From: Kiritimatiellia bacterium
GTDB lineage: Bacteria; Verrucomicrobiota; Kiritimatiellia; RFP12; UBA1067
Direction: 5' to 3'
DNA: 49,681 nucleotides
NCBI GenBank assembly: GCA_017563185.1
Contig: JAFXIL010000176.1
Coordinates: 1-49,681, forward strand
Shown one piece after another: positions 1 to 49,681 of the stretch; position 1 is the stretch's first letter; each line of letters opens with the position of its first letter. Below the pieces are notes generated by a model, which did no database searches, was not told the DNA's origin, and saw nothing but the letters and a program-made list of their open reading frames with translations. The position numbers were made by a program, and so were the translations under genes.

Positions 1-98
1 ACGGGCAGCATGTGCTGCTGTGGAGCCACCGCTGCGTGGCGCTTTCGTTCGCTGCGGCGAGCTGCGCGGTGTGCTGGCTGCTGCGCCGCGGAAAGTGA
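1..98 (+). CDS. C-terminal end of a membrane protein (partial)
   Basis: An open frame enters from the left edge in frame 3 and stops at TGA 96-98. The last 31 residues include a hydrophobic stretch (ALSFAAASCAVCWLL) followed by a basic tail RRGK, as at the cytoplasmic end of a final transmembrane helix. The GTG start of the ApbE gene lies 1 nt after this stop, so the two are probably co-transcribed. ApbE genes often sit next to membrane redox proteins or their flavoprotein substrates, but too little remains here to name a family. Confidence 0.5.
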   Translation, partial: GQHVLLWSHRCVALSFAAASCAVCWLLRRGK

Positions 99-99
99 T

Positions 100-936
100 G
101 TGAGAAGCTACTCCCACACGGCCATGGACACCGCGTTCACGGTGTCCTTCGGCCCCAACGAGGCCGAGGCGCTGTGCGCCTCGGCCGCTGTCGCGTGTTT
201 TGCGCGCATCGACGAGATAGAACGCCTTCTCACGAAGTTCAGCGACACGAGCGACGTGGCCGTCGTGCGCGGCATTCCGTCCGGCGGAGTGGCGGTGGTG
301 TCGCACGAGATGATGGATGTTCTTGTGGCAAGCGTGAAGGTGTGCGCCGCAACGGGGGGCGCATTCGATCCCACCGTGGAGGCGCGCAGTTTCGGCGAAC
401 TGATCCTTGACGTGGAGAACTTCCGCGTTGGCGTGAAGAACGCCCCGGTAGAGCTCGACTTCGGCGGAATCGCGAAGGGATACGCGCTCGACGAGTGCGC
501 GAAGATTCTCCGTTCCGAGCAGTACGAGCTCTCCGACTGGTTGCTGGACGGCGGCACCTCGACGCTGCTTGCCTCTGGTTCGCGCGCGCCTGGCGAGGAG
601 GGATGGCCAATCGGCGTAGGCGGCGTGTGGAAGGACCGCACGAAGCGCCCTACGGTGGTGTGGCTTTCTGGCGGCGCGCTCTCGGGAAGCGGTTTCGAGC
701 TGCGGGGCGAGCATGTGCGCGACGTGCGAAAGGGCGGTGCGGCCGTGCGCTGGGCGCAGAGCTGGAGCCGCGCGGACTCGGCGGTGGTGGCCGACGCTCT
801 TTCAACGGCGGCGCTTTCCCTCGACCCGCGCGAGATATCATGCGCCTGCCGCGACCTTGGCGCAAAAGTGCTTGTGGCCCGCCGTCAGGGCAGGTTCATG
901 GATAGATTCAGGGATCCTCTTGCGATTTTTGGCTAG
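100..936 (+). CDS. apbE: FAD:protein FMN transferase (ApbE family)
   Basis: ApbE enzymes move FMN from FAD onto a Thr/Ser of target flavoproteins such as NqrB/C and RnfD/G, using Mg2+. The 278-residue product has the family signatures: AMDTAFTV near the N-terminus, AFDPTVE, LDFGGIAKGYALD (about residues 117-129), DGGTS (about 150) and the C-terminal metal-site block ADSAVVADALSTA (about 226-238). The frame is open further upstream, but GTG at 100 is preferred because it immediately follows the upstream stop and places the conserved MDTAF close to the N-terminus. No lipobox or signal peptide is visible, so the protein is probably cytoplasmic or its export signal is not included. No target flavoprotein is in the window. 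Confidence 0.85.
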   Translation: MRSYSHTAMDTAFTVSFGPNEAEALCASAAVACFARIDEIERLLTKFSDTSDVAVVRGIPSGGVAVVSHEMMDVLVASVKVCAATGGAFDPTVEARSFGELILDVENFRVGVKNAPVELDFGGIAKGYALDECAKILRSEQYELSDWLLDGGTSTLLASGSRAPGEEGWPIGVGGVWKDRTKRPTVVWLSGGALSGSGFELRGEHVRDVRKGGAAVRWAQSWSRADSAVVADALSTAALSLDPREISCACRDLGAKVLVARRQGRFMDRFRDPLAIFG

Positions 937-966
937 GTGGCCCACTTCCCGTGTCGGTACAAGTTG

Positions 967-975
967 TGGTATAAT
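967..975 (+). promoter_or_regulatory. Extended -10 promoter (TGG-TATAAT) of the VIT/exosortase operon
   Basis: TGG at 967-969 is followed directly by TATAAT at 970-975. A weak -35 candidate (TTCCCG, 946-951) lies 18 bp upstream. The ATG at 1008 follows 32 nt downstream with a GAAAGGAG Shine-Dalgarno at 991-998. The same TGG-TATAAT core recurs at several other gene starts in the window. Confidence 0.7.
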
Positions 976-1007
976 GACGGTAACTTCATCGAAAGGAGTT
1001 GCATCTT

Positions 1008-3383
1008 ATGGAAACTACTGAGAAGAAGCTGGGATTCTTCGCCCGCCTGTGCAAGGGTCTGGCGCATCCGGCGACGACGTTCATATTCGGCGTGGCGCTG
1101 CCGTTCGCGGCGGTGTCAATTGAAATCTGCACGGGAATGTGCGACGAGGCGTTCAGCAACCCGCTCACCGGCAACGTCGCAATGCAGGTTGCGATGTCGC
1201 TCGTGCCGGTGTGCAACTTCATCGTGTGGCTGTTCTCCCTGAAGGGATTGGGCGTGGACAGCCGATGCCTGCGCGCGCTGTGCGGCCTCTCCTTCGGCAT
1301 TGCGGTGGTGTATGCCTTGGCGTTCTTCCCGTTGGCGGTCGTTGGCGCGATATTCTGCTGCTTGGCGTTCTGGTACTTAGGAGTTGGCCTTTTGGGCATT
1401 CTGCCGTCCGCTCCGCTCTTCGCCGCCCTCGCCGCGCTCGGATTCAGGCGAAAGCTGAACCGGCTGCGCGAGGAGGCTGGCGGCGCCGCGGTGAAGGGTT
1501 TTGGCTGGGGACTATCCGCGGCGGCGATAATCTGGTTGGCACTTTTCGCAGTCCACATCGTGATGGCATACGGCGTGAGTCTCGCCGCGCGGGACGATGC
1601 GGCGGAGTCGGCAAAGGGCGTCCGCATTCTGCGCACGCTGGCGAATGAGGACGCCGTTTGGGACCTTCTGCATGACTACGGTTCGCGCGGCAACCTGCTT
1701 GCGCCATTGGCTTTTTTCGAGTGGACTCAAGAGCAGATATCCATGAAAAAGCGTCGTCTCATCTTCTACCGCGTCACCGGGCAGGATACAGATACTCAGG
1801 AATGGTGGAGGAGAGGCAATAGAAGGCGGCGCTTTCTGAACTGGGACGCCTTCGTTGGCGGCGAGAAGATGGGCGGCGTGCTCGACGGCCTCTCGCTCAA
1901 GGGCTCCAGCTACACCACTGTCGTTGACGAGCCGGGCTGCGCGGGATATGCCGAGTGGACGCTCGTCTTCTCCAACGAGCGGAACTGGAACCAGGAGGCG
2001 CGCGCCCGCGTGGCGTTGCCGCACGGCGCCGTTGTCTCGCGCCTGACGCTCTGGATAAACGGCGAAGAGCACGAGGCCGCGTTCGGCACGAGAGGGCAGG
2101 TGCGCCGCGCATACGAAAGCGTTGTCCGCCGCAACCGCGACCCCGTGCTCGTGAACGTGTGCGGTCCCGACCAGGTGCAGGTGCAGTGCTTCCCCGTGCC
2201 CCCGAAGGGGGAGATGAAGCTGCGCCTCGGAATCACCGTGCCACTCAAGCCATCCGTTGACGGTAAGACGGCATTGCTCCCCGCGCCCGCCATCACGGCG
2301 CACAATTTCAGCATCCCTGGCGATCTTCTTGGCATGCCTTCCGACGAGACGAAGGCCCTATCCGCGCCGCCTGCGCCCGTTGCAGTGTGCTCCGACGACA
2401 AGCTGCTCTCCGCACTGCCTGTAGTGGGACGCGCCATCATGCAGCGCGCGAGCCTCGCCCCCGCCTGGAAGCCGAAGCGCGTGGCCGTGGTGATTGACGC
2501 CTCCGCCTCGATGGACGACTTCTTCAAGAAGGACGCCGCACGTTCACTCGCCGCGCTTCCCGCCGACGTTCCAGTCGATCTGTGGCTCGTCGGCGACGTC
2601 GCTCCATCCGCGCCCGCCGTCTCCTCGCCCGCGGGCGACGCTGGCCGCGCGGCCGCCTTCGAGAAGGCGCTCGTTGGCCAGGACCGTGTGGGTGGACGCT
2701 GCAACCTCGTAGCGCTCGTGAAGGCGTTCGAGAAACTATCCCGCTCCGGCGAGTCGTCCGCGCTCGTGTGGATCCACGGAGCGCAGCCCGTCGTGTCGCA
2801 GACGGCTGACGTTCTTTCCGCGAAGATCGCCGCCGCCGCGAACGTGCGCGTGTTCCTCTGCCAGGTTTCGTCCGGAACGTGCGAGATCACTGGCGCGCTT
2901 GCGCCGTCTCTCTCGATATCCTCCTGCTCCGCTGCGGCCATCAACAACGGCGCCGCCGGAACGCTTGAAGGACTCTTCTCCGGCTGGGGCACGCAGGGAT
3001 GGCAGATCACCCGCGCGAACGTCGCGCGCGCCGACGTGCCGGCAGACGCCGTGCAGGCGGGGCGGCATCTTGGACGGCTCTGGGCCGCCGAGGAGACGCT
3101 GCGCACGTACAAGGTGGGTGATCCCGTCAGCCTTGAGAAGGCGCAGAAGTTCGCATTGCCGTGGCAGATCGTGACGCCCGTGACGGGAGCGGTGGTGCTG
3201 GAGACGGCCGAACAGTACAAGGCGAACAATCTCAAGCCTGCGGACTCCGAGTCAGTACCCACCACGACATCATCGTCGGTGCCTTCCGTGCCGGAACCTG
3301 GCACTGTCTGCTGCCTTCTGCTTGCCGCCCTTGCGGTGGCGTTCGTTGCGGTGCGCCGCGCGCGGAATGTGCGGCGGGCGTAA
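1008..3383 (+). CDS. Membrane VIT/VWA-domain protein with PEP-CTERM sorting signal
   Basis: The start is ATG 1008, preceded by GAAAGGAG at 991-998; a TTG at 999 is also in frame but less likely. The 791-residue product has about six N-terminal hydrophobic segments (residues 20-190). A VIT domain follows (about 315-415; N..E..ARVALPHGAVVSRLTLWI, then DPVLVNV and a CFPVPPKGE block), then a VWA domain with a DASAS MIDAS-type motif (about 497). The C-terminus is a classic PEP-CTERM: VPEPGT (about 761), a hydrophobic helix and the basic end RRARNVRRA. This architecture resembles the MSEP-CTERM proteins that pair one-to-one with exosortase N, although the motif here is VPEP. It overlaps the downstream exosortase gene, so it is the obvious substrate. 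Its biological role is unknown. Confidence 0.8.
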   Translation: METTEKKLGFFARLCKGLAHPATTFIFGVALPFAAVSIEICTGMCDEAFSNPLTGNVAMQVAMSLVPVCNFIVWLFSLKGLGVDSRCLRALCGLSFGIAVVYALAFFPLAVVGAIFCCLAFWYLGVGLLGILPSAPLFAALAALGFRRKLNRLREEAGGAAVKGFGWGLSAAAIIWLALFAVHIVMAYGVSLAARDDAAESAKGVRILRTLANEDAVWDLLHDYGSRGNLLAPLAFFEWTQEQISMKKRRLIFYRVTGQDTDTQEWWRRGNRRRRFLNWDAFVGGEKMGGVLDGLSLKGSSYTTVVDEPGCAGYAEWTLVFSNERNWNQEARARVALPHGAVVSRLTLWINGEEHEAAFGTRGQVRRAYESVVRRNRDPVLVNVCGPDQVQVQCFPVPPKGEMKLRLGITVPLKPSVDGKTALLPAPAITAHNFSIPGDLLGMPSDETKALSAPPAPVAVCSDDKLLSALPVVGRAIMQRASLAPAWKPKRVAVVIDASASMDDFFKKDAARSLAALPADVPVDLWLVGDVAPSAPAVSSPAGDAGRAAAFEKALVGQDRVGGRCNLVALVKAFEKLSRSGESSALVWIHGAQPVVSQTADVLSAKIAAAANVRVFLCQVSSGTCEITGALAPSLSISSCSAAAINNGAAGTLEGLFSGWGTQGWQITRANVARADVPADAVQAGRHLGRLWAAEETLRTYKVGDPVSLEKAQKFALPWQIVTPVTGAVVLETAEQYKANNLKPADSESVPTTTSSSVPSVPEPGTVCCLLLAALAVAFVAVRRARNVRRA

Positions 3384-4794
3384 AGTGCGCGTGTGCGTGG
3401 AGAGGGCGCTTGCGGCGCTTGCGTGGGCAGGTGCGCTGTGGCCGCTCTGGCGGTGGCTGGGCGCCCGCTTTGCAGAGCCGTTCGACGCGGGTATTGCCGC
3501 GTGGACGGCGCTCGTGGTGCTGATCGTTGACGAATGGAGACGTGCCGGGTGGAAGGCGTCCACGCCGAGTGCAGGCGCGTATTTCGCGGCGGCGTGCGGC
3601 CTTGCGCTGTTCTGGGCGCTGCGTCCGCTTCTGCCGATAACGCTCTGCGGCGCGTTCGGCGTTGTGGGGGGCTTGCCGATTCTCCTGCCGGGCGCGCGCG
3701 ACCAGGGTATGCTGCCTGCGCCGCTCGCCGCTCTGGCGGTGGCCGGGATGCCGTCCCTGTTCGTCGCCGACATGTTCCTCGGCGTGCCGCTGCGCCTCGT
3801 CTCCACTGTGTCCGCCGCCACACTTCTGCGCTTTGCCGGCTTTGATGTTGCGCGCAATGGAATGGAGATCGCGGTGGGCGGCGTGCCGGTGTGGGTGGAT
3901 GCTCCCTGCGCCGGCGTGAAGATGCTCGGCGCGGGCCTTGTGGCCGCTTTCGTGATCGCGCAGATATGGCGTTTCAGGTTCTGGCGCACCGCGCTTGCGG
4001 CGGCGATCGCGGTCGTTGCGGTGTGCGCGGCGAACGTGGCGAGAGTGGCCGTGCTAACGCTGTTCGCGGCGTATGGACGCCCCCTTGGTTCGTTCGCGCA
4101 CGAAGTGGTTGGATGTGTGGCGCTTGCGCTTGCGCTTCTTGCCGTCGTGTACATGCCGCGTTGTGGGTTTCGAAGTTTCTGGTTTCGAGTTTCTGGCTTC
4201 TTATTTCGAAATGGTAGGGAGCGCTCCCCTAGTGCGCCGAATGGTAGGGCGCGCTCGCCGAGCGCGCCGCAATGCCGGGTGAACTTGATTCAACGTTTCA
4301 TTTCCATTTTCGTCTTTGCTGCTGCCGCTCTCATGTGCATCGCATTCCCCATGCCGCCGAGGGAAGCCGATGAACAGGTGGCGCGGGGCTTCCCGGGATG
4401 GCCGGTGCAGTTTGAGGGAGAGGCGATTGCGGAGGAACCGTTGAGCGAGCTCGAGAAGGGCTTTGCAAAGAGCTTCCCGGGAAAGATCGGACGTTTCCGC
4501 GCGGGTAGGCGCATTGTGATTCTGCGGTGGACGACGCGGCTAACGCACCGGGTGCACGGGGCGGCGTACTGCCTTGAGTCGACGGGGTGGAAGATAGAGC
4601 CTCGTCCGCTAGAGGCGCGCGCCGATGGCGTATGGTCGGCGTTTCGCGCCACGCAGGGCGGAAAGATGCTGCATGTGCGCGAACAGGCGCGTGACGTGTC
4701 AGGAGCCACGTTTGCTGACGTGCCGGCATGGTTCTTCAGTGCCCTGCTCGGCCGTTCCGTCGGTCCCTGGTGGATCGTCACCGTAGCCGAGTAG
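3367..4794 (+). CDS. Exosortase with C-terminal EpsI-like domain
   Basis: Exosortases are membrane cysteine transpeptidases that cleave PEP-CTERM signals. The expected catalytic triad is visible: Cys181 (VDAPCAGVKML), Arg226 (NVARV) and His245 (FAHEVVG), set among about eight hydrophobic helices. After residue about 310 comes an extracytoplasmic domain with one further membrane helix and an EpsI-like pattern (FPGWPVQFEG, GRFRAGRRIVILRW, an RVHGAAYCL block), as in exosortases fused to their accessory protein. ATG 3367 is chosen; it overlaps the upstream gene by 17 nt. GTG 3385 is an alternative, and neither has a strong ribosome site. Residues about 268-301 are encoded by a repeat insertion at 4167-4269 that joins the two domains. 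Confidence 0.85.
   Translation: MCGGRKVRVCVERALAALAWAGALWPLWRWLGARFAEPFDAGIAAWTALVVLIVDEWRRAGWKASTPSAGAYFAAACGLALFWALRPLLPITLCGAFGVVGGLPILLPGARDQGMLPAPLAALAVAGMPSLFVADMFLGVPLRLVSTVSAATLLRFAGFDVARNGMEIAVGGVPVWVDAPCAGVKMLGAGLVAAFVIAQIWRFRFWRTALAAAIAVVAVCAANVARVAVLTLFAAYGRPLGSFAHEVVGCVALALALLAVVYMPRCGFRSFWFRVSGFLFRNGRERSPSAPNGRARSPSAPQCRVNLIQRFISIFVFAAAALMCIAFPMPPREADEQVARGFPGWPVQFEGEAIAEEPLSELEKGFAKSFPGKIGRFRAGRRIVILRWTTRLTHRVHGAAYCLESTGWKIEPRPLEARADGVWSAFRATQGGKMLHVREQARDVSGATFADVPAWFFSALLGRSVGPWWIVTVAE
4167..4208 (+). repeat. Degenerate GTTTCGA-GTTTCTG tandem repeat inside the exosortase gene
   Basis: The stretch repeats units of the type GTTTCGAAGTTTCTG / GTTTCGAGTTTCTG, with a weaker third unit. 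It is translated in frame as a Phe/Arg/Ser-rich linker (GFRSFWFRVSGFLFR), unlike anything in the exosortase family, directly after the last helix of the catalytic domain. Confidence 0.65.
4210..4269 (+). repeat. Two tandem copies of a 30-nt palindrome-containing repeat, in frame
   Basis: Copy 1 is 4210-4239 and copy 2 is 4240-4269; both begin AATGGTAGGG and end GCGCCG. Each contains a palindrome: GGGAGCGCTCCC in copy 1, and the 9-bp hairpin GGCGCGCTC-GCC-GAGCGCGCC in copy 2. The unit equals ten codons, so it adds NGRERSPSAP then NGRARSPSAP without shifting the frame. It looks like a dispersed intergenic repeat that has landed in a coding region. Confidence 0.75.
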
Positions 4795-4798
4795 CTTA

Positions 4799-4823
4799 GA
4801 AACCTCGAAACATCGAAACTTTC
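4799..4823 (-). repeat. Inverse-orientation copy of the GTTTCGA-type repeat
   Basis: Read on the minus strand this gives units such as GTTTCGATGTTTCGAGGTTTCT, closely resembling the array at 4167-4208. It lies 5 bp after the exosortase stop codon, so the EpsI-like part of the gene is bracketed by inverted copies of one simple repeat. Confidence 0.45.
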
Positions 4824-4826
4824 CAG

Positions 4827-4855
4827 TTGCTTTGTGGCGCGGAAAACGATATAAT
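4827..4855 (+). promoter_or_regulatory. Promoter of tRNA-Ser (-35 TTGCTT, 17 bp, -10 TATAAT)
   Basis: TTGCTT at 4827-4832 and TATAAT at 4850-4855 are separated by exactly 17 bp. The tRNA begins at 4875, which leaves a short 5' leader for processing. Confidence 0.75.
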
Positions 4856-4874
4856 ATGGGCACTTTTTCTGCTT

Positions 4875-4964
4875 GGAAGGGTGTCCGAGTGGTCGATGGT
4901 GCAACCTTGGAAAGGTTGTGTAGGCGCAAGTCTACCGGGAGTTCGAATCTCCCCCCTTCCGCCA
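4875..4964 (+). tRNA. tRNA-Ser(GGA)
   Basis: The acceptor stem GGAAGGG (4875-4881) pairs with CCCTTCC (4954-4960), followed by discriminator G and an encoded CCA. The anticodon stem CAACC/GGTTG encloses loop TTGGAAA, giving anticodon GGA. A long variable arm (TGTAGGCGCAAGTCTACC region) is typical of class II tRNA-Ser, and the T loop GTTCGAATC is intact. Confidence 0.95.
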
Positions 4965-4985
4965 ATCGCAGGGAGAGTGTTGAGC

Positions 4986-5013
4986 GCCCCTTGTCGACGG
5001 GGCCTTTTTTTTT
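4986..5013 (+). terminator. Rho-independent terminator after tRNA-Ser
   Basis: GCCCC (4986-4990) and GGGGC (4999-5003) form a stem with an 8-nt loop, followed by an uninterrupted T9 tract at 5005-5013. Confidence 0.85.
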
Positions 5014-5030
5014 AGGGACGAGAAACGAAC

Positions 5031-5762
5031 ATGGCCGAAGAGAGACTTCAGAACATTTTGAGCCACCGCGGCGTGGCGAGCAGGCGGCACGCGGCTGAGA
5101 TGATCGAAGCCGGGCGCGTGACGGTTGACGGTGCCGTTGTGACGGAGCCGGGCATACGGTTCGATCCGGCAGCTGTCAAGATTGTCGTGGACGGGCGCGT
5201 GCTCGCCGCCGCCGAGGAGCGCACGCGCACGATCATCATGTACAAGCCAGCCGGCGTTCTCTCGACTCTCAGCGATCCCTTCGGCGGCGAGACGGTGGCG
5301 GATCTTCTGCGCGGCAAGGTCAATGAGCGCCTTGTTCCGGTGGGCCGGCTCGACAAGGAGAGCGAAGGTCTGCTATTGATGAGCAACGACGGCGCGCTCA
5401 CGCTCGCGCTCACCCATCCGCGCTACGAGCACGAAAAGACGTACATAGTGCGCGCGGCGGGGAAGTGGAGCGAGGAGAAGCTGCGCGTGCTGCGCGGCCC
5501 GGTGGAGATGCCGGACGGCTATGTGACGCGTCCATGCCCAGTTGACGTTGTGCACGTGGGGCGCGACAACGTCACCACCCTGCGCTTCCGCCTTCGCGAG
5601 GGGCGCAAGCGCCAGATACGATACATGTGCAGCGCAGCGCATCTCGTGGTGCTGTCCCTCGTGCGCGTAGCCGTTGGGGCTCTGCGCCTCCCAGACGACA
5701 TGCGTCCCGGCCAGTGGCGGGATCTTTCGCCCCAGGAGATCGCCAAACTGCTTCAGAAATGA
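5031..5762 (+). CDS. rRNA pseudouridine synthase, RsuA/RluB family
   Basis: The product isomerises a specific uridine of ribosomal RNA to pseudouridine in the cytoplasm. An N-terminal S4 RNA-binding domain (about residues 3-60; RLQNILSHRGVASRRHAAEMI) is followed by the catalytic domain with the signature VGRLDKESEGLLLMSNDG, where the Asp is the nucleophile, and by the C-terminal EGRKRQIRYM motif. At 243 residues it has the normal family length. The ATG at 5031 is preceded by AGGGACGAG. RluB is the closest guess among RsuA/RluB/RluE/RluF, but the sequence alone does not decide the site specificity, so no symbol is given. The terminator just upstream separates it from the tRNA transcript. Confidence 0.9.
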   Translation: MAEERLQNILSHRGVASRRHAAEMIEAGRVTVDGAVVTEPGIRFDPAAVKIVVDGRVLAAAEERTRTIIMYKPAGVLSTLSDPFGGETVADLLRGKVNERLVPVGRLDKESEGLLLMSNDGALTLALTHPRYEHEKTYIVRAAGKWSEEKLRVLRGPVEMPDGYVTRPCPVDVVHVGRDNVTTLRFRLREGRKRQIRYMCSAAHLVVLSLVRVAVGALRLPDDMRPGQWRDLSPQEIAKLLQK

Positions 5763-5802
5763 CCGACAGCTTTTGAATCAAACACAATCCAACGGAGTTC
5801 AA

Positions 5803-6897
5803 ATGAAAATCCAGAGAAGATCGTTCATCGCGGCCATGGCGGCCATGGCGGCGTGCGCAGCGTGCGCGGCGGATCCGGCGTCGGCGCCGGCGGGCAAGGA
5901 GGAGCTGCTGAAGTGGTTCCTCGACAACGTGTACGGCCATGCGCCGATCGGCAGGCCGAAGGACATGACGTTTGCCGGCAACAGCATCGTGTTCGGCGGA
6001 GGGAAGATGAAGGTTGACCTCACGGTGGCGCTGCCGGCGTCGGCCTCGAAGGAGAAGCCTTGTCCCGTTCTCGTGATGGGCGATTTCCGCACGTGGAACA
6101 ACGGGATGCGCGACGATGCATCGTCCAAGAAGCAGAAGCAGCAGCAGGACGACATTGACGCTTTCGTCGTCTCGCGCGGCTATGCGATCGTGCACTACAA
6201 CCTCAACGAGGCGACTCCCGACCAGCCACGCCGCCGCGAGCTTGAAGCGCTCAAGAAGGCAGGCAAGCCGCTGCCTCCGTATGCCTATGGCCTATTCGAG
6301 GTGTACGGCGGCGAGAAGGACCGCACGGCCACGAGCTGGGGCACCATTCGCTCATGGGCCTGGTGCCACAGCCGCGTTCTCGACTGGATCGAGGCGCAGC
6401 CGATGCTGGACGCGAAGCGCGTGGCCGTGCTTGGCCACTCCCGCCTCGGCAAGACCGCCATCTGCGCGGGCGTTACCGATCCCCGCTTCAAGGTGGTGTA
6501 CTCCAATGCCTCGGGATGCGGCGGCGCCAAGCTCAACCGCATGGACCTTCCGCGCAGCGAGCACATCCACCAGATCACGCGCGGCTTCCCGTACTGGTTC
6601 TGCCAGAACTTCAACGCGTGGCGTGGCCGCGACAAGGAGATTCCGCACGACCAGGACGAATGGATGGGCCTCATCGCGTCGCCCACGCGCTACCTGTACG
6701 TGGCAAGCGGCTCGACCGACCACTGGGCGGGTCCTGCGGGCGAGAAGGCTGCGGCGGAGGGAGCCGCCAAGGCGTGGGAGGCTCTAGGCCTCAAGGGCAT
6801 GGGCGGTCATGTGGGCTACCATTGCCATGAGGGCCCGCACGATCTCGGCGTGCGCGACGTCAAGCTCTTCCTTGACTTCTGCGACACCCGTCTCTAG
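5803..6897 (+). CDS. Tat-exported CE15-like (glucuronoyl esterase-type) alpha/beta hydrolase
   Basis: The ATG at 5803 starts MKIQRRSFIAAMAAM, a twin-arginine-type signal; an open frame continues upstream to 5674 but lacks a plausible start. The alpha/beta-hydrolase nucleophile elbow is GHSRLGK with Ser213. The pattern FPYWFCQNFNAW, the IPHDQDEW block and a C-terminal GPHDLGVRDVK block with His346 match bacterial CE15-like proteins. CE15 enzymes cleave esters between 4-O-methylglucuronic acid of xylan and lignin alcohols, but many bacterial members have broader ester specificity, so the substrate is uncertain. The length of 364 residues fits a single-domain member. Its stop overlaps that of the convergent glycosyltransferase-like gene at a shared CTAG. 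Confidence 0.72.
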   Translation: MKIQRRSFIAAMAAMAACAACAADPASAPAGKEELLKWFLDNVYGHAPIGRPKDMTFAGNSIVFGGGKMKVDLTVALPASASKEKPCPVLVMGDFRTWNNGMRDDASSKKQKQQQDDIDAFVVSRGYAIVHYNLNEATPDQPRRRELEALKKAGKPLPPYAYGLFEVYGGEKDRTATSWGTIRSWAWCHSRVLDWIEAQPMLDAKRVAVLGHSRLGKTAICAGVTDPRFKVVYSNASGCGGAKLNRMDLPRSEHIHQITRGFPYWFCQNFNAWRGRDKEIPHDQDEWMGLIASPTRYLYVASGSTDHWAGPAGEKAAAEGAAKAWEALGLKGMGGHVGYHCHEGPHDLGVRDVKLFLDFCDTRL

Positions 6898-7697
6898 CGA
6901 ATGAACAATGGTTTCACCCAATACCGCCATACTGCGGTTGCCCAGTAGCAGAAAAGCCATCTGGTTTGCAGTCGGCCTTTCCAGTCGCTTGACTGTGTGC
7001 GTTCTACGAAGTTGCGGAATTGTGCGGGGAAAGTTTTGGCGATATAAGAACAATCGTCCTTATATTCCTTGTATCCTTCGGGCGTGACAATCATGACTTT
7101 GGCGCCGCATATCAGTGCTTCGGCAAGTACTGCAGAGCAGTCGTCGAACGAATAAAGGGTTCGAGTCCTCTTTAAAAGATCGGCAAGAGCTTCCCTGGTC
7201 TCAGGCCACTGCATCGTGATGGTCGTCATGTCGCGCAGTTCTGGAGGATCCTTCCATCGGCCTCCTTTATGGACGAAGCAGCAGTCTTGTGTTCTGGGGT
7301 ACCCCGGGTCGTTGAAGAGATTTTCATCGATCCAAGGGATGGTGAGAACGTCTGCTCCAGGAAGGAATTCCGGGAAATAGGCAAAAGTCATTTCGCTTTC
7401 ATGGTAGCGTTTCATTCCGCCGTTCTTTCCCGGATAGAACAGAACGAGACGTGCCACGTTTCGGATACGAAGAGGATTGCCAGCGACAATCTCTGGATAC
7501 ACGGCAATGGCAACTTGGCGAAGATTCGCATCAACATTCTCAAGCACCGGCACGTCTTTCGGCCAGTCGCTTCTGTCTTTCACATAGTACAGGACCTCAA
7601 ACCCTTCCTGCGCAAGTCTTTTTGACAGAAGCATCATTGTTCTTATGCCATTTGATCGGCTATGGCAGGGGAAATAGAATACATAAGGCCGTTTCAT
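6894..7697 (-). CDS. Glycosyltransferase-like protein of the polysaccharide locus
   Basis: The 267-residue protein starts MKRPYVFYFPCHSRSNGIRTMMLLSKRL, the pattern of GT-B glycosyltransferases: a strand-loop entry followed by a G-rich turn and an LxxxL helix. The later segment SFDDCSAVLAEALICGAKVMIV resembles the nucleotide-sugar-binding end of GT4-like enzymes, where an acidic residue precedes an AEAL helix. It overlaps the upstream flippase gene by ATGA (7694-7697), implying translational coupling and a role in assembling a surface polysaccharide repeat unit. Donor and acceptor cannot be read from the sequence. It is shorter than a full GT4 enzyme (about 350 residues or more), so a degenerate or atypical member is possible. 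Confidence 0.55.
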   Translation of the reverse strand: MKRPYVFYFPCHSRSNGIRTMMLLSKRLAQEGFEVLYYVKDRSDWPKDVPVLENVDANLRQVAIAVYPEIVAGNPLRIRNVARLVLFYPGKNGGMKRYHESEMTFAYFPEFLPGADVLTIPWIDENLFNDPGYPRTQDCCFVHKGGRWKDPPELRDMTTITMQWPETREALADLLKRTRTLYSFDDCSAVLAEALICGAKVMIVTPEGYKEYKDDCSYIAKTFPAQFRNFVERTQSSDWKGRLQTRWLFCYWATAVWRYWVKPLFIR

Positions 7698-9052
7698 CGT
7701 TGTCCATCCTCCTTCGAATAAAACTCAGTGCAGGATATTGCAAGTTTGACGGCTGATATCAATAGAAGCCATATAACCATTGCCTTCAATGATGTGAAAT
7801 TGTGCTTAGAAAGATAGGCAGTCAAAGACGCTGGTAGAATGTCCACAAAATATCCATATCCGGTGACGACGAGAAGAAAGACCGGGCAGAACAAGTGGAA
7901 CGGAATCCACCATTTCAGGAATGTGAAGCGTCCGGCGGAAACTTCTGTGCTAGTGTGGTATGAAATCAAGGCTATCATTGTTGCCATCATGATCATGCAT
8001 GGTATTACCCAGGCGAACTTAGAATATTCATCTCCATGCGGCAGAAGGCAGAGAACCTTTTCGCCGACAACGGCAAATAATGCGGCGAGCAGAATCCCAA
8101 ACGCCAGCGTCACAGCTGAGGCTTTGACTACAAGCGGTTTTGTGGATTTGCCTTTCTCGGCGAGTTCTGCGGTGTATGGGAACATCACTGCGAGCAAGGT
8201 GCCATTGATGAAGCCGGCGAGGTCGTAGAAACGAGTTGCCATATAGTACGCCCCAGACTCCACTTCAGGCAGTCGCTGCCTGATTATTATGGCTTCCACG
8301 AGACCTGATATGGCGGGGAACATCTGATAGGCGAGTACAGCGGCAAAGAGACGGGAGAGTTTCTTCACGGCATTACTGTTCCAGTATGGCTCTGCGCGGA
8401 CGCGGAAGTATTTCCTCAGAAACAGGACGGAAAGTAGAATGTTGGTCATAGGTGCCGCTGTCTGTCCGGCGAAATATCCCGAAAGCGCTCGAAATGGCAT
8501 CAGGCATAGCATGACCGCGAAGCGCATCGGCGCAGCCAGGATGTTTATCAATGAGACTTCTTTAAACCGTTTCAGCGCTTGAAGCACGTTAGAATAGACG
8601 GGTGCGGCGCATCCGGCAAAAGCGGAGGCGATGATGAGAAAGCCCAACATCCCCTCGACTATGCGCAGACGTTCCAGAAAGAATGGCAGAACCAGTTTCG
8701 CGGCAATGGCGGAGATGATGAGCAGCGCGCTCATCACCATGAACACGCCGCGCACGAGAGTCTTCATTTTCCCCAGCTCTCCGTTTGTCGAGAGCGTGTT
8801 GACCTCCTTCATGAACACTGTCGCGAATGCGGAGGCGGGAATCGCGATGAACATCGCAAAGTTCGAGAGAGGAAGCACTGCGCCGAGTTCGGACTGTCCG
8901 ACGTATTTAGGCACGAGCCACAATCCGACGAAGGCGTTTAGGACGTCGGCCACACGGCACGCGCAGAAGAGCATCAGCGAATGCCACCAAAAATCGCCCA
9001 GTCGTCTGTGCAGGCTGTCGAGAGCATTCTTGATTGTGATAATTCCAGTCAA
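7694..9052 (-). CDS. Polysaccharide flippase (Wzx/RfbX, MOP superfamily)
   Basis: The 452-residue, strongly hydrophobic protein has about twelve to fourteen predicted helices. Its N-terminal segment (FVGLWLVPKYVGQSELGAVLPL) is typical of Wzx-type exporters that flip undecaprenyl-linked repeat units across the inner membrane. A TTG start at 9050-9052 is used because no ATG lies near the conserved N-terminus. AAAAGG lies 4 nt upstream and GAGGAG slightly further. It is the first gene of a two-gene minus-strand operon transcribed away from the CDP-sugar operon, so the two probably serve the same O-antigen or capsule. Confidence 0.8.
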   Translation of the reverse strand: MTGIITIKNALDSLHRRLGDFWWHSLMLFCACRVADVLNAFVGLWLVPKYVGQSELGAVLPLSNFAMFIAIPASAFATVFMKEVNTLSTNGELGKMKTLVRGVFMVMSALLIISAIAAKLVLPFFLERLRIVEGMLGFLIIASAFAGCAAPVYSNVLQALKRFKEVSLINILAAPMRFAVMLCLMPFRALSGYFAGQTAAPMTNILLSVLFLRKYFRVRAEPYWNSNAVKKLSRLFAAVLAYQMFPAISGLVEAIIIRQRLPEVESGAYYMATRFYDLAGFINGTLLAVMFPYTAELAEKGKSTKPLVVKASAVTLAFGILLAALFAVVGEKVLCLLPHGDEYSKFAWVIPCMIMMATMIALISYHTSTEVSAGRFTFLKWWIPFHLFCPVFLLVVTGYGYFVDILPASLTAYLSKHNFTSLKAMVIWLLLISAVKLAISCTEFYSKEDGQR

Positions 9053-9078
9053 CTTGCCTTTTGTCTCCTCTGCGCTAC

Positions 9079-9087
9079 ATTATATCA
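9079..9087 (-). promoter_or_regulatory. Extended -10 promoter (TGA-TATAAT) for the flippase operon
   Basis: On the minus strand TGA-TATAAT occupies 9087-9079, with TTGCGT as a possible -35 (9108-9103, 18 bp spacer). It is 26 nt before the TTG start of the flippase. Confidence 0.65.
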
Positions 9088-9155
9088 CGGCATTGTTCAG
9101 AAACGCAAGACCAGATTAAATATGCATAAAAATAGCGGCAGATAAACACGATTTT

Positions 9156-9164
9156 TGCTATACT
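9156..9164 (+). promoter_or_regulatory. Extended -10 promoter (TGC-TATACT) for the CDP-sugar operon
   Basis: TGC-TATACT ends at 9164, only 8 nt before the ATG at 9173, with no Shine-Dalgarno between. The transcript would begin at or next to the start codon (predicted leaderless). The intergenic region is AT-rich and also holds the divergent flippase promoter. Confidence 0.6.
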
Positions 9165-9172
9165 ATTCGGCG

Positions 9173-10000
9173 ATGAAAGTAGCAAGCAAGAAGTCTTCTG
9201 GACAGATGCCACCCGTGATGATTCTATGCGGGGGTAAGGGTACGCGTCTGCGTGACGTGACGGAGCTGTTGCCCAAGCCGATGGTGCCGGTGGGCGAGCA
9301 GCCTATTCTGTGGCATATCATGAAGTCGTATGCAGCGTTCGGATGTAGACGTTTCATCCTTTGCCTTGGTTACAAGAGAGAGGTGTTCGTTGACTATTTC
9401 GTCAACTATCATCTTCGCACGAGCGACGCCACGATCACGCTGGGCCACGAGCCGAAGATCAAGTTCCACGGCGCCGTGCCGGAACGCGACTGGGAGGTCA
9501 CACTCGCCGGCACGGGTCTTGACACCCTCACGGCCGGGCGCGTGTGGCGCGCGGCTAAGTATCTGCGCGCAGAAGACGATGACTTCTTCCTCACATACGG
9601 TGATGGCGTTTCAGATATTGACATCGCCGCATCGCTTCGTGCGCACCGCCGTTCGGGGCGTGCCATCACGATTTCCGCGGTGAGGCCCGCCGCCCGTTTC
9701 GGCGAGATCGAAGTCGAAGGCGATCTCGTGACCCGTTTCCAGGAGAAGCCGCTCGTCTCCAAGAACTTCATAAACGGCGGGTTCATGGTAGTGTCGCGCC
9801 GATTCATAGATTCGTATCTGAGCGATGCCGCCGACATGCCCCTTGAGCAGCCGCCGATGAAGAACGCGGCGGCGGCAGGCGACATGGCCGTGTATCGCCA
9901 TGCGGGATTCTGGCAGTGCATGGACACGAGCCGCGAGTATCAGCTTTTGAATGACATGTGGTCCAGCGGAGACGCGCCATGGGCGCGCAGATGGCGATGA
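9173..10000 (+). CDS. rfbF: Glucose-1-phosphate cytidylyltransferase
   Basis: The enzyme makes CDP-glucose from CTP and glucose-1-phosphate, the first step to CDP-3,6-dideoxyhexoses. The nucleotidyltransferase signature LCGGKGTRLRDVT (about residues 17-29), LPKPMVPVGEQPILWHIM, LTYGDGVSDID and GGFMV match RfbF/AscA. ATG 9173 is preferred over an in-frame TTG at 9155, which would overlap the -10. At 275 residues the protein is slightly longer than the usual 257, with a Ser/Lys-rich extension before the Rossmann strand. It heads an operon ending with rfbG and rfbH, which fixes its sugar as CDP-glucose. Confidence 0.9.
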   Translation: MKVASKKSSGQMPPVMILCGGKGTRLRDVTELLPKPMVPVGEQPILWHIMKSYAAFGCRRFILCLGYKREVFVDYFVNYHLRTSDATITLGHEPKIKFHGAVPERDWEVTLAGTGLDTLTAGRVWRAAKYLRAEDDDFFLTYGDGVSDIDIAASLRAHRRSGRAITISAVRPAARFGEIEVEGDLVTRFQEKPLVSKNFINGGFMVVSRRFIDSYLSDAADMPLEQPPMKNAAAAGDMAVYRHAGFWQCMDTSREYQLLNDMWSSGDAPWARRWR

Positions 10001-10063
10001 AGAATAGCGTCGCCGGGTCGCTGATCAATTCCGAGAAAGGACCTGGCGGAAAGTGGTTTTGAC

Positions 10064-10900
10064 ATGGTCGATATTCTTGAAAGATCGATTCCGCTGGCCA
10101 ATAGGATTCGTCAGGACGCGATTCGTATGGCGCATATGACTCATGCCTCGCACATAGGCGCGGTGATGTCTGTTGCGGACATTGTGGCGGTGTTGTACAG
10201 CGGCGTGGCCAATGTCTTTCCTGATGATCCGAAAAATGTCGCGCGGGACAGGATTGTGCTGAGCAAAGGACATGCCGGAATGGCGATCTACGCAGCATTG
10301 GCGGAGACAGGGTTCTTCCCGCGTTCGGAATTGAATCGCTACTACATGGATGGAAGCGTTTATTCCGGGCATGTCTCGCACAGAGGAATTCCCGGCGTCG
10401 AGTTTTCCACGGGTTCGCTTGGTCAGGGAGTGTGCGTGGCATGTGGAATGGCGCTTTCTGCAAAGATGCACGGCAAGAGCCATCACGTCTATGCCATCAT
10501 AGGGGATGGAGAGAACGAAGAGGGGGCGGTGTGGGAGATGGCTTTGTTTGCCGCTCATAGGGAACTGTCGAATTTTACCGTGGTGGTTGACCACAACAAA
10601 ATGCAGGCCATGGGATTTTGCGAACAGGAGGCGGGTCTTTCGGATCTGGCCGGGAAATGGAAATCGTTCAAATGGCATGTGGTTGAAGTTCTGGACGGCA
10701 ATGATCATGCTCAGCTGATTTCGGCCTTTGATTCGCATGAAGACGGGAAGCCGACCGTGATCATCGCCAATACCATAAAGGGCAAAGGTGTTTCATACAT
10801 GGAGAACAACATCCTATGGCACTATCGCGACCCGCAGGGCGAGTTATATGAAAAGGCCATACGCGAACTTGGAGGGGATCCGTCATGCGAAATCATTTGA
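10064..10900 (+). CDS. Transketolase N-terminal (TPP-binding) subunit
   Basis: This is the first half of a split transketolase. The TPP pyrophosphate/Mg2+ motif GDGENEEGAVWEM (about residues 147-159), the SKGHA block (about 68) and FSTGSLGQG are all present. The 278-residue length is typical of stand-alone N-terminal subunits. The following gene encodes the C-terminal half and overlaps it by 16 nt, so the two form one heteromeric enzyme that transfers two-carbon ketol units. Lying between rfbF and rfbG rather than with pentose-phosphate genes, it probably acts on an activated sugar (inference). Confidence 0.85.
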   Translation: MVDILERSIPLANRIRQDAIRMAHMTHASHIGAVMSVADIVAVLYSGVANVFPDDPKNVARDRIVLSKGHAGMAIYAALAETGFFPRSELNRYYMDGSVYSGHVSHRGIPGVEFSTGSLGQGVCVACGMALSAKMHGKSHHVYAIIGDGENEEGAVWEMALFAAHRELSNFTVVVDHNKMQAMGFCEQEAGLSDLAGKWKSFKWHVVEVLDGNDHAQLISAFDSHEDGKPTVIIANTIKGKGVSYMENNILWHYRDPQGELYEKAIRELGGDPSCEII

Positions 10901-11850
10901 TTGCGGAGCTCGAGAAGATAGCCGAAGAAGATCATCGCGTAGTTGTGTTGACGGCGGATCTTGGATACAGCGTGCTTGATTCTTTCTCACGCAAGTTCCC
11001 GGAAAGGTGCATGAATGTAGGCATCTGCGAGCAGAACATGGCGTCAATCGCAGCAGGCCTTGCGATGGATGGCAATGTCGTATATACTTACTCCATTGGG
11101 AATTTTCCCGTCATGCGCTGCCTTGAGCAGATCCGAAATTGCATCTGCTACCATGATGTGGACGTGAAGATAATTGCCGTAGGCGGTGGCTTTGTGTATG
11201 GACAGCTGGGCATGTCGCACCATGCAACGGAAGACCTAGCCATTACGAGAGCGCTCCCGAATATGCGGGTGTTCTGTCCGGCAGACCCTGATGAGGCCGT
11301 GTGGACGATACGGGTGGCGCATGAAACGAGCGGCCCATGCTACATTCGATTGGCGAGGGGAGGTGAACCGCCGCTTCACCCTTCGCTCTCAGACTATGAC
11401 GTGACAAGACTTCTTCCGATAATGGAGGGTGGGCAAGTGGCCGTTCTGGCTACGGGGCCAGTTTTGGCCGAAGCATTGTCGGCTAGTTCCGCTCTGCGTG
11501 AAAACGGGATTGAGCTAGGGATATATAACTGTATCTGCCTTAAGCCGTTCGACGTAGAAACTCTCCGTTCCATCGCAGATCGATATGCTGCCATAATCAC
11601 GATTGAAGAGCACAATGTAGTTGGCGGGCTTGGAAGCATCGTGTCGGACTTGCTGCTTGAGGCAATGCCTTCTGCCATGCCGCGACTCGTCAAGTTGGGG
11701 TTGCAGGACGTCTATACAAGTGTTGTCGGCAGTCAGTCATATCTTCGTAGGCATTATGGGCTTGCATCGGACGATGTCGTCAGGACGGTTGGCGAATTGA
11801 TGTCGTGGATGCGAACGACGGGATACAGCGCTACGGGTGTGCCACCATGA
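10885..11850 (+). CDS. Transketolase C-terminal subunit
   Basis: The 321-residue product carries the pyrimidine-binding and C-terminal domains of transketolase. GICEQNMASIAAGLA holds the Glu that activates TPP, followed by the GGGFVYGQLGMSHHATEDLA block, FCPADPDEAVW and CYIRLARG. The ATG at 10885 is preceded by GGAGGGG inside the end of the N-terminal subunit gene. Its stop overlaps the ATG of the next gene (ATGA), again indicating tight coupling. The pairing in a nucleotide-sugar operon suggests a ketol transfer or a branched-sugar step rather than central metabolism. Confidence 0.85.
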   Translation: MRNHLIAELEKIAEEDHRVVVLTADLGYSVLDSFSRKFPERCMNVGICEQNMASIAAGLAMDGNVVYTYSIGNFPVMRCLEQIRNCICYHDVDVKIIAVGGGFVYGQLGMSHHATEDLAITRALPNMRVFCPADPDEAVWTIRVAHETSGPCYIRLARGGEPPLHPSLSDYDVTRLLPIMEGGQVAVLATGPVLAEALSASSALRENGIELGIYNCICLKPFDVETLRSIADRYAAIITIEEHNVVGGLGSIVSDLLLEAMPSAMPRLVKLGLQDVYTSVVGSQSYLRRHYGLASDDVVRTVGELMSWMRTTGYSATGVPP

Positions 11851-12830
11851 CACGACATTTCAACAGATTTGATGGCGGGACTGCGTTTGGAGAGAAGCGC
11901 CTTTTCATAACCGGTGGAACTGGCTTCTTCGGGAAGTCGATGCTCGACTACCGTCTGCGCCATCCGGAATGGCTCTGGGCGAAGGCCGAATGGGTGATAC
12001 TTTCGCGATCACCCGAGTGCTTTGCGATGGTGCATCCGCGCCTCGCGAATCAGCGGGGAGTTTCATTTGCCGTCGGCGATGTGCGTGACTTCGCCTTCCC
12101 GAAATGCCGCTTCGACGCCATCATTCACGCTGCCACAAGCGTGTCGGCAACGCTCTCGGACGAAGAGACGACAAGCGTAATCGTCGATGGCGCGCGTCAT
12201 GTTGCTGAGTTTGCAAAGGCGATAGATTGTCCGCGCCTGCTATTCACAAGCTCGGGCGCTGTGTATGGGCCGAAGCATGCTCCCGTGGATGAAACGGCGC
12301 AGTGTGCTCCTGCAACCGCATACGGCAAGGGTAAGCTCGCAGCCGAGCATATGCTGTCTGACGCAGACCTTGACGTTAAGATCGCACGGTGCTTTGCCTT
12401 CGTCGGGCCTTATCTCGACCGCGGCATGCAGTATGCCATAGGCAACTTCATCCAGAACTGCCTTGACGGGAGGCCTGTCGTCATCAATGGAGACGGTGCG
12501 CCGCTTCGCAGCTATCTCTACGCCGACGACCTTGTTGAATGGCTGTTTGCGATCTTGGATCGTGGCCAATCCAGACGGGTGTACAACGTTGGCGGCGAAA
12601 GGGCTGTCTCGATTCGCGCCCTCGCCGAGGCGGTGCGTAGCGCACTTGGGATGAAAGTGGAGATAGTTGTGAAGCAGAAGCCAGCGCGCGACGTTCCGGC
12701 ATCGGTGTATGTGCCGGTTGTGGATCGCGCGAAAGACGAGCTCGGTCTGCAAGTGCGCACGCCGCTTGAATGCGCGGTGCGGAAGTCGGCGGCCTTTGAC
12801 GCGGCGGCAGAAGGAAGGATAAATGCATGA
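11847..12830 (+). CDS. NAD(P)-dependent epimerase/reductase (extended SDR)
   Basis: An extended short-chain dehydrogenase of 327 residues. The Rossmann motif is FITGGTGFFG (about residues 18-27), the catalytic Ser lies in LLFTSSGAVYG, and YGKGKLAAE supplies the Tyr-x-x-x-Lys pair. GDGAPLRSYLYADDLVEWL is a typical sugar-epimerase C-terminal element. It probably reduces or epimerises the keto group of the CDP-deoxyhexose made by RfbF/G/H, as RfbJ (abequose synthase) or RfbE (tyvelose epimerase) do; the sequence does not decide which. It overlaps the transketolase subunit and rfbG by ATGA at both ends. Confidence 0.8.
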   Translation: MTRHFNRFDGGTAFGEKRLFITGGTGFFGKSMLDYRLRHPEWLWAKAEWVILSRSPECFAMVHPRLANQRGVSFAVGDVRDFAFPKCRFDAIIHAATSVSATLSDEETTSVIVDGARHVAEFAKAIDCPRLLFTSSGAVYGPKHAPVDETAQCAPATAYGKGKLAAEHMLSDADLDVKIARCFAFVGPYLDRGMQYAIGNFIQNCLDGRPVVINGDGAPLRSYLYADDLVEWLFAILDRGQSRRVYNVGGERAVSIRALAEAVRSALGMKVEIVVKQKPARDVPASVYVPVVDRAKDELGLQVRTPLECAVRKSAAFDAAAEGRINA

Positions 12831-13930
12831 ATCTAGACGCCTATAATGGACGGCGCGTGCTTGTGACCGGCCACACAGGATTCAAGGGATCGTGGCTCTG
12901 CGAATGGCTGCTTTCGCTTGGTGCCAAGGTGCACGGTTTCGCTCTTGAGCCGCCTACACGCCCCGCGCTCTTCTCCCAGCTCAGGCTTGCAAGGCGCATC
13001 GCCTCGCACGAGATTGGCGACGTGCGCGACAATGCCGCCGTGCTGGCGTGCGTGAAGCGCGTCAAGCCGCATTTTATATTCCATCTTGCCGCCCAGCCGA
13101 TTGTACGTGAATCGTACCGTGCGCCGGCGGCAACCTTCGACGTGAACGTGATGGGAACTGTGAACGTGCTTGAGGCCGTGCGCGAATGGCGGCTCCGCGC
13201 GGGTAGCAGCGCGCCATGCTCGGTCGTGTGCGTGACGACGGATAAAGTCTATGCCAACGACAACTCGGGCAGGGCGTTCTTGGAAACGGATCCTCTCGGC
13301 GGCGACGATCCGTATAGCGCGTCGAAGGGGGCATGTGAGATCGTGGCAGCAAGCTACCGCAGCAGCTTCTTCCGGGATTCGTCCGTGCGTCTTGCCACCG
13401 CACGCGCGGGCAATGTTATAGGTGGGGGCGACTGGGCGAGAGATCGCATCGTGCCTGATGCGATGCGCGCTTTTTTGCATGGCAGGCCGCTCGTCGTGCG
13501 CAACCGACGTTCGACGCGTCCGTGGCAGCATGTGCTCGAGCCGCTTTGTGGTTATCTTATGCTTGGTGCCGCACTTGACGATGGCGTGGAAGGAGCGGAT
13601 TCCGCGTTCAACTTCGGTCCAGATGCAAAGACGGTGAGAACGGTGGGCGTACTTGCAGAAGCGCTCGCCGCAGGCTGCTTCCGGCAGGGCGAAGTGCGGT
13701 TTCAAAGCGAGGCTGGGGCGCCGAGAGAGGCGGTGCGTTTGCAGCTTGATTCGTACAAGGCTAAGAATGTGCTGGGATGGCGTCCATGTTTCGGGTTCGC
13801 GCGCATGGTGAGTGCCGTGTGCGAATGGTACCTTCTGGTGAACGAGTGTTCGGAGGCGGCACCAGAAGTGACGCGCAGGCAGATCGGGGAATACTGCAAG
13901 ATCAGACTAGGCAAAGCGAGGGGACAATGA
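12827..13930 (+). CDS. rfbG: CDP-glucose 4,6-dehydratase
   Basis: The enzyme converts CDP-glucose to CDP-4-keto-6-deoxyglucose using tightly bound NAD+. The 367-residue sequence begins with the RfbG hallmark VLVTGHTGFKGSWLCEWL. It continues with FHLAAQPIVRESYRAP, VTTDKVYAN, the catalytic DPYSASK (Tyr-x-x-x-Lys) and RAGNVIGGGDWARDRIVPD. The length and these blocks match RfbG/AscB/DdhB closely. The start ATG overlaps the preceding stop (ATGA) and the stop overlaps rfbH in the same way. Confidence 0.93.
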   Translation: MNLDAYNGRRVLVTGHTGFKGSWLCEWLLSLGAKVHGFALEPPTRPALFSQLRLARRIASHEIGDVRDNAAVLACVKRVKPHFIFHLAAQPIVRESYRAPAATFDVNVMGTVNVLEAVREWRLRAGSSAPCSVVCVTTDKVYANDNSGRAFLETDPLGGDDPYSASKGACEIVAASYRSSFFRDSSVRLATARAGNVIGGGDWARDRIVPDAMRAFLHGRPLVVRNRRSTRPWQHVLEPLCGYLMLGAALDDGVEGADSAFNFGPDAKTVRTVGVLAEALAAGCFRQGEVRFQSEAGAPREAVRLQLDSYKAKNVLGWRPCFGFARMVSAVCEWYLLVNECSEAAPEVTRRQIGEYCKIRLGKARGQ

Positions 13931-15261
13931 TCGAGGAAGACGCAGAAAAGCTAAAGAGCGAGATTCTTGACAGGGTCGCGCGCTACTATCGGCTCGTGGA
14001 GGAGCCGAAAAGGCATGCGCAGTTTGTTCCTGGTCGGGACCGCGTGAACTACGCAGGTCGCGTATTTGACGAGCGCGAGATGGTGAATCTCGTGGAGGCG
14101 TCGCTTGAGTTCTGGCTTACGCACGGACGCTGGGCTCGCGATTTCGAGGAGCGCCTTGCCGAGTTTCTGGGGCTGCGCTATGCGTTGCTGGTCAATTCTG
14201 GCTCGAGTGCCAATCTGCTCGCCTTCATGACCCTTACCTCGCCACTCCTCGGCAATCGCAGAATAGAGCGCGGCGATGAGGTGATCGCGGTGGCGGCCGC
14301 GTTCCCCACGACGGTGGCACCCATTGTGCAGTATGGTGCGGTGCCGGTGTTCCTGGACGTGACACTTGATACGGCGAACGTTGACGTGTCGCGGCTCGAA
14401 ACAGCCGTTTCGCCGCGCACGAAGGCTGTGTTCCTAGCGCACACTCTCGGCAATCCGTTCAATCTTCCCGTGGTGAAGTCGTTTTGCGAGAGGCACGGGC
14501 TCTGGTTGATCGAGGACAACTGCGATGCGCTTGGATCAAGGTTTGAAGGGCGGCTTACGGGCACGTGGGGCGACATCGGAACGTCGAGCTTCTACCCTCC
14601 GCACCACATGACGACTGGCGAGGGCGGCGCCGTCTACACGAACGACCCTCTTCTCCGCAAGATAGCACTTTCGATGCGAGACTGGGGCAGAGAATGCTGG
14701 TGTGATTCCGGAGTTGACAACACATGCGGTTGCCGGTTCACCAAACAGTTTGGTAGTCTTCCCCTTGGCTATGACCACAAGTATGTGTATTCTCATCTTG
14801 GCTACAATCTGAAGGCCACCGACCTACAGGCTTCGATCGGATGCGCGCAGATCGAGAAGCTGCCGGATTTCACCGAAAGGCGCAAGGCCAACTATGCGCG
14901 GCTAGAGGCTGGTCTTGGCGACGTCGCGGGTATACGAATCGCCCGCGCCGAACACGGCGCCGACCCTTCGTGGTTCGGATTTCTCATGACAGTCGAGCCC
15001 TACGCTGGTTTCACGCGCAACGAGCTTGCCGAGCATCTTGAAAGAAACAAGATACAGACGCGTAACCTCTTCGCCGGCAACATCCTGCGTCATCCTTGTT
15101 TCGAGACGTTGAAGGAGGGCATGGACTATCGCGTGGCGGGTGGGCTTGAAAATACCGATGCGCTCATGAACAACGCGCTGTGGATTGGGCTTTATCCCGG
15201 CATGGACAATGCGCGCATCGACCACATGATCGCCACAATACGCGCATTTGCTCAGCATTGA
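13927..15261 (+). CDS. rfbH: CDP-4-keto-6-deoxyglucose-3-dehydrase (E1)
   Basis: E1 is a PMP-dependent, [2Fe-2S] enzyme that removes the C-3 hydroxyl of CDP-4-keto-6-deoxyglucose. In the aminotransferase-fold motif SFYPPHHMTTGEGG the usual PLP lysine is replaced by His226, the hallmark of E1. A Cys cluster (CWC...CGC) supplies the iron-sulfur ligands. The N-terminal block HGRWARDFEERLAEFLG and NSGSSANLLA are also typical. The 444-residue length is normal. The start overlaps rfbG by ATGA with GAGGGGA upstream. The partner reductase E3 (RfbI/AscD) is not in this window. Confidence 0.93.
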   Translation: MIEEDAEKLKSEILDRVARYYRLVEEPKRHAQFVPGRDRVNYAGRVFDEREMVNLVEASLEFWLTHGRWARDFEERLAEFLGLRYALLVNSGSSANLLAFMTLTSPLLGNRRIERGDEVIAVAAAFPTTVAPIVQYGAVPVFLDVTLDTANVDVSRLETAVSPRTKAVFLAHTLGNPFNLPVVKSFCERHGLWLIEDNCDALGSRFEGRLTGTWGDIGTSSFYPPHHMTTGEGGAVYTNDPLLRKIALSMRDWGRECWCDSGVDNTCGCRFTKQFGSLPLGYDHKYVYSHLGYNLKATDLQASIGCAQIEKLPDFTERRKANYARLEAGLGDVAGIRIARAEHGADPSWFGFLMTVEPYAGFTRNELAEHLERNKIQTRNLFAGNILRHPCFETLKEGMDYRVAGGLENTDALMNNALWIGLYPGMDNARIDHMIATIRAFAQH

Positions 15262-15326
15262 CGGAAGTAGAGAGTGTGTCCGCCTTGGCGCAAGGCAGGC
15301 GCTTGTCCGGAGACGCGTGTTCTGGG

Positions 15327-15355
15327 TTGATTTCCGCTCCGTGATTCGCTAAAAT
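15327..15355 (+). promoter_or_regulatory. Candidate promoter (TTGATT, 17 bp, TAAAAT)
   Basis: TTGATT at 15327-15332 and TAAAAT at 15350-15355 are separated by 17 bp, 62 nt before ATG 15418. Within the 150-bp gap after rfbH only a weak 5-bp stem is visible as a possible terminator. Confidence 0.5.
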
Positions 15356-15417
15356 ATAGGCCGACGACGGTTGGAGGGTCAACGCTTCTTGTTTACAACA
15401 CCCGAAAGGAAATGAAG

Positions 15418-16821
15418 ATGAAGACAAATGAGCTGAATCGCCGCGACTTCATGCGGCTGGGCGTGGCCGCGGCCGCGCTGCCCGGAATACTGAAGGCGCA
15501 GCAGGCGCCGGCCAAGGCGGCGGGCGCGTACTACCGCGCCAACGAGACCGTGCGCGTGGCGTGCGTGGGCTACTCGGACCGCTTCCGCCAGTCTCTTCTG
15601 CCCTGCTTCAAGGGCCAGATGAAGGCGCTCAACTTCGACATGGTGGCTGTTGCCGACCTCTGGAAGAAGCGCCTTGAGGAGAAGGCCGTTCCCGGCATTT
15701 AAAAGGCGTTCGGCCACAAGATCGCCGCATACCGCAGCGACGTTGAGCTCTATGAGAAGGCGAAGGACATCGACGCCGTCATCATCTCCACGGCCGATTT
15801 CCAGCACGCCCAGCATGCCACCCATGCCGTCAACGCCGGCAAGGACGCCTACTGCGAAAAGCCGATGGCCGAGGACATGTACTCCGCCAATATGCTGCTC
15901 GACGCCGTGAACGCCAAGCGCAAGGCGGGCTTCGCTCCTGGCGCCGTGCTGCAGATCGGTTCCCAGCGCCGCAGCGGCCCCGCGTACCACGCCGCCAAGG
16001 AGTACCTCCAGAGCGGAAAGTTCGGCAAGCTCACATACGTGGACCTCTGCTGGAACGTGAATCAGAACCGCCGCTGGCGCAGGCCCGAGAATCTCGTCAA
16101 GTCCCTCAAGAAGGAGGACATCGACTGGAACCTCTGGCTCCTCGACCGCGATCCCGCGAGCTACGCATTCGATCCGCGCAAGTACCTCGAGTTCCGCCTC
16201 TTCTGGCCGTTCTCGAGCGGCATCCCCGGCCAGTGGATGTGCCACCAGATCGACACCGTGGGCTGGTACACGGGCCTTCTCCACCCGCTCAGCGCGGTGG
16301 CCTCGGGCGGCACCTACGCCTGGAACGACGGCCGCATGAGCTTCGACACGTTCACCACCATCCTCGAGTACGGCCCCTCCAAGCTCAACGACAAGGGTTT
16401 CCAGGCCGTGTTCTCGTCGCGCCAGACGAACAGCGCGCGCGGGAACGTGGAGAAATACCACGGCCCGAACGGCACCATCGACCTCTGCCGCGGCCGCTGG
16501 TCCAACGAGGGGGTGGAGGGCAGGGGCCGCGTCGAGGGCAAGCTCACTGAGAACTACAAGGCCGCCGAGACCGCCGCGAACACCGGCGGCGACAGCCTCA
16601 CCTCCGCCCACATGTACAACTGGATGAAGTGCGTGCGCGACCGCAAGGACCCCAACGCCTCCGTCGATGCCGGCTATGGCCACGCGATCGCCCTCATCAT
16701 GGCGAACGCCGCCAGCCGCACCGGCATGAAGGCGACGTTCTGCACGAAGACGCGCCAGGTGATTGTGAACGGCAAGCCGTTCATCGGCTACAACTCGCTT
16801 GCCACCGGCAAGTGCAGCTGA
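15418..16821 (+). pseudogene. Tat-exported Gfo/Idh/MocA oxidoreductase interrupted by an in-frame stop
   Basis: One reading frame runs through the whole region and is broken only by TAA at 15700-15702. The first part (ATG 15418, preceded by GAAAGGA at 15404-15410; ATG 15412 is also in frame) has a Tat signal LNRRDFMRLGVAAAALPG and a Rossmann start VRVACVGYSDRFRQS. After the stop the same frame continues with KAFGHKIAAYRSDV, the catalytic YCEKPMAED, LQIGSQRRSG and a family-typical end. The expected residue at the stop is a Gln or Glu, one substitution away from TAA. TAA is used as a normal stop elsewhere in the window, so recoding is unlikely. Either a recent nonsense mutation or a base-call error explains it. 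Confidence 0.8.
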
Positions 16822-16843
16822 CGACAGGTCGGTCATCTGCAGA

Positions 16844-16880
16844 TTGCGCGCGGGATGCCGCAACGGCTTCCCGCGCGCAA
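16844..16880 (+). repeat. Strong GC-rich hairpin without a U-tract
   Basis: A 12-bp perfect stem (TTGCGCGCGGGA with TCCCGCGCGCAA) is extended, after one T/T mismatch, by an inner GCCG-CAA-CGGC. It lies 22 bp after the oxidoreductase stop. No T-run follows on either strand, so it is not a canonical terminator. It may stabilise the 3' end or be a repetitive palindrome. Confidence 0.6.
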
Positions 16881-16927
16881 GGCAATGGCGTCTAAGAACC
16901 TAGACTGAAGAATGAATGGTGAATTTA

Positions 16928-17119
16928 ATGCAGAACAGAAGAGATTTCCTCAAGAGCGCGGTTCTCGCCGGAGCGGTGTGCTTTGCGCTGAACGGACTTA
17001 AGGCAGAAGCGACTGCCACAGGCCCGGCCGGCGCGCCGATGCTGGGATTCAGATGCAAGCCGATGGAGCGCATCCGCGTGGGCGTGGTGGATATCGACCT
17101 CGCCAACTTCAAGATATGA
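16928..17119 (+). pseudogene. Truncated N-terminus of a second Tat-exported Gfo/Idh/MocA protein
   Basis: The 63-residue frame begins MQNRRDFLKSAVLAGAVCFAL, a Tat signal. It continues through GAPMLGFRCKPMERIRVGVV, the usual lead-in to the first Rossmann strand of this family. It then changes to DIDLANFKI, which resembles the second strand region (CDID.AN), and stops at 17119. This looks like an internal deletion that joined strand 1 to strand 2 and removed the rest. A small functional exported peptide is less likely. Confidence 0.6.
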
Positions 17120-17134
17120 TCGGGATGGTAGTGA

Positions 17135-17156
17135 ATTCACATATAATAGTGTGAAT
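17135..17156 (+). promoter_or_regulatory. Promoter of the giant peptidase gene with an inverted repeat framing the -10
   Basis: ATTCACA (17135-17141) and TGTGAAT (17150-17156) are perfect inverted repeats. The 8-bp space between them is the -10 hexamer TATAAT (17142-17147) plus AG. A repressor binding this dyad would cover the promoter. The start codon at 17182 follows GAAAGGAAG. Confidence 0.55.
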
Positions 17157-17181
17157 AACGAATTGAGAAAGGAAGAAGTTC

Positions 17182-20100
17182 ATGACAATGGTAAAGGTAC
17201 TTCATGGAAAGCCGTATGCGGGTAATTCGTGTGTGCGGCATTATGATGTGGCGGACGCTTCAAGATGTTTGTGGCGTTTTGCTCCATTCTGCAAAAAGGG
17301 TGCCTTGGGATTCCTGATGGCCGCCGTCGCGGTGGTGTTTTCATTCACGGCGTCGGCCGGCGAGGTGTCGCCGGACCAGGCGAAGGCCGCCGCGCGGGCG
17401 TGGCTGGCGAAGTACGGCCACATGGAGGAGACGCGTCTTGGCGCGCTTGCGGAGAAGGAGCCGACCGTGTACAAGAACGCCGACGGGCGCACGCTTTTCT
17501 ACGTGATCGACCTCGAAGGGGGTGGCTACGTCGTCGCGTCCGCCAACACGAAGATATCGCCCGTGGTCATGTTCACGGACCAGGGCACGTTCGACCCGAA
17601 CCCCGAGAATCCGGCGTACGCGATGCTGACGGGCGACATGGCCGACCGTCTCGAGGCCGTGGACGAGTACGAGGCGAAGAAGGCGTCCACCGGCAAGCGC
17701 CTGGCCGCCGCAGTCCCGTCCCAGACCGAGGACGAGAAGGAATGGGCGGCCCTCGTGGCCGGCAAGCCGATCGACTACGGCGAGAAGGCGCGCGAGGCGC
17801 TTTGCGCCAAGGCCCAGGCGGGCGGTCGCCGTCTGGCCGCCGGTGAATCGACGCTTCCCTTCGCGAACGAGCCGGACGGCCTGCGCGCCCCCCAGATGAT
17901 CCGGGCGATATGGAACCAGGCCGGCAGCTGGAACGGCATCGCGATCGAGAACCACTACACGCCGGACTGGCGCGCCTGCGGCTGCGTCGCCACGGCCTAC
18001 GCGCAGGTGGCGCACTACTGGAGGTGGCCGAAGCACGTCGAGCCGATCGAGAACCACGGCCAGGAGCCTTTCTACAGAAAATGCGCGGTCGATGGCGTCG
18101 AGACGAACCTCTGGCTCAAAGGCGGCGACTACAACTACGATCTCATGCCCGGCAACAGGGGGCTCATAACGAGCGCAGAGGAATGCGAGGCGATCGGCAG
18201 GCTCATCTACGACACGGCGGTCGTGTGCGGCGAACACTGGGTCGGCGGCGGCGCCGGCTCGAGCACGCGTGCTGCGAAAGCCCCGTTCATAAAAGTGTTC
18301 GGCTATGCAAACGGCCTCGAAGGCTGGCCCGGACTTAACAACACGCCCACGGCGCCCAACGTTCCGGGATACGAGGGCTATTACGGCAATTGGGGCGAGC
18401 GCATAAAGATGACTCTCGACGCGCTGCTCGGCGGCTTCGACGGCGGCATGCCGGCCACGGTCGGCGTTGACGGACACTCAATCTGCGCCGGCGGCTACAG
18501 GTATGTCGCCGGAAAGCTCTACGTCCTCTTCAACTTCGGCTGGACCGGCTCGGCGTGGTACTCGTTCCTCAACCGCGACGAGTCGCTCAGGGGATTCAAC
18601 CGTGTGCGTTGGGTATCGCAAAACATCCACCCGACCATTCCGGGCATCGTGTTCTCCGGCCGCGTGTACGACGCCAAGGGCAACCCCGTCGTCGGCGCCA
18701 CGGTAGAACTTGACGGCGATTTCTGGAGCGGCGAAGGCAAGACCGTCATCGCCCATACGAACGCCGTCGCCAGATCCAACCAGTACGGAATGTACCACTT
18801 CCGCCTGCAGTATAAAGACCAGCAGGGCGAAACCCACCACGACGGCCGCTTCACGGTGAAGGCCAGATATGCCGGGCTCGTCGAAAGCGACGAGAGGACG
18901 GAGGAGCGCTCGAAGGACTGGATTCTGTCGGGCAGTTATGCAGGGGCGCATCCGTGGAAGGCCGACAACGTCTACGGCGTGAATCTGACGCTTTCCAAGC
19001 CCACGGGCCGCTCGGTGAAGTCGATTTCCGTGACTGGCCCGGCAGAGGTTGTTTCGGGCGAGAAGGCGCAGTTCGCCGCCACCGTCGAACTCGACGACGG
19101 AACGAAGATCGAGGGAGAGGCCATGAAATGGTCGTTCGCGGGCGACACGACGAGTTCGACCGTGGACGACTGGACGGGCGAGGTGACCGCCGGCGCGGTC
19201 TTCGGCCGCACGTCGAAGGTCCGCGCCACGCTGTCGCTTCCCGGCGACGAGAAGGTCACGTCCGGCGAGGCGGCCTTCGCGGTTACGCAGCCTGCCGGCT
19301 ACACGGAGGACGTTCCCGACTATTTCGTCGAATGGGCGCAGCCGGAAAGCGCGCTCTACGTCGATACAGGCGTGATCGGCAGGAGCGGATCCGCCATCGA
19401 TCTGAAGATGTCCGTCGCTGGCGGCGGAAACCCAACCATGGCGGGCTCGCGCGTGTGGGACGACGCAAAGGGCACGTTCGGACAGGACCAGGTCAACATC
19501 TTCGGCAGGTACTGGGGCGAGCAGATATTTCTTCCCGCCGGCTATTCCATCAACCATGGCTGGACTCTTGCCGGCTACGGCGACATCGTGCGCATCGTGC
19601 AGACGAACGACCTCGACGGCGTGGCGCGCGCGACGCTGATCCACGGGAACGGCGCCATGGAGCACGGCACCGTCGACCTGCGCGGCACCGAAGTCGTCAC
19701 CAACATCGAACATGTCGCAGGCAGCACCTATGAAAACGACGGCGAAGTCGTCGTCATCGAACCCCATGACATAATCACCGTCGTCACCAACGTGACGGAC
19801 TCCGCGGCGGTGGACACGAAGATCACGATGTATCTCTTCGCGACGCACTACAAGGATCTCGCGAAAGTCGAGCACTACAACGACCGTCCGGTGGACCACC
19901 ACTTCGGCCGGCTCTACCACTTCAAGGCGTATCACGCGGACGAAAACGGCGAGTACCAGCTCGTCGGCGACTTCAGGCCGTGCGTGAAGGACGGCGTCGT
20001 CGCGATGTACGACAGCGTGACGAAGAAGATACATTATCCGCAGGGCGGCGGCAAGCTCAAGGCAGGGCCGATCGCGTACGGCTCCTCGCTTTCGAGGGCG

Positions 20101-23100
20101 CCCGGCAGCGAATCGCTGCACGGCGCGACGGTGTGGGGCAAAATTTCGTATGGATACCAGCGCGTTGGTATGTACAGAGACTGGCGCCTCGCGTCCGACT
20201 GGCGCGACCTCGATGTCAGCGACTACGCCTACATGGGCGTTGGCGACCCGGCAAACCTCGGCGGCAACCAAACCGCGTGGCAGAACGAGAATCTGCGCTG
20301 GTCGCAGGTGCGCTTCGACGGCTGGTTCAACGTCTCCGCCGACAAGGCCGGCACATGGGAAATCCGGCAGGGTTACGACGACTACTTCGCGTTCTTCATC
20401 GACGGCGAACTCGTTCTCAACAACGGTACGTTTAATGCCGAAGCCAATGCCACGGTCGAAGTATCCGAAGGCTGGCACCGCTTCACCATCGTCGCTGGCG
20501 ACACGTACGGCGGCTACGGCGGCGGATGGGACTGGGGCGACGGCGTGAAGAGCACGCCGATGGCGATCACGGTGAACGGCGCCAAATACGCCTTCAGCAA
20601 CGAGAACTTCCCGCAGGGGACGGACGAGAACAAGGTGACGCTGACGGCGGACGCCGACTGGTCCGCGCTCGGCATGATCCAGCTCGATGGCACGACGATT
20701 GATCTGAACGGACACAACCTGACGATTGAGGACGTCGCAATCGGCAACGTGCTCGGTGCGTCCATCGTCAACACCGCCTCGACGCGCTCGACGCTTTCGT
20801 TCACGGGCGATCCGGCGAAGTTCATCGCGGAGAAGGGCGATCTCATCGTCGGGCTCGGCAGTGATATTCTCGTTTCGCGCGCGGGCGTGCCGGCCGGAAC
20901 GGCGGTCTGGACGGGCGCGGCGGGCGACGGCGACGCCTCCAACATGGCGAACTGGCAGGACCCGACAACCGGCGAGGCCGTCGAGGATCTCATCAACCGC
21001 AAGATTTCAATTTCCGGCACAGGCCTTGAAGTCCAGGCCGCGATCGGCTCGGCGGCTTGGATGCGCGTAGCCAACGGCGCGACAATCGGCGACGTCACGC
21101 TCGCGGCGGACTGCGACTGGAGCGCACTCCCCGGCGACATCGAAATCACGGGAACGGTGAACCTCAACGGACACAAGCTGACAATTCCGTGGCAGCCGAC
21201 GGTGAAGAACGGCGGCGGGTTCATCAGCGGCGGCGTCGAAGGCTCCGAGGTGGCGTTCGCCCTGCCGCACGAGGCAAGCCGCGTCTTCTCCTATTCGGAG
21301 TTCAAGAACGCAGTCTCGGGCCTCAACGTGGCGAGCGACGTCCGATACACGCTCGCCAAGCTCGATGCCGGCGAGATGGACATCAATGAAAACGGAGAAA
21401 TCCTGGTCGGCAACGGCGCGGGCGATCTCGCGGGCTACTACCAGACGGCAGGCGTCGCGCGTCTCAACGCGCAGCCGCGTTTTGGCGCAAGCGGCGGCGA
21501 CGGCGTCATCACCGTGGCGGGCGGCAGCCTGATCGGCGCCGCGCACTGGGTTCCGTTCGGCAATCGCGGCGGCACGGGCGAGCTCAACGTCACCGGCGAC
21601 GGCAATGTCGAGTTCCAGACCGCCATCATTGCGGGCAACGAAGGAACCGGCAATCGCGGCACGCTGAACGTGTCCGGTAACGGAAAACTCGTCACACGCG
21701 AATGGATTGCGGTTGCTCCCGGTCCCGCGAATACGCACGGCGTGGTCAACCTTTCCGAAAACGGATCGATCAGCGCGGGTACGGCCGTCACCGTCGGCGA
21801 GAGCAACGGCAATACGGGCAGGCTCAACATCAATGGCGGCTCCCTCTCCTGCGGCGAAATGCTCCAGCTCGGCTGGTACAACGGATCGAAAGGATACCTG
21901 AACATCACCAATGGCAACATGTATGTCAACAACAACAATAAAGCCGACGGATTCGCCATCGGTCGCGACGGCTACGGTGAGGCGTACATATCCGGCGGCG
22001 CCAACATCCAGTTCAATGGCTTGGGGAGAGTCGGCTGGGGCGGCAACACCGGCACGGGCTATCTGACGATGGATGGCGGCACGTTGACTTCGCTCAACAA
22101 AGTATTCGTCGTCGGTGACTGGGGCAGAGGCTATTTCACGCAGAACGGCGGCGACGTGAGGGTGCCCAACGCCGATTTCCAGGTCGGCCAGTGCCGACAG
22201 AACAACGGCATTCCCAGCGCGGGCGTCTATACCATGAACGGCGGCACGCTGCAGACGGGGTGGTGGACGCACATCGGCTGGTATGGCGAAGGCGTCGTCG
22301 AGCAGAACGGCGGCACGATCACGGCCACCGGCCACGACAACAACTGGATATGCTTCGGCAGCGACGGCCAGGGCAGGGGAACGTACCTCATGAAAGGCGG
22401 CGAGCTGAACGCCTACACCGGCGTCGGCGCGGCGAAGCTGGGACGCGGCGAGTTCGTCATGGACGGCGGCACGGTCTCGACGCCGGTGGTCGCCGAATTG
22501 ACGCCTTCCGACGCGGCCGGAAGCAACACGGGCGTATCAGCGGTCGGTCTCGGCGGCGGCACGCTCAAGTTGACGCACGAAGGCGCGAAGGGCGGCAACA
22601 AGGCCCTCGCCTACATCGACAAGCTCTCCTACACCGGCGGCTTCACGCTCGACACGAACGGCAGGAATGTCGAGATGACGGACAACATCGTCGTTTCCGT
22701 CTGGCCGGGTAGCTCGTTCGCCAAGGCCGGCGACGGTACGCTGACGGTGGACGAATTCCCCGCGGCCGACACCGTGAAGGTGCAGGGCGGTACGCTCGCG
22801 CTCGCGTCCAGCGGCGCCGACAGGTCGCTCGCGCGCCTGCCATACACGCTCGCCCACCGCTGGAGCTTCAACGACGGCACGCTCGCCGATTCGGTCACCG
22901 GCAGCGCCGCCGACGTGGCGACGGCCGGCACCTACGAAGTCGCCGAAGACGGCACGTTGCGTCTGCCGGGCGGAGGGGAAAACGCCGGCCATGTCGATCT
23001 CGGCACCAACAGACTCCCGTCGGACAGCGTGACGGTCGAAATGTGGGCGACGCTCGCGGAAGACAAGGTCTGGACCAAGCTCTTCTGCATCGGCAGCGGC

Positions 23101-24567
23101 ACGGGCAACATCCTCGCCTTCACGTTCCACCGCGATTCCAACGACGGAATATGGAGCCTCGACGTAAATCCCGACGGCGGCACGTGGGCCGGCATGGACT
23201 CTCTCAAGGCCGGCGTTCCGTACTACTTCGCCATGACGCTCGACTACGACGGCTCGGCGACGCACTTCAAGATATACTGCTTCAACGCCGAGACCGGCGT
23301 GATCGTCGGCACGATCCAGCGTTCTCTCTCCGGATGGAGGCTGACCGAGAAGATACCGACGAGCTATTTCGTTCTCGGCTATTCGTTCTGGAACGATCAC
23401 GACGCGGCGGTTGCGTTCGACGAAGTGCGCGTCTGGAACGGCGCGTTCACGACGGCCGACATCTGGGAGAGCGTCAAGAAGGGCGCGAACGCGAAGTTCG
23501 ACGCGGCATACGCCGACGCGATCGAGCTCGGCGCGGCGACGGGGGCGACGCTCGCCCACCGCTGGACCTTCAACGACGGCACGCTCGCTGATTCTGTTAC
23601 CGGCAGCGCGGAGGGGACGCGTAACGTCGGCGACAACGAGATCAGCGGCGGCATGTTGCATCTGCCCGGCGGCGCCAAGAACACGAAGCACGTCGATCTC
23701 GGCGCAAATCCGATCACTACGGACAGCGCCACGCTGGAGTTCTGGTTCACGCCGCGCGCGGACACGGTGTGGACGAAGCTGTTCTGCCTCGGAAGGGATA
23801 CCGGCAGCGTCGTCACCTATACTTTGTTCCGCGATTCCAACGGTGGTCCTTCCGGAGTGGATATCGCACCCGGCGGCGGCACGATCTACGGGACGGGTAC
23901 GCTTGCCGTAGATGCGAAGTATTATGCGGCGATGACGTTTGACTACGACGAGGCGACCGGCACGACTGTGGTCAAGGCGTATTGCTACAACGCCGATACC
24001 GGCGCCGCGGTCGGCGCGATCTCGCAGACGCTTCCGAACTGGAAGCTGACCGAGAAGATCGACCAGACGTATTTCTGCCTCGGCGCGTCGTTCTGGAACG
24101 ATCCCGACGCGGCAATCGACGTCGACGAAGTGCGCGTGTGGAACGGGGCGCTCTCGCCGGCCATCATCTATCGCAACCTCAAGAACGGCCCTGGCGTCGC
24201 GCTGCCGACCTGGGCGAAGGGCAATCCGGACGTCGCAGTGCTCGACCTCGGCGGAAAGACGCTAGAGCGCTCGGCGCTTTCGCTGAAGTCCGGCACGGTG
24301 CAGAACGGCACGCTCCGCATCGCCGGCACGGTCGCATTCTCCGTCGGCGACTACATCGTGAACAAGGGAGCGCTCGACCTGACGGGCTCGTCGATGCGCA
24401 TTGCGGATTCCGCGAATCTGCGTCCCGCAGTGCTGATAAAGTGCCAGGACGGCGGCGTCCTCACCGGCTTGCCACGACGCGGCAATCTGCCCAAGGGCTG
24501 GTATGTGCAGATCGTCAACGGCGATCTTGTGCTGACCAGGAGCGGTACGCACGTCATCCTGAGGTAG
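17182..24567 (+). CDS. Giant secreted C10 (streptopain-like) peptidase with PA14-like, beta-helix and LamG domains
   Basis: The product has 2461 residues. A long n-region precedes a signal helix ending at TASAG (about residue 60). A C10-type propeptide follows (about 60-170; LFYVIDLEGGGYVVASANTK), then the peptidase core with nucleophile Cys268 (CGCVATAYAQVAHYW) and His432 (DGHSICAGGY) before NFGWTGSAW. Downstream are a CarboxypepD_reg-like domain (about 489-600), Ig-like and PA14-like regions (about 967-1143) and about twelve short repeats of the form G-x-L-x-M-x-G-G-x-L (about 1463-1777), as in T5SS/PEP-CTERM-associated repeats. Two LamG-like domains (about 1889-2103 and 2124-2333) complete it. 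No PEP-CTERM, LPXTG or autotransporter barrel is visible. The likely role is cleaving or binding host or dietary glycoprotein at the surface, next to a GH101-like glycosidase. Confidence 0.8.
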   Translation: MTMVKVLHGKPYAGNSCVRHYDVADASRCLWRFAPFCKKGALGFLMAAVAVVFSFTASAGEVSPDQAKAAARAWLAKYGHMEETRLGALAEKEPTVYKNADGRTLFYVIDLEGGGYVVASANTKISPVVMFTDQGTFDPNPENPAYAMLTGDMADRLEAVDEYEAKKASTGKRLAAAVPSQTEDEKEWAALVAGKPIDYGEKAREALCAKAQAGGRRLAAGESTLPFANEPDGLRAPQMIRAIWNQAGSWNGIAIENHYTPDWRACGCVATAYAQVAHYWRWPKHVEPIENHGQEPFYRKCAVDGVETNLWLKGGDYNYDLMPGNRGLITSAEECEAIGRLIYDTAVVCGEHWVGGGAGSSTRAAKAPFIKVFGYANGLEGWPGLNNTPTAPNVPGYEGYYGNWGERIKMTLDALLGGFDGGMPATVGVDGHSICAGGYRYVAGKLYVLFNFGWTGSAWYSFLNRDESLRGFNRVRWVSQNIHPTIPGIVFSGRVYDAKGNPVVGATVELDGDFWSGEGKTVIAHTNAVARSNQYGMYHFRLQYKDQQGETHHDGRFTVKARYAGLVESDERTEERSKDWILSGSYAGAHPWKADNVYGVNLTLSKPTGRSVKSISVTGPAEVVSGEKAQFAATVELDDGTKIEGEAMKWSFAGDTTSSTVDDWTGEVTAGAVFGRTSKVRATLSLPGDEKVTSGEAAFAVTQPAGYTEDVPDYFVEWAQPESALYVDTGVIGRSGSAIDLKMSVAGGGNPTMAGSRVWDDAKGTFGQDQVNIFGRYWGEQIFLPAGYSINHGWTLAGYGDIVRIVQTNDLDGVARATLIHGNGAMEHGTVDLRGTEVVTNIEHVAGSTYENDGEVVVIEPHDIITVVTNVTDSAAVDTKITMYLFATHYKDLAKVEHYNDRPVDHHFGRLYHFKAYHADENGEYQLVGDFRPCVKDGVVAMYDSVTKKIHYPQGGGKLKAGPIAYGSSLSRAPGSESLHGATVWGKISYGYQRVGMYRDWRLASDWRDLDVSDYAYMGVGDPANLGGNQTAWQNENLRWSQVRFDGWFNVSADKAGTWEIRQGYDDYFAFFIDGELVLNNGTFNAEANATVEVSEGWHRFTIVAGDTYGGYGGGWDWGDGVKSTPMAITVNGAKYAFSNENFPQGTDENKVTLTADADWSALGMIQLDGTTIDLNGHNLTIEDVAIGNVLGASIVNTASTRSTLSFTGDPAKFIAEKGDLIVGLGSDILVSRAGVPAGTAVWTGAAGDGDASNMANWQDPTTGEAVEDLINRKISISGTGLEVQAAIGSAAWMRVANGATIGDVTLAADCDWSALPGDIEITGTVNLNGHKLTIPWQPTVKNGGGFISGGVEGSEVAFALPHEASRVFSYSEFKNAVSGLNVASDVRYTLAKLDAGEMDINENGEILVGNGAGDLAGYYQTAGVARLNAQPRFGASGGDGVITVAGGSLIGAAHWVPFGNRGGTGELNVTGDGNVEFQTAIIAGNEGTGNRGTLNVSGNGKLVTREWIAVAPGPANTHGVVNLSENGSISAGTAVTVGESNGNTGRLNINGGSLSCGEMLQLGWYNGSKGYLNITNGNMYVNNNNKADGFAIGRDGYGEAYISGGANIQFNGLGRVGWGGNTGTGYLTMDGGTLTSLNKVFVVGDWGRGYFTQNGGDVRVPNADFQVGQCRQNNGIPSAGVYTMNGGTLQTGWWTHIGWYGEGVVEQNGGTITATGHDNNWICFGSDGQGRGTYLMKGGELNAYTGVGAAKLGRGEFVMDGGTVSTPVVAELTPSDAAGSNTGVSAVGLGGGTLKLTHEGAKGGNKALAYIDKLSYTGGFTLDTNGRNVEMTDNIVVSVWPGSSFAKAGDGTLTVDEFPAADTVKVQGGTLALASSGADRSLARLPYTLAHRWSFNDGTLADSVTGSAADVATAGTYEVAEDGTLRLPGGGENAGHVDLGTNRLPSDSVTVEMWATLAEDKVWTKLFCIGSGTGNILAFTFHRDSNDGIWSLDVNPDGGTWAGMDSLKAGVPYYFAMTLDYDGSATHFKIYCFNAETGVIVGTIQRSLSGWRLTEKIPTSYFVLGYSFWNDHDAAVAFDEVRVWNGAFTTADIWESVKKGANAKFDAAYADAIELGAATGATLAHRWTFNDGTLADSVTGSAEGTRNVGDNEISGGMLHLPGGAKNTKHVDLGANPITTDSATLEFWFTPRADTVWTKLFCLGRDTGSVVTYTLFRDSNGGPSGVDIAPGGGTIYGTGTLAVDAKYYAAMTFDYDEATGTTVVKAYCYNADTGAAVGAISQTLPNWKLTEKIDQTYFCLGASFWNDPDAAIDVDEVRVWNGALSPAIIYRNLKNGPGVALPTWAKGNPDVAVLDLGGKTLERSALSLKSGTVQNGTLRIAGTVAFSVGDYIVNKGALDLTGSSMRIADSANLRPAVLIKCQDGGVLTGLPRRGNLPKGWYVQIVNGDLVLTRSGTHVILR
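22846..24180 (+). repeat. Tandem duplication of the LamG-like domain
   Basis: The two domains begin with near-identical DNA (22846 and 23548, offset 702 bp). Both encode LAHRW(S/T)FNDGTLADSVTG and share the later blocks FWND.DAA and DEVRVWNGA. The offset is an exact multiple of three, so the reading frame is kept. Confidence 0.75.
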
Positions 24568-24664
24568 CGCGGATGGAGAAGAAGCGCATCGACAAGCCGC
24601 CGTTCGTCGACCAGGCGTTTCCCGAGCCGACATTATGCAAACCACAGCTATAAGGAACAATTCA

Positions 24665-26170
24665 ATGAAGAAAATCCTCCCAGATAGAGTTGCCTTTGTC
24701 GCGATGGGCGTTCTTTTGGTGTCGTTCGTGGTGGAGGCCGCGAACGTGGACGTGTTCACGCTTGACGGGCCTGTCAAGACGAACGAGTTCCGGCAGGCGG
24801 ACTTCAAGTGGGCGGTCCATCCGCGCCACGACTACTCGAAGACGTACGTCGCGAAGCTCTTTCTCTGCCAGGCGGAGTTCGGGCCAGACCATCTTGGAAA
24901 ATACAAGATGCGCGACAACGGCAGGCAGAAGGTCTACATGGACTGCGAGAAGGCGCTCGAGGCGATCAGGGGCATGGACGAGATCACGCTCGGGCTCCCC
25001 AAGATCGTATATCTCGTGGGATGGCAGTACAACGGGCACGATTCCAAGTACCCGGCGTTCTTCGAGGGAAACAGGGCCGTCGCCCGCGCGTGCGACAGGG
25101 ATCCGCTCGACAGCGTCCGGTGGCTCATGCGCGAGGCGAAGAAGCACCATACGGCGGTGAGCGTGCACGCCAACCTGTTCGACGCGTTCGACGACAGCCC
25201 GCTGTTCGCGGAATACAAGCGCGCGGACGTTCTCGCGCGCGAGAAGGACGGCACCTACATCCTCGGCGACTGGGGGTACAAGGTGAGCTACGCGGCCGAA
25301 TGGGAGAAGGGCCTCGTGCAGAAGCGGCTCGACCGGCTGTGCGAGCTGCTGCCGATCCGCGAGGCCGGCACGATCCACATCGACGCGTTCCACAACGCCG
25401 TGCCGTTCCCGGTCGTCAATTCCGGGGGGAGGCATAGCATCAGATTCCGCTCGCCCATCAGCCCGTGGCACGGCCACACGCGCGAGCAGGATGTCGCCGC
25501 GAAGCGGAACATCGTGAAGTATCTCGACTCGAAGGGCGTGGACGTGACCACGGAGGGCGTGAGCGGCATGGACGTGGGCGACGGGCGCGAGGGGTACTTC
25601 CCGATGTACTGGCACTACAACAACCGCACGTACGCTTTATCCCTGAAGCCGTCGCAGGCGTGCGGCGGCAACGTCTACGGCAGTCTGTGCGCCTTCGGCA
25701 GCAACGTGAACGGCGAGGCCGTGTTCCGCCGCAACCCCGATCTCGACAGGGCGCTCGACGTCTTCAAGCGCGAATTCTGTAAGATGACGCTCGTCTGCCA
25801 GTACCTCAACACATTCAAGCGCAAGGCACTGCTCGAGGGCAGGGACGGCAGCATCGGCGTGTTCGAGGGCGGCGTGCGCACGATGTGGAAGGGCGGGCGG
25901 CTGAGCGTGGCGAAGGACGGCGAGATCCTTTCCGACGGCCGCGACATGCTCGTTCCCGCGTGGTGGCTCGGCGACGGCGCGCTAGTGGCGTACTCCGAGA
26001 AGGGCTGCCGCGAACGCAGATGGAAGACGCCGGCGGGCGTGAAGCTCTCGGCCAAGGCTAAGGCATGGACGGTCACGGCGAAGGGGCGCGAGGAGTTCGG
26101 AAAGTTCAAGATCGAGGGCGACGCCGTGACAATCACGCTCTCGCCGAACGAGATGGTTCTGATTCAATGA
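24665..26170 (+). CDS. Secreted GH101/GH129-like glycoside hydrolase
   Basis: The 501-residue product starts at ATG 24665 (AAGGAA upstream) with a signal peptide ending near VVEAAN. The TIM-barrel core shows KIVYLVGWQYNGHDSKYPAF, resembling the conserved GHD..YP segment of endo-alpha-N-acetylgalactosaminidases (GH101) and their exo relatives (GH129). Asp240 (IHIDAFHN) and Glu297 (VTTEGVSG) fit the nucleophile and acid/base, although their spacing of 57 exceeds the roughly 32 usual in GH101. It is much shorter than GH101 enzymes, which carry many accessory domains. The likely substrate is an alpha-GalNAc-linked mucin-type O-glycan (inference). It lies between the giant peptidase and the corrinoid methyltransferase genes. 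Confidence 0.6.
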   Translation: MKKILPDRVAFVAMGVLLVSFVVEAANVDVFTLDGPVKTNEFRQADFKWAVHPRHDYSKTYVAKLFLCQAEFGPDHLGKYKMRDNGRQKVYMDCEKALEAIRGMDEITLGLPKIVYLVGWQYNGHDSKYPAFFEGNRAVARACDRDPLDSVRWLMREAKKHHTAVSVHANLFDAFDDSPLFAEYKRADVLAREKDGTYILGDWGYKVSYAAEWEKGLVQKRLDRLCELLPIREAGTIHIDAFHNAVPFPVVNSGGRHSIRFRSPISPWHGHTREQDVAAKRNIVKYLDSKGVDVTTEGVSGMDVGDGREGYFPMYWHYNNRTYALSLKPSQACGGNVYGSLCAFGSNVNGEAVFRRNPDLDRALDVFKREFCKMTLVCQYLNTFKRKALLEGRDGSIGVFEGGVRTMWKGGRLSVAKDGEILSDGRDMLVPAWWLGDGALVAYSEKGCRERRWKTPAGVKLSAKAKAWTVTAKGREEFGKFKIEGDAVTITLSPNEMVLIQ

Positions 26171-26203
26171 CGCACGCCCTGCGGCAAAAAGGAGAAAGAA
26201 AAA

Positions 26204-27229
26204 ATGGGAGAGAGAATCGATCTGGTCAAGAGGGCGTTCGCGGGTGAAGCCGTCGAACGCATCCCCGTGATGGCGCACAACTTCCTGATGGCCGTGCGCG
26301 AGGCGGGCTTCACGCAGAAGCAGTTCCGCGAAAGCCCCGATGTGATGGTGAAGACCATGACCGAGGCGACGCTCAGGTACGACCTCGACTGCGTGCTCCT
26401 GGACGTCGATACGGCGCTTCTCGCCTCGGCGTGCGGGGCGGACGTGATGTACCCAGACGACCTCGCCGCCGTCGCGAAGGGAACGCAGCCGGTGCCGCTC
26501 GAGGAATTGCCCGACAAGGTGAAGGATGTTGACCTCCTCGCGTCCCCGCGCGTCCGCCACTACCTTGAGGCCGCAGAGCGCCTCGTCGCCTGGGGCAACG
26601 AGAACGACCGCTTCATCCGCATCAACGCCGACCAGGGCGCGTTTTCGCTCGCGTGCATCCTCACGGGCATGGACGAGTTCATGATGGACCTTCTCGACGA
26701 GGACTACGAGGACGACGTCAACCGCCTCCTCGACGCCACCTATTCCGTGTCGCTCAAGATGCACGAGCTGTGCGCCGCGACCGGCGCGCACATGACGAGC
26801 TACGGCAACAGCTCCGAGGGCTGCAGCGTCATCTCGCCCGCATGTTTCCGCCAGTTTGCCAAGGAACGCGAGACGCGCCTCGCCGCGGACCTCAAGGCGC
26901 GCGGCATCCCGTACCTCTGCCACATCTGCGGCGACGTGAACCCGATTCTCCCCGACCTCGTGGAGACCGGCTGCCCCGCCTACGAGCTTGACTGGAAGAC
27001 GGACGCGAACCGCGTATTCGAGATCGCGCACGGGAAGTTCACGCTCTCCGGCAACGTCGATCCGGCGCTCTTCGTCACGGGCGCGCCAGACGAGGTGTAC
27101 GCGGCGGCGCGGAAGGTGTGCGACATCTTCCGCGGCAAGGGCGGGCTCGTGCTCTGCTCCGGTTGCGCGCTCGGCCCGCAGACGAAGAGCGAGAACCTCG
27201 AGGCGTTCGTGCGCGCCGCGCGGAACTGA
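26204..27229 (+). CDS. MtaA/CmuA-type corrinoid methyltransferase (uroporphyrinogen decarboxylase fold)
   Basis: The 341-residue protein belongs to the uroporphyrinogen decarboxylase fold and lies beside a corrinoid protein, which marks it as a methyltransferase rather than a haem enzyme. Zinc ligands are visible in CHICGDVN (His240, Cys242) with a third Cys late in the sequence (CSGCALGPQT region). Such proteins move a methyl group between a cobalamin protein and a substrate or acceptor (CoM, tetrahydrofolate or a methylated donor). The start ATG 26204 follows an A/G-rich AAAAAGGAGAAAG. It is 33 bp from the GH101-like gene and 10 bp from the corrinoid gene, so one operon is likely. Confidence 0.8.
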   Translation: MGERIDLVKRAFAGEAVERIPVMAHNFLMAVREAGFTQKQFRESPDVMVKTMTEATLRYDLDCVLLDVDTALLASACGADVMYPDDLAAVAKGTQPVPLEELPDKVKDVDLLASPRVRHYLEAAERLVAWGNENDRFIRINADQGAFSLACILTGMDEFMMDLLDEDYEDDVNRLLDATYSVSLKMHELCAATGAHMTSYGNSSEGCSVISPACFRQFAKERETRLAADLKARGIPYLCHICGDVNPILPDLVETGCPAYELDWKTDANRVFEIAHGKFTLSGNVDPALFVTGAPDEVYAAARKVCDIFRGKGGLVLCSGCALGPQTKSENLEAFVRAARN

Positions 27230-27239
27230 AGGGGAGCCA

Positions 27240-27875
27240 ATGGAACTTTCGCTCATATCGGAGAAGCTTCAGGCGGGACGCGCCAAGGAAGTCGTCGCTC
27301 TCGTGCAGCAGGCGCTTGACGAGGGGATGAGCGCGCAGGCCATCTTGCAGGACGGTCTCATGGCCGGGATGGCCGTGGTGGGCGTCCGCTTCAAGAACGG
27401 CGAGGCGTTCGTTCCTGAAGTGCTCGTGGCCGCGCGCGCGATGAACAAGGGCGCGGCCGTCCTCAAGCCGCATCTCGCGGCGGAGGGCGCGAAGGCGACG
27501 GGGCGGGTGTGCCTCGGCACTGTGCAGGGCGACTACCACGACGTGGGCAAGAACCTTGTGAAGATGATGCTGGAGAGCAAGGGGCTTGAAGTGATAGACC
27601 TTGGCACCGACGTGCCGCCGGACGCCTTCGTCAAGACCGCTCAGGAGCAGAACTGCGCGGTGATCTGCTGCTCGGCGCTTCTCACCACCACGATGGAGGT
27701 GATGCGCGACGTGGTGAAGGCGGCTGAGGCGGCCGGCATCCGCGGCAAGGTGAAGATCATGATCGGCGGCGCGCCGATAACCGACGCCTTCTGCAGGGAA
27801 ATCGGCGCCGACTGCTACACATCCGATGCCGCGCGCTGCGCCGACGTGGCGGCGGAGATATGCAGGGCCGTGTAG
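27240..27875 (+). CDS. Corrinoid (cobalamin-binding) methyl-carrier protein
   Basis: The 211-residue protein has the two-domain layout of MtaC/MtbC/MtmC carriers. A four-helix cap (residues 1-90; GLMAGMAVVGVRFKNGEAFVPEVL) precedes a Rossmann-like B12 domain with DYHDVGKN, where His100 is the lower cobalt ligand. GLEVIDLGTDVPP and GGAPITDAFC follow. ATG 27240 is preceded by AAGGGGAG. It serves as methyl carrier for the MtaA/CmuA-like enzyme just upstream. Neither a reductive activator (RamA type) nor a second, substrate-specific methyltransferase is present in the window. Confidence 0.9.
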   Translation: MELSLISEKLQAGRAKEVVALVQQALDEGMSAQAILQDGLMAGMAVVGVRFKNGEAFVPEVLVAARAMNKGAAVLKPHLAAEGAKATGRVCLGTVQGDYHDVGKNLVKMMLESKGLEVIDLGTDVPPDAFVKTAQEQNCAVICCSALLTTTMEVMRDVVKAAEAAGIRGKVKIMIGGAPITDAFCREIGADCYTSDAARCADVAAEICRAV

Positions 27876-27922
27876 GCGCGCAGCCCGGATTCCGCCCGGG
27901 ACTAGGCGTTTGGCGCTCGATA

Positions 27923-27931
27923 TGGTATAAT
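27923..27931 (+). promoter_or_regulatory. Extended -10 promoter (TGG-TATAAT)
   Basis: TGG-TATAAT at 27923-27931, followed 52 nt later by an ATG with an AAAGGAGG Shine-Dalgarno. There is no good -35 at 16-18 bp, as expected for an extended -10 promoter. Confidence 0.7.
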
Positions 27932-27983
27932 CTGGGCGTCGGCTTCAAAGCGTTTGTTTCAACAGAGCAAAGGAGGACTTCAA

Positions 27984-29459
27984 ATGAGTGGCAGAACCAG
28001 CAGGAGAGGATTCATTGGCGGCGTGATCGCGGCTGGCGCGGCGCCCGCGATAGTTCCGGCGAGCGTGTTCGGCGAGACTGCGCCCAGCAACAAGCTGCAG
28101 ATAGCGCTGATCGGATGCGGGCGAATAGGAACGTCGATGGACATCGGCGGGCTCGCGGCAAACCAGGACCTGGCCATGCTCACAACTGTGTGCGACTGCG
28201 ACTCCGTGCGCCTCGCGAACATGAAGACGGTGGCCGAGCGCCACTACGGCCGCAAGATGGACCACCTGAAGCTGGAGATGGACTACCGCAAGGTGCTCGA
28301 CGATTCCGGCATAGACGGCGTGATGATCTGCACGCAGGACCACTGGCACGCGCGCATGGTGGTGGAGGCCTGCCTCAAGGGCAAGGACGTCTATGTGCAG
28401 AAGCCGATGGCGCTCTCGGTCGAGGAGAGCGAGGCCATCGTCGAGGCAGTGCGCCGCACCAAGCGCGTGTTCCACATCGGCACCCAGCAGCGCAGCGACC
28501 ATGGCGGATGCAACAATGGCTTCCGCCGCGGCGTGGAGTACGTGATCAGCGGGCGCATCGGCACGCTCAAGCGCATAGAGGTGGGCATCATCGACAACAG
28601 CCCCTCCAGGGAGTGGGACGTTCCGGCGATCGAGAAGACGCCCGATCCGCGCGACTTCAACTTCGACCTCTGGCTCGGCCCGGCGCGCAATGACGTGCAC
28701 TACTCGCAGCTGCGCACGCATTGGCGCCCCGTGGACGCCAACGGCAAGCCATACGCCAGGATACCCGGCCAGAACGTGGGCTGGCTTCAGATCCAGGACT
28801 ACTGCACCGGCAACGTCTCTGGCTGGGGCTCGCACCACATGGACATCGCGCAGTGGGCCATGGACAACGCCGGTCCTGTCTCGGTGAAGTGCGAGAAGGT
28901 CACCTTCCTCAAGGGGCGCCTCTTCAACGTGCACGACGACTGCCTCATCACCTACAAGTACGCCAACGGCGTGGAGCTGCAGCTCGGAACGCCCCGCCTC
29001 ACCGGCTTCCGCTGCGGCGCGAAGTTCTTCGGCGAGAATGGCGACTGGATATCCACGTGCCGTTGGGTGGACAAAGTCCCCGAGGCGAAGCGCGTCGACA
29101 CCGCGTACAAGCCAAAGGCTGAGATCTGGCGCGTCTGCGAGGCGAACCGGAAGGGAATCATCGAGGGCGAGCCCGAGAAGCAGGTGGTGCGTAACATGGA
29201 GAAGAACCACCACCGCCCGTGGTTCCTCGGAATGCGCTCGCGCAAGGACACGAACATCAAGGTTGAGGAGGCGAACAGCTCCACCATCTCCTGCATCCTC
29301 GGCTTCCACGCGATGAACAACGTCGGGTACGAAATCAAGTGGGATCCGGTGAAGCGCAAGTTCGTTAACCCCGCCGACGCGGCGAAGTTCACCAGCTGCA
29401 ACGAGCGCGCGCCGTACTCCACCATCGACGCATTGAACGAAATCCGCAAACGCGGCTGA
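27984..29459 (+). CDS. Tat-exported Gfo/Idh/MocA family oxidoreductase
   Basis: The 491-residue product starts at ATG 27984, after AAAGGAGG, with a twin-arginine signal SRRGFIGGVIAAGAAPA. The nucleotide-binding domain begins LQIALIGCGRIGTSMDIGG. The catalytic-lysine block is VYVQKPMAL, and GTQQRSDHGG, WLGPARNDVHY and WGSHHMDIAQWAMD follow, the pattern of secreted sugar oxidoreductases that carry NAD(P) through the Tat system. The substrate is probably a sugar or sugar derivative outside the cytoplasmic membrane, but specificity cannot be read. It heads a small operon with the ThuA-like gene and carries the family's extended C-terminal region. Confidence 0.85.
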   Translation: MSGRTSRRGFIGGVIAAGAAPAIVPASVFGETAPSNKLQIALIGCGRIGTSMDIGGLAANQDLAMLTTVCDCDSVRLANMKTVAERHYGRKMDHLKLEMDYRKVLDDSGIDGVMICTQDHWHARMVVEACLKGKDVYVQKPMALSVEESEAIVEAVRRTKRVFHIGTQQRSDHGGCNNGFRRGVEYVISGRIGTLKRIEVGIIDNSPSREWDVPAIEKTPDPRDFNFDLWLGPARNDVHYSQLRTHWRPVDANGKPYARIPGQNVGWLQIQDYCTGNVSGWGSHHMDIAQWAMDNAGPVSVKCEKVTFLKGRLFNVHDDCLITYKYANGVELQLGTPRLTGFRCGAKFFGENGDWISTCRWVDKVPEAKRVDTAYKPKAEIWRVCEANRKGIIEGEPEKQVVRNMEKNHHRPWFLGMRSRKDTNIKVEEANSSTISCILGFHAMNNVGYEIKWDPVKRKFVNPADAAKFTSCNERAPYSTIDALNEIRKRG

Positions 29460-29480
29460 TTGCCGCACATAGAAAGAGAG

Positions 29481-31052
29481 ATGTCCAAAATGAAGAAACT
29501 GCTTATCGCCGCCGCGGCATTCGCGGCATGCATTTGCGCCTCGGCCGAAGCTCCGCGTTCTTTTGCGGCGACCGTCGAGGATTACCTTGCCACGCACCCC
29601 GTGGCGGGCATGGAGACGTATGCCGACTTCTGCCGCCTCGTGGCGCAGCCAGCCGCCAATGGCGCGGTGGACGCCACCGTGCAGCCCTGCCACAAGGCGC
29701 GGAAGATCCGCTTCTGGGGCGCGCTCGAGCACCTCGCCCAGTTCAAGGGCTGGGGGCTTGACGCCGCGGAGTTCGATCCCGATGCTGCCGCGCGCGGCGA
29801 CTATCCCGACGTCATATTCTGCCACCTCATGCCAGGCTACTCGCAGGGCGACGTGGAACAGATTCTGGACGCCGTGCGCCACGGCACGCACTTCGTGACG
29901 CTTCAGAACACCGACTCCTGGAGCAAGGCCGTGGCGAAGCGCCTTGGCCACACGTACGGCGGAGTGCTCACGGCGCCGACGATGGACCGCGGCGGCGTGT
30001 TCTTCAGGAACTGTCCGAAGCTCTTCGCCGGATTCCCGGAGGGCCGCCTCGACGCGCCGCTGTTCTCGTGCTTCGGCGCGAGCCGCCACGGCATGTTCCT
30101 CACGGGCGAGAAGTGCCTGCTCGGCGTGGCCGACACGCACACCGGCCGCATAGCCTCGTCGATCGCGCAGTACAGGTACGGCAAGGGCGCGGTGACGCTC
30201 GTGGGCCCGTGCGTCACCCCCTCCGCGCGCAACATCAACGACCCGGCGTACAAGCGCCTGCTGCTGAACCTCGTGGACCTTCTTCCCGCCGTCGAGCGCG
30301 AGAAGCCATACGACGTGCTCCTCTACACCCGATGGATGTGGCATCGCGACCCCAAGACCGGCGCCGTAGCGCCGCACGGGTCGTACCACCACTTCTCCAC
30401 TGAGATCGGAGCCGGCGAGATGGCGCGCTACTTCGAGGCCAAGGGGCTCAAGGTCAAGGTCACCGACGATCCCGGGGTGTTCTGCACGGCGGCCTTCCGC
30501 GCCTGCCCGCGCATGGTCTTCGCCTGCGCGAACGAGGAGCAGTTCGAGACCGAAAGCCAGCGCGAGGCGTTCTACGCCTGGGCGAAGGCGGGCGGTGGCA
30601 CGCTCGTGCTTCACTCCGCCAGCAACTGCGAGATCGGCAGCAAGGAGTGGCGCGACTTCCTCGGCGGCACGTTCCTATTCCACTACCCGAGGCAGATGCC
30701 CGTGCCGTTCGCCGACGCCGACAAGTCGAACCCCGCCATCGCATGCATGCCCGCCGGCTACGTGTGGCCCAGCGAGGAGATCTACGTGAACGACATGGTG
30801 CTCGGCGCCGTGAAGCCCGTTCTCAACTTCCGCGCCGACACCGTTCCCGCCGACATGCAGAAGTGGATCAAGGACCGCGGCCGCGCGCCGGCCGACGGCA
30901 TCCACATCCTCGAATGGACGAAGAGCTATGGCAAGGGACGCGTCTATTACTCCGCCCTCGGCCACAACGCCGCAGGCTTCTCGAAGCCCGAGTTCCTGGA
31001 GCACCTCTACCAGGCCTGCCTCTGGACGGCGCCCCTCTTCGCCGCCCGCTAG
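29481..31052 (+). CDS. Secreted ThuA-like (trehalose-utilisation fold) protein
   Basis: The 523-residue product starts at ATG 29481 (or ATG 29490, MKKLLIAAAAFAACICASAEA), with a clear signal peptide. Two class-I glutamine-amidotransferase-like segments are apparent. The N-terminal half has YPDVIFCHLMPGYSQGDVEQIL and the C-terminal half has the ThuA-like run LVLHSASNCEIGSKEWRDFLGG and GKGRVYYSALGHNAAGF. ThuA-like proteins accompany Gfo/Idh/MocA oxidoreductases in sugar catabolism and have been linked to keto-disaccharide formation; their chemistry is poorly defined. The gene directly follows an exported oxidoreductase, which supports a joint periplasmic role. Confidence 0.75.
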   Translation: MSKMKKLLIAAAAFAACICASAEAPRSFAATVEDYLATHPVAGMETYADFCRLVAQPAANGAVDATVQPCHKARKIRFWGALEHLAQFKGWGLDAAEFDPDAAARGDYPDVIFCHLMPGYSQGDVEQILDAVRHGTHFVTLQNTDSWSKAVAKRLGHTYGGVLTAPTMDRGGVFFRNCPKLFAGFPEGRLDAPLFSCFGASRHGMFLTGEKCLLGVADTHTGRIASSIAQYRYGKGAVTLVGPCVTPSARNINDPAYKRLLLNLVDLLPAVEREKPYDVLLYTRWMWHRDPKTGAVAPHGSYHHFSTEIGAGEMARYFEAKGLKVKVTDDPGVFCTAAFRACPRMVFACANEEQFETESQREAFYAWAKAGGGTLVLHSASNCEIGSKEWRDFLGGTFLFHYPRQMPVPFADADKSNPAIACMPAGYVWPSEEIYVNDMVLGAVKPVLNFRADTVPADMQKWIKDRGRAPADGIHILEWTKSYGKGRVYYSALGHNAAGFSKPEFLEHLYQACLWTAPLFAAR

Positions 31053-31063
31053 CCGCATTCGAC

Positions 31064-31360
31064 GTGGAATCCTGGATAGACATACAGGCCGATCCCGCCC
31101 ACGTGAAGCGTGAGCGCGAGAAGGCGCGCCTCCTGCGCCGAACGGACTGGTGGCGCGCGCTCGTGGCAAAGGGCGTGTGCCACTATTGCCACCGTAACGT
31201 GGGCGCGGCCAATCTCACGCTTGACCACGTCGTTCCCGTTGCGCGCGGCGGACGCTCCACCCGCGGCAACTGCGTTCCCTGCTGCCGCGACTGCAACGCG
31301 AAGAAGGGCGCGCGTACCACCGCCGAACAGATTCTAGACCAGCTTTTCCCGGAGGGCTGA
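31064..31360 (+). CDS. Small HNH endonuclease
   Basis: A 98-residue protein from GTG 31064, 11 nt after the ThuA-like stop and with no clear Shine-Dalgarno. The HNH core is complete: CHYCHRNV (first CxxC), LTLDHVVPVARGG (the His-bearing beta strand), an Asn in RGNCVPCC, and CCRDCNAKKG as the second CxxC with the terminal Lys. The first 35 residues are a charged helix. Small HNH proteins of this type nick or cut DNA in mobile elements, phages or repair; nothing mobile is evident around it. It lies within a sugar-metabolism operon, and its end overlaps the ribosome site of the next gene. Confidence 0.8.
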   Translation: MESWIDIQADPAHVKREREKARLLRRTDWWRALVAKGVCHYCHRNVGAANLTLDHVVPVARGGRSTRGNCVPCCRDCNAKKGARTTAEQILDQLFPEG

Positions 31361-31363
31361 GAC

Positions 31364-32392
31364 GTGGCGGCGGGAAAACTCAGAGTCGCAATCGTCGGCT
31401 TCGGCTTCATGGGCCGCACGCACTATGGCGCGTGGAAGAAGACTCCATGCGCGAAGGTGACCGCAATCTGCGACTCCAACTTGAACCAGCTCTCGCGAAA
31501 GGTGGCGGGCAACGGCAATGACGCCGATCTCGCCACCGACTTCAAAGGCGTTGCCGTGGTTGAGAGCTTCGACGAACTTCTTGCCCGCGGCGGCTTCGAC
31601 GTGGTGGATCTCACGCTGCCTACGCCTCTCCACCCGGCTCTGGTGAAGAAAGCGCTGGCCGCTGGATGCCATGTGCTTTGCGAGAAGCCGATGGCGCTTG
31701 ACGTTAAGTCATGCGACGCCATGATCGCCGCCGCCGCGAAGTCAAGGGGAAAGCTCATGATCGCGCAGTGCCTGCGCTTTGCCCCGGCGGTGAAGTACCT
31801 GCACGACGTGGTGGCGTCGGAAAAGTACGGCAAGGTGGTCGGCGCGTCGTTCGACCGCGCTTCGATGCTGCCGGGATGGGGCGCAGGGGGGAAGAGCTGG
31901 TTTCTTGACGAGGAGGCGTCCGGAGGCGTGTTGCTCGATCTGCACATCCACGACGTGGACTTCATCAACTGGACGTTCGGCCGCCCGAATTCCGTCGCCG
32001 TGCGCCGCCATGTGCGTTCCGACGGCGTGACCGACCGCGCCACGACGCTCTACGGCTACCGCAACTGCGTCGTCTCAAGTTCGGCAAGCTGGGCCGCGTC
32101 GCCCTCGTTCTCGTTCGAGGCGCGCTCCTTCGTGGAACTTGAGAAGGCAACCATCGTTATGGACGCCAAACGCGCCGCTCCGCTTCAGGTGTACCCATTC
32201 AGGGGCAGGCCTTTCACCCCGAAGCTAGACTATTCGATTTCTCCGTACGAAGCCGAGATCAAGGCCTTCGCCGCTTGGACGCTAGGCCGCCGCGCGTCCG
32301 TGCCGATAACCCTCGAGGACGCGCGCGACGCAGTGGCCCTTGTGGAGGCCGAGCGCAGGAGCATGCGCGCAGGCCGCGAAATTATGTTATAA
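31364..32392 (+). CDS. Cytoplasmic Gfo/Idh/MocA family oxidoreductase
   Basis: The 342-residue protein starts at GTG 31364, with GGAGG ten nt upstream inside the HNH gene. It has no signal peptide and begins LRVAIVGFGFMGRTHYGAW, a full Rossmann NAD(P) site. The catalytic lysine lies in HVLCEKPMALDV and the active-site histidine in LLDLHIHDVDFINW. This is a compact, standard-length member that probably oxidises or reduces a sugar or cyclitol. It could act on a product imported after the exported oxidoreductase and ThuA-like protein have worked on it (inference). Its TAA stop lies inside the -10 element of the next gene. Confidence 0.87.
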   Translation: MAAGKLRVAIVGFGFMGRTHYGAWKKTPCAKVTAICDSNLNQLSRKVAGNGNDADLATDFKGVAVVESFDELLARGGFDVVDLTLPTPLHPALVKKALAAGCHVLCEKPMALDVKSCDAMIAAAAKSRGKLMIAQCLRFAPAVKYLHDVVASEKYGKVVGASFDRASMLPGWGAGGKSWFLDEEASGGVLLDLHIHDVDFINWTFGRPNSVAVRRHVRSDGVTDRATTLYGYRNCVVSSSASWAASPSFSFEARSFVELEKATIVMDAKRAAPLQVYPFRGRPFTPKLDYSISPYEAEIKAFAAWTLGRRASVPITLEDARDAVALVEAERRSMRAGREIML

Positions 32393-32393
32393 T
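32385..32393 (+). promoter_or_regulatory. Extended -10 promoter (TGT-TATAAT) embedded in the upstream stop codon
   Basis: TGT-TATAAT occupies 32385-32393; the TAA stop of the preceding oxidoreductase is 32390-32392. The ATG at 32401 follows only 7 nt later with no Shine-Dalgarno, predicting a leaderless transcript. Confidence 0.65.
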
Positions 32394-32400
32394 CTACGCG

Positions 32401-33777
32401 ATGGGAAACGAATGTACATCGCAGAGCTCCGCCGGTGCAGAGCTGCATCTTCTTGTGCTGTGGGCCAGCGCCCGCTTCGCCGAGAAGAAGATTCTCGCCG
32501 CCGTCTCCGGCGAAGTGGAGATCGTGTGCACGCGAGAGATACGCTTCCCGTGCGAAGCCGAGGAGGGGTATCGCAGATTCTACGGTCCCTCCTTGCCGAA
32601 CTCTCGCCACAAGGTGGTGAAATGTGGGCGCGGTCCGTTCCTTCTCGTGGTGGTGCGCGACCATTCGCCGGAGTTCGGCCCGTGCGTCATAGGCTTAATG
32701 CGCTACGAAAAAGCCAACCTGAAGATGCTGCGCCTGAAGATGCGCTGCCGCGAGATGGCTGGGCGCCACCACCGCGTTCACGGCACAGTCACGTGCGACG
32801 AGTTCGCTCGGGACGTGGAGATGCTCACGGGCCATACGGCCGCCGAATGGAACGAGGGCGTGCCGCGTGGCGAATTGGCGATGCGCCTGCCGGATACGTG
32901 GACGGCCGTGACGCCGCAGGGGCCTTTCCTCGCTGCGCACATTGCGCCTGGCGGAGCGCTTGAAGTGGCGCAGCGCGCGCTGTTCCTCGAGAACAAGTAC
33001 ATAAACGACTCTTTCGAGACTGGTGTGTTCCTTGGTGCGCCCTGCATTGTAAAGCGCTCGTCGAAGGCAGTGTGGTCCGTCGGCAACGAGTACCGAATGG
33101 CCGCGCGGATGTACGCCGCAAATCCCGCCACGGTGCCGCGTCCGCTCGCATGGGCATACCACTACGCCGCCCACTCCGCCGAAGTGGTGACGGCGCGCGT
33201 GGCGGGGCCGTCGCTCGCCGACCTCTTGAAGAAGGGGGTAGCGGATGCGCAGGCGAATGGCTTTGCGGCCGACGTGCGCTCGCTCGCGGAGACGCTGAAG
33301 AAGGAGGGCATCATCCACCGCGACCTGTTCGAGGACAACCTCCTTCTGGACGCCGACGGCCACCTCAAGGCGATCGACTGGCAGCTTGCGATCGACCGCC
33401 ATTCCTACCGCGAAGATCCATGGGTGGAACGCCACTGGAAATTCCTCTACGTCGTCTTCGGCGTGAACCGGGAGCTCGGCATGGGCAACTGGAACGACTT
33501 CCACGCCCTTGGCAAGGTGCTTGCGCGCCTGCCGCAGACAGCCGCCGTGCGCGAGACCGAGGCATGGCTTGCGGCTGAGGCGCCCGCGATGGGATTCTCA
33601 AAGCCGCCACGTGGACTGACCGCGCTGCGCCTCAGGCTTTACGCAGTCTCATTGCGCTTTCAGATTCTGCTCAATCTTCGCCGCCCCGAGAAGCGCGCCC
33701 GCCTCGTGCGCCGCCTGCGCACCATACTGGCGCCGCCACGCGGTGGAAGACGCAAGGAGGCCCAGGATGAGTTCTGA
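32401..33777 (+). CDS. Kinase-like protein (LPS-core-kinase type) with an uncharacterised N-terminal domain
   Basis: The 458-residue protein has two parts. The C-terminal half carries a protein-kinase-like fold close to the LPS core kinases: NEYRMAARMYAANPATVPRPLAW, then IIHRDLFEDNLLLDADGHLKAIDW, with the catalytic Asp and the metal Asp. The kinases phosphorylate lipid A-core heptose or Kdo in Gram-negatives. The N-terminal half (residues 1-190; LHLLVLWASARFAEKKIL, then RRFYGPSLPNSRHKVVKCG) is not recognised; it could be a small nucleotidyltransferase-like or glycan-modifying domain. The start is ATG 32401 because the -10 lies just upstream. It overlaps tcdA by 11 nt. Confidence 0.65.
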   Translation: MGNECTSQSSAGAELHLLVLWASARFAEKKILAAVSGEVEIVCTREIRFPCEAEEGYRRFYGPSLPNSRHKVVKCGRGPFLLVVVRDHSPEFGPCVIGLMRYEKANLKMLRLKMRCREMAGRHHRVHGTVTCDEFARDVEMLTGHTAAEWNEGVPRGELAMRLPDTWTAVTPQGPFLAAHIAPGGALEVAQRALFLENKYINDSFETGVFLGAPCIVKRSSKAVWSVGNEYRMAARMYAANPATVPRPLAWAYHYAAHSAEVVTARVAGPSLADLLKKGVADAQANGFAADVRSLAETLKKEGIIHRDLFEDNLLLDADGHLKAIDWQLAIDRHSYREDPWVERHWKFLYVVFGVNRELGMGNWNDFHALGKVLARLPQTAAVRETEAWLAAEAPAMGFSKPPRGLTALRLRLYAVSLRFQILLNLRRPEKRARLVRRLRTILAPPRGGRRKEAQDEF

Positions 33778-34507
33778 ACAGAAAACCGACGGGGCATTGA
33801 CGGCCGGCGAAGAGGGATACCTTCAGCGCGCGGAGGCCGTTCTCGGCGCCGAGACGATGCGGGCGCTCGCGGGGACGAAGGTGGCAGTGTTCGGCCTGGG
33901 GGGCGTAGGCGGGTGGTGCGCGGAGGCGCTTGCACGCACCGGCGTGGGGAGGATGCTCGTGGTGGACGCCGACCGCGTGGCGCCCTCGAACGTCAACCGC
34001 CAGCTTGTGGCGCTTCCGGGAACGGTGGGAGAGTTCAAGGCGGAGGCGCTGAAGAGGCGGCTTGAGGAGATCAGCCCGCAGATCGAGGTGGAGGCGAGGT
34101 GCGAGTTCTACGACGCGGAGACTGCGGCGACGTTCGGAATCGAGGAATGCGGCTTCGTGGTGGACGCAATCGATTCGCTTGAGAGCAAGGCGATGCTCAT
34201 ACGCCATGCGCTGTCGGCGCCGGGCGTGACGCTGTTTTCGTCCATGGGCGCCGCGCGCCGGCGCGATCCGCTGCGAGTGCGGAAGACCGAGTTCTGGAAA
34301 GTGCAGGGGGACGGTCTGGCGCGCGCGCTGCGAGCCAAGTTCCGCAAAACGGGCGACTTCCCGCCGCGCAGGTTCCAATGCGTCTATTCCGACGAGCCGC
34401 CGGGCGGCTGCGGGAAGGGAAGCCTCGTGCAGGTGACCGCAGTGTTCGGCTTCGCCCTCGCCGGGCTCATTGTGGATGCCGTTGCATCGCGGGCGGATAA
34501 ATGGTAG
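33767..34507 (+). CDS. tcdA: tRNA threonylcarbamoyladenosine dehydratase (TcdA/CsdL, ThiF/E1 family)
   Basis: TcdA cyclises t6A37 of ANN-decoding tRNAs to ct6A using ATP. The 246-residue product has the E1-like nucleotide-binding motif VAVFGLGGVGGWCAEALARTG (about residues 35-55), the VVDADRVAPSNVNRQ loop, the DAIDSLESKAMLI segment and the signature CVYSDEPPGGCGKGS. ATG 33767 follows AAGGAGG at 33754-33760 and overlaps the preceding gene. The C-terminal hydrophobic helix (FGFALAGLIVDAV) is normal for TcdA. Its TAG stop (34505-34507) forms part of the -10 of the next gene. Confidence 0.88.
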   Translation: MSSEQKTDGALTAGEEGYLQRAEAVLGAETMRALAGTKVAVFGLGGVGGWCAEALARTGVGRMLVVDADRVAPSNVNRQLVALPGTVGEFKAEALKRRLEEISPQIEVEARCEFYDAETAATFGIEECGFVVDAIDSLESKAMLIRHALSAPGVTLFSSMGAARRRDPLRVRKTEFWKVQGDGLARALRAKFRKTGDFPPRRFQCVYSDEPPGGCGKGSLVQVTAVFGFALAGLIVDAVASRADKW

Positions 34508-34510
34508 AAT
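34502..34510 (+). promoter_or_regulatory. Extended -10 promoter (TGG-TAGAAT) overlapping the tcdA stop codon
   Basis: TGG-TAGAAT at 34502-34510 includes the tcdA stop TAG (34505-34507). The ATG at 34518 follows 7 nt later without a Shine-Dalgarno. Confidence 0.6.
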
Positions 34511-34517
34511 ACATGCC

Positions 34518-35303
34518 ATGAAAAGGTTTATTTCGATGATGGCGGCAGTCGCCACGGCGGCGTTAGTGGGTGGCTGCCACTACTATTACATGGTGAAGGC
34601 CGAGCTGCAGCAGACGAACGAGATGTTCGTGCAGCCGTTCATCAGCCGCTCCGTGATGACGTGGAACGTAAACGCGGCGCTGGGCACGGACGGTGTGCGC
34701 AGCGTGGCGCGCGTGGCGGAGGTGCTGAAGAAGGCGGATGTGGACGTCGCCGCATTGCAGGAGATCGACAGGCGCACAACGCGCGTGGGCGGCGCAGACC
34801 AGCTGGAGGAGCTTGAGAAGCTCACAGGCCTGCGTTCCGTGTGGTGCCGCACGGGCGAGCGCGACGACGGCGAGGTGGGCATGGCGTTTCTCGTGAAGAG
34901 CGCGCCTGCGAAGACGGCGCAGGTGGATCTGCCGGGCGGCGGCAAGGCGGTGGTTGCGGAGTATCCGGCCTTCACGGTGGCGATGGCGCGTTTCCCGGAA
35001 AAGGACGATGACAAGGAGGCAGCCGTGGTGAAGATCGCGGGCATGGTGGAGCAGACTAGGCCGTTTATGCTTTTGGGCGACTGGGGGGAGGAGCCGACGA
35101 GCGCGTTTCTTCAGCGTCTTCGGCGCTCGTTTGCGGTCATATCCGGCTTTTCGCCCACCTATCCGGCAGATGGACCTGCAAGCTGCGTGGACTACGTGAC
35201 CGTCTCGCGGCGGCATCTGGCGCGCTGGGAGCATGTGTCGCACGAGGTGCTAGACGAACCCATCGCCTCGGATCATCGTCCTGTCGTGGTCAAGGTGAGA
35301 TGA
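34518..35303 (+). CDS. Endonuclease/exonuclease/phosphatase-family lipoprotein
   Basis: The 261-residue protein starts MKRFISMMAAVATAALVGGC, a lipoprotein signal with lipobox LVGGC. The EEP fold follows: MTWNVNAALG (start strand), VAALQEIDRR with the metal-binding Glu, LLGDWGEEP, and a C-terminal SDHRPVVV with the catalytic Asp-His. EEP proteins cleave phosphodiesters (nucleic acids, sphingomyelin, phosphoinositides). A membrane-anchored member probably acts in the periplasm on nucleic acid or a phospho-sugar. The usual GD.N metal-site motif is GDWG here, so activity may be altered. Confidence 0.75.
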   Translation: MKRFISMMAAVATAALVGGCHYYYMVKAELQQTNEMFVQPFISRSVMTWNVNAALGTDGVRSVARVAEVLKKADVDVAALQEIDRRTTRVGGADQLEELEKLTGLRSVWCRTGERDDGEVGMAFLVKSAPAKTAQVDLPGGGKAVVAEYPAFTVAMARFPEKDDDKEAAVVKIAGMVEQTRPFMLLGDWGEEPTSAFLQRLRRSFAVISGFSPTYPADGPASCVDYVTVSRRHLARWEHVSHEVLDEPIASDHRPVVVKVR

Positions 35304-35531
35304 GCCGTAGAGGTTGATTCCGTCGCCAAGAAGAGTCATGTCGAGGTTTTCGTCCACCGACACATGCATCCATCCGTACCACGTCATGCCCTCCACGTAT
35401 TCGCGGTTCTCTATCAGCACCTCGCTCGCCTTGAACACCATGTAGAAGTCGTCTGGATTCTCGATCAGCGTGCCGCCGGTATAGTATTCGTCAACATAGA
35501 AATTCTCGATTGGAACAAAGTTCTGGATTGC
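35304..35531 (-). pseudogene. Remnant of a surface or secreted protein C-terminus
   Basis: On the minus strand an uninterrupted frame from 35531 reads NFVPIENFYVDEYYTGGTL, later TWYGWMHVSVDENLDMTLLG. It then runs into the 3' end of the EEP gene on the other strand. The composition (aromatic, Asp/Asn-rich, ending in a short beta segment) resembles the last domain of secreted beta-sandwich proteins, but there is no start and a TAG lies immediately upstream. It is most likely a decaying fragment. Confidence 0.35.
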
Positions 35532-35593
35532 CTATCTTCAATTGCCTGAGGTTCAAGCCGGATGCGCTGGGGTGTGGGTTTGGGAAAAACGGT

Positions 35594-35989
35594 TTACGGC
35601 GCAAGGCGGATAAGGCCGCCAACATGGTCGAAATGGCGGTGATAGGAAACGAGACGCGCGCCGGTTTCAAGTGCTGTCGCGGCAATCCAGATGTCATTTT
35701 CGGGAATAGGCATCCCTTTTTGCGCAAGTGCGGCCTTCACGTAGCCCCATCGTTCGGCGATGGACTGCGTGGCGGGCTGGAACGAAACGCAGTCCTCGTC
35801 AAGGAAGGAGGCGAGCAATGATTCGTTTTCAGCCGTTTTTCTTCCACGCAGGAATCCGTATTCCAGTTCGGCGAACACGGCGGCCGGCACGAGAATCTCG
35901 TCGCATTCGTTCAGCAACGCCAGAAGCCGCTCGTTGCCACGCCGCAGATTGCTGTAGGCGTTTGTGTCAAGGCAGACTTTCATCTCCAC
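35594..35989 (-). CDS. VapC-type PIN-domain toxin
   Basis: The 131-residue PIN-domain protein has the conserved acidic residues expected of a VapC/FitB RNase: Asp in VCLDTNAYSNL (about residue 8), Glu in FAELEYGF (about 43) and Asp in ENDIWIAATAL (about 100). It cleaves RNA, commonly tRNA, when free of its antitoxin. The start overlaps the end of the antitoxin gene by 10 nt; a second in-frame ATG two codons downstream (MKVCLDTN) is also possible. The pair sits in a stretch of otherwise decayed sequence between two surface-protein remnants, a common setting for horizontally acquired toxin-antitoxin modules. Confidence 0.87.
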   Translation of the reverse strand: MEMKVCLDTNAYSNLRRGNERLLALLNECDEILVPAAVFAELEYGFLRGRKTAENESLLASFLDEDCVSFQPATQSIAERWGYVKAALAQKGMPIPENDIWIAATALETGARLVSYHRHFDHVGGLIRLAP

Positions 35990-36231
35990 GCCTCCGGGTC
36001 GATCCGTTCGCAGTCCGCCACGGCGGCCTCGAATTCGTCGAACTCTCCCTGCGACCAGCCGCCGCAGTATTTGGAGAAGTCGTTAACGGTCCGCTTCTTG
36101 CGGCGGGGAAGCACGCCGTCGGTGAGCAGTCGCACGACAGTGGTGTTCATGCTGGCGTCGGATTTGTCGGCAATGCCCTTAAGGCCTGCGGCTACCTCGT
36201 CGGGAATGTTGCGAATGGTCATGGTCTTCAT
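35980..36231 (-). CDS. VapB/FitA-type ribbon-helix-helix antitoxin
   Basis: The 83-residue protein starts MKTMTIRNIPDEVAAGLKGIADKS, a ribbon-helix-helix DNA-binding domain of the FitA/VapB class. A linker and an acidic C-terminal tail (FDEFEAAVADCERIDPEAW) then wrap the toxin. It neutralises VapC and probably represses its own operon. A strong AAGGAGG precedes the ATG. The promoter TGG-TATAAT at 36288-36280 lies 48 nt upstream, with inverted repeats nearby. Confidence 0.82.
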   Translation of the reverse strand: MKTMTIRNIPDEVAAGLKGIADKSDASMNTTVVRLLTDGVLPRRKKRTVNDFSKYCGGWSQGEFDEFEAAVADCERIDPEAWR

Positions 36232-36275
36232 GTCTTGCCTCCTTGTGCTGATTGCAGACTGAAATCAACAGACGC

Positions 36276-36300
36276 AATCATTATACCACATCGTATGATT
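36276..36300 (-). promoter_or_regulatory. VapBC promoter (TGG-TATAAT) with a flanking inverted repeat
   Basis: Minus-strand TGG-TATAAT occupies 36288-36280. AATCAT (36276-36281) and ATGATT (36295-36300) form a dyad around it, a plausible operator for the antitoxin complex. Confidence 0.6.
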
Positions 36301-36468
36301 TCGCGCAATGGGGGCATTGAAATTTGAAAGGAGGGCTTGATCTGCGTCAGACTGCGCACAAAGGCGCGGCAGCACGTCTGCTTGTGGCAACGCCACGCGA
36401 GGACAGAGAGATCCGCGCGGTCAATCTCGATGCAGGCGTTGCGGATGTCGGGGAAGTGGCGGTGGGCG

Positions 36469-36720
36469 ACCGGAACCTTCATTGGATACATCGAGAGCGT
36501 TGTGGACGGTGCCTACGGCCACGCCACGATGACCGTCGCGGCGAACGGGAAGATCAGCGGCAAAATCACGCTCGACGGCACGAGCGTGAGCGCCACGTCG
36601 CCGCTCGTGTACGACGAAGAGGCCGGATGGTTCGCGATTCTGCACGCGGCGCCCTCCGCGTACAAGGGCGGCGCGTTCGTGGCGGGCGTTGGGTTCGATG
36701 CGACTGATGTGGCGCATGCC
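36469..36720 (+). pseudogene. Fragment of a surface-protein repeat domain
   Basis: One frame encodes TGTFIGYIESVVDGAYGHAT, then MTVAANGKISGKITLDG and ILHAAPSAYKGGAFVAGVGF. This looks like the beta-rich unit (G-x-F-x-G-Y ... A-x-G-K-I-S-G-K) repeated in large surface proteins. No start, signal or complete domain is present. The 5' part of the 36289-36806 gap holds an SD-like AAAGGAGG (36324-36331) but no ATG after it. Nothing else is recognised in that gap apart from the metG promoter. Confidence 0.4.
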
Positions 36721-36768
36721 GCGTCAACAGAAAAAAGACGCCGCCATGTTTCGCGCGCAGTGCAATTG

Positions 36769-36777
36769 TGGTATAAT
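36769..36777 (+). promoter_or_regulatory. Extended -10 promoter (TGG-TATAAT) of metG
   Basis: TGG-TATAAT at 36769-36777, 29 nt before ATG 36807, with AAGGAGC between as Shine-Dalgarno. Confidence 0.7.
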
Positions 36778-36806
36778 ATGCGTCGTTTTGCAAGGAGCAT
36801 AGAATA

Positions 36807-38909
36807 ATGTCAAAGAAACGCCGCATAGTGGTAACATCAGCCCTCCCGTACGCCAATGGCGACATTCACCTTGGCCATCTCGTGGAGTACATTCAGACCG
36901 ACTTCTGGGTGCGCTTCCAGAAGATGCGCGGCAACGAATGCCTGTACATCTGCGCGGACGACACGCACGGCACCCCCGTGATGATACGCGCGCGAAACGA
37001 GGGCATCACGCCCGAAGAGCTGATCGCGCGCAGCCACGCGGCGCATCTGAAGGACTTCACCGACTTCGAGATATCGTTCGACAATTACTATTCCACCAAC
37101 TCGCCCGAGAACAAGGCCTGCAGCGAGCGCATCTTCGCCGCGATGGAGAAGAGCGGCGCCGTGACCACGAGGAAGTCTCCCCAGCTCTACTGCGAGCACT
37201 GCAAGATGTTCCTTCCCGACCGCTTCGTGAAGGGCGCATGCCCGAAGTGCGGCGCCGAAGGGCAGTACGGCGACAGCTGCGACAAGTGCGGCGGCACCTA
37301 CGCCGCCGAGGAGCTCGGCAGCCCCGTTTGCACCACATGCGGCGCAACGCCAGTCGTGAGGGAGAGCGAGCACCTCTACTTCGAGCTCGAACCCTTCCGC
37401 GACTTCTTGCGCGAATGGCTGCCGCAGCACACCACGAGCGACGTCTCCAACAAGCTCCTCGAGTGGTTCAACGAGCCTCTGCGCGGCTGGTGCATATCGC
37501 GCGACGCGCCGTATTTCGGCTTCGAGATACCTGGGCGCCCCGGCAAGTTCTTCTACGTGTGGGTGGACGCTCCGATCGGCTACATAGCGTCCCTCGCGAA
37601 CTGGTGCGCGGCGCGCGGCGAGAAGCTCGACGAATGGTGGCCGCAGGGCGGCGGCGCGAAGGCGGATGGCACCGAGCTGTACCATTTCATCGGCAAGGAC
37701 ATCATCCGCTTCCACTGCCTGTTCTGGCCGGCCATGCTGCACGTGGCGGGGATCGACACGCCCGACAAGGTGTTCGTGCACGGCTTCCTCACGGTCAACG
37801 GCGAGAAGATGTCGAAGTCCAAGGGCACGTTCGTGAACGCCCGCACCTACCTCGACCATCTGCCCGCCTCCGCCTTGCGCTACTACTACGCCTGCAAGCT
37901 CGGCGGCACGACTGACGACATGGACCTCAACCTGCAGGACTTCGTGCAGCGCGTCAACGGCGACCTCGTGGGCAAGATAACGAATCTCGCCTCGCGCGGC
38001 GCGCAGATGCTCAACAAGAACCTCGAGGGCCGCCTCGGCTCGCTCGACGACGAGGGCCGCGCCCTCGTGGAGTTCGCCCGTAGCCGTGCCGACGTGATCG
38101 CCCAGCACTACGAGGCGCGCCGCTTCTCGCAGGTTCCCGTGGAGGTGGCGAAGATCGCCGACGCGGCGAACGAGTACTTCGACCGCCGCGAGCCGTGGAA
38201 GACCGTCAAGGCCCCTGACGGCGCCGAGGCCACGCGCACCACCCTCACCGCGATTCTCAACGTCTTCCGCATCCTCGCGATATACCTGAAGCCCGTGCTG
38301 CCCGTCTATGCCGACAAGGCCGCCGCTCTCTTCGGCGAGGCGTCGTTCGAGTGGGACGACGCGGCGAAGACGGTCGAGAACGGCACCATCGGCAAGTACG
38401 AATACCTCGCAACCCGCATCGACGCGAAGCAGGTTGAGGCGATGGTGGAAAAGGCGAAGGTGAAGCCCGCAGAGACCGGCGAGGTGGCCCACGAGTCGCG
38501 CGCGAGCAAGAACAAGGCAAAGAAAGCGCCTGATGCTGAATGCCCTGCGCCTGGTGCCGAGTGCGCGCCGCTCAAGCCCGAGATAAAGTTCGACGACTTC
38601 GAGAAGCTCGATCTGCGCATCGGCAAGGTGCTTACGTGCGAAATCGTGCCTAAGAGCGCGAAGCTGCTGAAGTTCGAGCTGGACTGCGGCGGACTTGGCA
38701 GGCGCACGATCTTCAGCGGAATACGCGGGGCGTATCCCGACCCTGCGGCGCTGGTGGGCAAGGAAGTGGTGTTCGTGGCGAACCTCGCGCCGCGCAAGAT
38801 GAGCGTTGGCGTTTCGGAGGGTATGATCCTCTTCGCCGGCGAGCCGGGGAAGGGCGGTGGCGTGTTGTCGCCTACGTCCGAGGCGGGCGCTGGCGCGCAG
38901 GCGACGTGA
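36807..38909 (+). CDS. metG: Methionyl-tRNA synthetase with C-terminal tRNA-binding domain
   Basis: The enzyme charges tRNA-Met in the cytoplasm. The HIGH motif is GDIHLGH (about residues 16-22) and the KMSKS loop is KMSKSKGTF (about 334-342). A double zinc-knuckle insertion is present (CEHCKMF, CPKCG, CDKCG and CTTCG). The anticodon-binding domain follows, then a Lys/Ala-rich linker and a C-terminal EMAP/Trbp111-type oligomerisation domain (IKFDDFEKLDLRIGKVL). The 700-residue length is normal for this dimeric type. Confidence 0.96.
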   Translation: MSKKRRIVVTSALPYANGDIHLGHLVEYIQTDFWVRFQKMRGNECLYICADDTHGTPVMIRARNEGITPEELIARSHAAHLKDFTDFEISFDNYYSTNSPENKACSERIFAAMEKSGAVTTRKSPQLYCEHCKMFLPDRFVKGACPKCGAEGQYGDSCDKCGGTYAAEELGSPVCTTCGATPVVRESEHLYFELEPFRDFLREWLPQHTTSDVSNKLLEWFNEPLRGWCISRDAPYFGFEIPGRPGKFFYVWVDAPIGYIASLANWCAARGEKLDEWWPQGGGAKADGTELYHFIGKDIIRFHCLFWPAMLHVAGIDTPDKVFVHGFLTVNGEKMSKSKGTFVNARTYLDHLPASALRYYYACKLGGTTDDMDLNLQDFVQRVNGDLVGKITNLASRGAQMLNKNLEGRLGSLDDEGRALVEFARSRADVIAQHYEARRFSQVPVEVAKIADAANEYFDRREPWKTVKAPDGAEATRTTLTAILNVFRILAIYLKPVLPVYADKAAALFGEASFEWDDAAKTVENGTIGKYEYLATRIDAKQVEAMVEKAKVKPAETGEVAHESRASKNKAKKAPDAECPAPGAECAPLKPEIKFDDFEKLDLRIGKVLTCEIVPKSAKLLKFELDCGGLGRRTIFSGIRGAYPDPAALVGKEVVFVANLAPRKMSVGVSEGMILFAGEPGKGGGVLSPTSEAGAGAQAT

Positions 38910-38936
38910 CGCTGCCGCTTGAGAGGCTCGGCGAAG

Positions 38937-39895
38937 TCACGGAAGAATGATCGTGGAGACGAGCGAGAAGTGGTCCGAGGCGTAGTGTTTCGTTCCGGGG
39001 CGCGGCGTCGCCACGATGCGGTAGTCGAGCACCTTTGTGCCGGGCGACACGTAGATGTAGTCGATGTGCTCCGCGTCGTCGCCGCGGGCGCTGCGCTTCT
39101 CGCGGGGCATCGATAGCGCCTCGGCGATTGTGGTCTCCTTTTCTCGCCACGCCCAGTGGTTGCACGTGCGCCAAGGGCCCTGCGGGGCGGACTTCGAGAG
39201 ATAGAGGGCGTCCTTTAGCAGCTTCGACACGGCAATGGCGGGCTTCTCGAACTCGAGGCAGTTGTGGTCGCCGGTGAATATGATTGGCGCGCCTTGGCCG
39301 AACTTCTTCATGCGTTCGATGATGAGGAGCATGCCCTTTTCGCGGGCGAGCTCGCTCTTGTGGCCGGTGTGGGTGTTGGCGAATGAGAAGCGCTTGCCGG
39401 TGGCTTTGTCCCTGAGGACGGCGTACGAGCAGATTCTGGGGAACATGGCGCCCCAGCTCTTGAGCCGGGAACGTCCGGCGTCTCGGACAGCCAGAAGCTG
39501 CCGCAGTCGATCAGGGTGAACCTGTCGCGCCGCCAGGCGACGGGAGAGGACTCGCCGCTCTTGCGGTCGGCGTTTCTGCCTTCGCCCGTGAAGTCGTATG
39601 CGGCGAAGCGCTCTTCGAGGAACTTGCGCTGGTCGGGAAGGACCTCCTGGAAGGCGATGAGGTCGGGGCTCTCGCGTTCGATGGCGCGCGCGAAGTCGTC
39701 GCGCCTGTTCTCCCAGTTGTTGTGAGGCGACTTGCGGTCGCCCGCCGAATAGCGCACGTTCCAGTCCATCACCCTGATGGCCGGCGCCTTGGCGGGGGCG
39801 AGGCGCGGCGTCTCGGCCCGAGCCGCAAGAACGAAGGCGCCGCACGCGCATATCGCCGCCGCAGGCGCCGCGAGGAGTCTAAAACGCTTTCTCAT
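38937..39895 (-). pseudogene. Secreted EEP-family nuclease broken by a frameshift
   Basis: Starting at ATG 39895 (GGAG 6 nt upstream), MRKRFRLLAAPAAAICACGAF is a signal peptide. It is followed by the EEP start IRVMDWNVRY, LIAFQEVLPDQRKFLEERF and SSPVAWRRDRF. After SETPDVPGS the frame must shift by one base near 39460-39465 to continue SWGAMFPRICSYAVLRDK, FANTHTGH, IIFTGDHNC and the catalytic ASDHFSLVSTI. Adding one base in the TCAAGAG context restores the expected TPDVPGSKSWGAM sequence. A one-base deletion, real or from sequencing, explains it. Otherwise all catalytic blocks are intact. Confidence 0.8.
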
Positions 39896-39966
39896 GTGCT
39901 TCTCCAGTTCCTTTGGATGTTCGCCGTGATTCATTCCGGCGCCGATATGGCGCCTTGCGGGCAAAC

Positions 39967-39975
39967 ATTATACCA
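39967..39975 (-). promoter_or_regulatory. Extended -10 promoter (TGG-TATAAT), minus strand
   Basis: Minus-strand TGG-TATAAT at 39975-39967, upstream of the frameshifted EEP gene at 39895. It is back-to-back with the plus-strand promoter at 40001. Confidence 0.65.
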
Positions 39976-40000
39976 AATCTTCCAAGAGTTGGCCGGAGTG

Positions 40001-40009
40001 TGGTATAAT
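40001..40009 (+). promoter_or_regulatory. Extended -10 promoter (TGG-TATAAT), plus strand
   Basis: TGG-TATAAT at 40001-40009 precedes the TSCPD gene (ATG 40064). It is divergent from the minus-strand promoter 25 bp away. Confidence 0.7.
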
Positions 40010-40063
40010 ATCTGTCGCTGATAATGCCAGCGCAAAAACCATCGGAGGATGAAAGGAGCAACA

Positions 40064-40321
40064 ATGAAGCTTTATGAGACGCAAGGAACGTGTTCGGCCG
40101 CCATCGAGTACGAAGTGAACAACGGGATATTGACGTCTTGCCGGTTCATCGGCGGCTGCCCCGGCAATACGCAGGGCGTGGCGCGGCTTGTGATAGGGCG
40201 CAAGGTCGAGGATGTGATCTCCCTGCTCAAGGGCATCCAGTGCCGCGGCGGAACGTCGTGTCCCGACCAGCTGGCCAGAGCCCTGGAGAAGGACATCGCG
40301 GCGAAAGAAATCGTCGTTTGA
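40064..40321 (+). CDS. TSCPD-domain protein (TIGR03905-like)
   Basis: The 85-residue protein is a stand-alone TSCPD domain: GTCSAAIEYEVNNGILTSCRFIGGCPGN, later VIGRKVEDVISLL and CRGGTSCPDQLA, which contains the motif that names the family. The same domain occurs at the C-terminus of class II ribonucleotide reductases, where its Cys residues may bind metal. The function of the small free-standing versions, common in anaerobes, is unknown. ATG 40064 is preferred over ATG 40049 because AAAGGAG lies 5 nt upstream. It is followed by a metallophosphoesterase gene 22 bp downstream. Confidence 0.85.
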   Translation: MKLYETQGTCSAAIEYEVNNGILTSCRFIGGCPGNTQGVARLVIGRKVEDVISLLKGIQCRGGTSCPDQLARALEKDIAAKEIVV

Positions 40322-40343
40322 CGGCATTGCCATAGGAGAAGCG

Positions 40344-41396
40344 ATGGAAGTCAACCGTAGAAGTTTTCTGGCGACGGCCGCACTTGCCGCGCCCGCCGCC
40401 TTCGCTGGCACGGACGTCTCCGCAGCGCCTTCCGGCAAGCCGCTCAGGGTCTGCGTGTTCTCCGACATTCATTACCATCCCGGAGTGTGGACGAATACCG
40501 AGAACACTTCGTTCCTCGAGAAGATCATGGCCCGCGCCGAAAGGGAGCGGTGCGACATGATGATCCATCTCGGCGACTTCATGCACGGTGTCCGTTCGCC
40601 CGCGCAGAAGGCGTTTCTCAAGCTATACAACGACTTCAAGATACCGGGATACCACATCCTCGGCAACCACGATCAGGACGGCAATCCGTACAAGGAGACG
40701 TGCGAAGCCTACCGCATGCCCGACGGGCACTACACCTTCGACAAGGGCGGCTTCCGCTTCGTGGTCGCAGACCCGAACTACTTCTGCAACGGACCGGGCA
40801 AGTTCATCCACCATGGCAGCGGCAACTATTTCAAGCGTGGGAAGGGCTCGACCATAAACTGGATACCGCCGGAGCAGCTGGAGTGGATGCGCGCCACAAT
40901 CGTCGGCTCGCCGTATCCGTGCGTGGTGCTTTCTCACCAGAGCTTCGAGCGCGCGCATTGCGCGCCTGTCATGAACAAGAAGGATGTCCAGGCGATTTTC
41001 AACGAGGCTAACGCGAAAAAGCCAGGCACGGTGAGACTCGTCATGAACGGACATTTGCACATGGACAATCTACGCGTCCTCGACAACATCCTCTACTGGG
41101 ACGTCAACAGCGCCAACTACCAGTATTTTGCGAAGGCGCACAGCAGATATCCGGCGGATTACGTGAAGACGCACCGCGGGGCGCCGCACAACATCGGGTG
41201 GAAGGAGCCGCTTTCGGCGATTCTCACGCTGTGGCCGAACGGGCGCATCAAGATCGAAGGGGCGAAGTCAGACTGGCTTTTCGGGGTTTCGCCGGAAGAC
41301 GCCGGGTATCCCGCATACGATGAGGACGGACGCGAGACGCTGCCGGTCATCAAGTCCGCAGACATGACATTTGCATATAGTGGCGTACGGCCTTGA
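40344..41396 (+). CDS. Tat-exported metallophosphoesterase
   Basis: The 350-residue protein begins MEVNRRSFLATAALAAPAAF, a Tat signal. It carries the calcineurin-like dimetal motifs FSDIHYH, HLGDFMHG, HILGNHDQDG, LSHQSFE and MNGHLHMDN, in the expected order. Such enzymes hydrolyse phosphomono- or diesters; secreted Tat-dependent members often act on nucleotides or phosphorylated sugars. It starts 22 bp after the TSCPD gene with GGAG upstream, so the two probably share the promoter at 40001. Confidence 0.85.
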   Translation: MEVNRRSFLATAALAAPAAFAGTDVSAAPSGKPLRVCVFSDIHYHPGVWTNTENTSFLEKIMARAERERCDMMIHLGDFMHGVRSPAQKAFLKLYNDFKIPGYHILGNHDQDGNPYKETCEAYRMPDGHYTFDKGGFRFVVADPNYFCNGPGKFIHHGSGNYFKRGKGSTINWIPPEQLEWMRATIVGSPYPCVVLSHQSFERAHCAPVMNKKDVQAIFNEANAKKPGTVRLVMNGHLHMDNLRVLDNILYWDVNSANYQYFAKAHSRYPADYVKTHRGAPHNIGWKEPLSAILTLWPNGRIKIEGAKSDWLFGVSPEDAGYPAYDEDGRETLPVIKSADMTFAYSGVRP

Positions 41397-41497
41397 TGGA
41401 GACGAGAGCGGCACTTGTGCGCCTTCGCGGTGTCCGCGATGAACACTGGTGCTCAAAGACATTGACAATCTGACAGACAACAGGGAGGAACGTTGCA

Positions 41498-42880
41498 ATG
41501 ACGCAAAAAGCAGATGGCGTAAATTCGCATGTACAAATTTACGAAGGTGGGATCGTGTCGGCGGCAAGGCCGAAACGAGGCGTGTGGAGCAGCGTAGCGC
41601 GGAGAATGCTTGCAGCGTTCTGTGCGTTTGCGTCGCTGTCTTCGCTGGCCGGCGAGAAGTCGGCGAGATCGCAGCTGGCCGCGGCAAGCGCGGCGCTTGC
41701 GATGGCGGAGAATGCCGTCGGCATTTCCATCGACGGCGTGCGGCAGAAATGGCCGTGGAGCGACAAGGTCGAAATCACGTACACAGTGACAGGCGGCAAC
41801 GGCTGCTTCGACACCAGGGTGGGCAGGGTGCGAATCAAGAGCGTCGTCAACGGAATAGAACACGTTGCCTACGACGGCATTTCCAGCCCCGGGCAGCACA
41901 CCGTCACATGGGCGAATCCTCCACAGGGCGTGAAATGCGACAACTGCAAGACGTCTGCTGAGCTGTTTCTCTCCGATCCCGTTCCTTCTGGCAACGACTA
42001 CATGATCGTCGATCTCGTGACTGGCGCCGTCACCTACGAAGGACTTTTCGTGCCGAACGCGAAGTTCGCCTCCTTCACGGGGCAGCAGATGTCCAACGCT
42101 CGCTACAACGCCGACAAGTACAAGACTACCCACATGGTTCTGCGCAAGATTCCCAAGGGCGCCTACAAGGCGAAGCGGGGAACAGGGGCGTTCAAGAGCT
42201 GGACGACCGACAAGGACTACTACATCGGAATCTTCTGCTGGACGACGGCGCAGTACGGGCACGTGATCAAGCGGACGAATGGTCAGGACGCCACCGCCTG
42301 GGCGGATTACAGCCTGAGATCCCGTAGATGGATACCTCGCGACATCCGTGGAAATACCGTTCCATCGGGAAAGATCGCAAAATATCCCGGAGCTGATGCC
42401 GCAATCGACGCGAAGAAATGGCGTCCGCTTGAACTCCTCAATGCGAAGACGGGAATGAACTTCGACGTTCCCACCGAGCTTATGCACGAGATCGCCTGCC
42501 GCGCCGGCACCACGACCACGTATTTCTGGGGAGACGACGCGTCGCTTGCCCCGCAATACGCAGTCTATGGGATTTCAGGACGCAGCACCGATTCGCAGTA
42601 TGCCGATCCGCCCGGCACGAGGGCGCCAAACGCCTGGGGGCTTTACGACATGGTCGGCAACGACTGGCAGTGGTGCAGAACGTATGCGGGCGAAGGCGAG
42701 CCGCCAGATGTGTTCACGCCGGGCGCGGGAGCGTCCGATCAATGGTACGTGCGCGGGGAGAACATCTACCCGTCCGACCCGAGCCGATTGACTTGCGACG
42801 TGCGAAGTTCCGCGTCCACTGGCAGCGGCGTGGGATACAGCTTCCGCGCGGCGTACATCGTGCCCAATGCGGACAGGTGA
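41498..42880 (+). CDS. Secreted SUMF1-fold (FGE-sulfatase domain) protein
   Basis: The product has up to 460 residues. GGGAGG lies 9 nt before ATG 41498, but an in-frame GTG at 41555 behind AAGGTGGG would give a more normal signal peptide (ending near SSLAGEK). Its N-terminal beta domain (about 75-160; WPWSDKVEITYTVTGG, YMIVDLVTGAVTYEG) also occurs in the protein at 46242. The C-terminal half follows the formylglycine-generating-enzyme/SUMF1 pattern: MVLRKIPKGAYK, PTELMHEIACRAGT, NAWGLYDMVGNDWQWC. The paired active-site cysteines of true FGE are not present, so it is probably a binding or structural member rather than a sulfatase activator. Confidence 0.72.
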   Translation: MTQKADGVNSHVQIYEGGIVSAARPKRGVWSSVARRMLAAFCAFASLSSLAGEKSARSQLAAASAALAMAENAVGISIDGVRQKWPWSDKVEITYTVTGGNGCFDTRVGRVRIKSVVNGIEHVAYDGISSPGQHTVTWANPPQGVKCDNCKTSAELFLSDPVPSGNDYMIVDLVTGAVTYEGLFVPNAKFASFTGQQMSNARYNADKYKTTHMVLRKIPKGAYKAKRGTGAFKSWTTDKDYYIGIFCWTTAQYGHVIKRTNGQDATAWADYSLRSRRWIPRDIRGNTVPSGKIAKYPGADAAIDAKKWRPLELLNAKTGMNFDVPTELMHEIACRAGTTTTYFWGDDASLAPQYAVYGISGRSTDSQYADPPGTRAPNAWGLYDMVGNDWQWCRTYAGEGEPPDVFTPGAGASDQWYVRGENIYPSDPSRLTCDVRSSASTGSGVGYSFRAAYIVPNADR

Positions 42881-42917
42881 TCGGCAATTGACGTAGATTG
42901 AAGGAGGCTAAGAGACA

Positions 42918-44474
42918 ATGACGGACAAGATGTTCAAGGTGGCGGTGGTCGCCGTCGGAATTATGACCGGCATTGTTTACGCGGCGGCTGATGCGCCGAC
43001 GCCCGGTGGAACGTGGAAGATCGTCTACTCTTCGGCCGAAGGGCCGCAGGGACGCGCCCTCGAAGTGCTGACCGAGCGCATCGGCTTCCACCTTCTGCGC
43101 GAACGGCACCTTGCGATTCCGCTTGTGCTGCCGATCGAGCAGGACGGCGGCGAGCCGGTGAAGGGCAAGCGCGACATGGTCGTGGTCGGGCGCGTGCAGG
43201 AGAACGCCACGCTGCGCAAGTATCTCGGGAAGGACGCCGAGAAGCTCGTGCCGAAGGGCGGCTATCTCATCCGCACGCTGCACGACGGCGCGCACGACGT
43301 GGCGCTGCTCGCGGGCGACACGCCGGAAGCTGTCCTCTGGGCCGCGTTCGACTTCCTCGACGTGCAGGTGCCGATGATGGAGGGCGCGCTCGCCGCGCCG
43401 CGCGGACGCTATCCCGGCACGTTCTTCCGCGCCAACAAGCGCGACCTCGCGAAGTTCGACAACGCGAAGGAGAAGCGCATCCCAGTGCGCAGCATCGCCT
43501 GCGCGCCGCAGACGCCCGTGCGCAGCGTGTTCTCGTGGGGACACGAGATGGACGACTACCGCGCAACGTTCCGCGAAATGGCGCGTGCGCGCTTCAACCG
43601 CATCATCATCTGGAACAACCAGCGCGTAATCAACGCGCGCGACGTGGTGGAGGAGGCGCATTCATGGGGCATCAAGGTGTTCTGGGGCTTCGCGTGGGGG
43701 TGGTCGCTCCACTGCGACAAGGCGGACGTCCACAACATCGGAAAGATGTCCGACGCCATCATCGACGAATGGCACCGCATCTGGAAGCCGATGGGCGGCG
43801 ACGGCATCTACTTCCAGAGCTTCACCGAGACGGACCGCCAGGAGATTGCGGGGCGCTCCATCGCGGAGGCTGTGGTCGAGCTTGTCAACATGACAGCGAA
43901 GCGCATCCATGCTGAGGCGCCGGAGACGGACATCGTGTTCGGTCTCCACTCGAACTCGATCAAGAAGCCCGGCGCGACGGACTTCATCGCGAAGACCGAT
44001 CCCTCGCTTGAGATCCTGTGGGAGAACTGCGGCGGTTTCCCGTTCTGGGACGGGCAAGGCCGTACCGGCGGGCCGAACAACGAGTTCTGCGAGAAGATTC
44101 TCGCGCTCACGCCGTCAGTCGGCTTCGTGTGGAAGGCGCAGCTGTACCTCGACTGGAAGAACTGGATTGAGCCGGCCGGGCCGTTCATGCTCGGATGCGC
44201 CGGGCGGAGGATGCGGGAGTACCACCAGTCGATCATGCAGCCGATGCAGTGGCAGTTCGACAACGACTGGTTCCAGAACGGCAAGTTCGCGTGGGAGTCG
44301 ATACGCCGCCTGCGCGCCGCGAAGCGTCCGCCGAAGGAGTTCAACGCCGTGCCCTACAACAATCCGCCGTTCGGGTTGGCGACGCTCTGCTCGGCCGAAC
44401 TCTTCTGGAACAGCGACGATCCGTGGGAGAAGATCCTTATGCGCGCCCGCATGAGAGCGTTGCCGGAAAGGTAG
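42918..44474 (+). CDS. Secreted glycoside-hydrolase-like protein (GH20/GH67-type N-domain plus barrel), copy 1
   Basis: The 518-residue product starts at ATG 42918 after AAGGAGG, with a signal peptide ending near YAAAD. The first 150 residues form an alpha/beta domain like the non-catalytic N-domain of GH20/GH67 enzymes (RALEVLTERIGFHLL, then VALLAGDTPEAVLWAAFDFLD). A TIM-barrel-like region follows (about 165-480) with strand-end acidic residues in GIYFQSFTET and LEILWENCGGFPFWD. It is not assignable to a GH family by eye. Its neighbour at 44542 is a clear paralogue, so the pair arose by tandem duplication and probably acts on the same type of extracellular glycan. Confidence 0.6.
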   Translation: MTDKMFKVAVVAVGIMTGIVYAAADAPTPGGTWKIVYSSAEGPQGRALEVLTERIGFHLLRERHLAIPLVLPIEQDGGEPVKGKRDMVVVGRVQENATLRKYLGKDAEKLVPKGGYLIRTLHDGAHDVALLAGDTPEAVLWAAFDFLDVQVPMMEGALAAPRGRYPGTFFRANKRDLAKFDNAKEKRIPVRSIACAPQTPVRSVFSWGHEMDDYRATFREMARARFNRIIIWNNQRVINARDVVEEAHSWGIKVFWGFAWGWSLHCDKADVHNIGKMSDAIIDEWHRIWKPMGGDGIYFQSFTETDRQEIAGRSIAEAVVELVNMTAKRIHAEAPETDIVFGLHSNSIKKPGATDFIAKTDPSLEILWENCGGFPFWDGQGRTGGPNNEFCEKILALTPSVGFVWKAQLYLDWKNWIEPAGPFMLGCAGRRMREYHQSIMQPMQWQFDNDWFQNGKFAWESIRRLRAAKRPPKEFNAVPYNNPPFGLATLCSAELFWNSDDPWEKILMRARMRALPER

Positions 44475-44541
44475 TCCGTCGAGGATGACGAATGCGTAAT
44501 CGGCTTTAAGATCAAAACAACCTAGCACAAGGAAAAGAAAA

Positions 44542-46119
44542 ATGACAAAGGCTAACAAGATGTTGAGAACGGCTACGGCGATGTTTGTCTCCGCGGCCAC
44601 AGGGCTGGCGGCCGCGCAGGCAGACGCCGTTTCGCAGACTGTCACACATTCGCTCAACACGGCGTCGGCGCCGTCGCTGGGCGAAAAGTTCCCCGCGACG
44701 ATGCGAGGCGGCACGTGGAAGGTGATCTACTCGTCGGCGGAAGGGCCGGAAGGTCGGGCCCTCGAAGTGCTCACCAAGCGAGCAGGGACGTATTTCCTGC
44801 GCGAAGCGCACTTCGCGACTCCGTTCGTGCTTCCGCTAGAAAAGGACGGCGGCGAAATAGTCGATACGAAGCGGGACGCGTTCGTGATCGGCGTGCCGGA
44901 GAAGAACGCGACGCTTAGGGCGCTCCTCGGCGAGAAGAAGGTTCCCGCCGGCGGATATTTTATCAAGACGATGCGCCGGAACGGGCGGAACGTCGTCGCC
45001 ATCGCCGGCGACAATCCGTCAGCCGTTCTCTGGGGCGTGTTCGACTTTCTCGACGTGGTCATGCCCGACCTGGAGGCTCGGCTGAGAGACGCCCACGGCT
45101 GCTACCCCGGCACGTTCTTCAGGGCGGCGAATATCCCGCCCTGCGAATACGCCACCGCGCCAGAGACGCCGGTGCGGAGCGCCTGGACGTGGGGGCACGT
45201 CATCAACGACTACAACGCGTCGTTCCGAGAAATGGCCCGGGCCCGCTTCAACCGCGCGATCATCTGGAACGATCGGCAGATCGTGAACGCAAAGCAGGTG
45301 GTCGAGTGCGCCCACAGCTGGGGCATAAAGGTGTATTGGGGATTTCACTGGGGCTGGGGAATCGAGTTCAACGACCTGAGCAAGCTCGACGCGCTCTCCG
45401 ACTCCATCGTGGACGAATGGCGGCGCATCTGGAGGCCGATGGGCGGCGACGGCATATACTTCCAGAGCTTCACGGAGACGAGCGCGCAGGAGATGGGCGG
45501 GCGTCTGATCGCCGACATCGTGACGGAGCTCGTGAACAAGACGACGAAGAAGATCCGCGCCGAGTCGCCTGAGACGGACATCGTCTTCGGCCTGCATGCA
45601 TCGTCCATCCACAAGAAAGGCGCGACGGAGGCGATCGCCAGGACGGATCCGTCCCTTGAGATTCTCTGGGAGGACTGCGGCGCATTCCCGTTCCACGACA
45701 GGGGACTGTCGCCGAAGATGATCAGCTATTGCGACAAGATCCTCGCGCTCACTCCGTCCGTCGGATTCTGCTGGAAGGCGCAGCTCCGCATCGACTGGGG
45801 CCACTTCAGGCGTCCGCTCGCGGGTCCGTTCCTGCTCGGCTGCGCAAGCGAGCAGCTGATCGAACGCGACCGCGCGCTCACGCTGCCGCGTCATGTGCAG
45901 ATCGACGAGTACTGGATCAGGAACGGCAAGTGGGCCTACGACTTCGTGAGGCACGTCCGCGAGGGCAAACACCAGCCGAAGGAATACAGCGCCGTGGCGG
46001 AGTACAATCCGCCGTACAGCTTCGCAACGTTCTGCCAGTCGGAGCTTTTCTGGAGCACGAAGGACTCCTGGGAAGAGCTCATGCGCCGCGCGCGCGCCCG
46101 GGCACGTTCGGAGAAGTAG
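44542..46119 (+). CDS. Secreted glycoside-hydrolase-like protein, copy 2 (paralogue)
   Basis: The 525-residue product has a signal peptide and the same two-domain layout as the 42918 gene. Shared blocks include GGTWK.IYSSAEGP.GRALEVLT, SWGIKV.WGF, GGDGIYFQSFTET and DPSLEILWE.CG, and DNA similarity is visible along most of the two genes. Differences cluster before the barrel and near the C-terminus (LARPLAGPFLLGCASEQL region), as expected after divergence in substrate range. The two genes are 67 bp apart and co-directional. ATG 44542 follows AAGGAAAAG. No terminator is seen between them. Confidence 0.6.
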   Translation: MTKANKMLRTATAMFVSAATGLAAAQADAVSQTVTHSLNTASAPSLGEKFPATMRGGTWKVIYSSAEGPEGRALEVLTKRAGTYFLREAHFATPFVLPLEKDGGEIVDTKRDAFVIGVPEKNATLRALLGEKKVPAGGYFIKTMRRNGRNVVAIAGDNPSAVLWGVFDFLDVVMPDLEARLRDAHGCYPGTFFRAANIPPCEYATAPETPVRSAWTWGHVINDYNASFREMARARFNRAIIWNDRQIVNAKQVVECAHSWGIKVYWGFHWGWGIEFNDLSKLDALSDSIVDEWRRIWRPMGGDGIYFQSFTETSAQEMGGRLIADIVTELVNKTTKKIRAESPETDIVFGLHASSIHKKGATEAIARTDPSLEILWEDCGAFPFHDRGLSPKMISYCDKILALTPSVGFCWKAQLRIDWGHFRRPLAGPFLLGCASEQLIERDRALTLPRHVQIDEYWIRNGKWAYDFVRHVREGKHQPKEYSAVAEYNPPYSFATFCQSELFWSTKDSWEELMRRARARARSEK

Positions 46120-46225
46120 GCGGCGCCGCTGCTGTACCGGGGGCGAGTGCCTAGACCGTGATTCACGGCTCAATGCCCGCGGCGTGGCGAATTGCCTTAA
46201 AACCGTTGCGGCGGATGGGAGAATA

Positions 46226-46234
46226 TGGTATCAT
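46226..46234 (+). promoter_or_regulatory. Extended -10 promoter (TGG-TATCAT)
   Basis: TGG-TATCAT at 46226-46234, only 7 nt before ATG 46242, with no Shine-Dalgarno: predicted leaderless. Confidence 0.6.
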
Positions 46235-46241
46235 TCCGGGC

Positions 46242-48077
46242 ATGAGAACAACCGCACTCGCTGTCATCTTCGTGATGCTGGGCTGCGCTTCCACCGCATT
46301 CGCCGCAGAAACGCCCACGGCAAGAGCAGTGGCGGCGACGGCTGTGGCGCGTGCGCCCTGGGACGGCTTTGTGGACGTTGACGTGACGGTGTACGTTCCC
46401 GTATCCGGCACCACAGCCGCAATCTCGCTTTCCGCCACTGACGGCGCACGCTCCTTCGAGGCGGCGACTCTCGAGGGCGAAACCGTTGCAACGACATCCG
46501 GCGTCTACCGCGTTAGCTGGAACGTGGCCGCCGACTATCCCGACCTATACGCGCCTTCGTTCACGGTCGCCGCGACGGCGAGCGTAGTCTCTTTCGTTCC
46601 GGACGCGCTGAGCGGCGACTACATGGTGATGGATCTTTCCGGCGGAACGGGCGCGGCGGCGTATCCCGTCGCGTATCTCACCGAGGTCCCGGAGGGCGGA
46701 TGGAGCGAAGAGCACCGCACTTCGAAGCTCGTTCTGCGCAAGATTCCGAAAGGCTCGTTCACGATGGGCGTGCGCGCCACGGACTGGCCGAACGCGCAGG
46801 ACCAGAATCTGCACGAAGTGTCCTTCACGAACGCGATGTGGGCGGGCGTCTTCGAAGTCACGCAGCGGCAGTGGGAGCTCGTAAAGGGCAACAATCCTAG
46901 CCTATTCACCAGAGCTGAGTTCTACATGTCGCGTCCGGTCGAGCGCGTGAACTACAACGCAATCCGCGGCGCTGCTCTCGGCGCGCATTGGCCGTCCGAC
47001 GCGTCTGTGGACGCCGATTCATTCATCGGCCTTCTACGTGCGAAGTCGGGTCTGGAGAGCCTCGACCTGCCTACCGAGGCCCAGTGGGAGTACGCCTGCC
47101 GCGCCGGAACCGAGACCGCTCTCAACAACGGATACAATCTCACGAACAACTACAGCGACGCCTCTCTTGATCTCGTGGCGCGCTACGGCGTCACGGGAAG
47201 CAGCTCTTCCGATCTTTCGAAGGGCACGGCTAGAGCGGGAACGTTCGCACCGAACGCATGGGGGCTCTACGACATGCACGGCAACGTGTGGGAATGGTGC
47301 CTCGACTGGTACGAGAATTCTCCGGGTCTTGGCATGGAGACGGTGATAGACCCTCGCGGACCTGCCGCTGGAGGCTACAGGGTGTTGCGCGGAGGCGGTT
47401 GGATGAGTGGCTTGGAAAGCGCGCGAAGGTCGACGCACGAGTGCGCTAGCGGCTACCGTGGTGAAAGAGCAAGCGCAGTTGTGAGCAGCGGCAGCACGTA
47501 TTACGGGCTGCGCGTGTTCGGCAGGGTGCCTGATGCGCCGGAGTGGGAGGGTGCGGTCGAGGGGTCGGGCGTGGCGGCGCCGATAGAGTACGACGGGCGG
47601 ATAATCGTTACGCTCGCGGAGGCTGCTGACGCGCCGGCGCTCGAGTTTACGACGGGCGGCTACAACGGCGTGGAGTGGGCGGCCACGAACGACGTGAAGC
47701 GCATCGGAACCCATTCGGCGTGCAGTTGCTCCCCTGGCACGGTGCGCGACGAGAACGTCTCGACGTGGATGGAGACGTGCGTGAAGGGGGCGGGCACGCT
47801 CTCGTTCTGGTGGAAGGTGTCGTGCGAAAAGGACGATTCGGGGAGAATGGAGTATGACCGGCTGATGTTCTTCACTAACGGAGTGGAGGTGGCGCGCATA
47901 GACGGCGAGACGCCGTGGGCGCGCGTGACGGTGGATTTCTGCGGGAAGGGTCCGCACACGGCGCGCTGGGAGTTCTTGAAGGACGACTATGAGCCGCGCG
48001 AGGCCGATTTCGCCGACTGCGGCTGGGTGGACGGCGTGACGTGGGCGCCGCGCGGACTCGTGTTCGTGGTGCGATAG
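46242..48077 (+). CDS. Secreted SUMF1-fold protein with C-terminal beta-sandwich domain
   Basis: The 611-residue product begins MRTTALAVIFVMLGCASTAF, a signal peptide; cleavage near AFAAE is more likely than lipoprotein processing because the lipobox (MLGC) is poor. An N-terminal beta domain (about 25-150; APWDGFVDVDVTVYVPVSGT, YMVMDLSGGTGAAAYPVAYL) precedes an FGE/SUMF1 domain: LRKIPKGSFTMGV, LPTEAQWEYACRAGTE, NAWGLYDMHGNVWEWC, RVLRGGGWMSG. The Cys pair of catalytic FGE is absent. A C-terminal domain (about 460-611; SFWWKVSCEKDDSGRMEYD, FFTNGVEVARIDGE) resembles LamG/MAM folds that end many surface proteins of this type. Confidence 0.72.
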   Translation: MRTTALAVIFVMLGCASTAFAAETPTARAVAATAVARAPWDGFVDVDVTVYVPVSGTTAAISLSATDGARSFEAATLEGETVATTSGVYRVSWNVAADYPDLYAPSFTVAATASVVSFVPDALSGDYMVMDLSGGTGAAAYPVAYLTEVPEGGWSEEHRTSKLVLRKIPKGSFTMGVRATDWPNAQDQNLHEVSFTNAMWAGVFEVTQRQWELVKGNNPSLFTRAEFYMSRPVERVNYNAIRGAALGAHWPSDASVDADSFIGLLRAKSGLESLDLPTEAQWEYACRAGTETALNNGYNLTNNYSDASLDLVARYGVTGSSSSDLSKGTARAGTFAPNAWGLYDMHGNVWEWCLDWYENSPGLGMETVIDPRGPAAGGYRVLRGGGWMSGLESARRSTHECASGYRGERASAVVSSGSTYYGLRVFGRVPDAPEWEGAVEGSGVAAPIEYDGRIIVTLAEAADAPALEFTTGGYNGVEWAATNDVKRIGTHSACSCSPGTVRDENVSTWMETCVKGAGTLSFWWKVSCEKDDSGRMEYDRLMFFTNGVEVARIDGETPWARVTVDFCGKGPHTARWEFLKDDYEPREADFADCGWVDGVTWAPRGLVFVVR

Positions 48078-48094
48078 CGCGCGGAGGGCGTAAG

Positions 48095-48835
48095 GTGAGC
48101 AAGGTCTGCTGCATATCGGTGGTGCGCGATTTCGCGATGTACGAGAGGTGCGTGAAGTCGAACCCGCTCCTCGCCGGATGCGGACTCTGCACGATCGACA
48201 ACCGCGGCAGGAACGACGGCGTGCCGGCGTGCTACAACCGCTTCCTCGATTCGCGTAGCGAAGATGAAGATGCGTGGTACGTGTTCTGCCACGAGGACTT
48301 CCAGATGATGGAGCCGCTTGCGCCGAGGCTTGAGAAGCTCGACACGGAGGCGCTGTGGGGGCCGATCGGCGCCGTCACGCGCGTGCGATTCGGGGTGTAC
48401 CACCAGTGGCGGCTTGTGGGGAGCGTGGAGGAGTGCCGCAAGGACGGCACGGGCCTTAGGCGCGTGGGCGAGGCGGCGGAAGAGGGCGCCGTGGTGGAGA
48501 CGTTTGACTGCCAGTGTCTCATCGCGCATTCCTCGCTTGTGCGGCGCCATGCGCTGCGGTTCGACGAGGCGCTCACATTCGATCTATACGCCGAGGAGTT
48601 CTGCATGGCGGCGAAGGAGAAGGCGGAAATCGCGTCGCGCATTCTGCCGCTCGCGGCGCGGCATTGGAGCGGAGGGAGCGTGCAGGAACGCTACTACGCG
48701 CAGGAGGCGCATGTGAACGCCAAGTATCCGAAGTCGTGCTACACAGGAACGTCGTCCCTCATGCTGGGCGGCAATCCGCCGTTCTTCCGCCGCGTGACGG
48801 TGGCGCTCAAGCGATTGCTGCGCAGCGGCAATTAG
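48095..48835 (+). CDS. Putative glycosyltransferase (GT-A-like)
   Basis: The 246-residue protein starts at GTG 48095, with GGAGGG 6 nt upstream, shortly after the SUMF1-fold gene. It has no signal peptide. The order VSKVCCISVVRDFAMYERC, DNRGRNDGVPACYNRFLD, WYVFCHEDFQMMEPL and LWGPIG matches small GT-A-like proteins in which the acidic residues after FCHEDF act as the nucleotide-sugar/metal site. No membrane segment is seen, so it would act in the cytoplasm. The substrate is unknown, and it is not adjacent to the polysaccharide cluster. Confidence 0.55.
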   Translation: MSKVCCISVVRDFAMYERCVKSNPLLAGCGLCTIDNRGRNDGVPACYNRFLDSRSEDEDAWYVFCHEDFQMMEPLAPRLEKLDTEALWGPIGAVTRVRFGVYHQWRLVGSVEECRKDGTGLRRVGEAAEEGAVVETFDCQCLIAHSSLVRRHALRFDEALTFDLYAEEFCMAAKEKAEIASRILPLAARHWSGGSVQERYYAQEAHVNAKYPKSCYTGTSSLMLGGNPPFFRRVTVALKRLLRSGN

Positions 48836-48905
48836 GCGCTGACGCGCCCGTGCGCAAATTTCACGGAAAAAGTCTGCGGCTTTTCACGAAGCGACGGCGC
48901 GGATA

Positions 48906-48914
48906 TGGGATAAT
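48906..48914 (+). promoter_or_regulatory. Extended -10 promoter (TGG-GATAAT)
   Basis: TGG-GATAAT at 48906-48914 lies 6 nt before ATG 48921 with no Shine-Dalgarno, the fifth case of a -10 abutting a start codon in this window. Confidence 0.55.
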
Positions 48915-48920
48915 ACCACC

Positions 48921-49457
48921 ATGAAAACACCAGCAATATCCGTTGCCGCCGTGGCGGCGTTCGCCGCGTTGGCGGCATTTGGCTCGCGCCATGCGGGGAA
49001 TCCCGCGTATCCCACCTACGACGGCCGAGTGATGGCCGGCTACCAGGGGTGGTTCCACAATCGCCAGGGCGGGACGATGTTCAGGGATCCGTCGAACATC
49101 AGGATCGACATTTGGCCCGACGTGTCAGAGTACGAGAAGACGTACCCGACAGGCCTCAAGCTACCGAACGGCGAGGGGGCGCGGTTCTTCTGCAGCGACG
49201 ACGAGTCGACCGTCGAGACGCACTTCCGCTGGATGGAGGAGTACGGGCTTGACGGAGTCTTCCTGCAGCGGTTCTTCGGCGCGGCCACGCGCGAGCCGAA
49301 GGACTCGTCGACGACCGTTCTCCGCCACGCGCTCAAGTCTGCCCAGCGTCATCTCCGCACTCTCTGCTACGACAGGCTCTTCTTCGACGACGACGGCACG
49401 ATTCGCCTGGTGGTCCAGACTCGTCGCGCGCGGCAGCCATTCTGGAAGGGCAAGTGA
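48921..49457 (+). pseudogene. Truncated GH99-like (GH71/GH99 clan type) secreted protein
   Basis: The signal peptide (MKTPAISVAAVAAFAALAAF) leads to a conserved N-terminal block YDGRVMAGYQGWFHN, IDIWPDVSEYEKTYPTG and STVETHFRWMEEYGLDGVFL, characteristic of GH99-like proteins of about 370-400 residues. After LKSAQRHLRTLC the sequence diverges from the family and stops at 49457, so the catalytic half is missing. The break coincides with a direct repeat and a palindromic repeat region downstream, so a rearrangement or an assembly join is likely. Confidence 0.7.
49409..49428 (+). repeat. Direct repeat, left copy, inside the truncated GH99-like gene
   Basis: GGTGGTCCAGACTCGTCGCG here is identical to 49662-49681 at the right edge; flanking bases (ATTCGCC versus ATTCCGCC) are also similar. 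The copies bracket about 250 bp with the stop codon and the palindromic repeat. Confidence 0.8.
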
Positions 49458-49537
49458 CAACTGAACCGCGCGCTGCATGCGGCGGCCGCGCGGCGCGCGT
49501 TGTAGCCTCGTGAGACCTGGAGTTGGAAGTCACGATT

Positions 49538-49608
49538 CGGGGAAGCGGCAATCCTGCCGCTTCTGCATTGGCGCGTCATTGTGAAGCGACAGGAGTGTCG
49601 CTTCCCCG
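49538..49608 (+). repeat. Compound palindrome: two hairpins inside a larger inverted repeat
   Basis: GAAGCGGCA-ATCC-TGCCGCTTC (49542-49563) and GAAGCGACA-GGAG-TGTCGCTTC (49583-49604) are each perfect 9-bp hairpins. The outer arms CGGGGAAGCG (49538-49547) and CGCTTCCCCG (49599-49608) are also complementary. This double-hairpin layout is that of REP/BIME-like elements. A further palindrome GGGGACAGTCCCC lies at 49635-49647. Confidence 0.7.
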
Positions 49609-49661
49609 AAAGGGGCGCGTACACGAAAGCGTGCGGGGACAGTCCCCATCGAATTCCGCCC

Positions 49662-49681
49662 GGTGGTCCAGACTCGTCGCG
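49662..49681 (+). repeat. Direct repeat, right copy, at the window edge
   Basis: Identical to 49409-49428 over 20 nt and cut by the end of the window, so the true repeat may be longer. Confidence 0.75.

Follow-up and report, generated by a model that had tools for sequence, protein, structure and literature searches.

GTAG-tagged REPs were surveyed in 2013 (PMC3733652); that survey reports intragenic copies, most of them in Opitutus terrae, and places the Verrucomicrobia among the richest hosts. Rickettsia palindromic elements (RPEs) are also palindromic repeats that lie in frame in many unrelated genes, and the survey treats RPE-4 and RPE-6 as CGTC REPs. On the protein side, fusions of EpsH with EpsI are a known architecture, noted in 2006 (PMC1569441).

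Here we analyse a window (the whole stretch of 49,681 nucleotides from a Kiritimatiellia bacterium) in which the two domains of one exosortase gene are linked by an in-frame repeat block. The units in this block share with the GTAG REPs of PMC3733652 the GTAG at one end, a short stem-loop with a 9-bp stem and a short loop, stem subfamilies with complementary changes, an occurrence as singles, dimers and groups, ORF-internal copies coding for short peptides, and an association with RAYTs. Unlike the Opitutus terrae elements of that survey, they belong to a Kiritimatiellae-type MAG lineage, and no cognate RAYT was found in their own genome. They resemble RPEs in their in-frame residence, but the equated RPEs carry CGTC rather than GTAG, RPE-1 is longer, and the hosts are Alphaproteobacteria. 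The host protein has the same order as XrtT-type proteins and as EpsH with an EpsI-like C-terminus (PMC1569441), an exosortase followed by an EpsI-like domain in one chain; unlike XrtT, it scores far below the family cut-off and carries REP units in the linker, which we found only in the window's own genome (G000) and in G011. Since intragenic GTAG REPs were already described in 2013, the case is a well-resolved example of a known phenomenon. With a probability of about 0.88, we interpret the block as an in-frame insertion of GTAG-class REPs in the interdomain loop of an already fused exosortase, beside an unrelated dispersed GTTTCNN repeat.

The exosortase gene and its linker block

The features of the locus are as follows.

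3385..4794, + strand: fused two-domain exosortase gene, XrtT-like (ORF, PF09721, NCBIfam XrtQ/XrtT-like matches, fused orthologues)
3418..4152, + strand: transmembrane exosortase domain, residues 11-255 counted from 3388 (Pfam PF09721)
4167..4209, + strand: 43-nt stretch of the GTTTCNN heptamer repeat, dispersed in its own genome, translated (G)FRSFWFRVSGFLFR; sequence GTTTCGAAGTTTCTGGTTTCGAGTTTCTGGCTTCTTATTTCGA
4210..4239, + strand: REP unit 1, 30 nt, 10 codons, NGRERSPSAP, palindrome partly decayed; sequence AATGGTAGGGAGCGCTCCCCTAGTGCGCCG
4240..4269, + strand: REP unit 2, 30 nt, 10 codons, NGRARSPSAP, GGTAG hairpin intact with a 9-bp stem and 3-nt loop; sequence AATGGTAGGGCGCGCTCGCCGAGCGCGCCG
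4273..4791, + strand: predicted membrane helix and C-terminal EpsI-like / XrtT C-terminal domain (NF033770, AlphaFold2)

The exosortase ORF runs from a GTG start at 3385 to the stop at 4792-4794 and begins one base past the stop of a VIT-domain, PEP-CTERM-like protein (999-3383). This upstream protein has its PEP-CTERM-like signal at the C-terminus and is likely a dedicated partner of the exosortase. The N-terminal part of the exosortase matches PF09721 with an E-value of 7.6e-24, and for the C-terminal part the sole match is to the fused XrtT model, and there only to its C-terminal half (NF033770, positions 290-403 of 472). The block thus sits between an exosortase domain and a C-terminal domain, where the preliminary description had placed it. 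That description had also named the second domain EpsI-like. The XrtT C-terminal half speaks for the name, but no EpsI-specific model in Pfam or NCBIfam matched the window exosortase and the Pfam EpsI model matched 0 of 10 orthologues; based on the XrtT-model match and on position, the label is plausible but weakly supported. The NF033770 (exosortase T) score of 82.9 bits is below the cut-off of 250 bits, and despite its matching architecture the protein is not filed as XrtT.

The predicted content of 4167-4269, GTTTC-type repeats followed by two tandem 30-nt palindromic units, proved exact in its coordinates. The block reads through in frame between the two domains as FRSFWFRVSGFLFR-NGRERSPSAP-NGRARSPSAP, and both units begin on a codon of the ORF, in one phase. 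Hexamer coding scores are near zero on the flanks of this REP copy, and the frame is supported here by homology on both sides. REP unit 2 folds into a 9-bp/3-nt hairpin with a perfect stem (-12.9 kcal/mol, z -2.4), while unit 1 folds no better than shuffled sequences and differs in its peptide by a gained Glu. No Rfam family matched in the linker block. In an AlphaFold2 model, linker residues 267-298 lie between predicted helices at pLDDT <50, followed by a helix at 300-319 and then an alpha/beta domain; the model is mediocre (mean pLDDT 67.5), so the disorder is indicative only, and a Foldseek search of the PDB with it returned nothing usable.

The REP family in the window's own genome

All units of the family are 26 nt long and share one anatomy, in which GGTAG precedes a 9-bp stem closed by a 3-nt loop, and judged from sequence the 30-nt unit of the linker is a GTAG-class REP element. 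In the 3.2-Mb genome, the exact 29-mer has 6 matches, and 11 within 3 mismatches, against 0 for the reversed pattern. The looser pattern GGTAGGG-N17-CC gave 63 matches versus 34 when reversed, the excess being mostly true hairpins. We counted 51 hairpins in 355 kb of this genome versus 8 in the reversed sequence, a density biased upwards since these stretches were picked mostly around matches and favour REP-bearing places. The expectation that the unit would prove to be a dispersed repeat with many copies was therefore borne out, with about 50 copies in the genome. Set against the reversed controls, neither this unit nor the GTTTCNN repeat of the linker is a product of chance. Across 26 distinct near-intact units (at least 8 of 9 pairs), the stems average 8.69 of 9 Watson-Crick pairs, compared with a mean of 5.11 and a maximum of 6.54 in the arm-shuffled control, and compensatory pair types occur at 7 of the 9 stem positions. 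The elements are arranged as singles, as inverted pairs (at loci L002, L007, L101 and L115) and, in the window, as a direct tandem.

REP copies inside other genes

The preliminary description had likened the units to dispersed intergenic repeats. They are indeed dispersed over dozens of places, but they are not only intergenic. When the flanks were judged by a hexamer model of coding sequence from the same genome, at least 22 of the 51 copies proved to be in frame in ORFs with both sides coding-like. Under strict thresholds, strand and frame are retained at all 13 merged sites with strongly coding flanks, with no shifted site, whereas about one third would be expected to retain the frame by chance. 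At least a dozen genes besides the exosortase carry REPs in this way. Nearly all units are free of stops in five of the six reading frames, so in-frame residence is easy. Among the hosts are glycoside hydrolases and enzymes related to them (GH127, GH31, GH95, GH123, rhamnosidase, NAGLU), a sigma factor, an MMPL-like protein and a protein kinase whose REP falls between HRDIKPGN and the DLG motif. For seven host loci (L094, L096, L097, L105, L111, L114 and L115), orthologues are present that do not have the REP-coded residues; at L114, for example, 'RLLGGRGAPALPGGFEY' stands against 'LRPGGGFEY' in such an orthologue. Of 105 usable copies of the exact unit in other genomes, 30 have coding sequence on both flanks, and 24 of these are in frame and open, with 5 in another frame and 1 containing a stop.

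It is possible, although we hold it as a tentative and rather doubtful proposal, that REPs recurrently supply loop and linker sequence in this genus, that certain loops of secreted glycoside hydrolases and other proteins are hit repeatedly, and that RAYT-driven elements thereby shape protein evolution. At L111 (4443-4500) and L101 (3509-3562) and in their orthologues, sister species have REPs of differing stem type in one and the same protein loop, which hints at hot spots of insertion or at conversion between REP types. Several other peptides recur near REPs in ORFs (ETASVQQQ, KQQAYNSK and ETQRRR, at L141, L142, L186 and L190, which are orthologues of the L097 and L111 hosts, and at L090); these resemble additional dispersed repeats that are translated in frame.

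Fused orthologues with and without the repeat

Ten exosortase orthologues were aligned. The closest, from G011, is 96% identical and has the same linker, but with three units, the additional one being an intermediate version of REP unit 1. Eight relatives, 63-33% identical, are fused without either repeat and have a shorter linker; they come from the same genus (G005, G014, G010, G012), the same family (G023, G035) and the same order (G052, G048). G049 has two separate genes, which share an ATGA overlap and whose joint, inspected at the DNA level, holds no repeat; G009 has the two parts on separate contigs. REP units in the exosortase linker are thus confined, among the orthologues aligned, to G000 and G011. 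Since fused orthologues exist without the repeat, it would have entered an existing interdomain loop in the G000/G011 lineage. The genomes of G010, G012 and G014 are rich in REPs, yet their exosortases have no insertion, an absence that fits chance insertion. The repeat-free orthologues are only about 60% identical, so the exact ends of the insertion cannot be read at the window gene.

The preliminary description had proposed that the repeat may have fused two formerly separate genes, and had looked to relatives for separate genes. In such a scenario, an insertion between the two would have removed a stop and joined the frames. The block does lie exactly at the domain junction, and split or dispersed arrangements do exist, in G049 and G009. 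However, the eight repeat-free relatives are fused instead, the split G049 has no repeat at its joint, XrtT itself is modelled as a fused family, and EpsH-EpsI fusions were already known (PMC1569441). We consider this origin extremely improbable and reject it on account of the repeat-free fused orthologues. The linker peptide might alternatively be under selection, as an Arg-rich, Pro/Ser-rich segment with a role in exosortase topology, docking or regulation. That its frame has been kept while the units multiplied to two and three would agree with such a role, as would the fact that, for other genes, orthologues at 85-98% identity still carry the REP-coded peptides. Against it, the Arg/Pro/Ser peptide is missing from every fused orthologue besides G011, and unrelated proteins contain the same peptide, at positions that bear no relation to one another. 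In the exosortase, one unit no longer forms its hairpin and has acquired a Glu, and the linker is predicted to be disordered; together these points make selection on the peptide unlikely.

We also weighed whether the units act within the gene as RNA or DNA elements, such as an mRNA hairpin, an attenuator or a protein binding site, rather than as coding sequence. Their stems covary, so hairpins are maintained across the family, but this genome-wide covariation speaks for the REP family and not for the window site, where unit 1 has lost its fold and the linker has no Rfam family; a role of this kind is very unlikely. The preferred reading, a REP insertion into a gene that was already fused, turns the apparent "fusion scar" in the exosortase into a passenger. 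More broadly, GTAG REPs, usually seen as extragenic, are common inside genes of this uncultured Kiritimatiellae-type lineage. For annotators, peptides such as NGRARSPSAP, GGRGATALP or TARSASAPYQ, where they stand in these proteins, should be read as translated mobile DNA and not as protein motifs.

Distribution of the REP class and its RAYT genes

Other genomes contain the exact 26-mer in at least 110 stretches, nearly all from Verrucomicrobia, Kiritimatiellae or Lentisphaerae. It also occurs in Luteitalea and Spirochaetaceae MAGs (L247, L289, L301, L316), through either transfer or binning errors. Pattern matches reach 484 in G010 (control 81), 433 in G012 and 351 in G014. A Lentisphaerae bin and Ereboglobus (L225, L227) contain RAYT-like genes that carry the motif PDHLHGL, are bracketed by copies of this REP class and have the exact unit on their flanks. 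A search with Pfam Y1_Tnp alone returned 31 loci, none with GGTAG REPs, and missed the cognate enzymes; these were found with a two-sequence profile built from the loci of the Lentisphaerae bin and Ereboglobus. With this profile, RAYT-like genes that the REP class flanks were recovered from eight genomes belonging to the window's genus or family (G001, G004, G008, G010, G012, G014, G034, G035; REP-flanked loci L325, L330, L332-L335, L337 and L340), and 63.7 kb of sequence from 20 RAYT-like loci contains 43 hairpins against 1 in the control.

In the window's own genome, whose assembly is 97% complete, we found no RAYT cognate to the GGTAG class: 0 of its three Pfam Y1_Tnp genes are flanked by a GGTAG REP, and the best match to the cognate profile is distant (9.1e-8). 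One of the three, a RAYT-like gene (contig C164, L048), has a GGAG-type hairpin, GGGGAGGAAGCGACAAGAGTGTCGCTTCCCC, on both sides, at positions 1319 and 2146.

From this sequence evidence, HUH tyrosine transposases of the RAYT type are the most likely agents of mobilisation for the REP family, and its entry into the variable interdomain loop of the exosortase would most likely have been a RAYT-linked transposition. Tandem duplication of 30 nt, or slippage, would then have produced the two units of the window gene and the three of G011, an order of events that we infer. The GTTTCNN stretch presumably entered separately. The insertion appears to have been tolerated and may be neutral for the protein; it would survive because its length keeps the frame, because five of six frames are stop-free, and because an Arg/Pro/Ser peptide is placed in a loop predicted to be disordered. 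By the positive-inside rule, Arg-rich loops lie on the cytoplasmic side of the membrane, and the linker loop, being Arg-rich, is probably cytoplasmic. Presence and absence of the element among orthologues, together with cognate transposases in sister genomes, form a natural series in which to ask about insertion neutrality.

The GTTTCNN repeat and a possible rearrangement in G011

The first 43 nt of the block belong to a different repeat. A search of the window's own genome for GTTTCNNGTTTCNNGTTTC gave 38 matches, in dispersed GTTTCNN arrays, versus 0 in the control. The GTTTCNN stretch is absent from the fused exosortase orthologues other than that of G011. Genome-wide, in a comparison made without G011, the repeat is rare in the other genus members tested and nearly confined to the window's own genome; it is also present in G041, from another family. 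G011 carries it at the exosortase site.

In G011, a second copy of the 3' half of the exosortase gene (corresponding to window 4315-4801) lies about 7.5 kb from the first, next to a tRNA-Ser gene (locus L081, G011 contig C27, 1312-3907 and 11427-13357). Between the duplicates lie genes for a regulator and for large secreted proteins, and the junction carries a GTTTCGA-like stretch, which suggests a repeat-mediated rearrangement.
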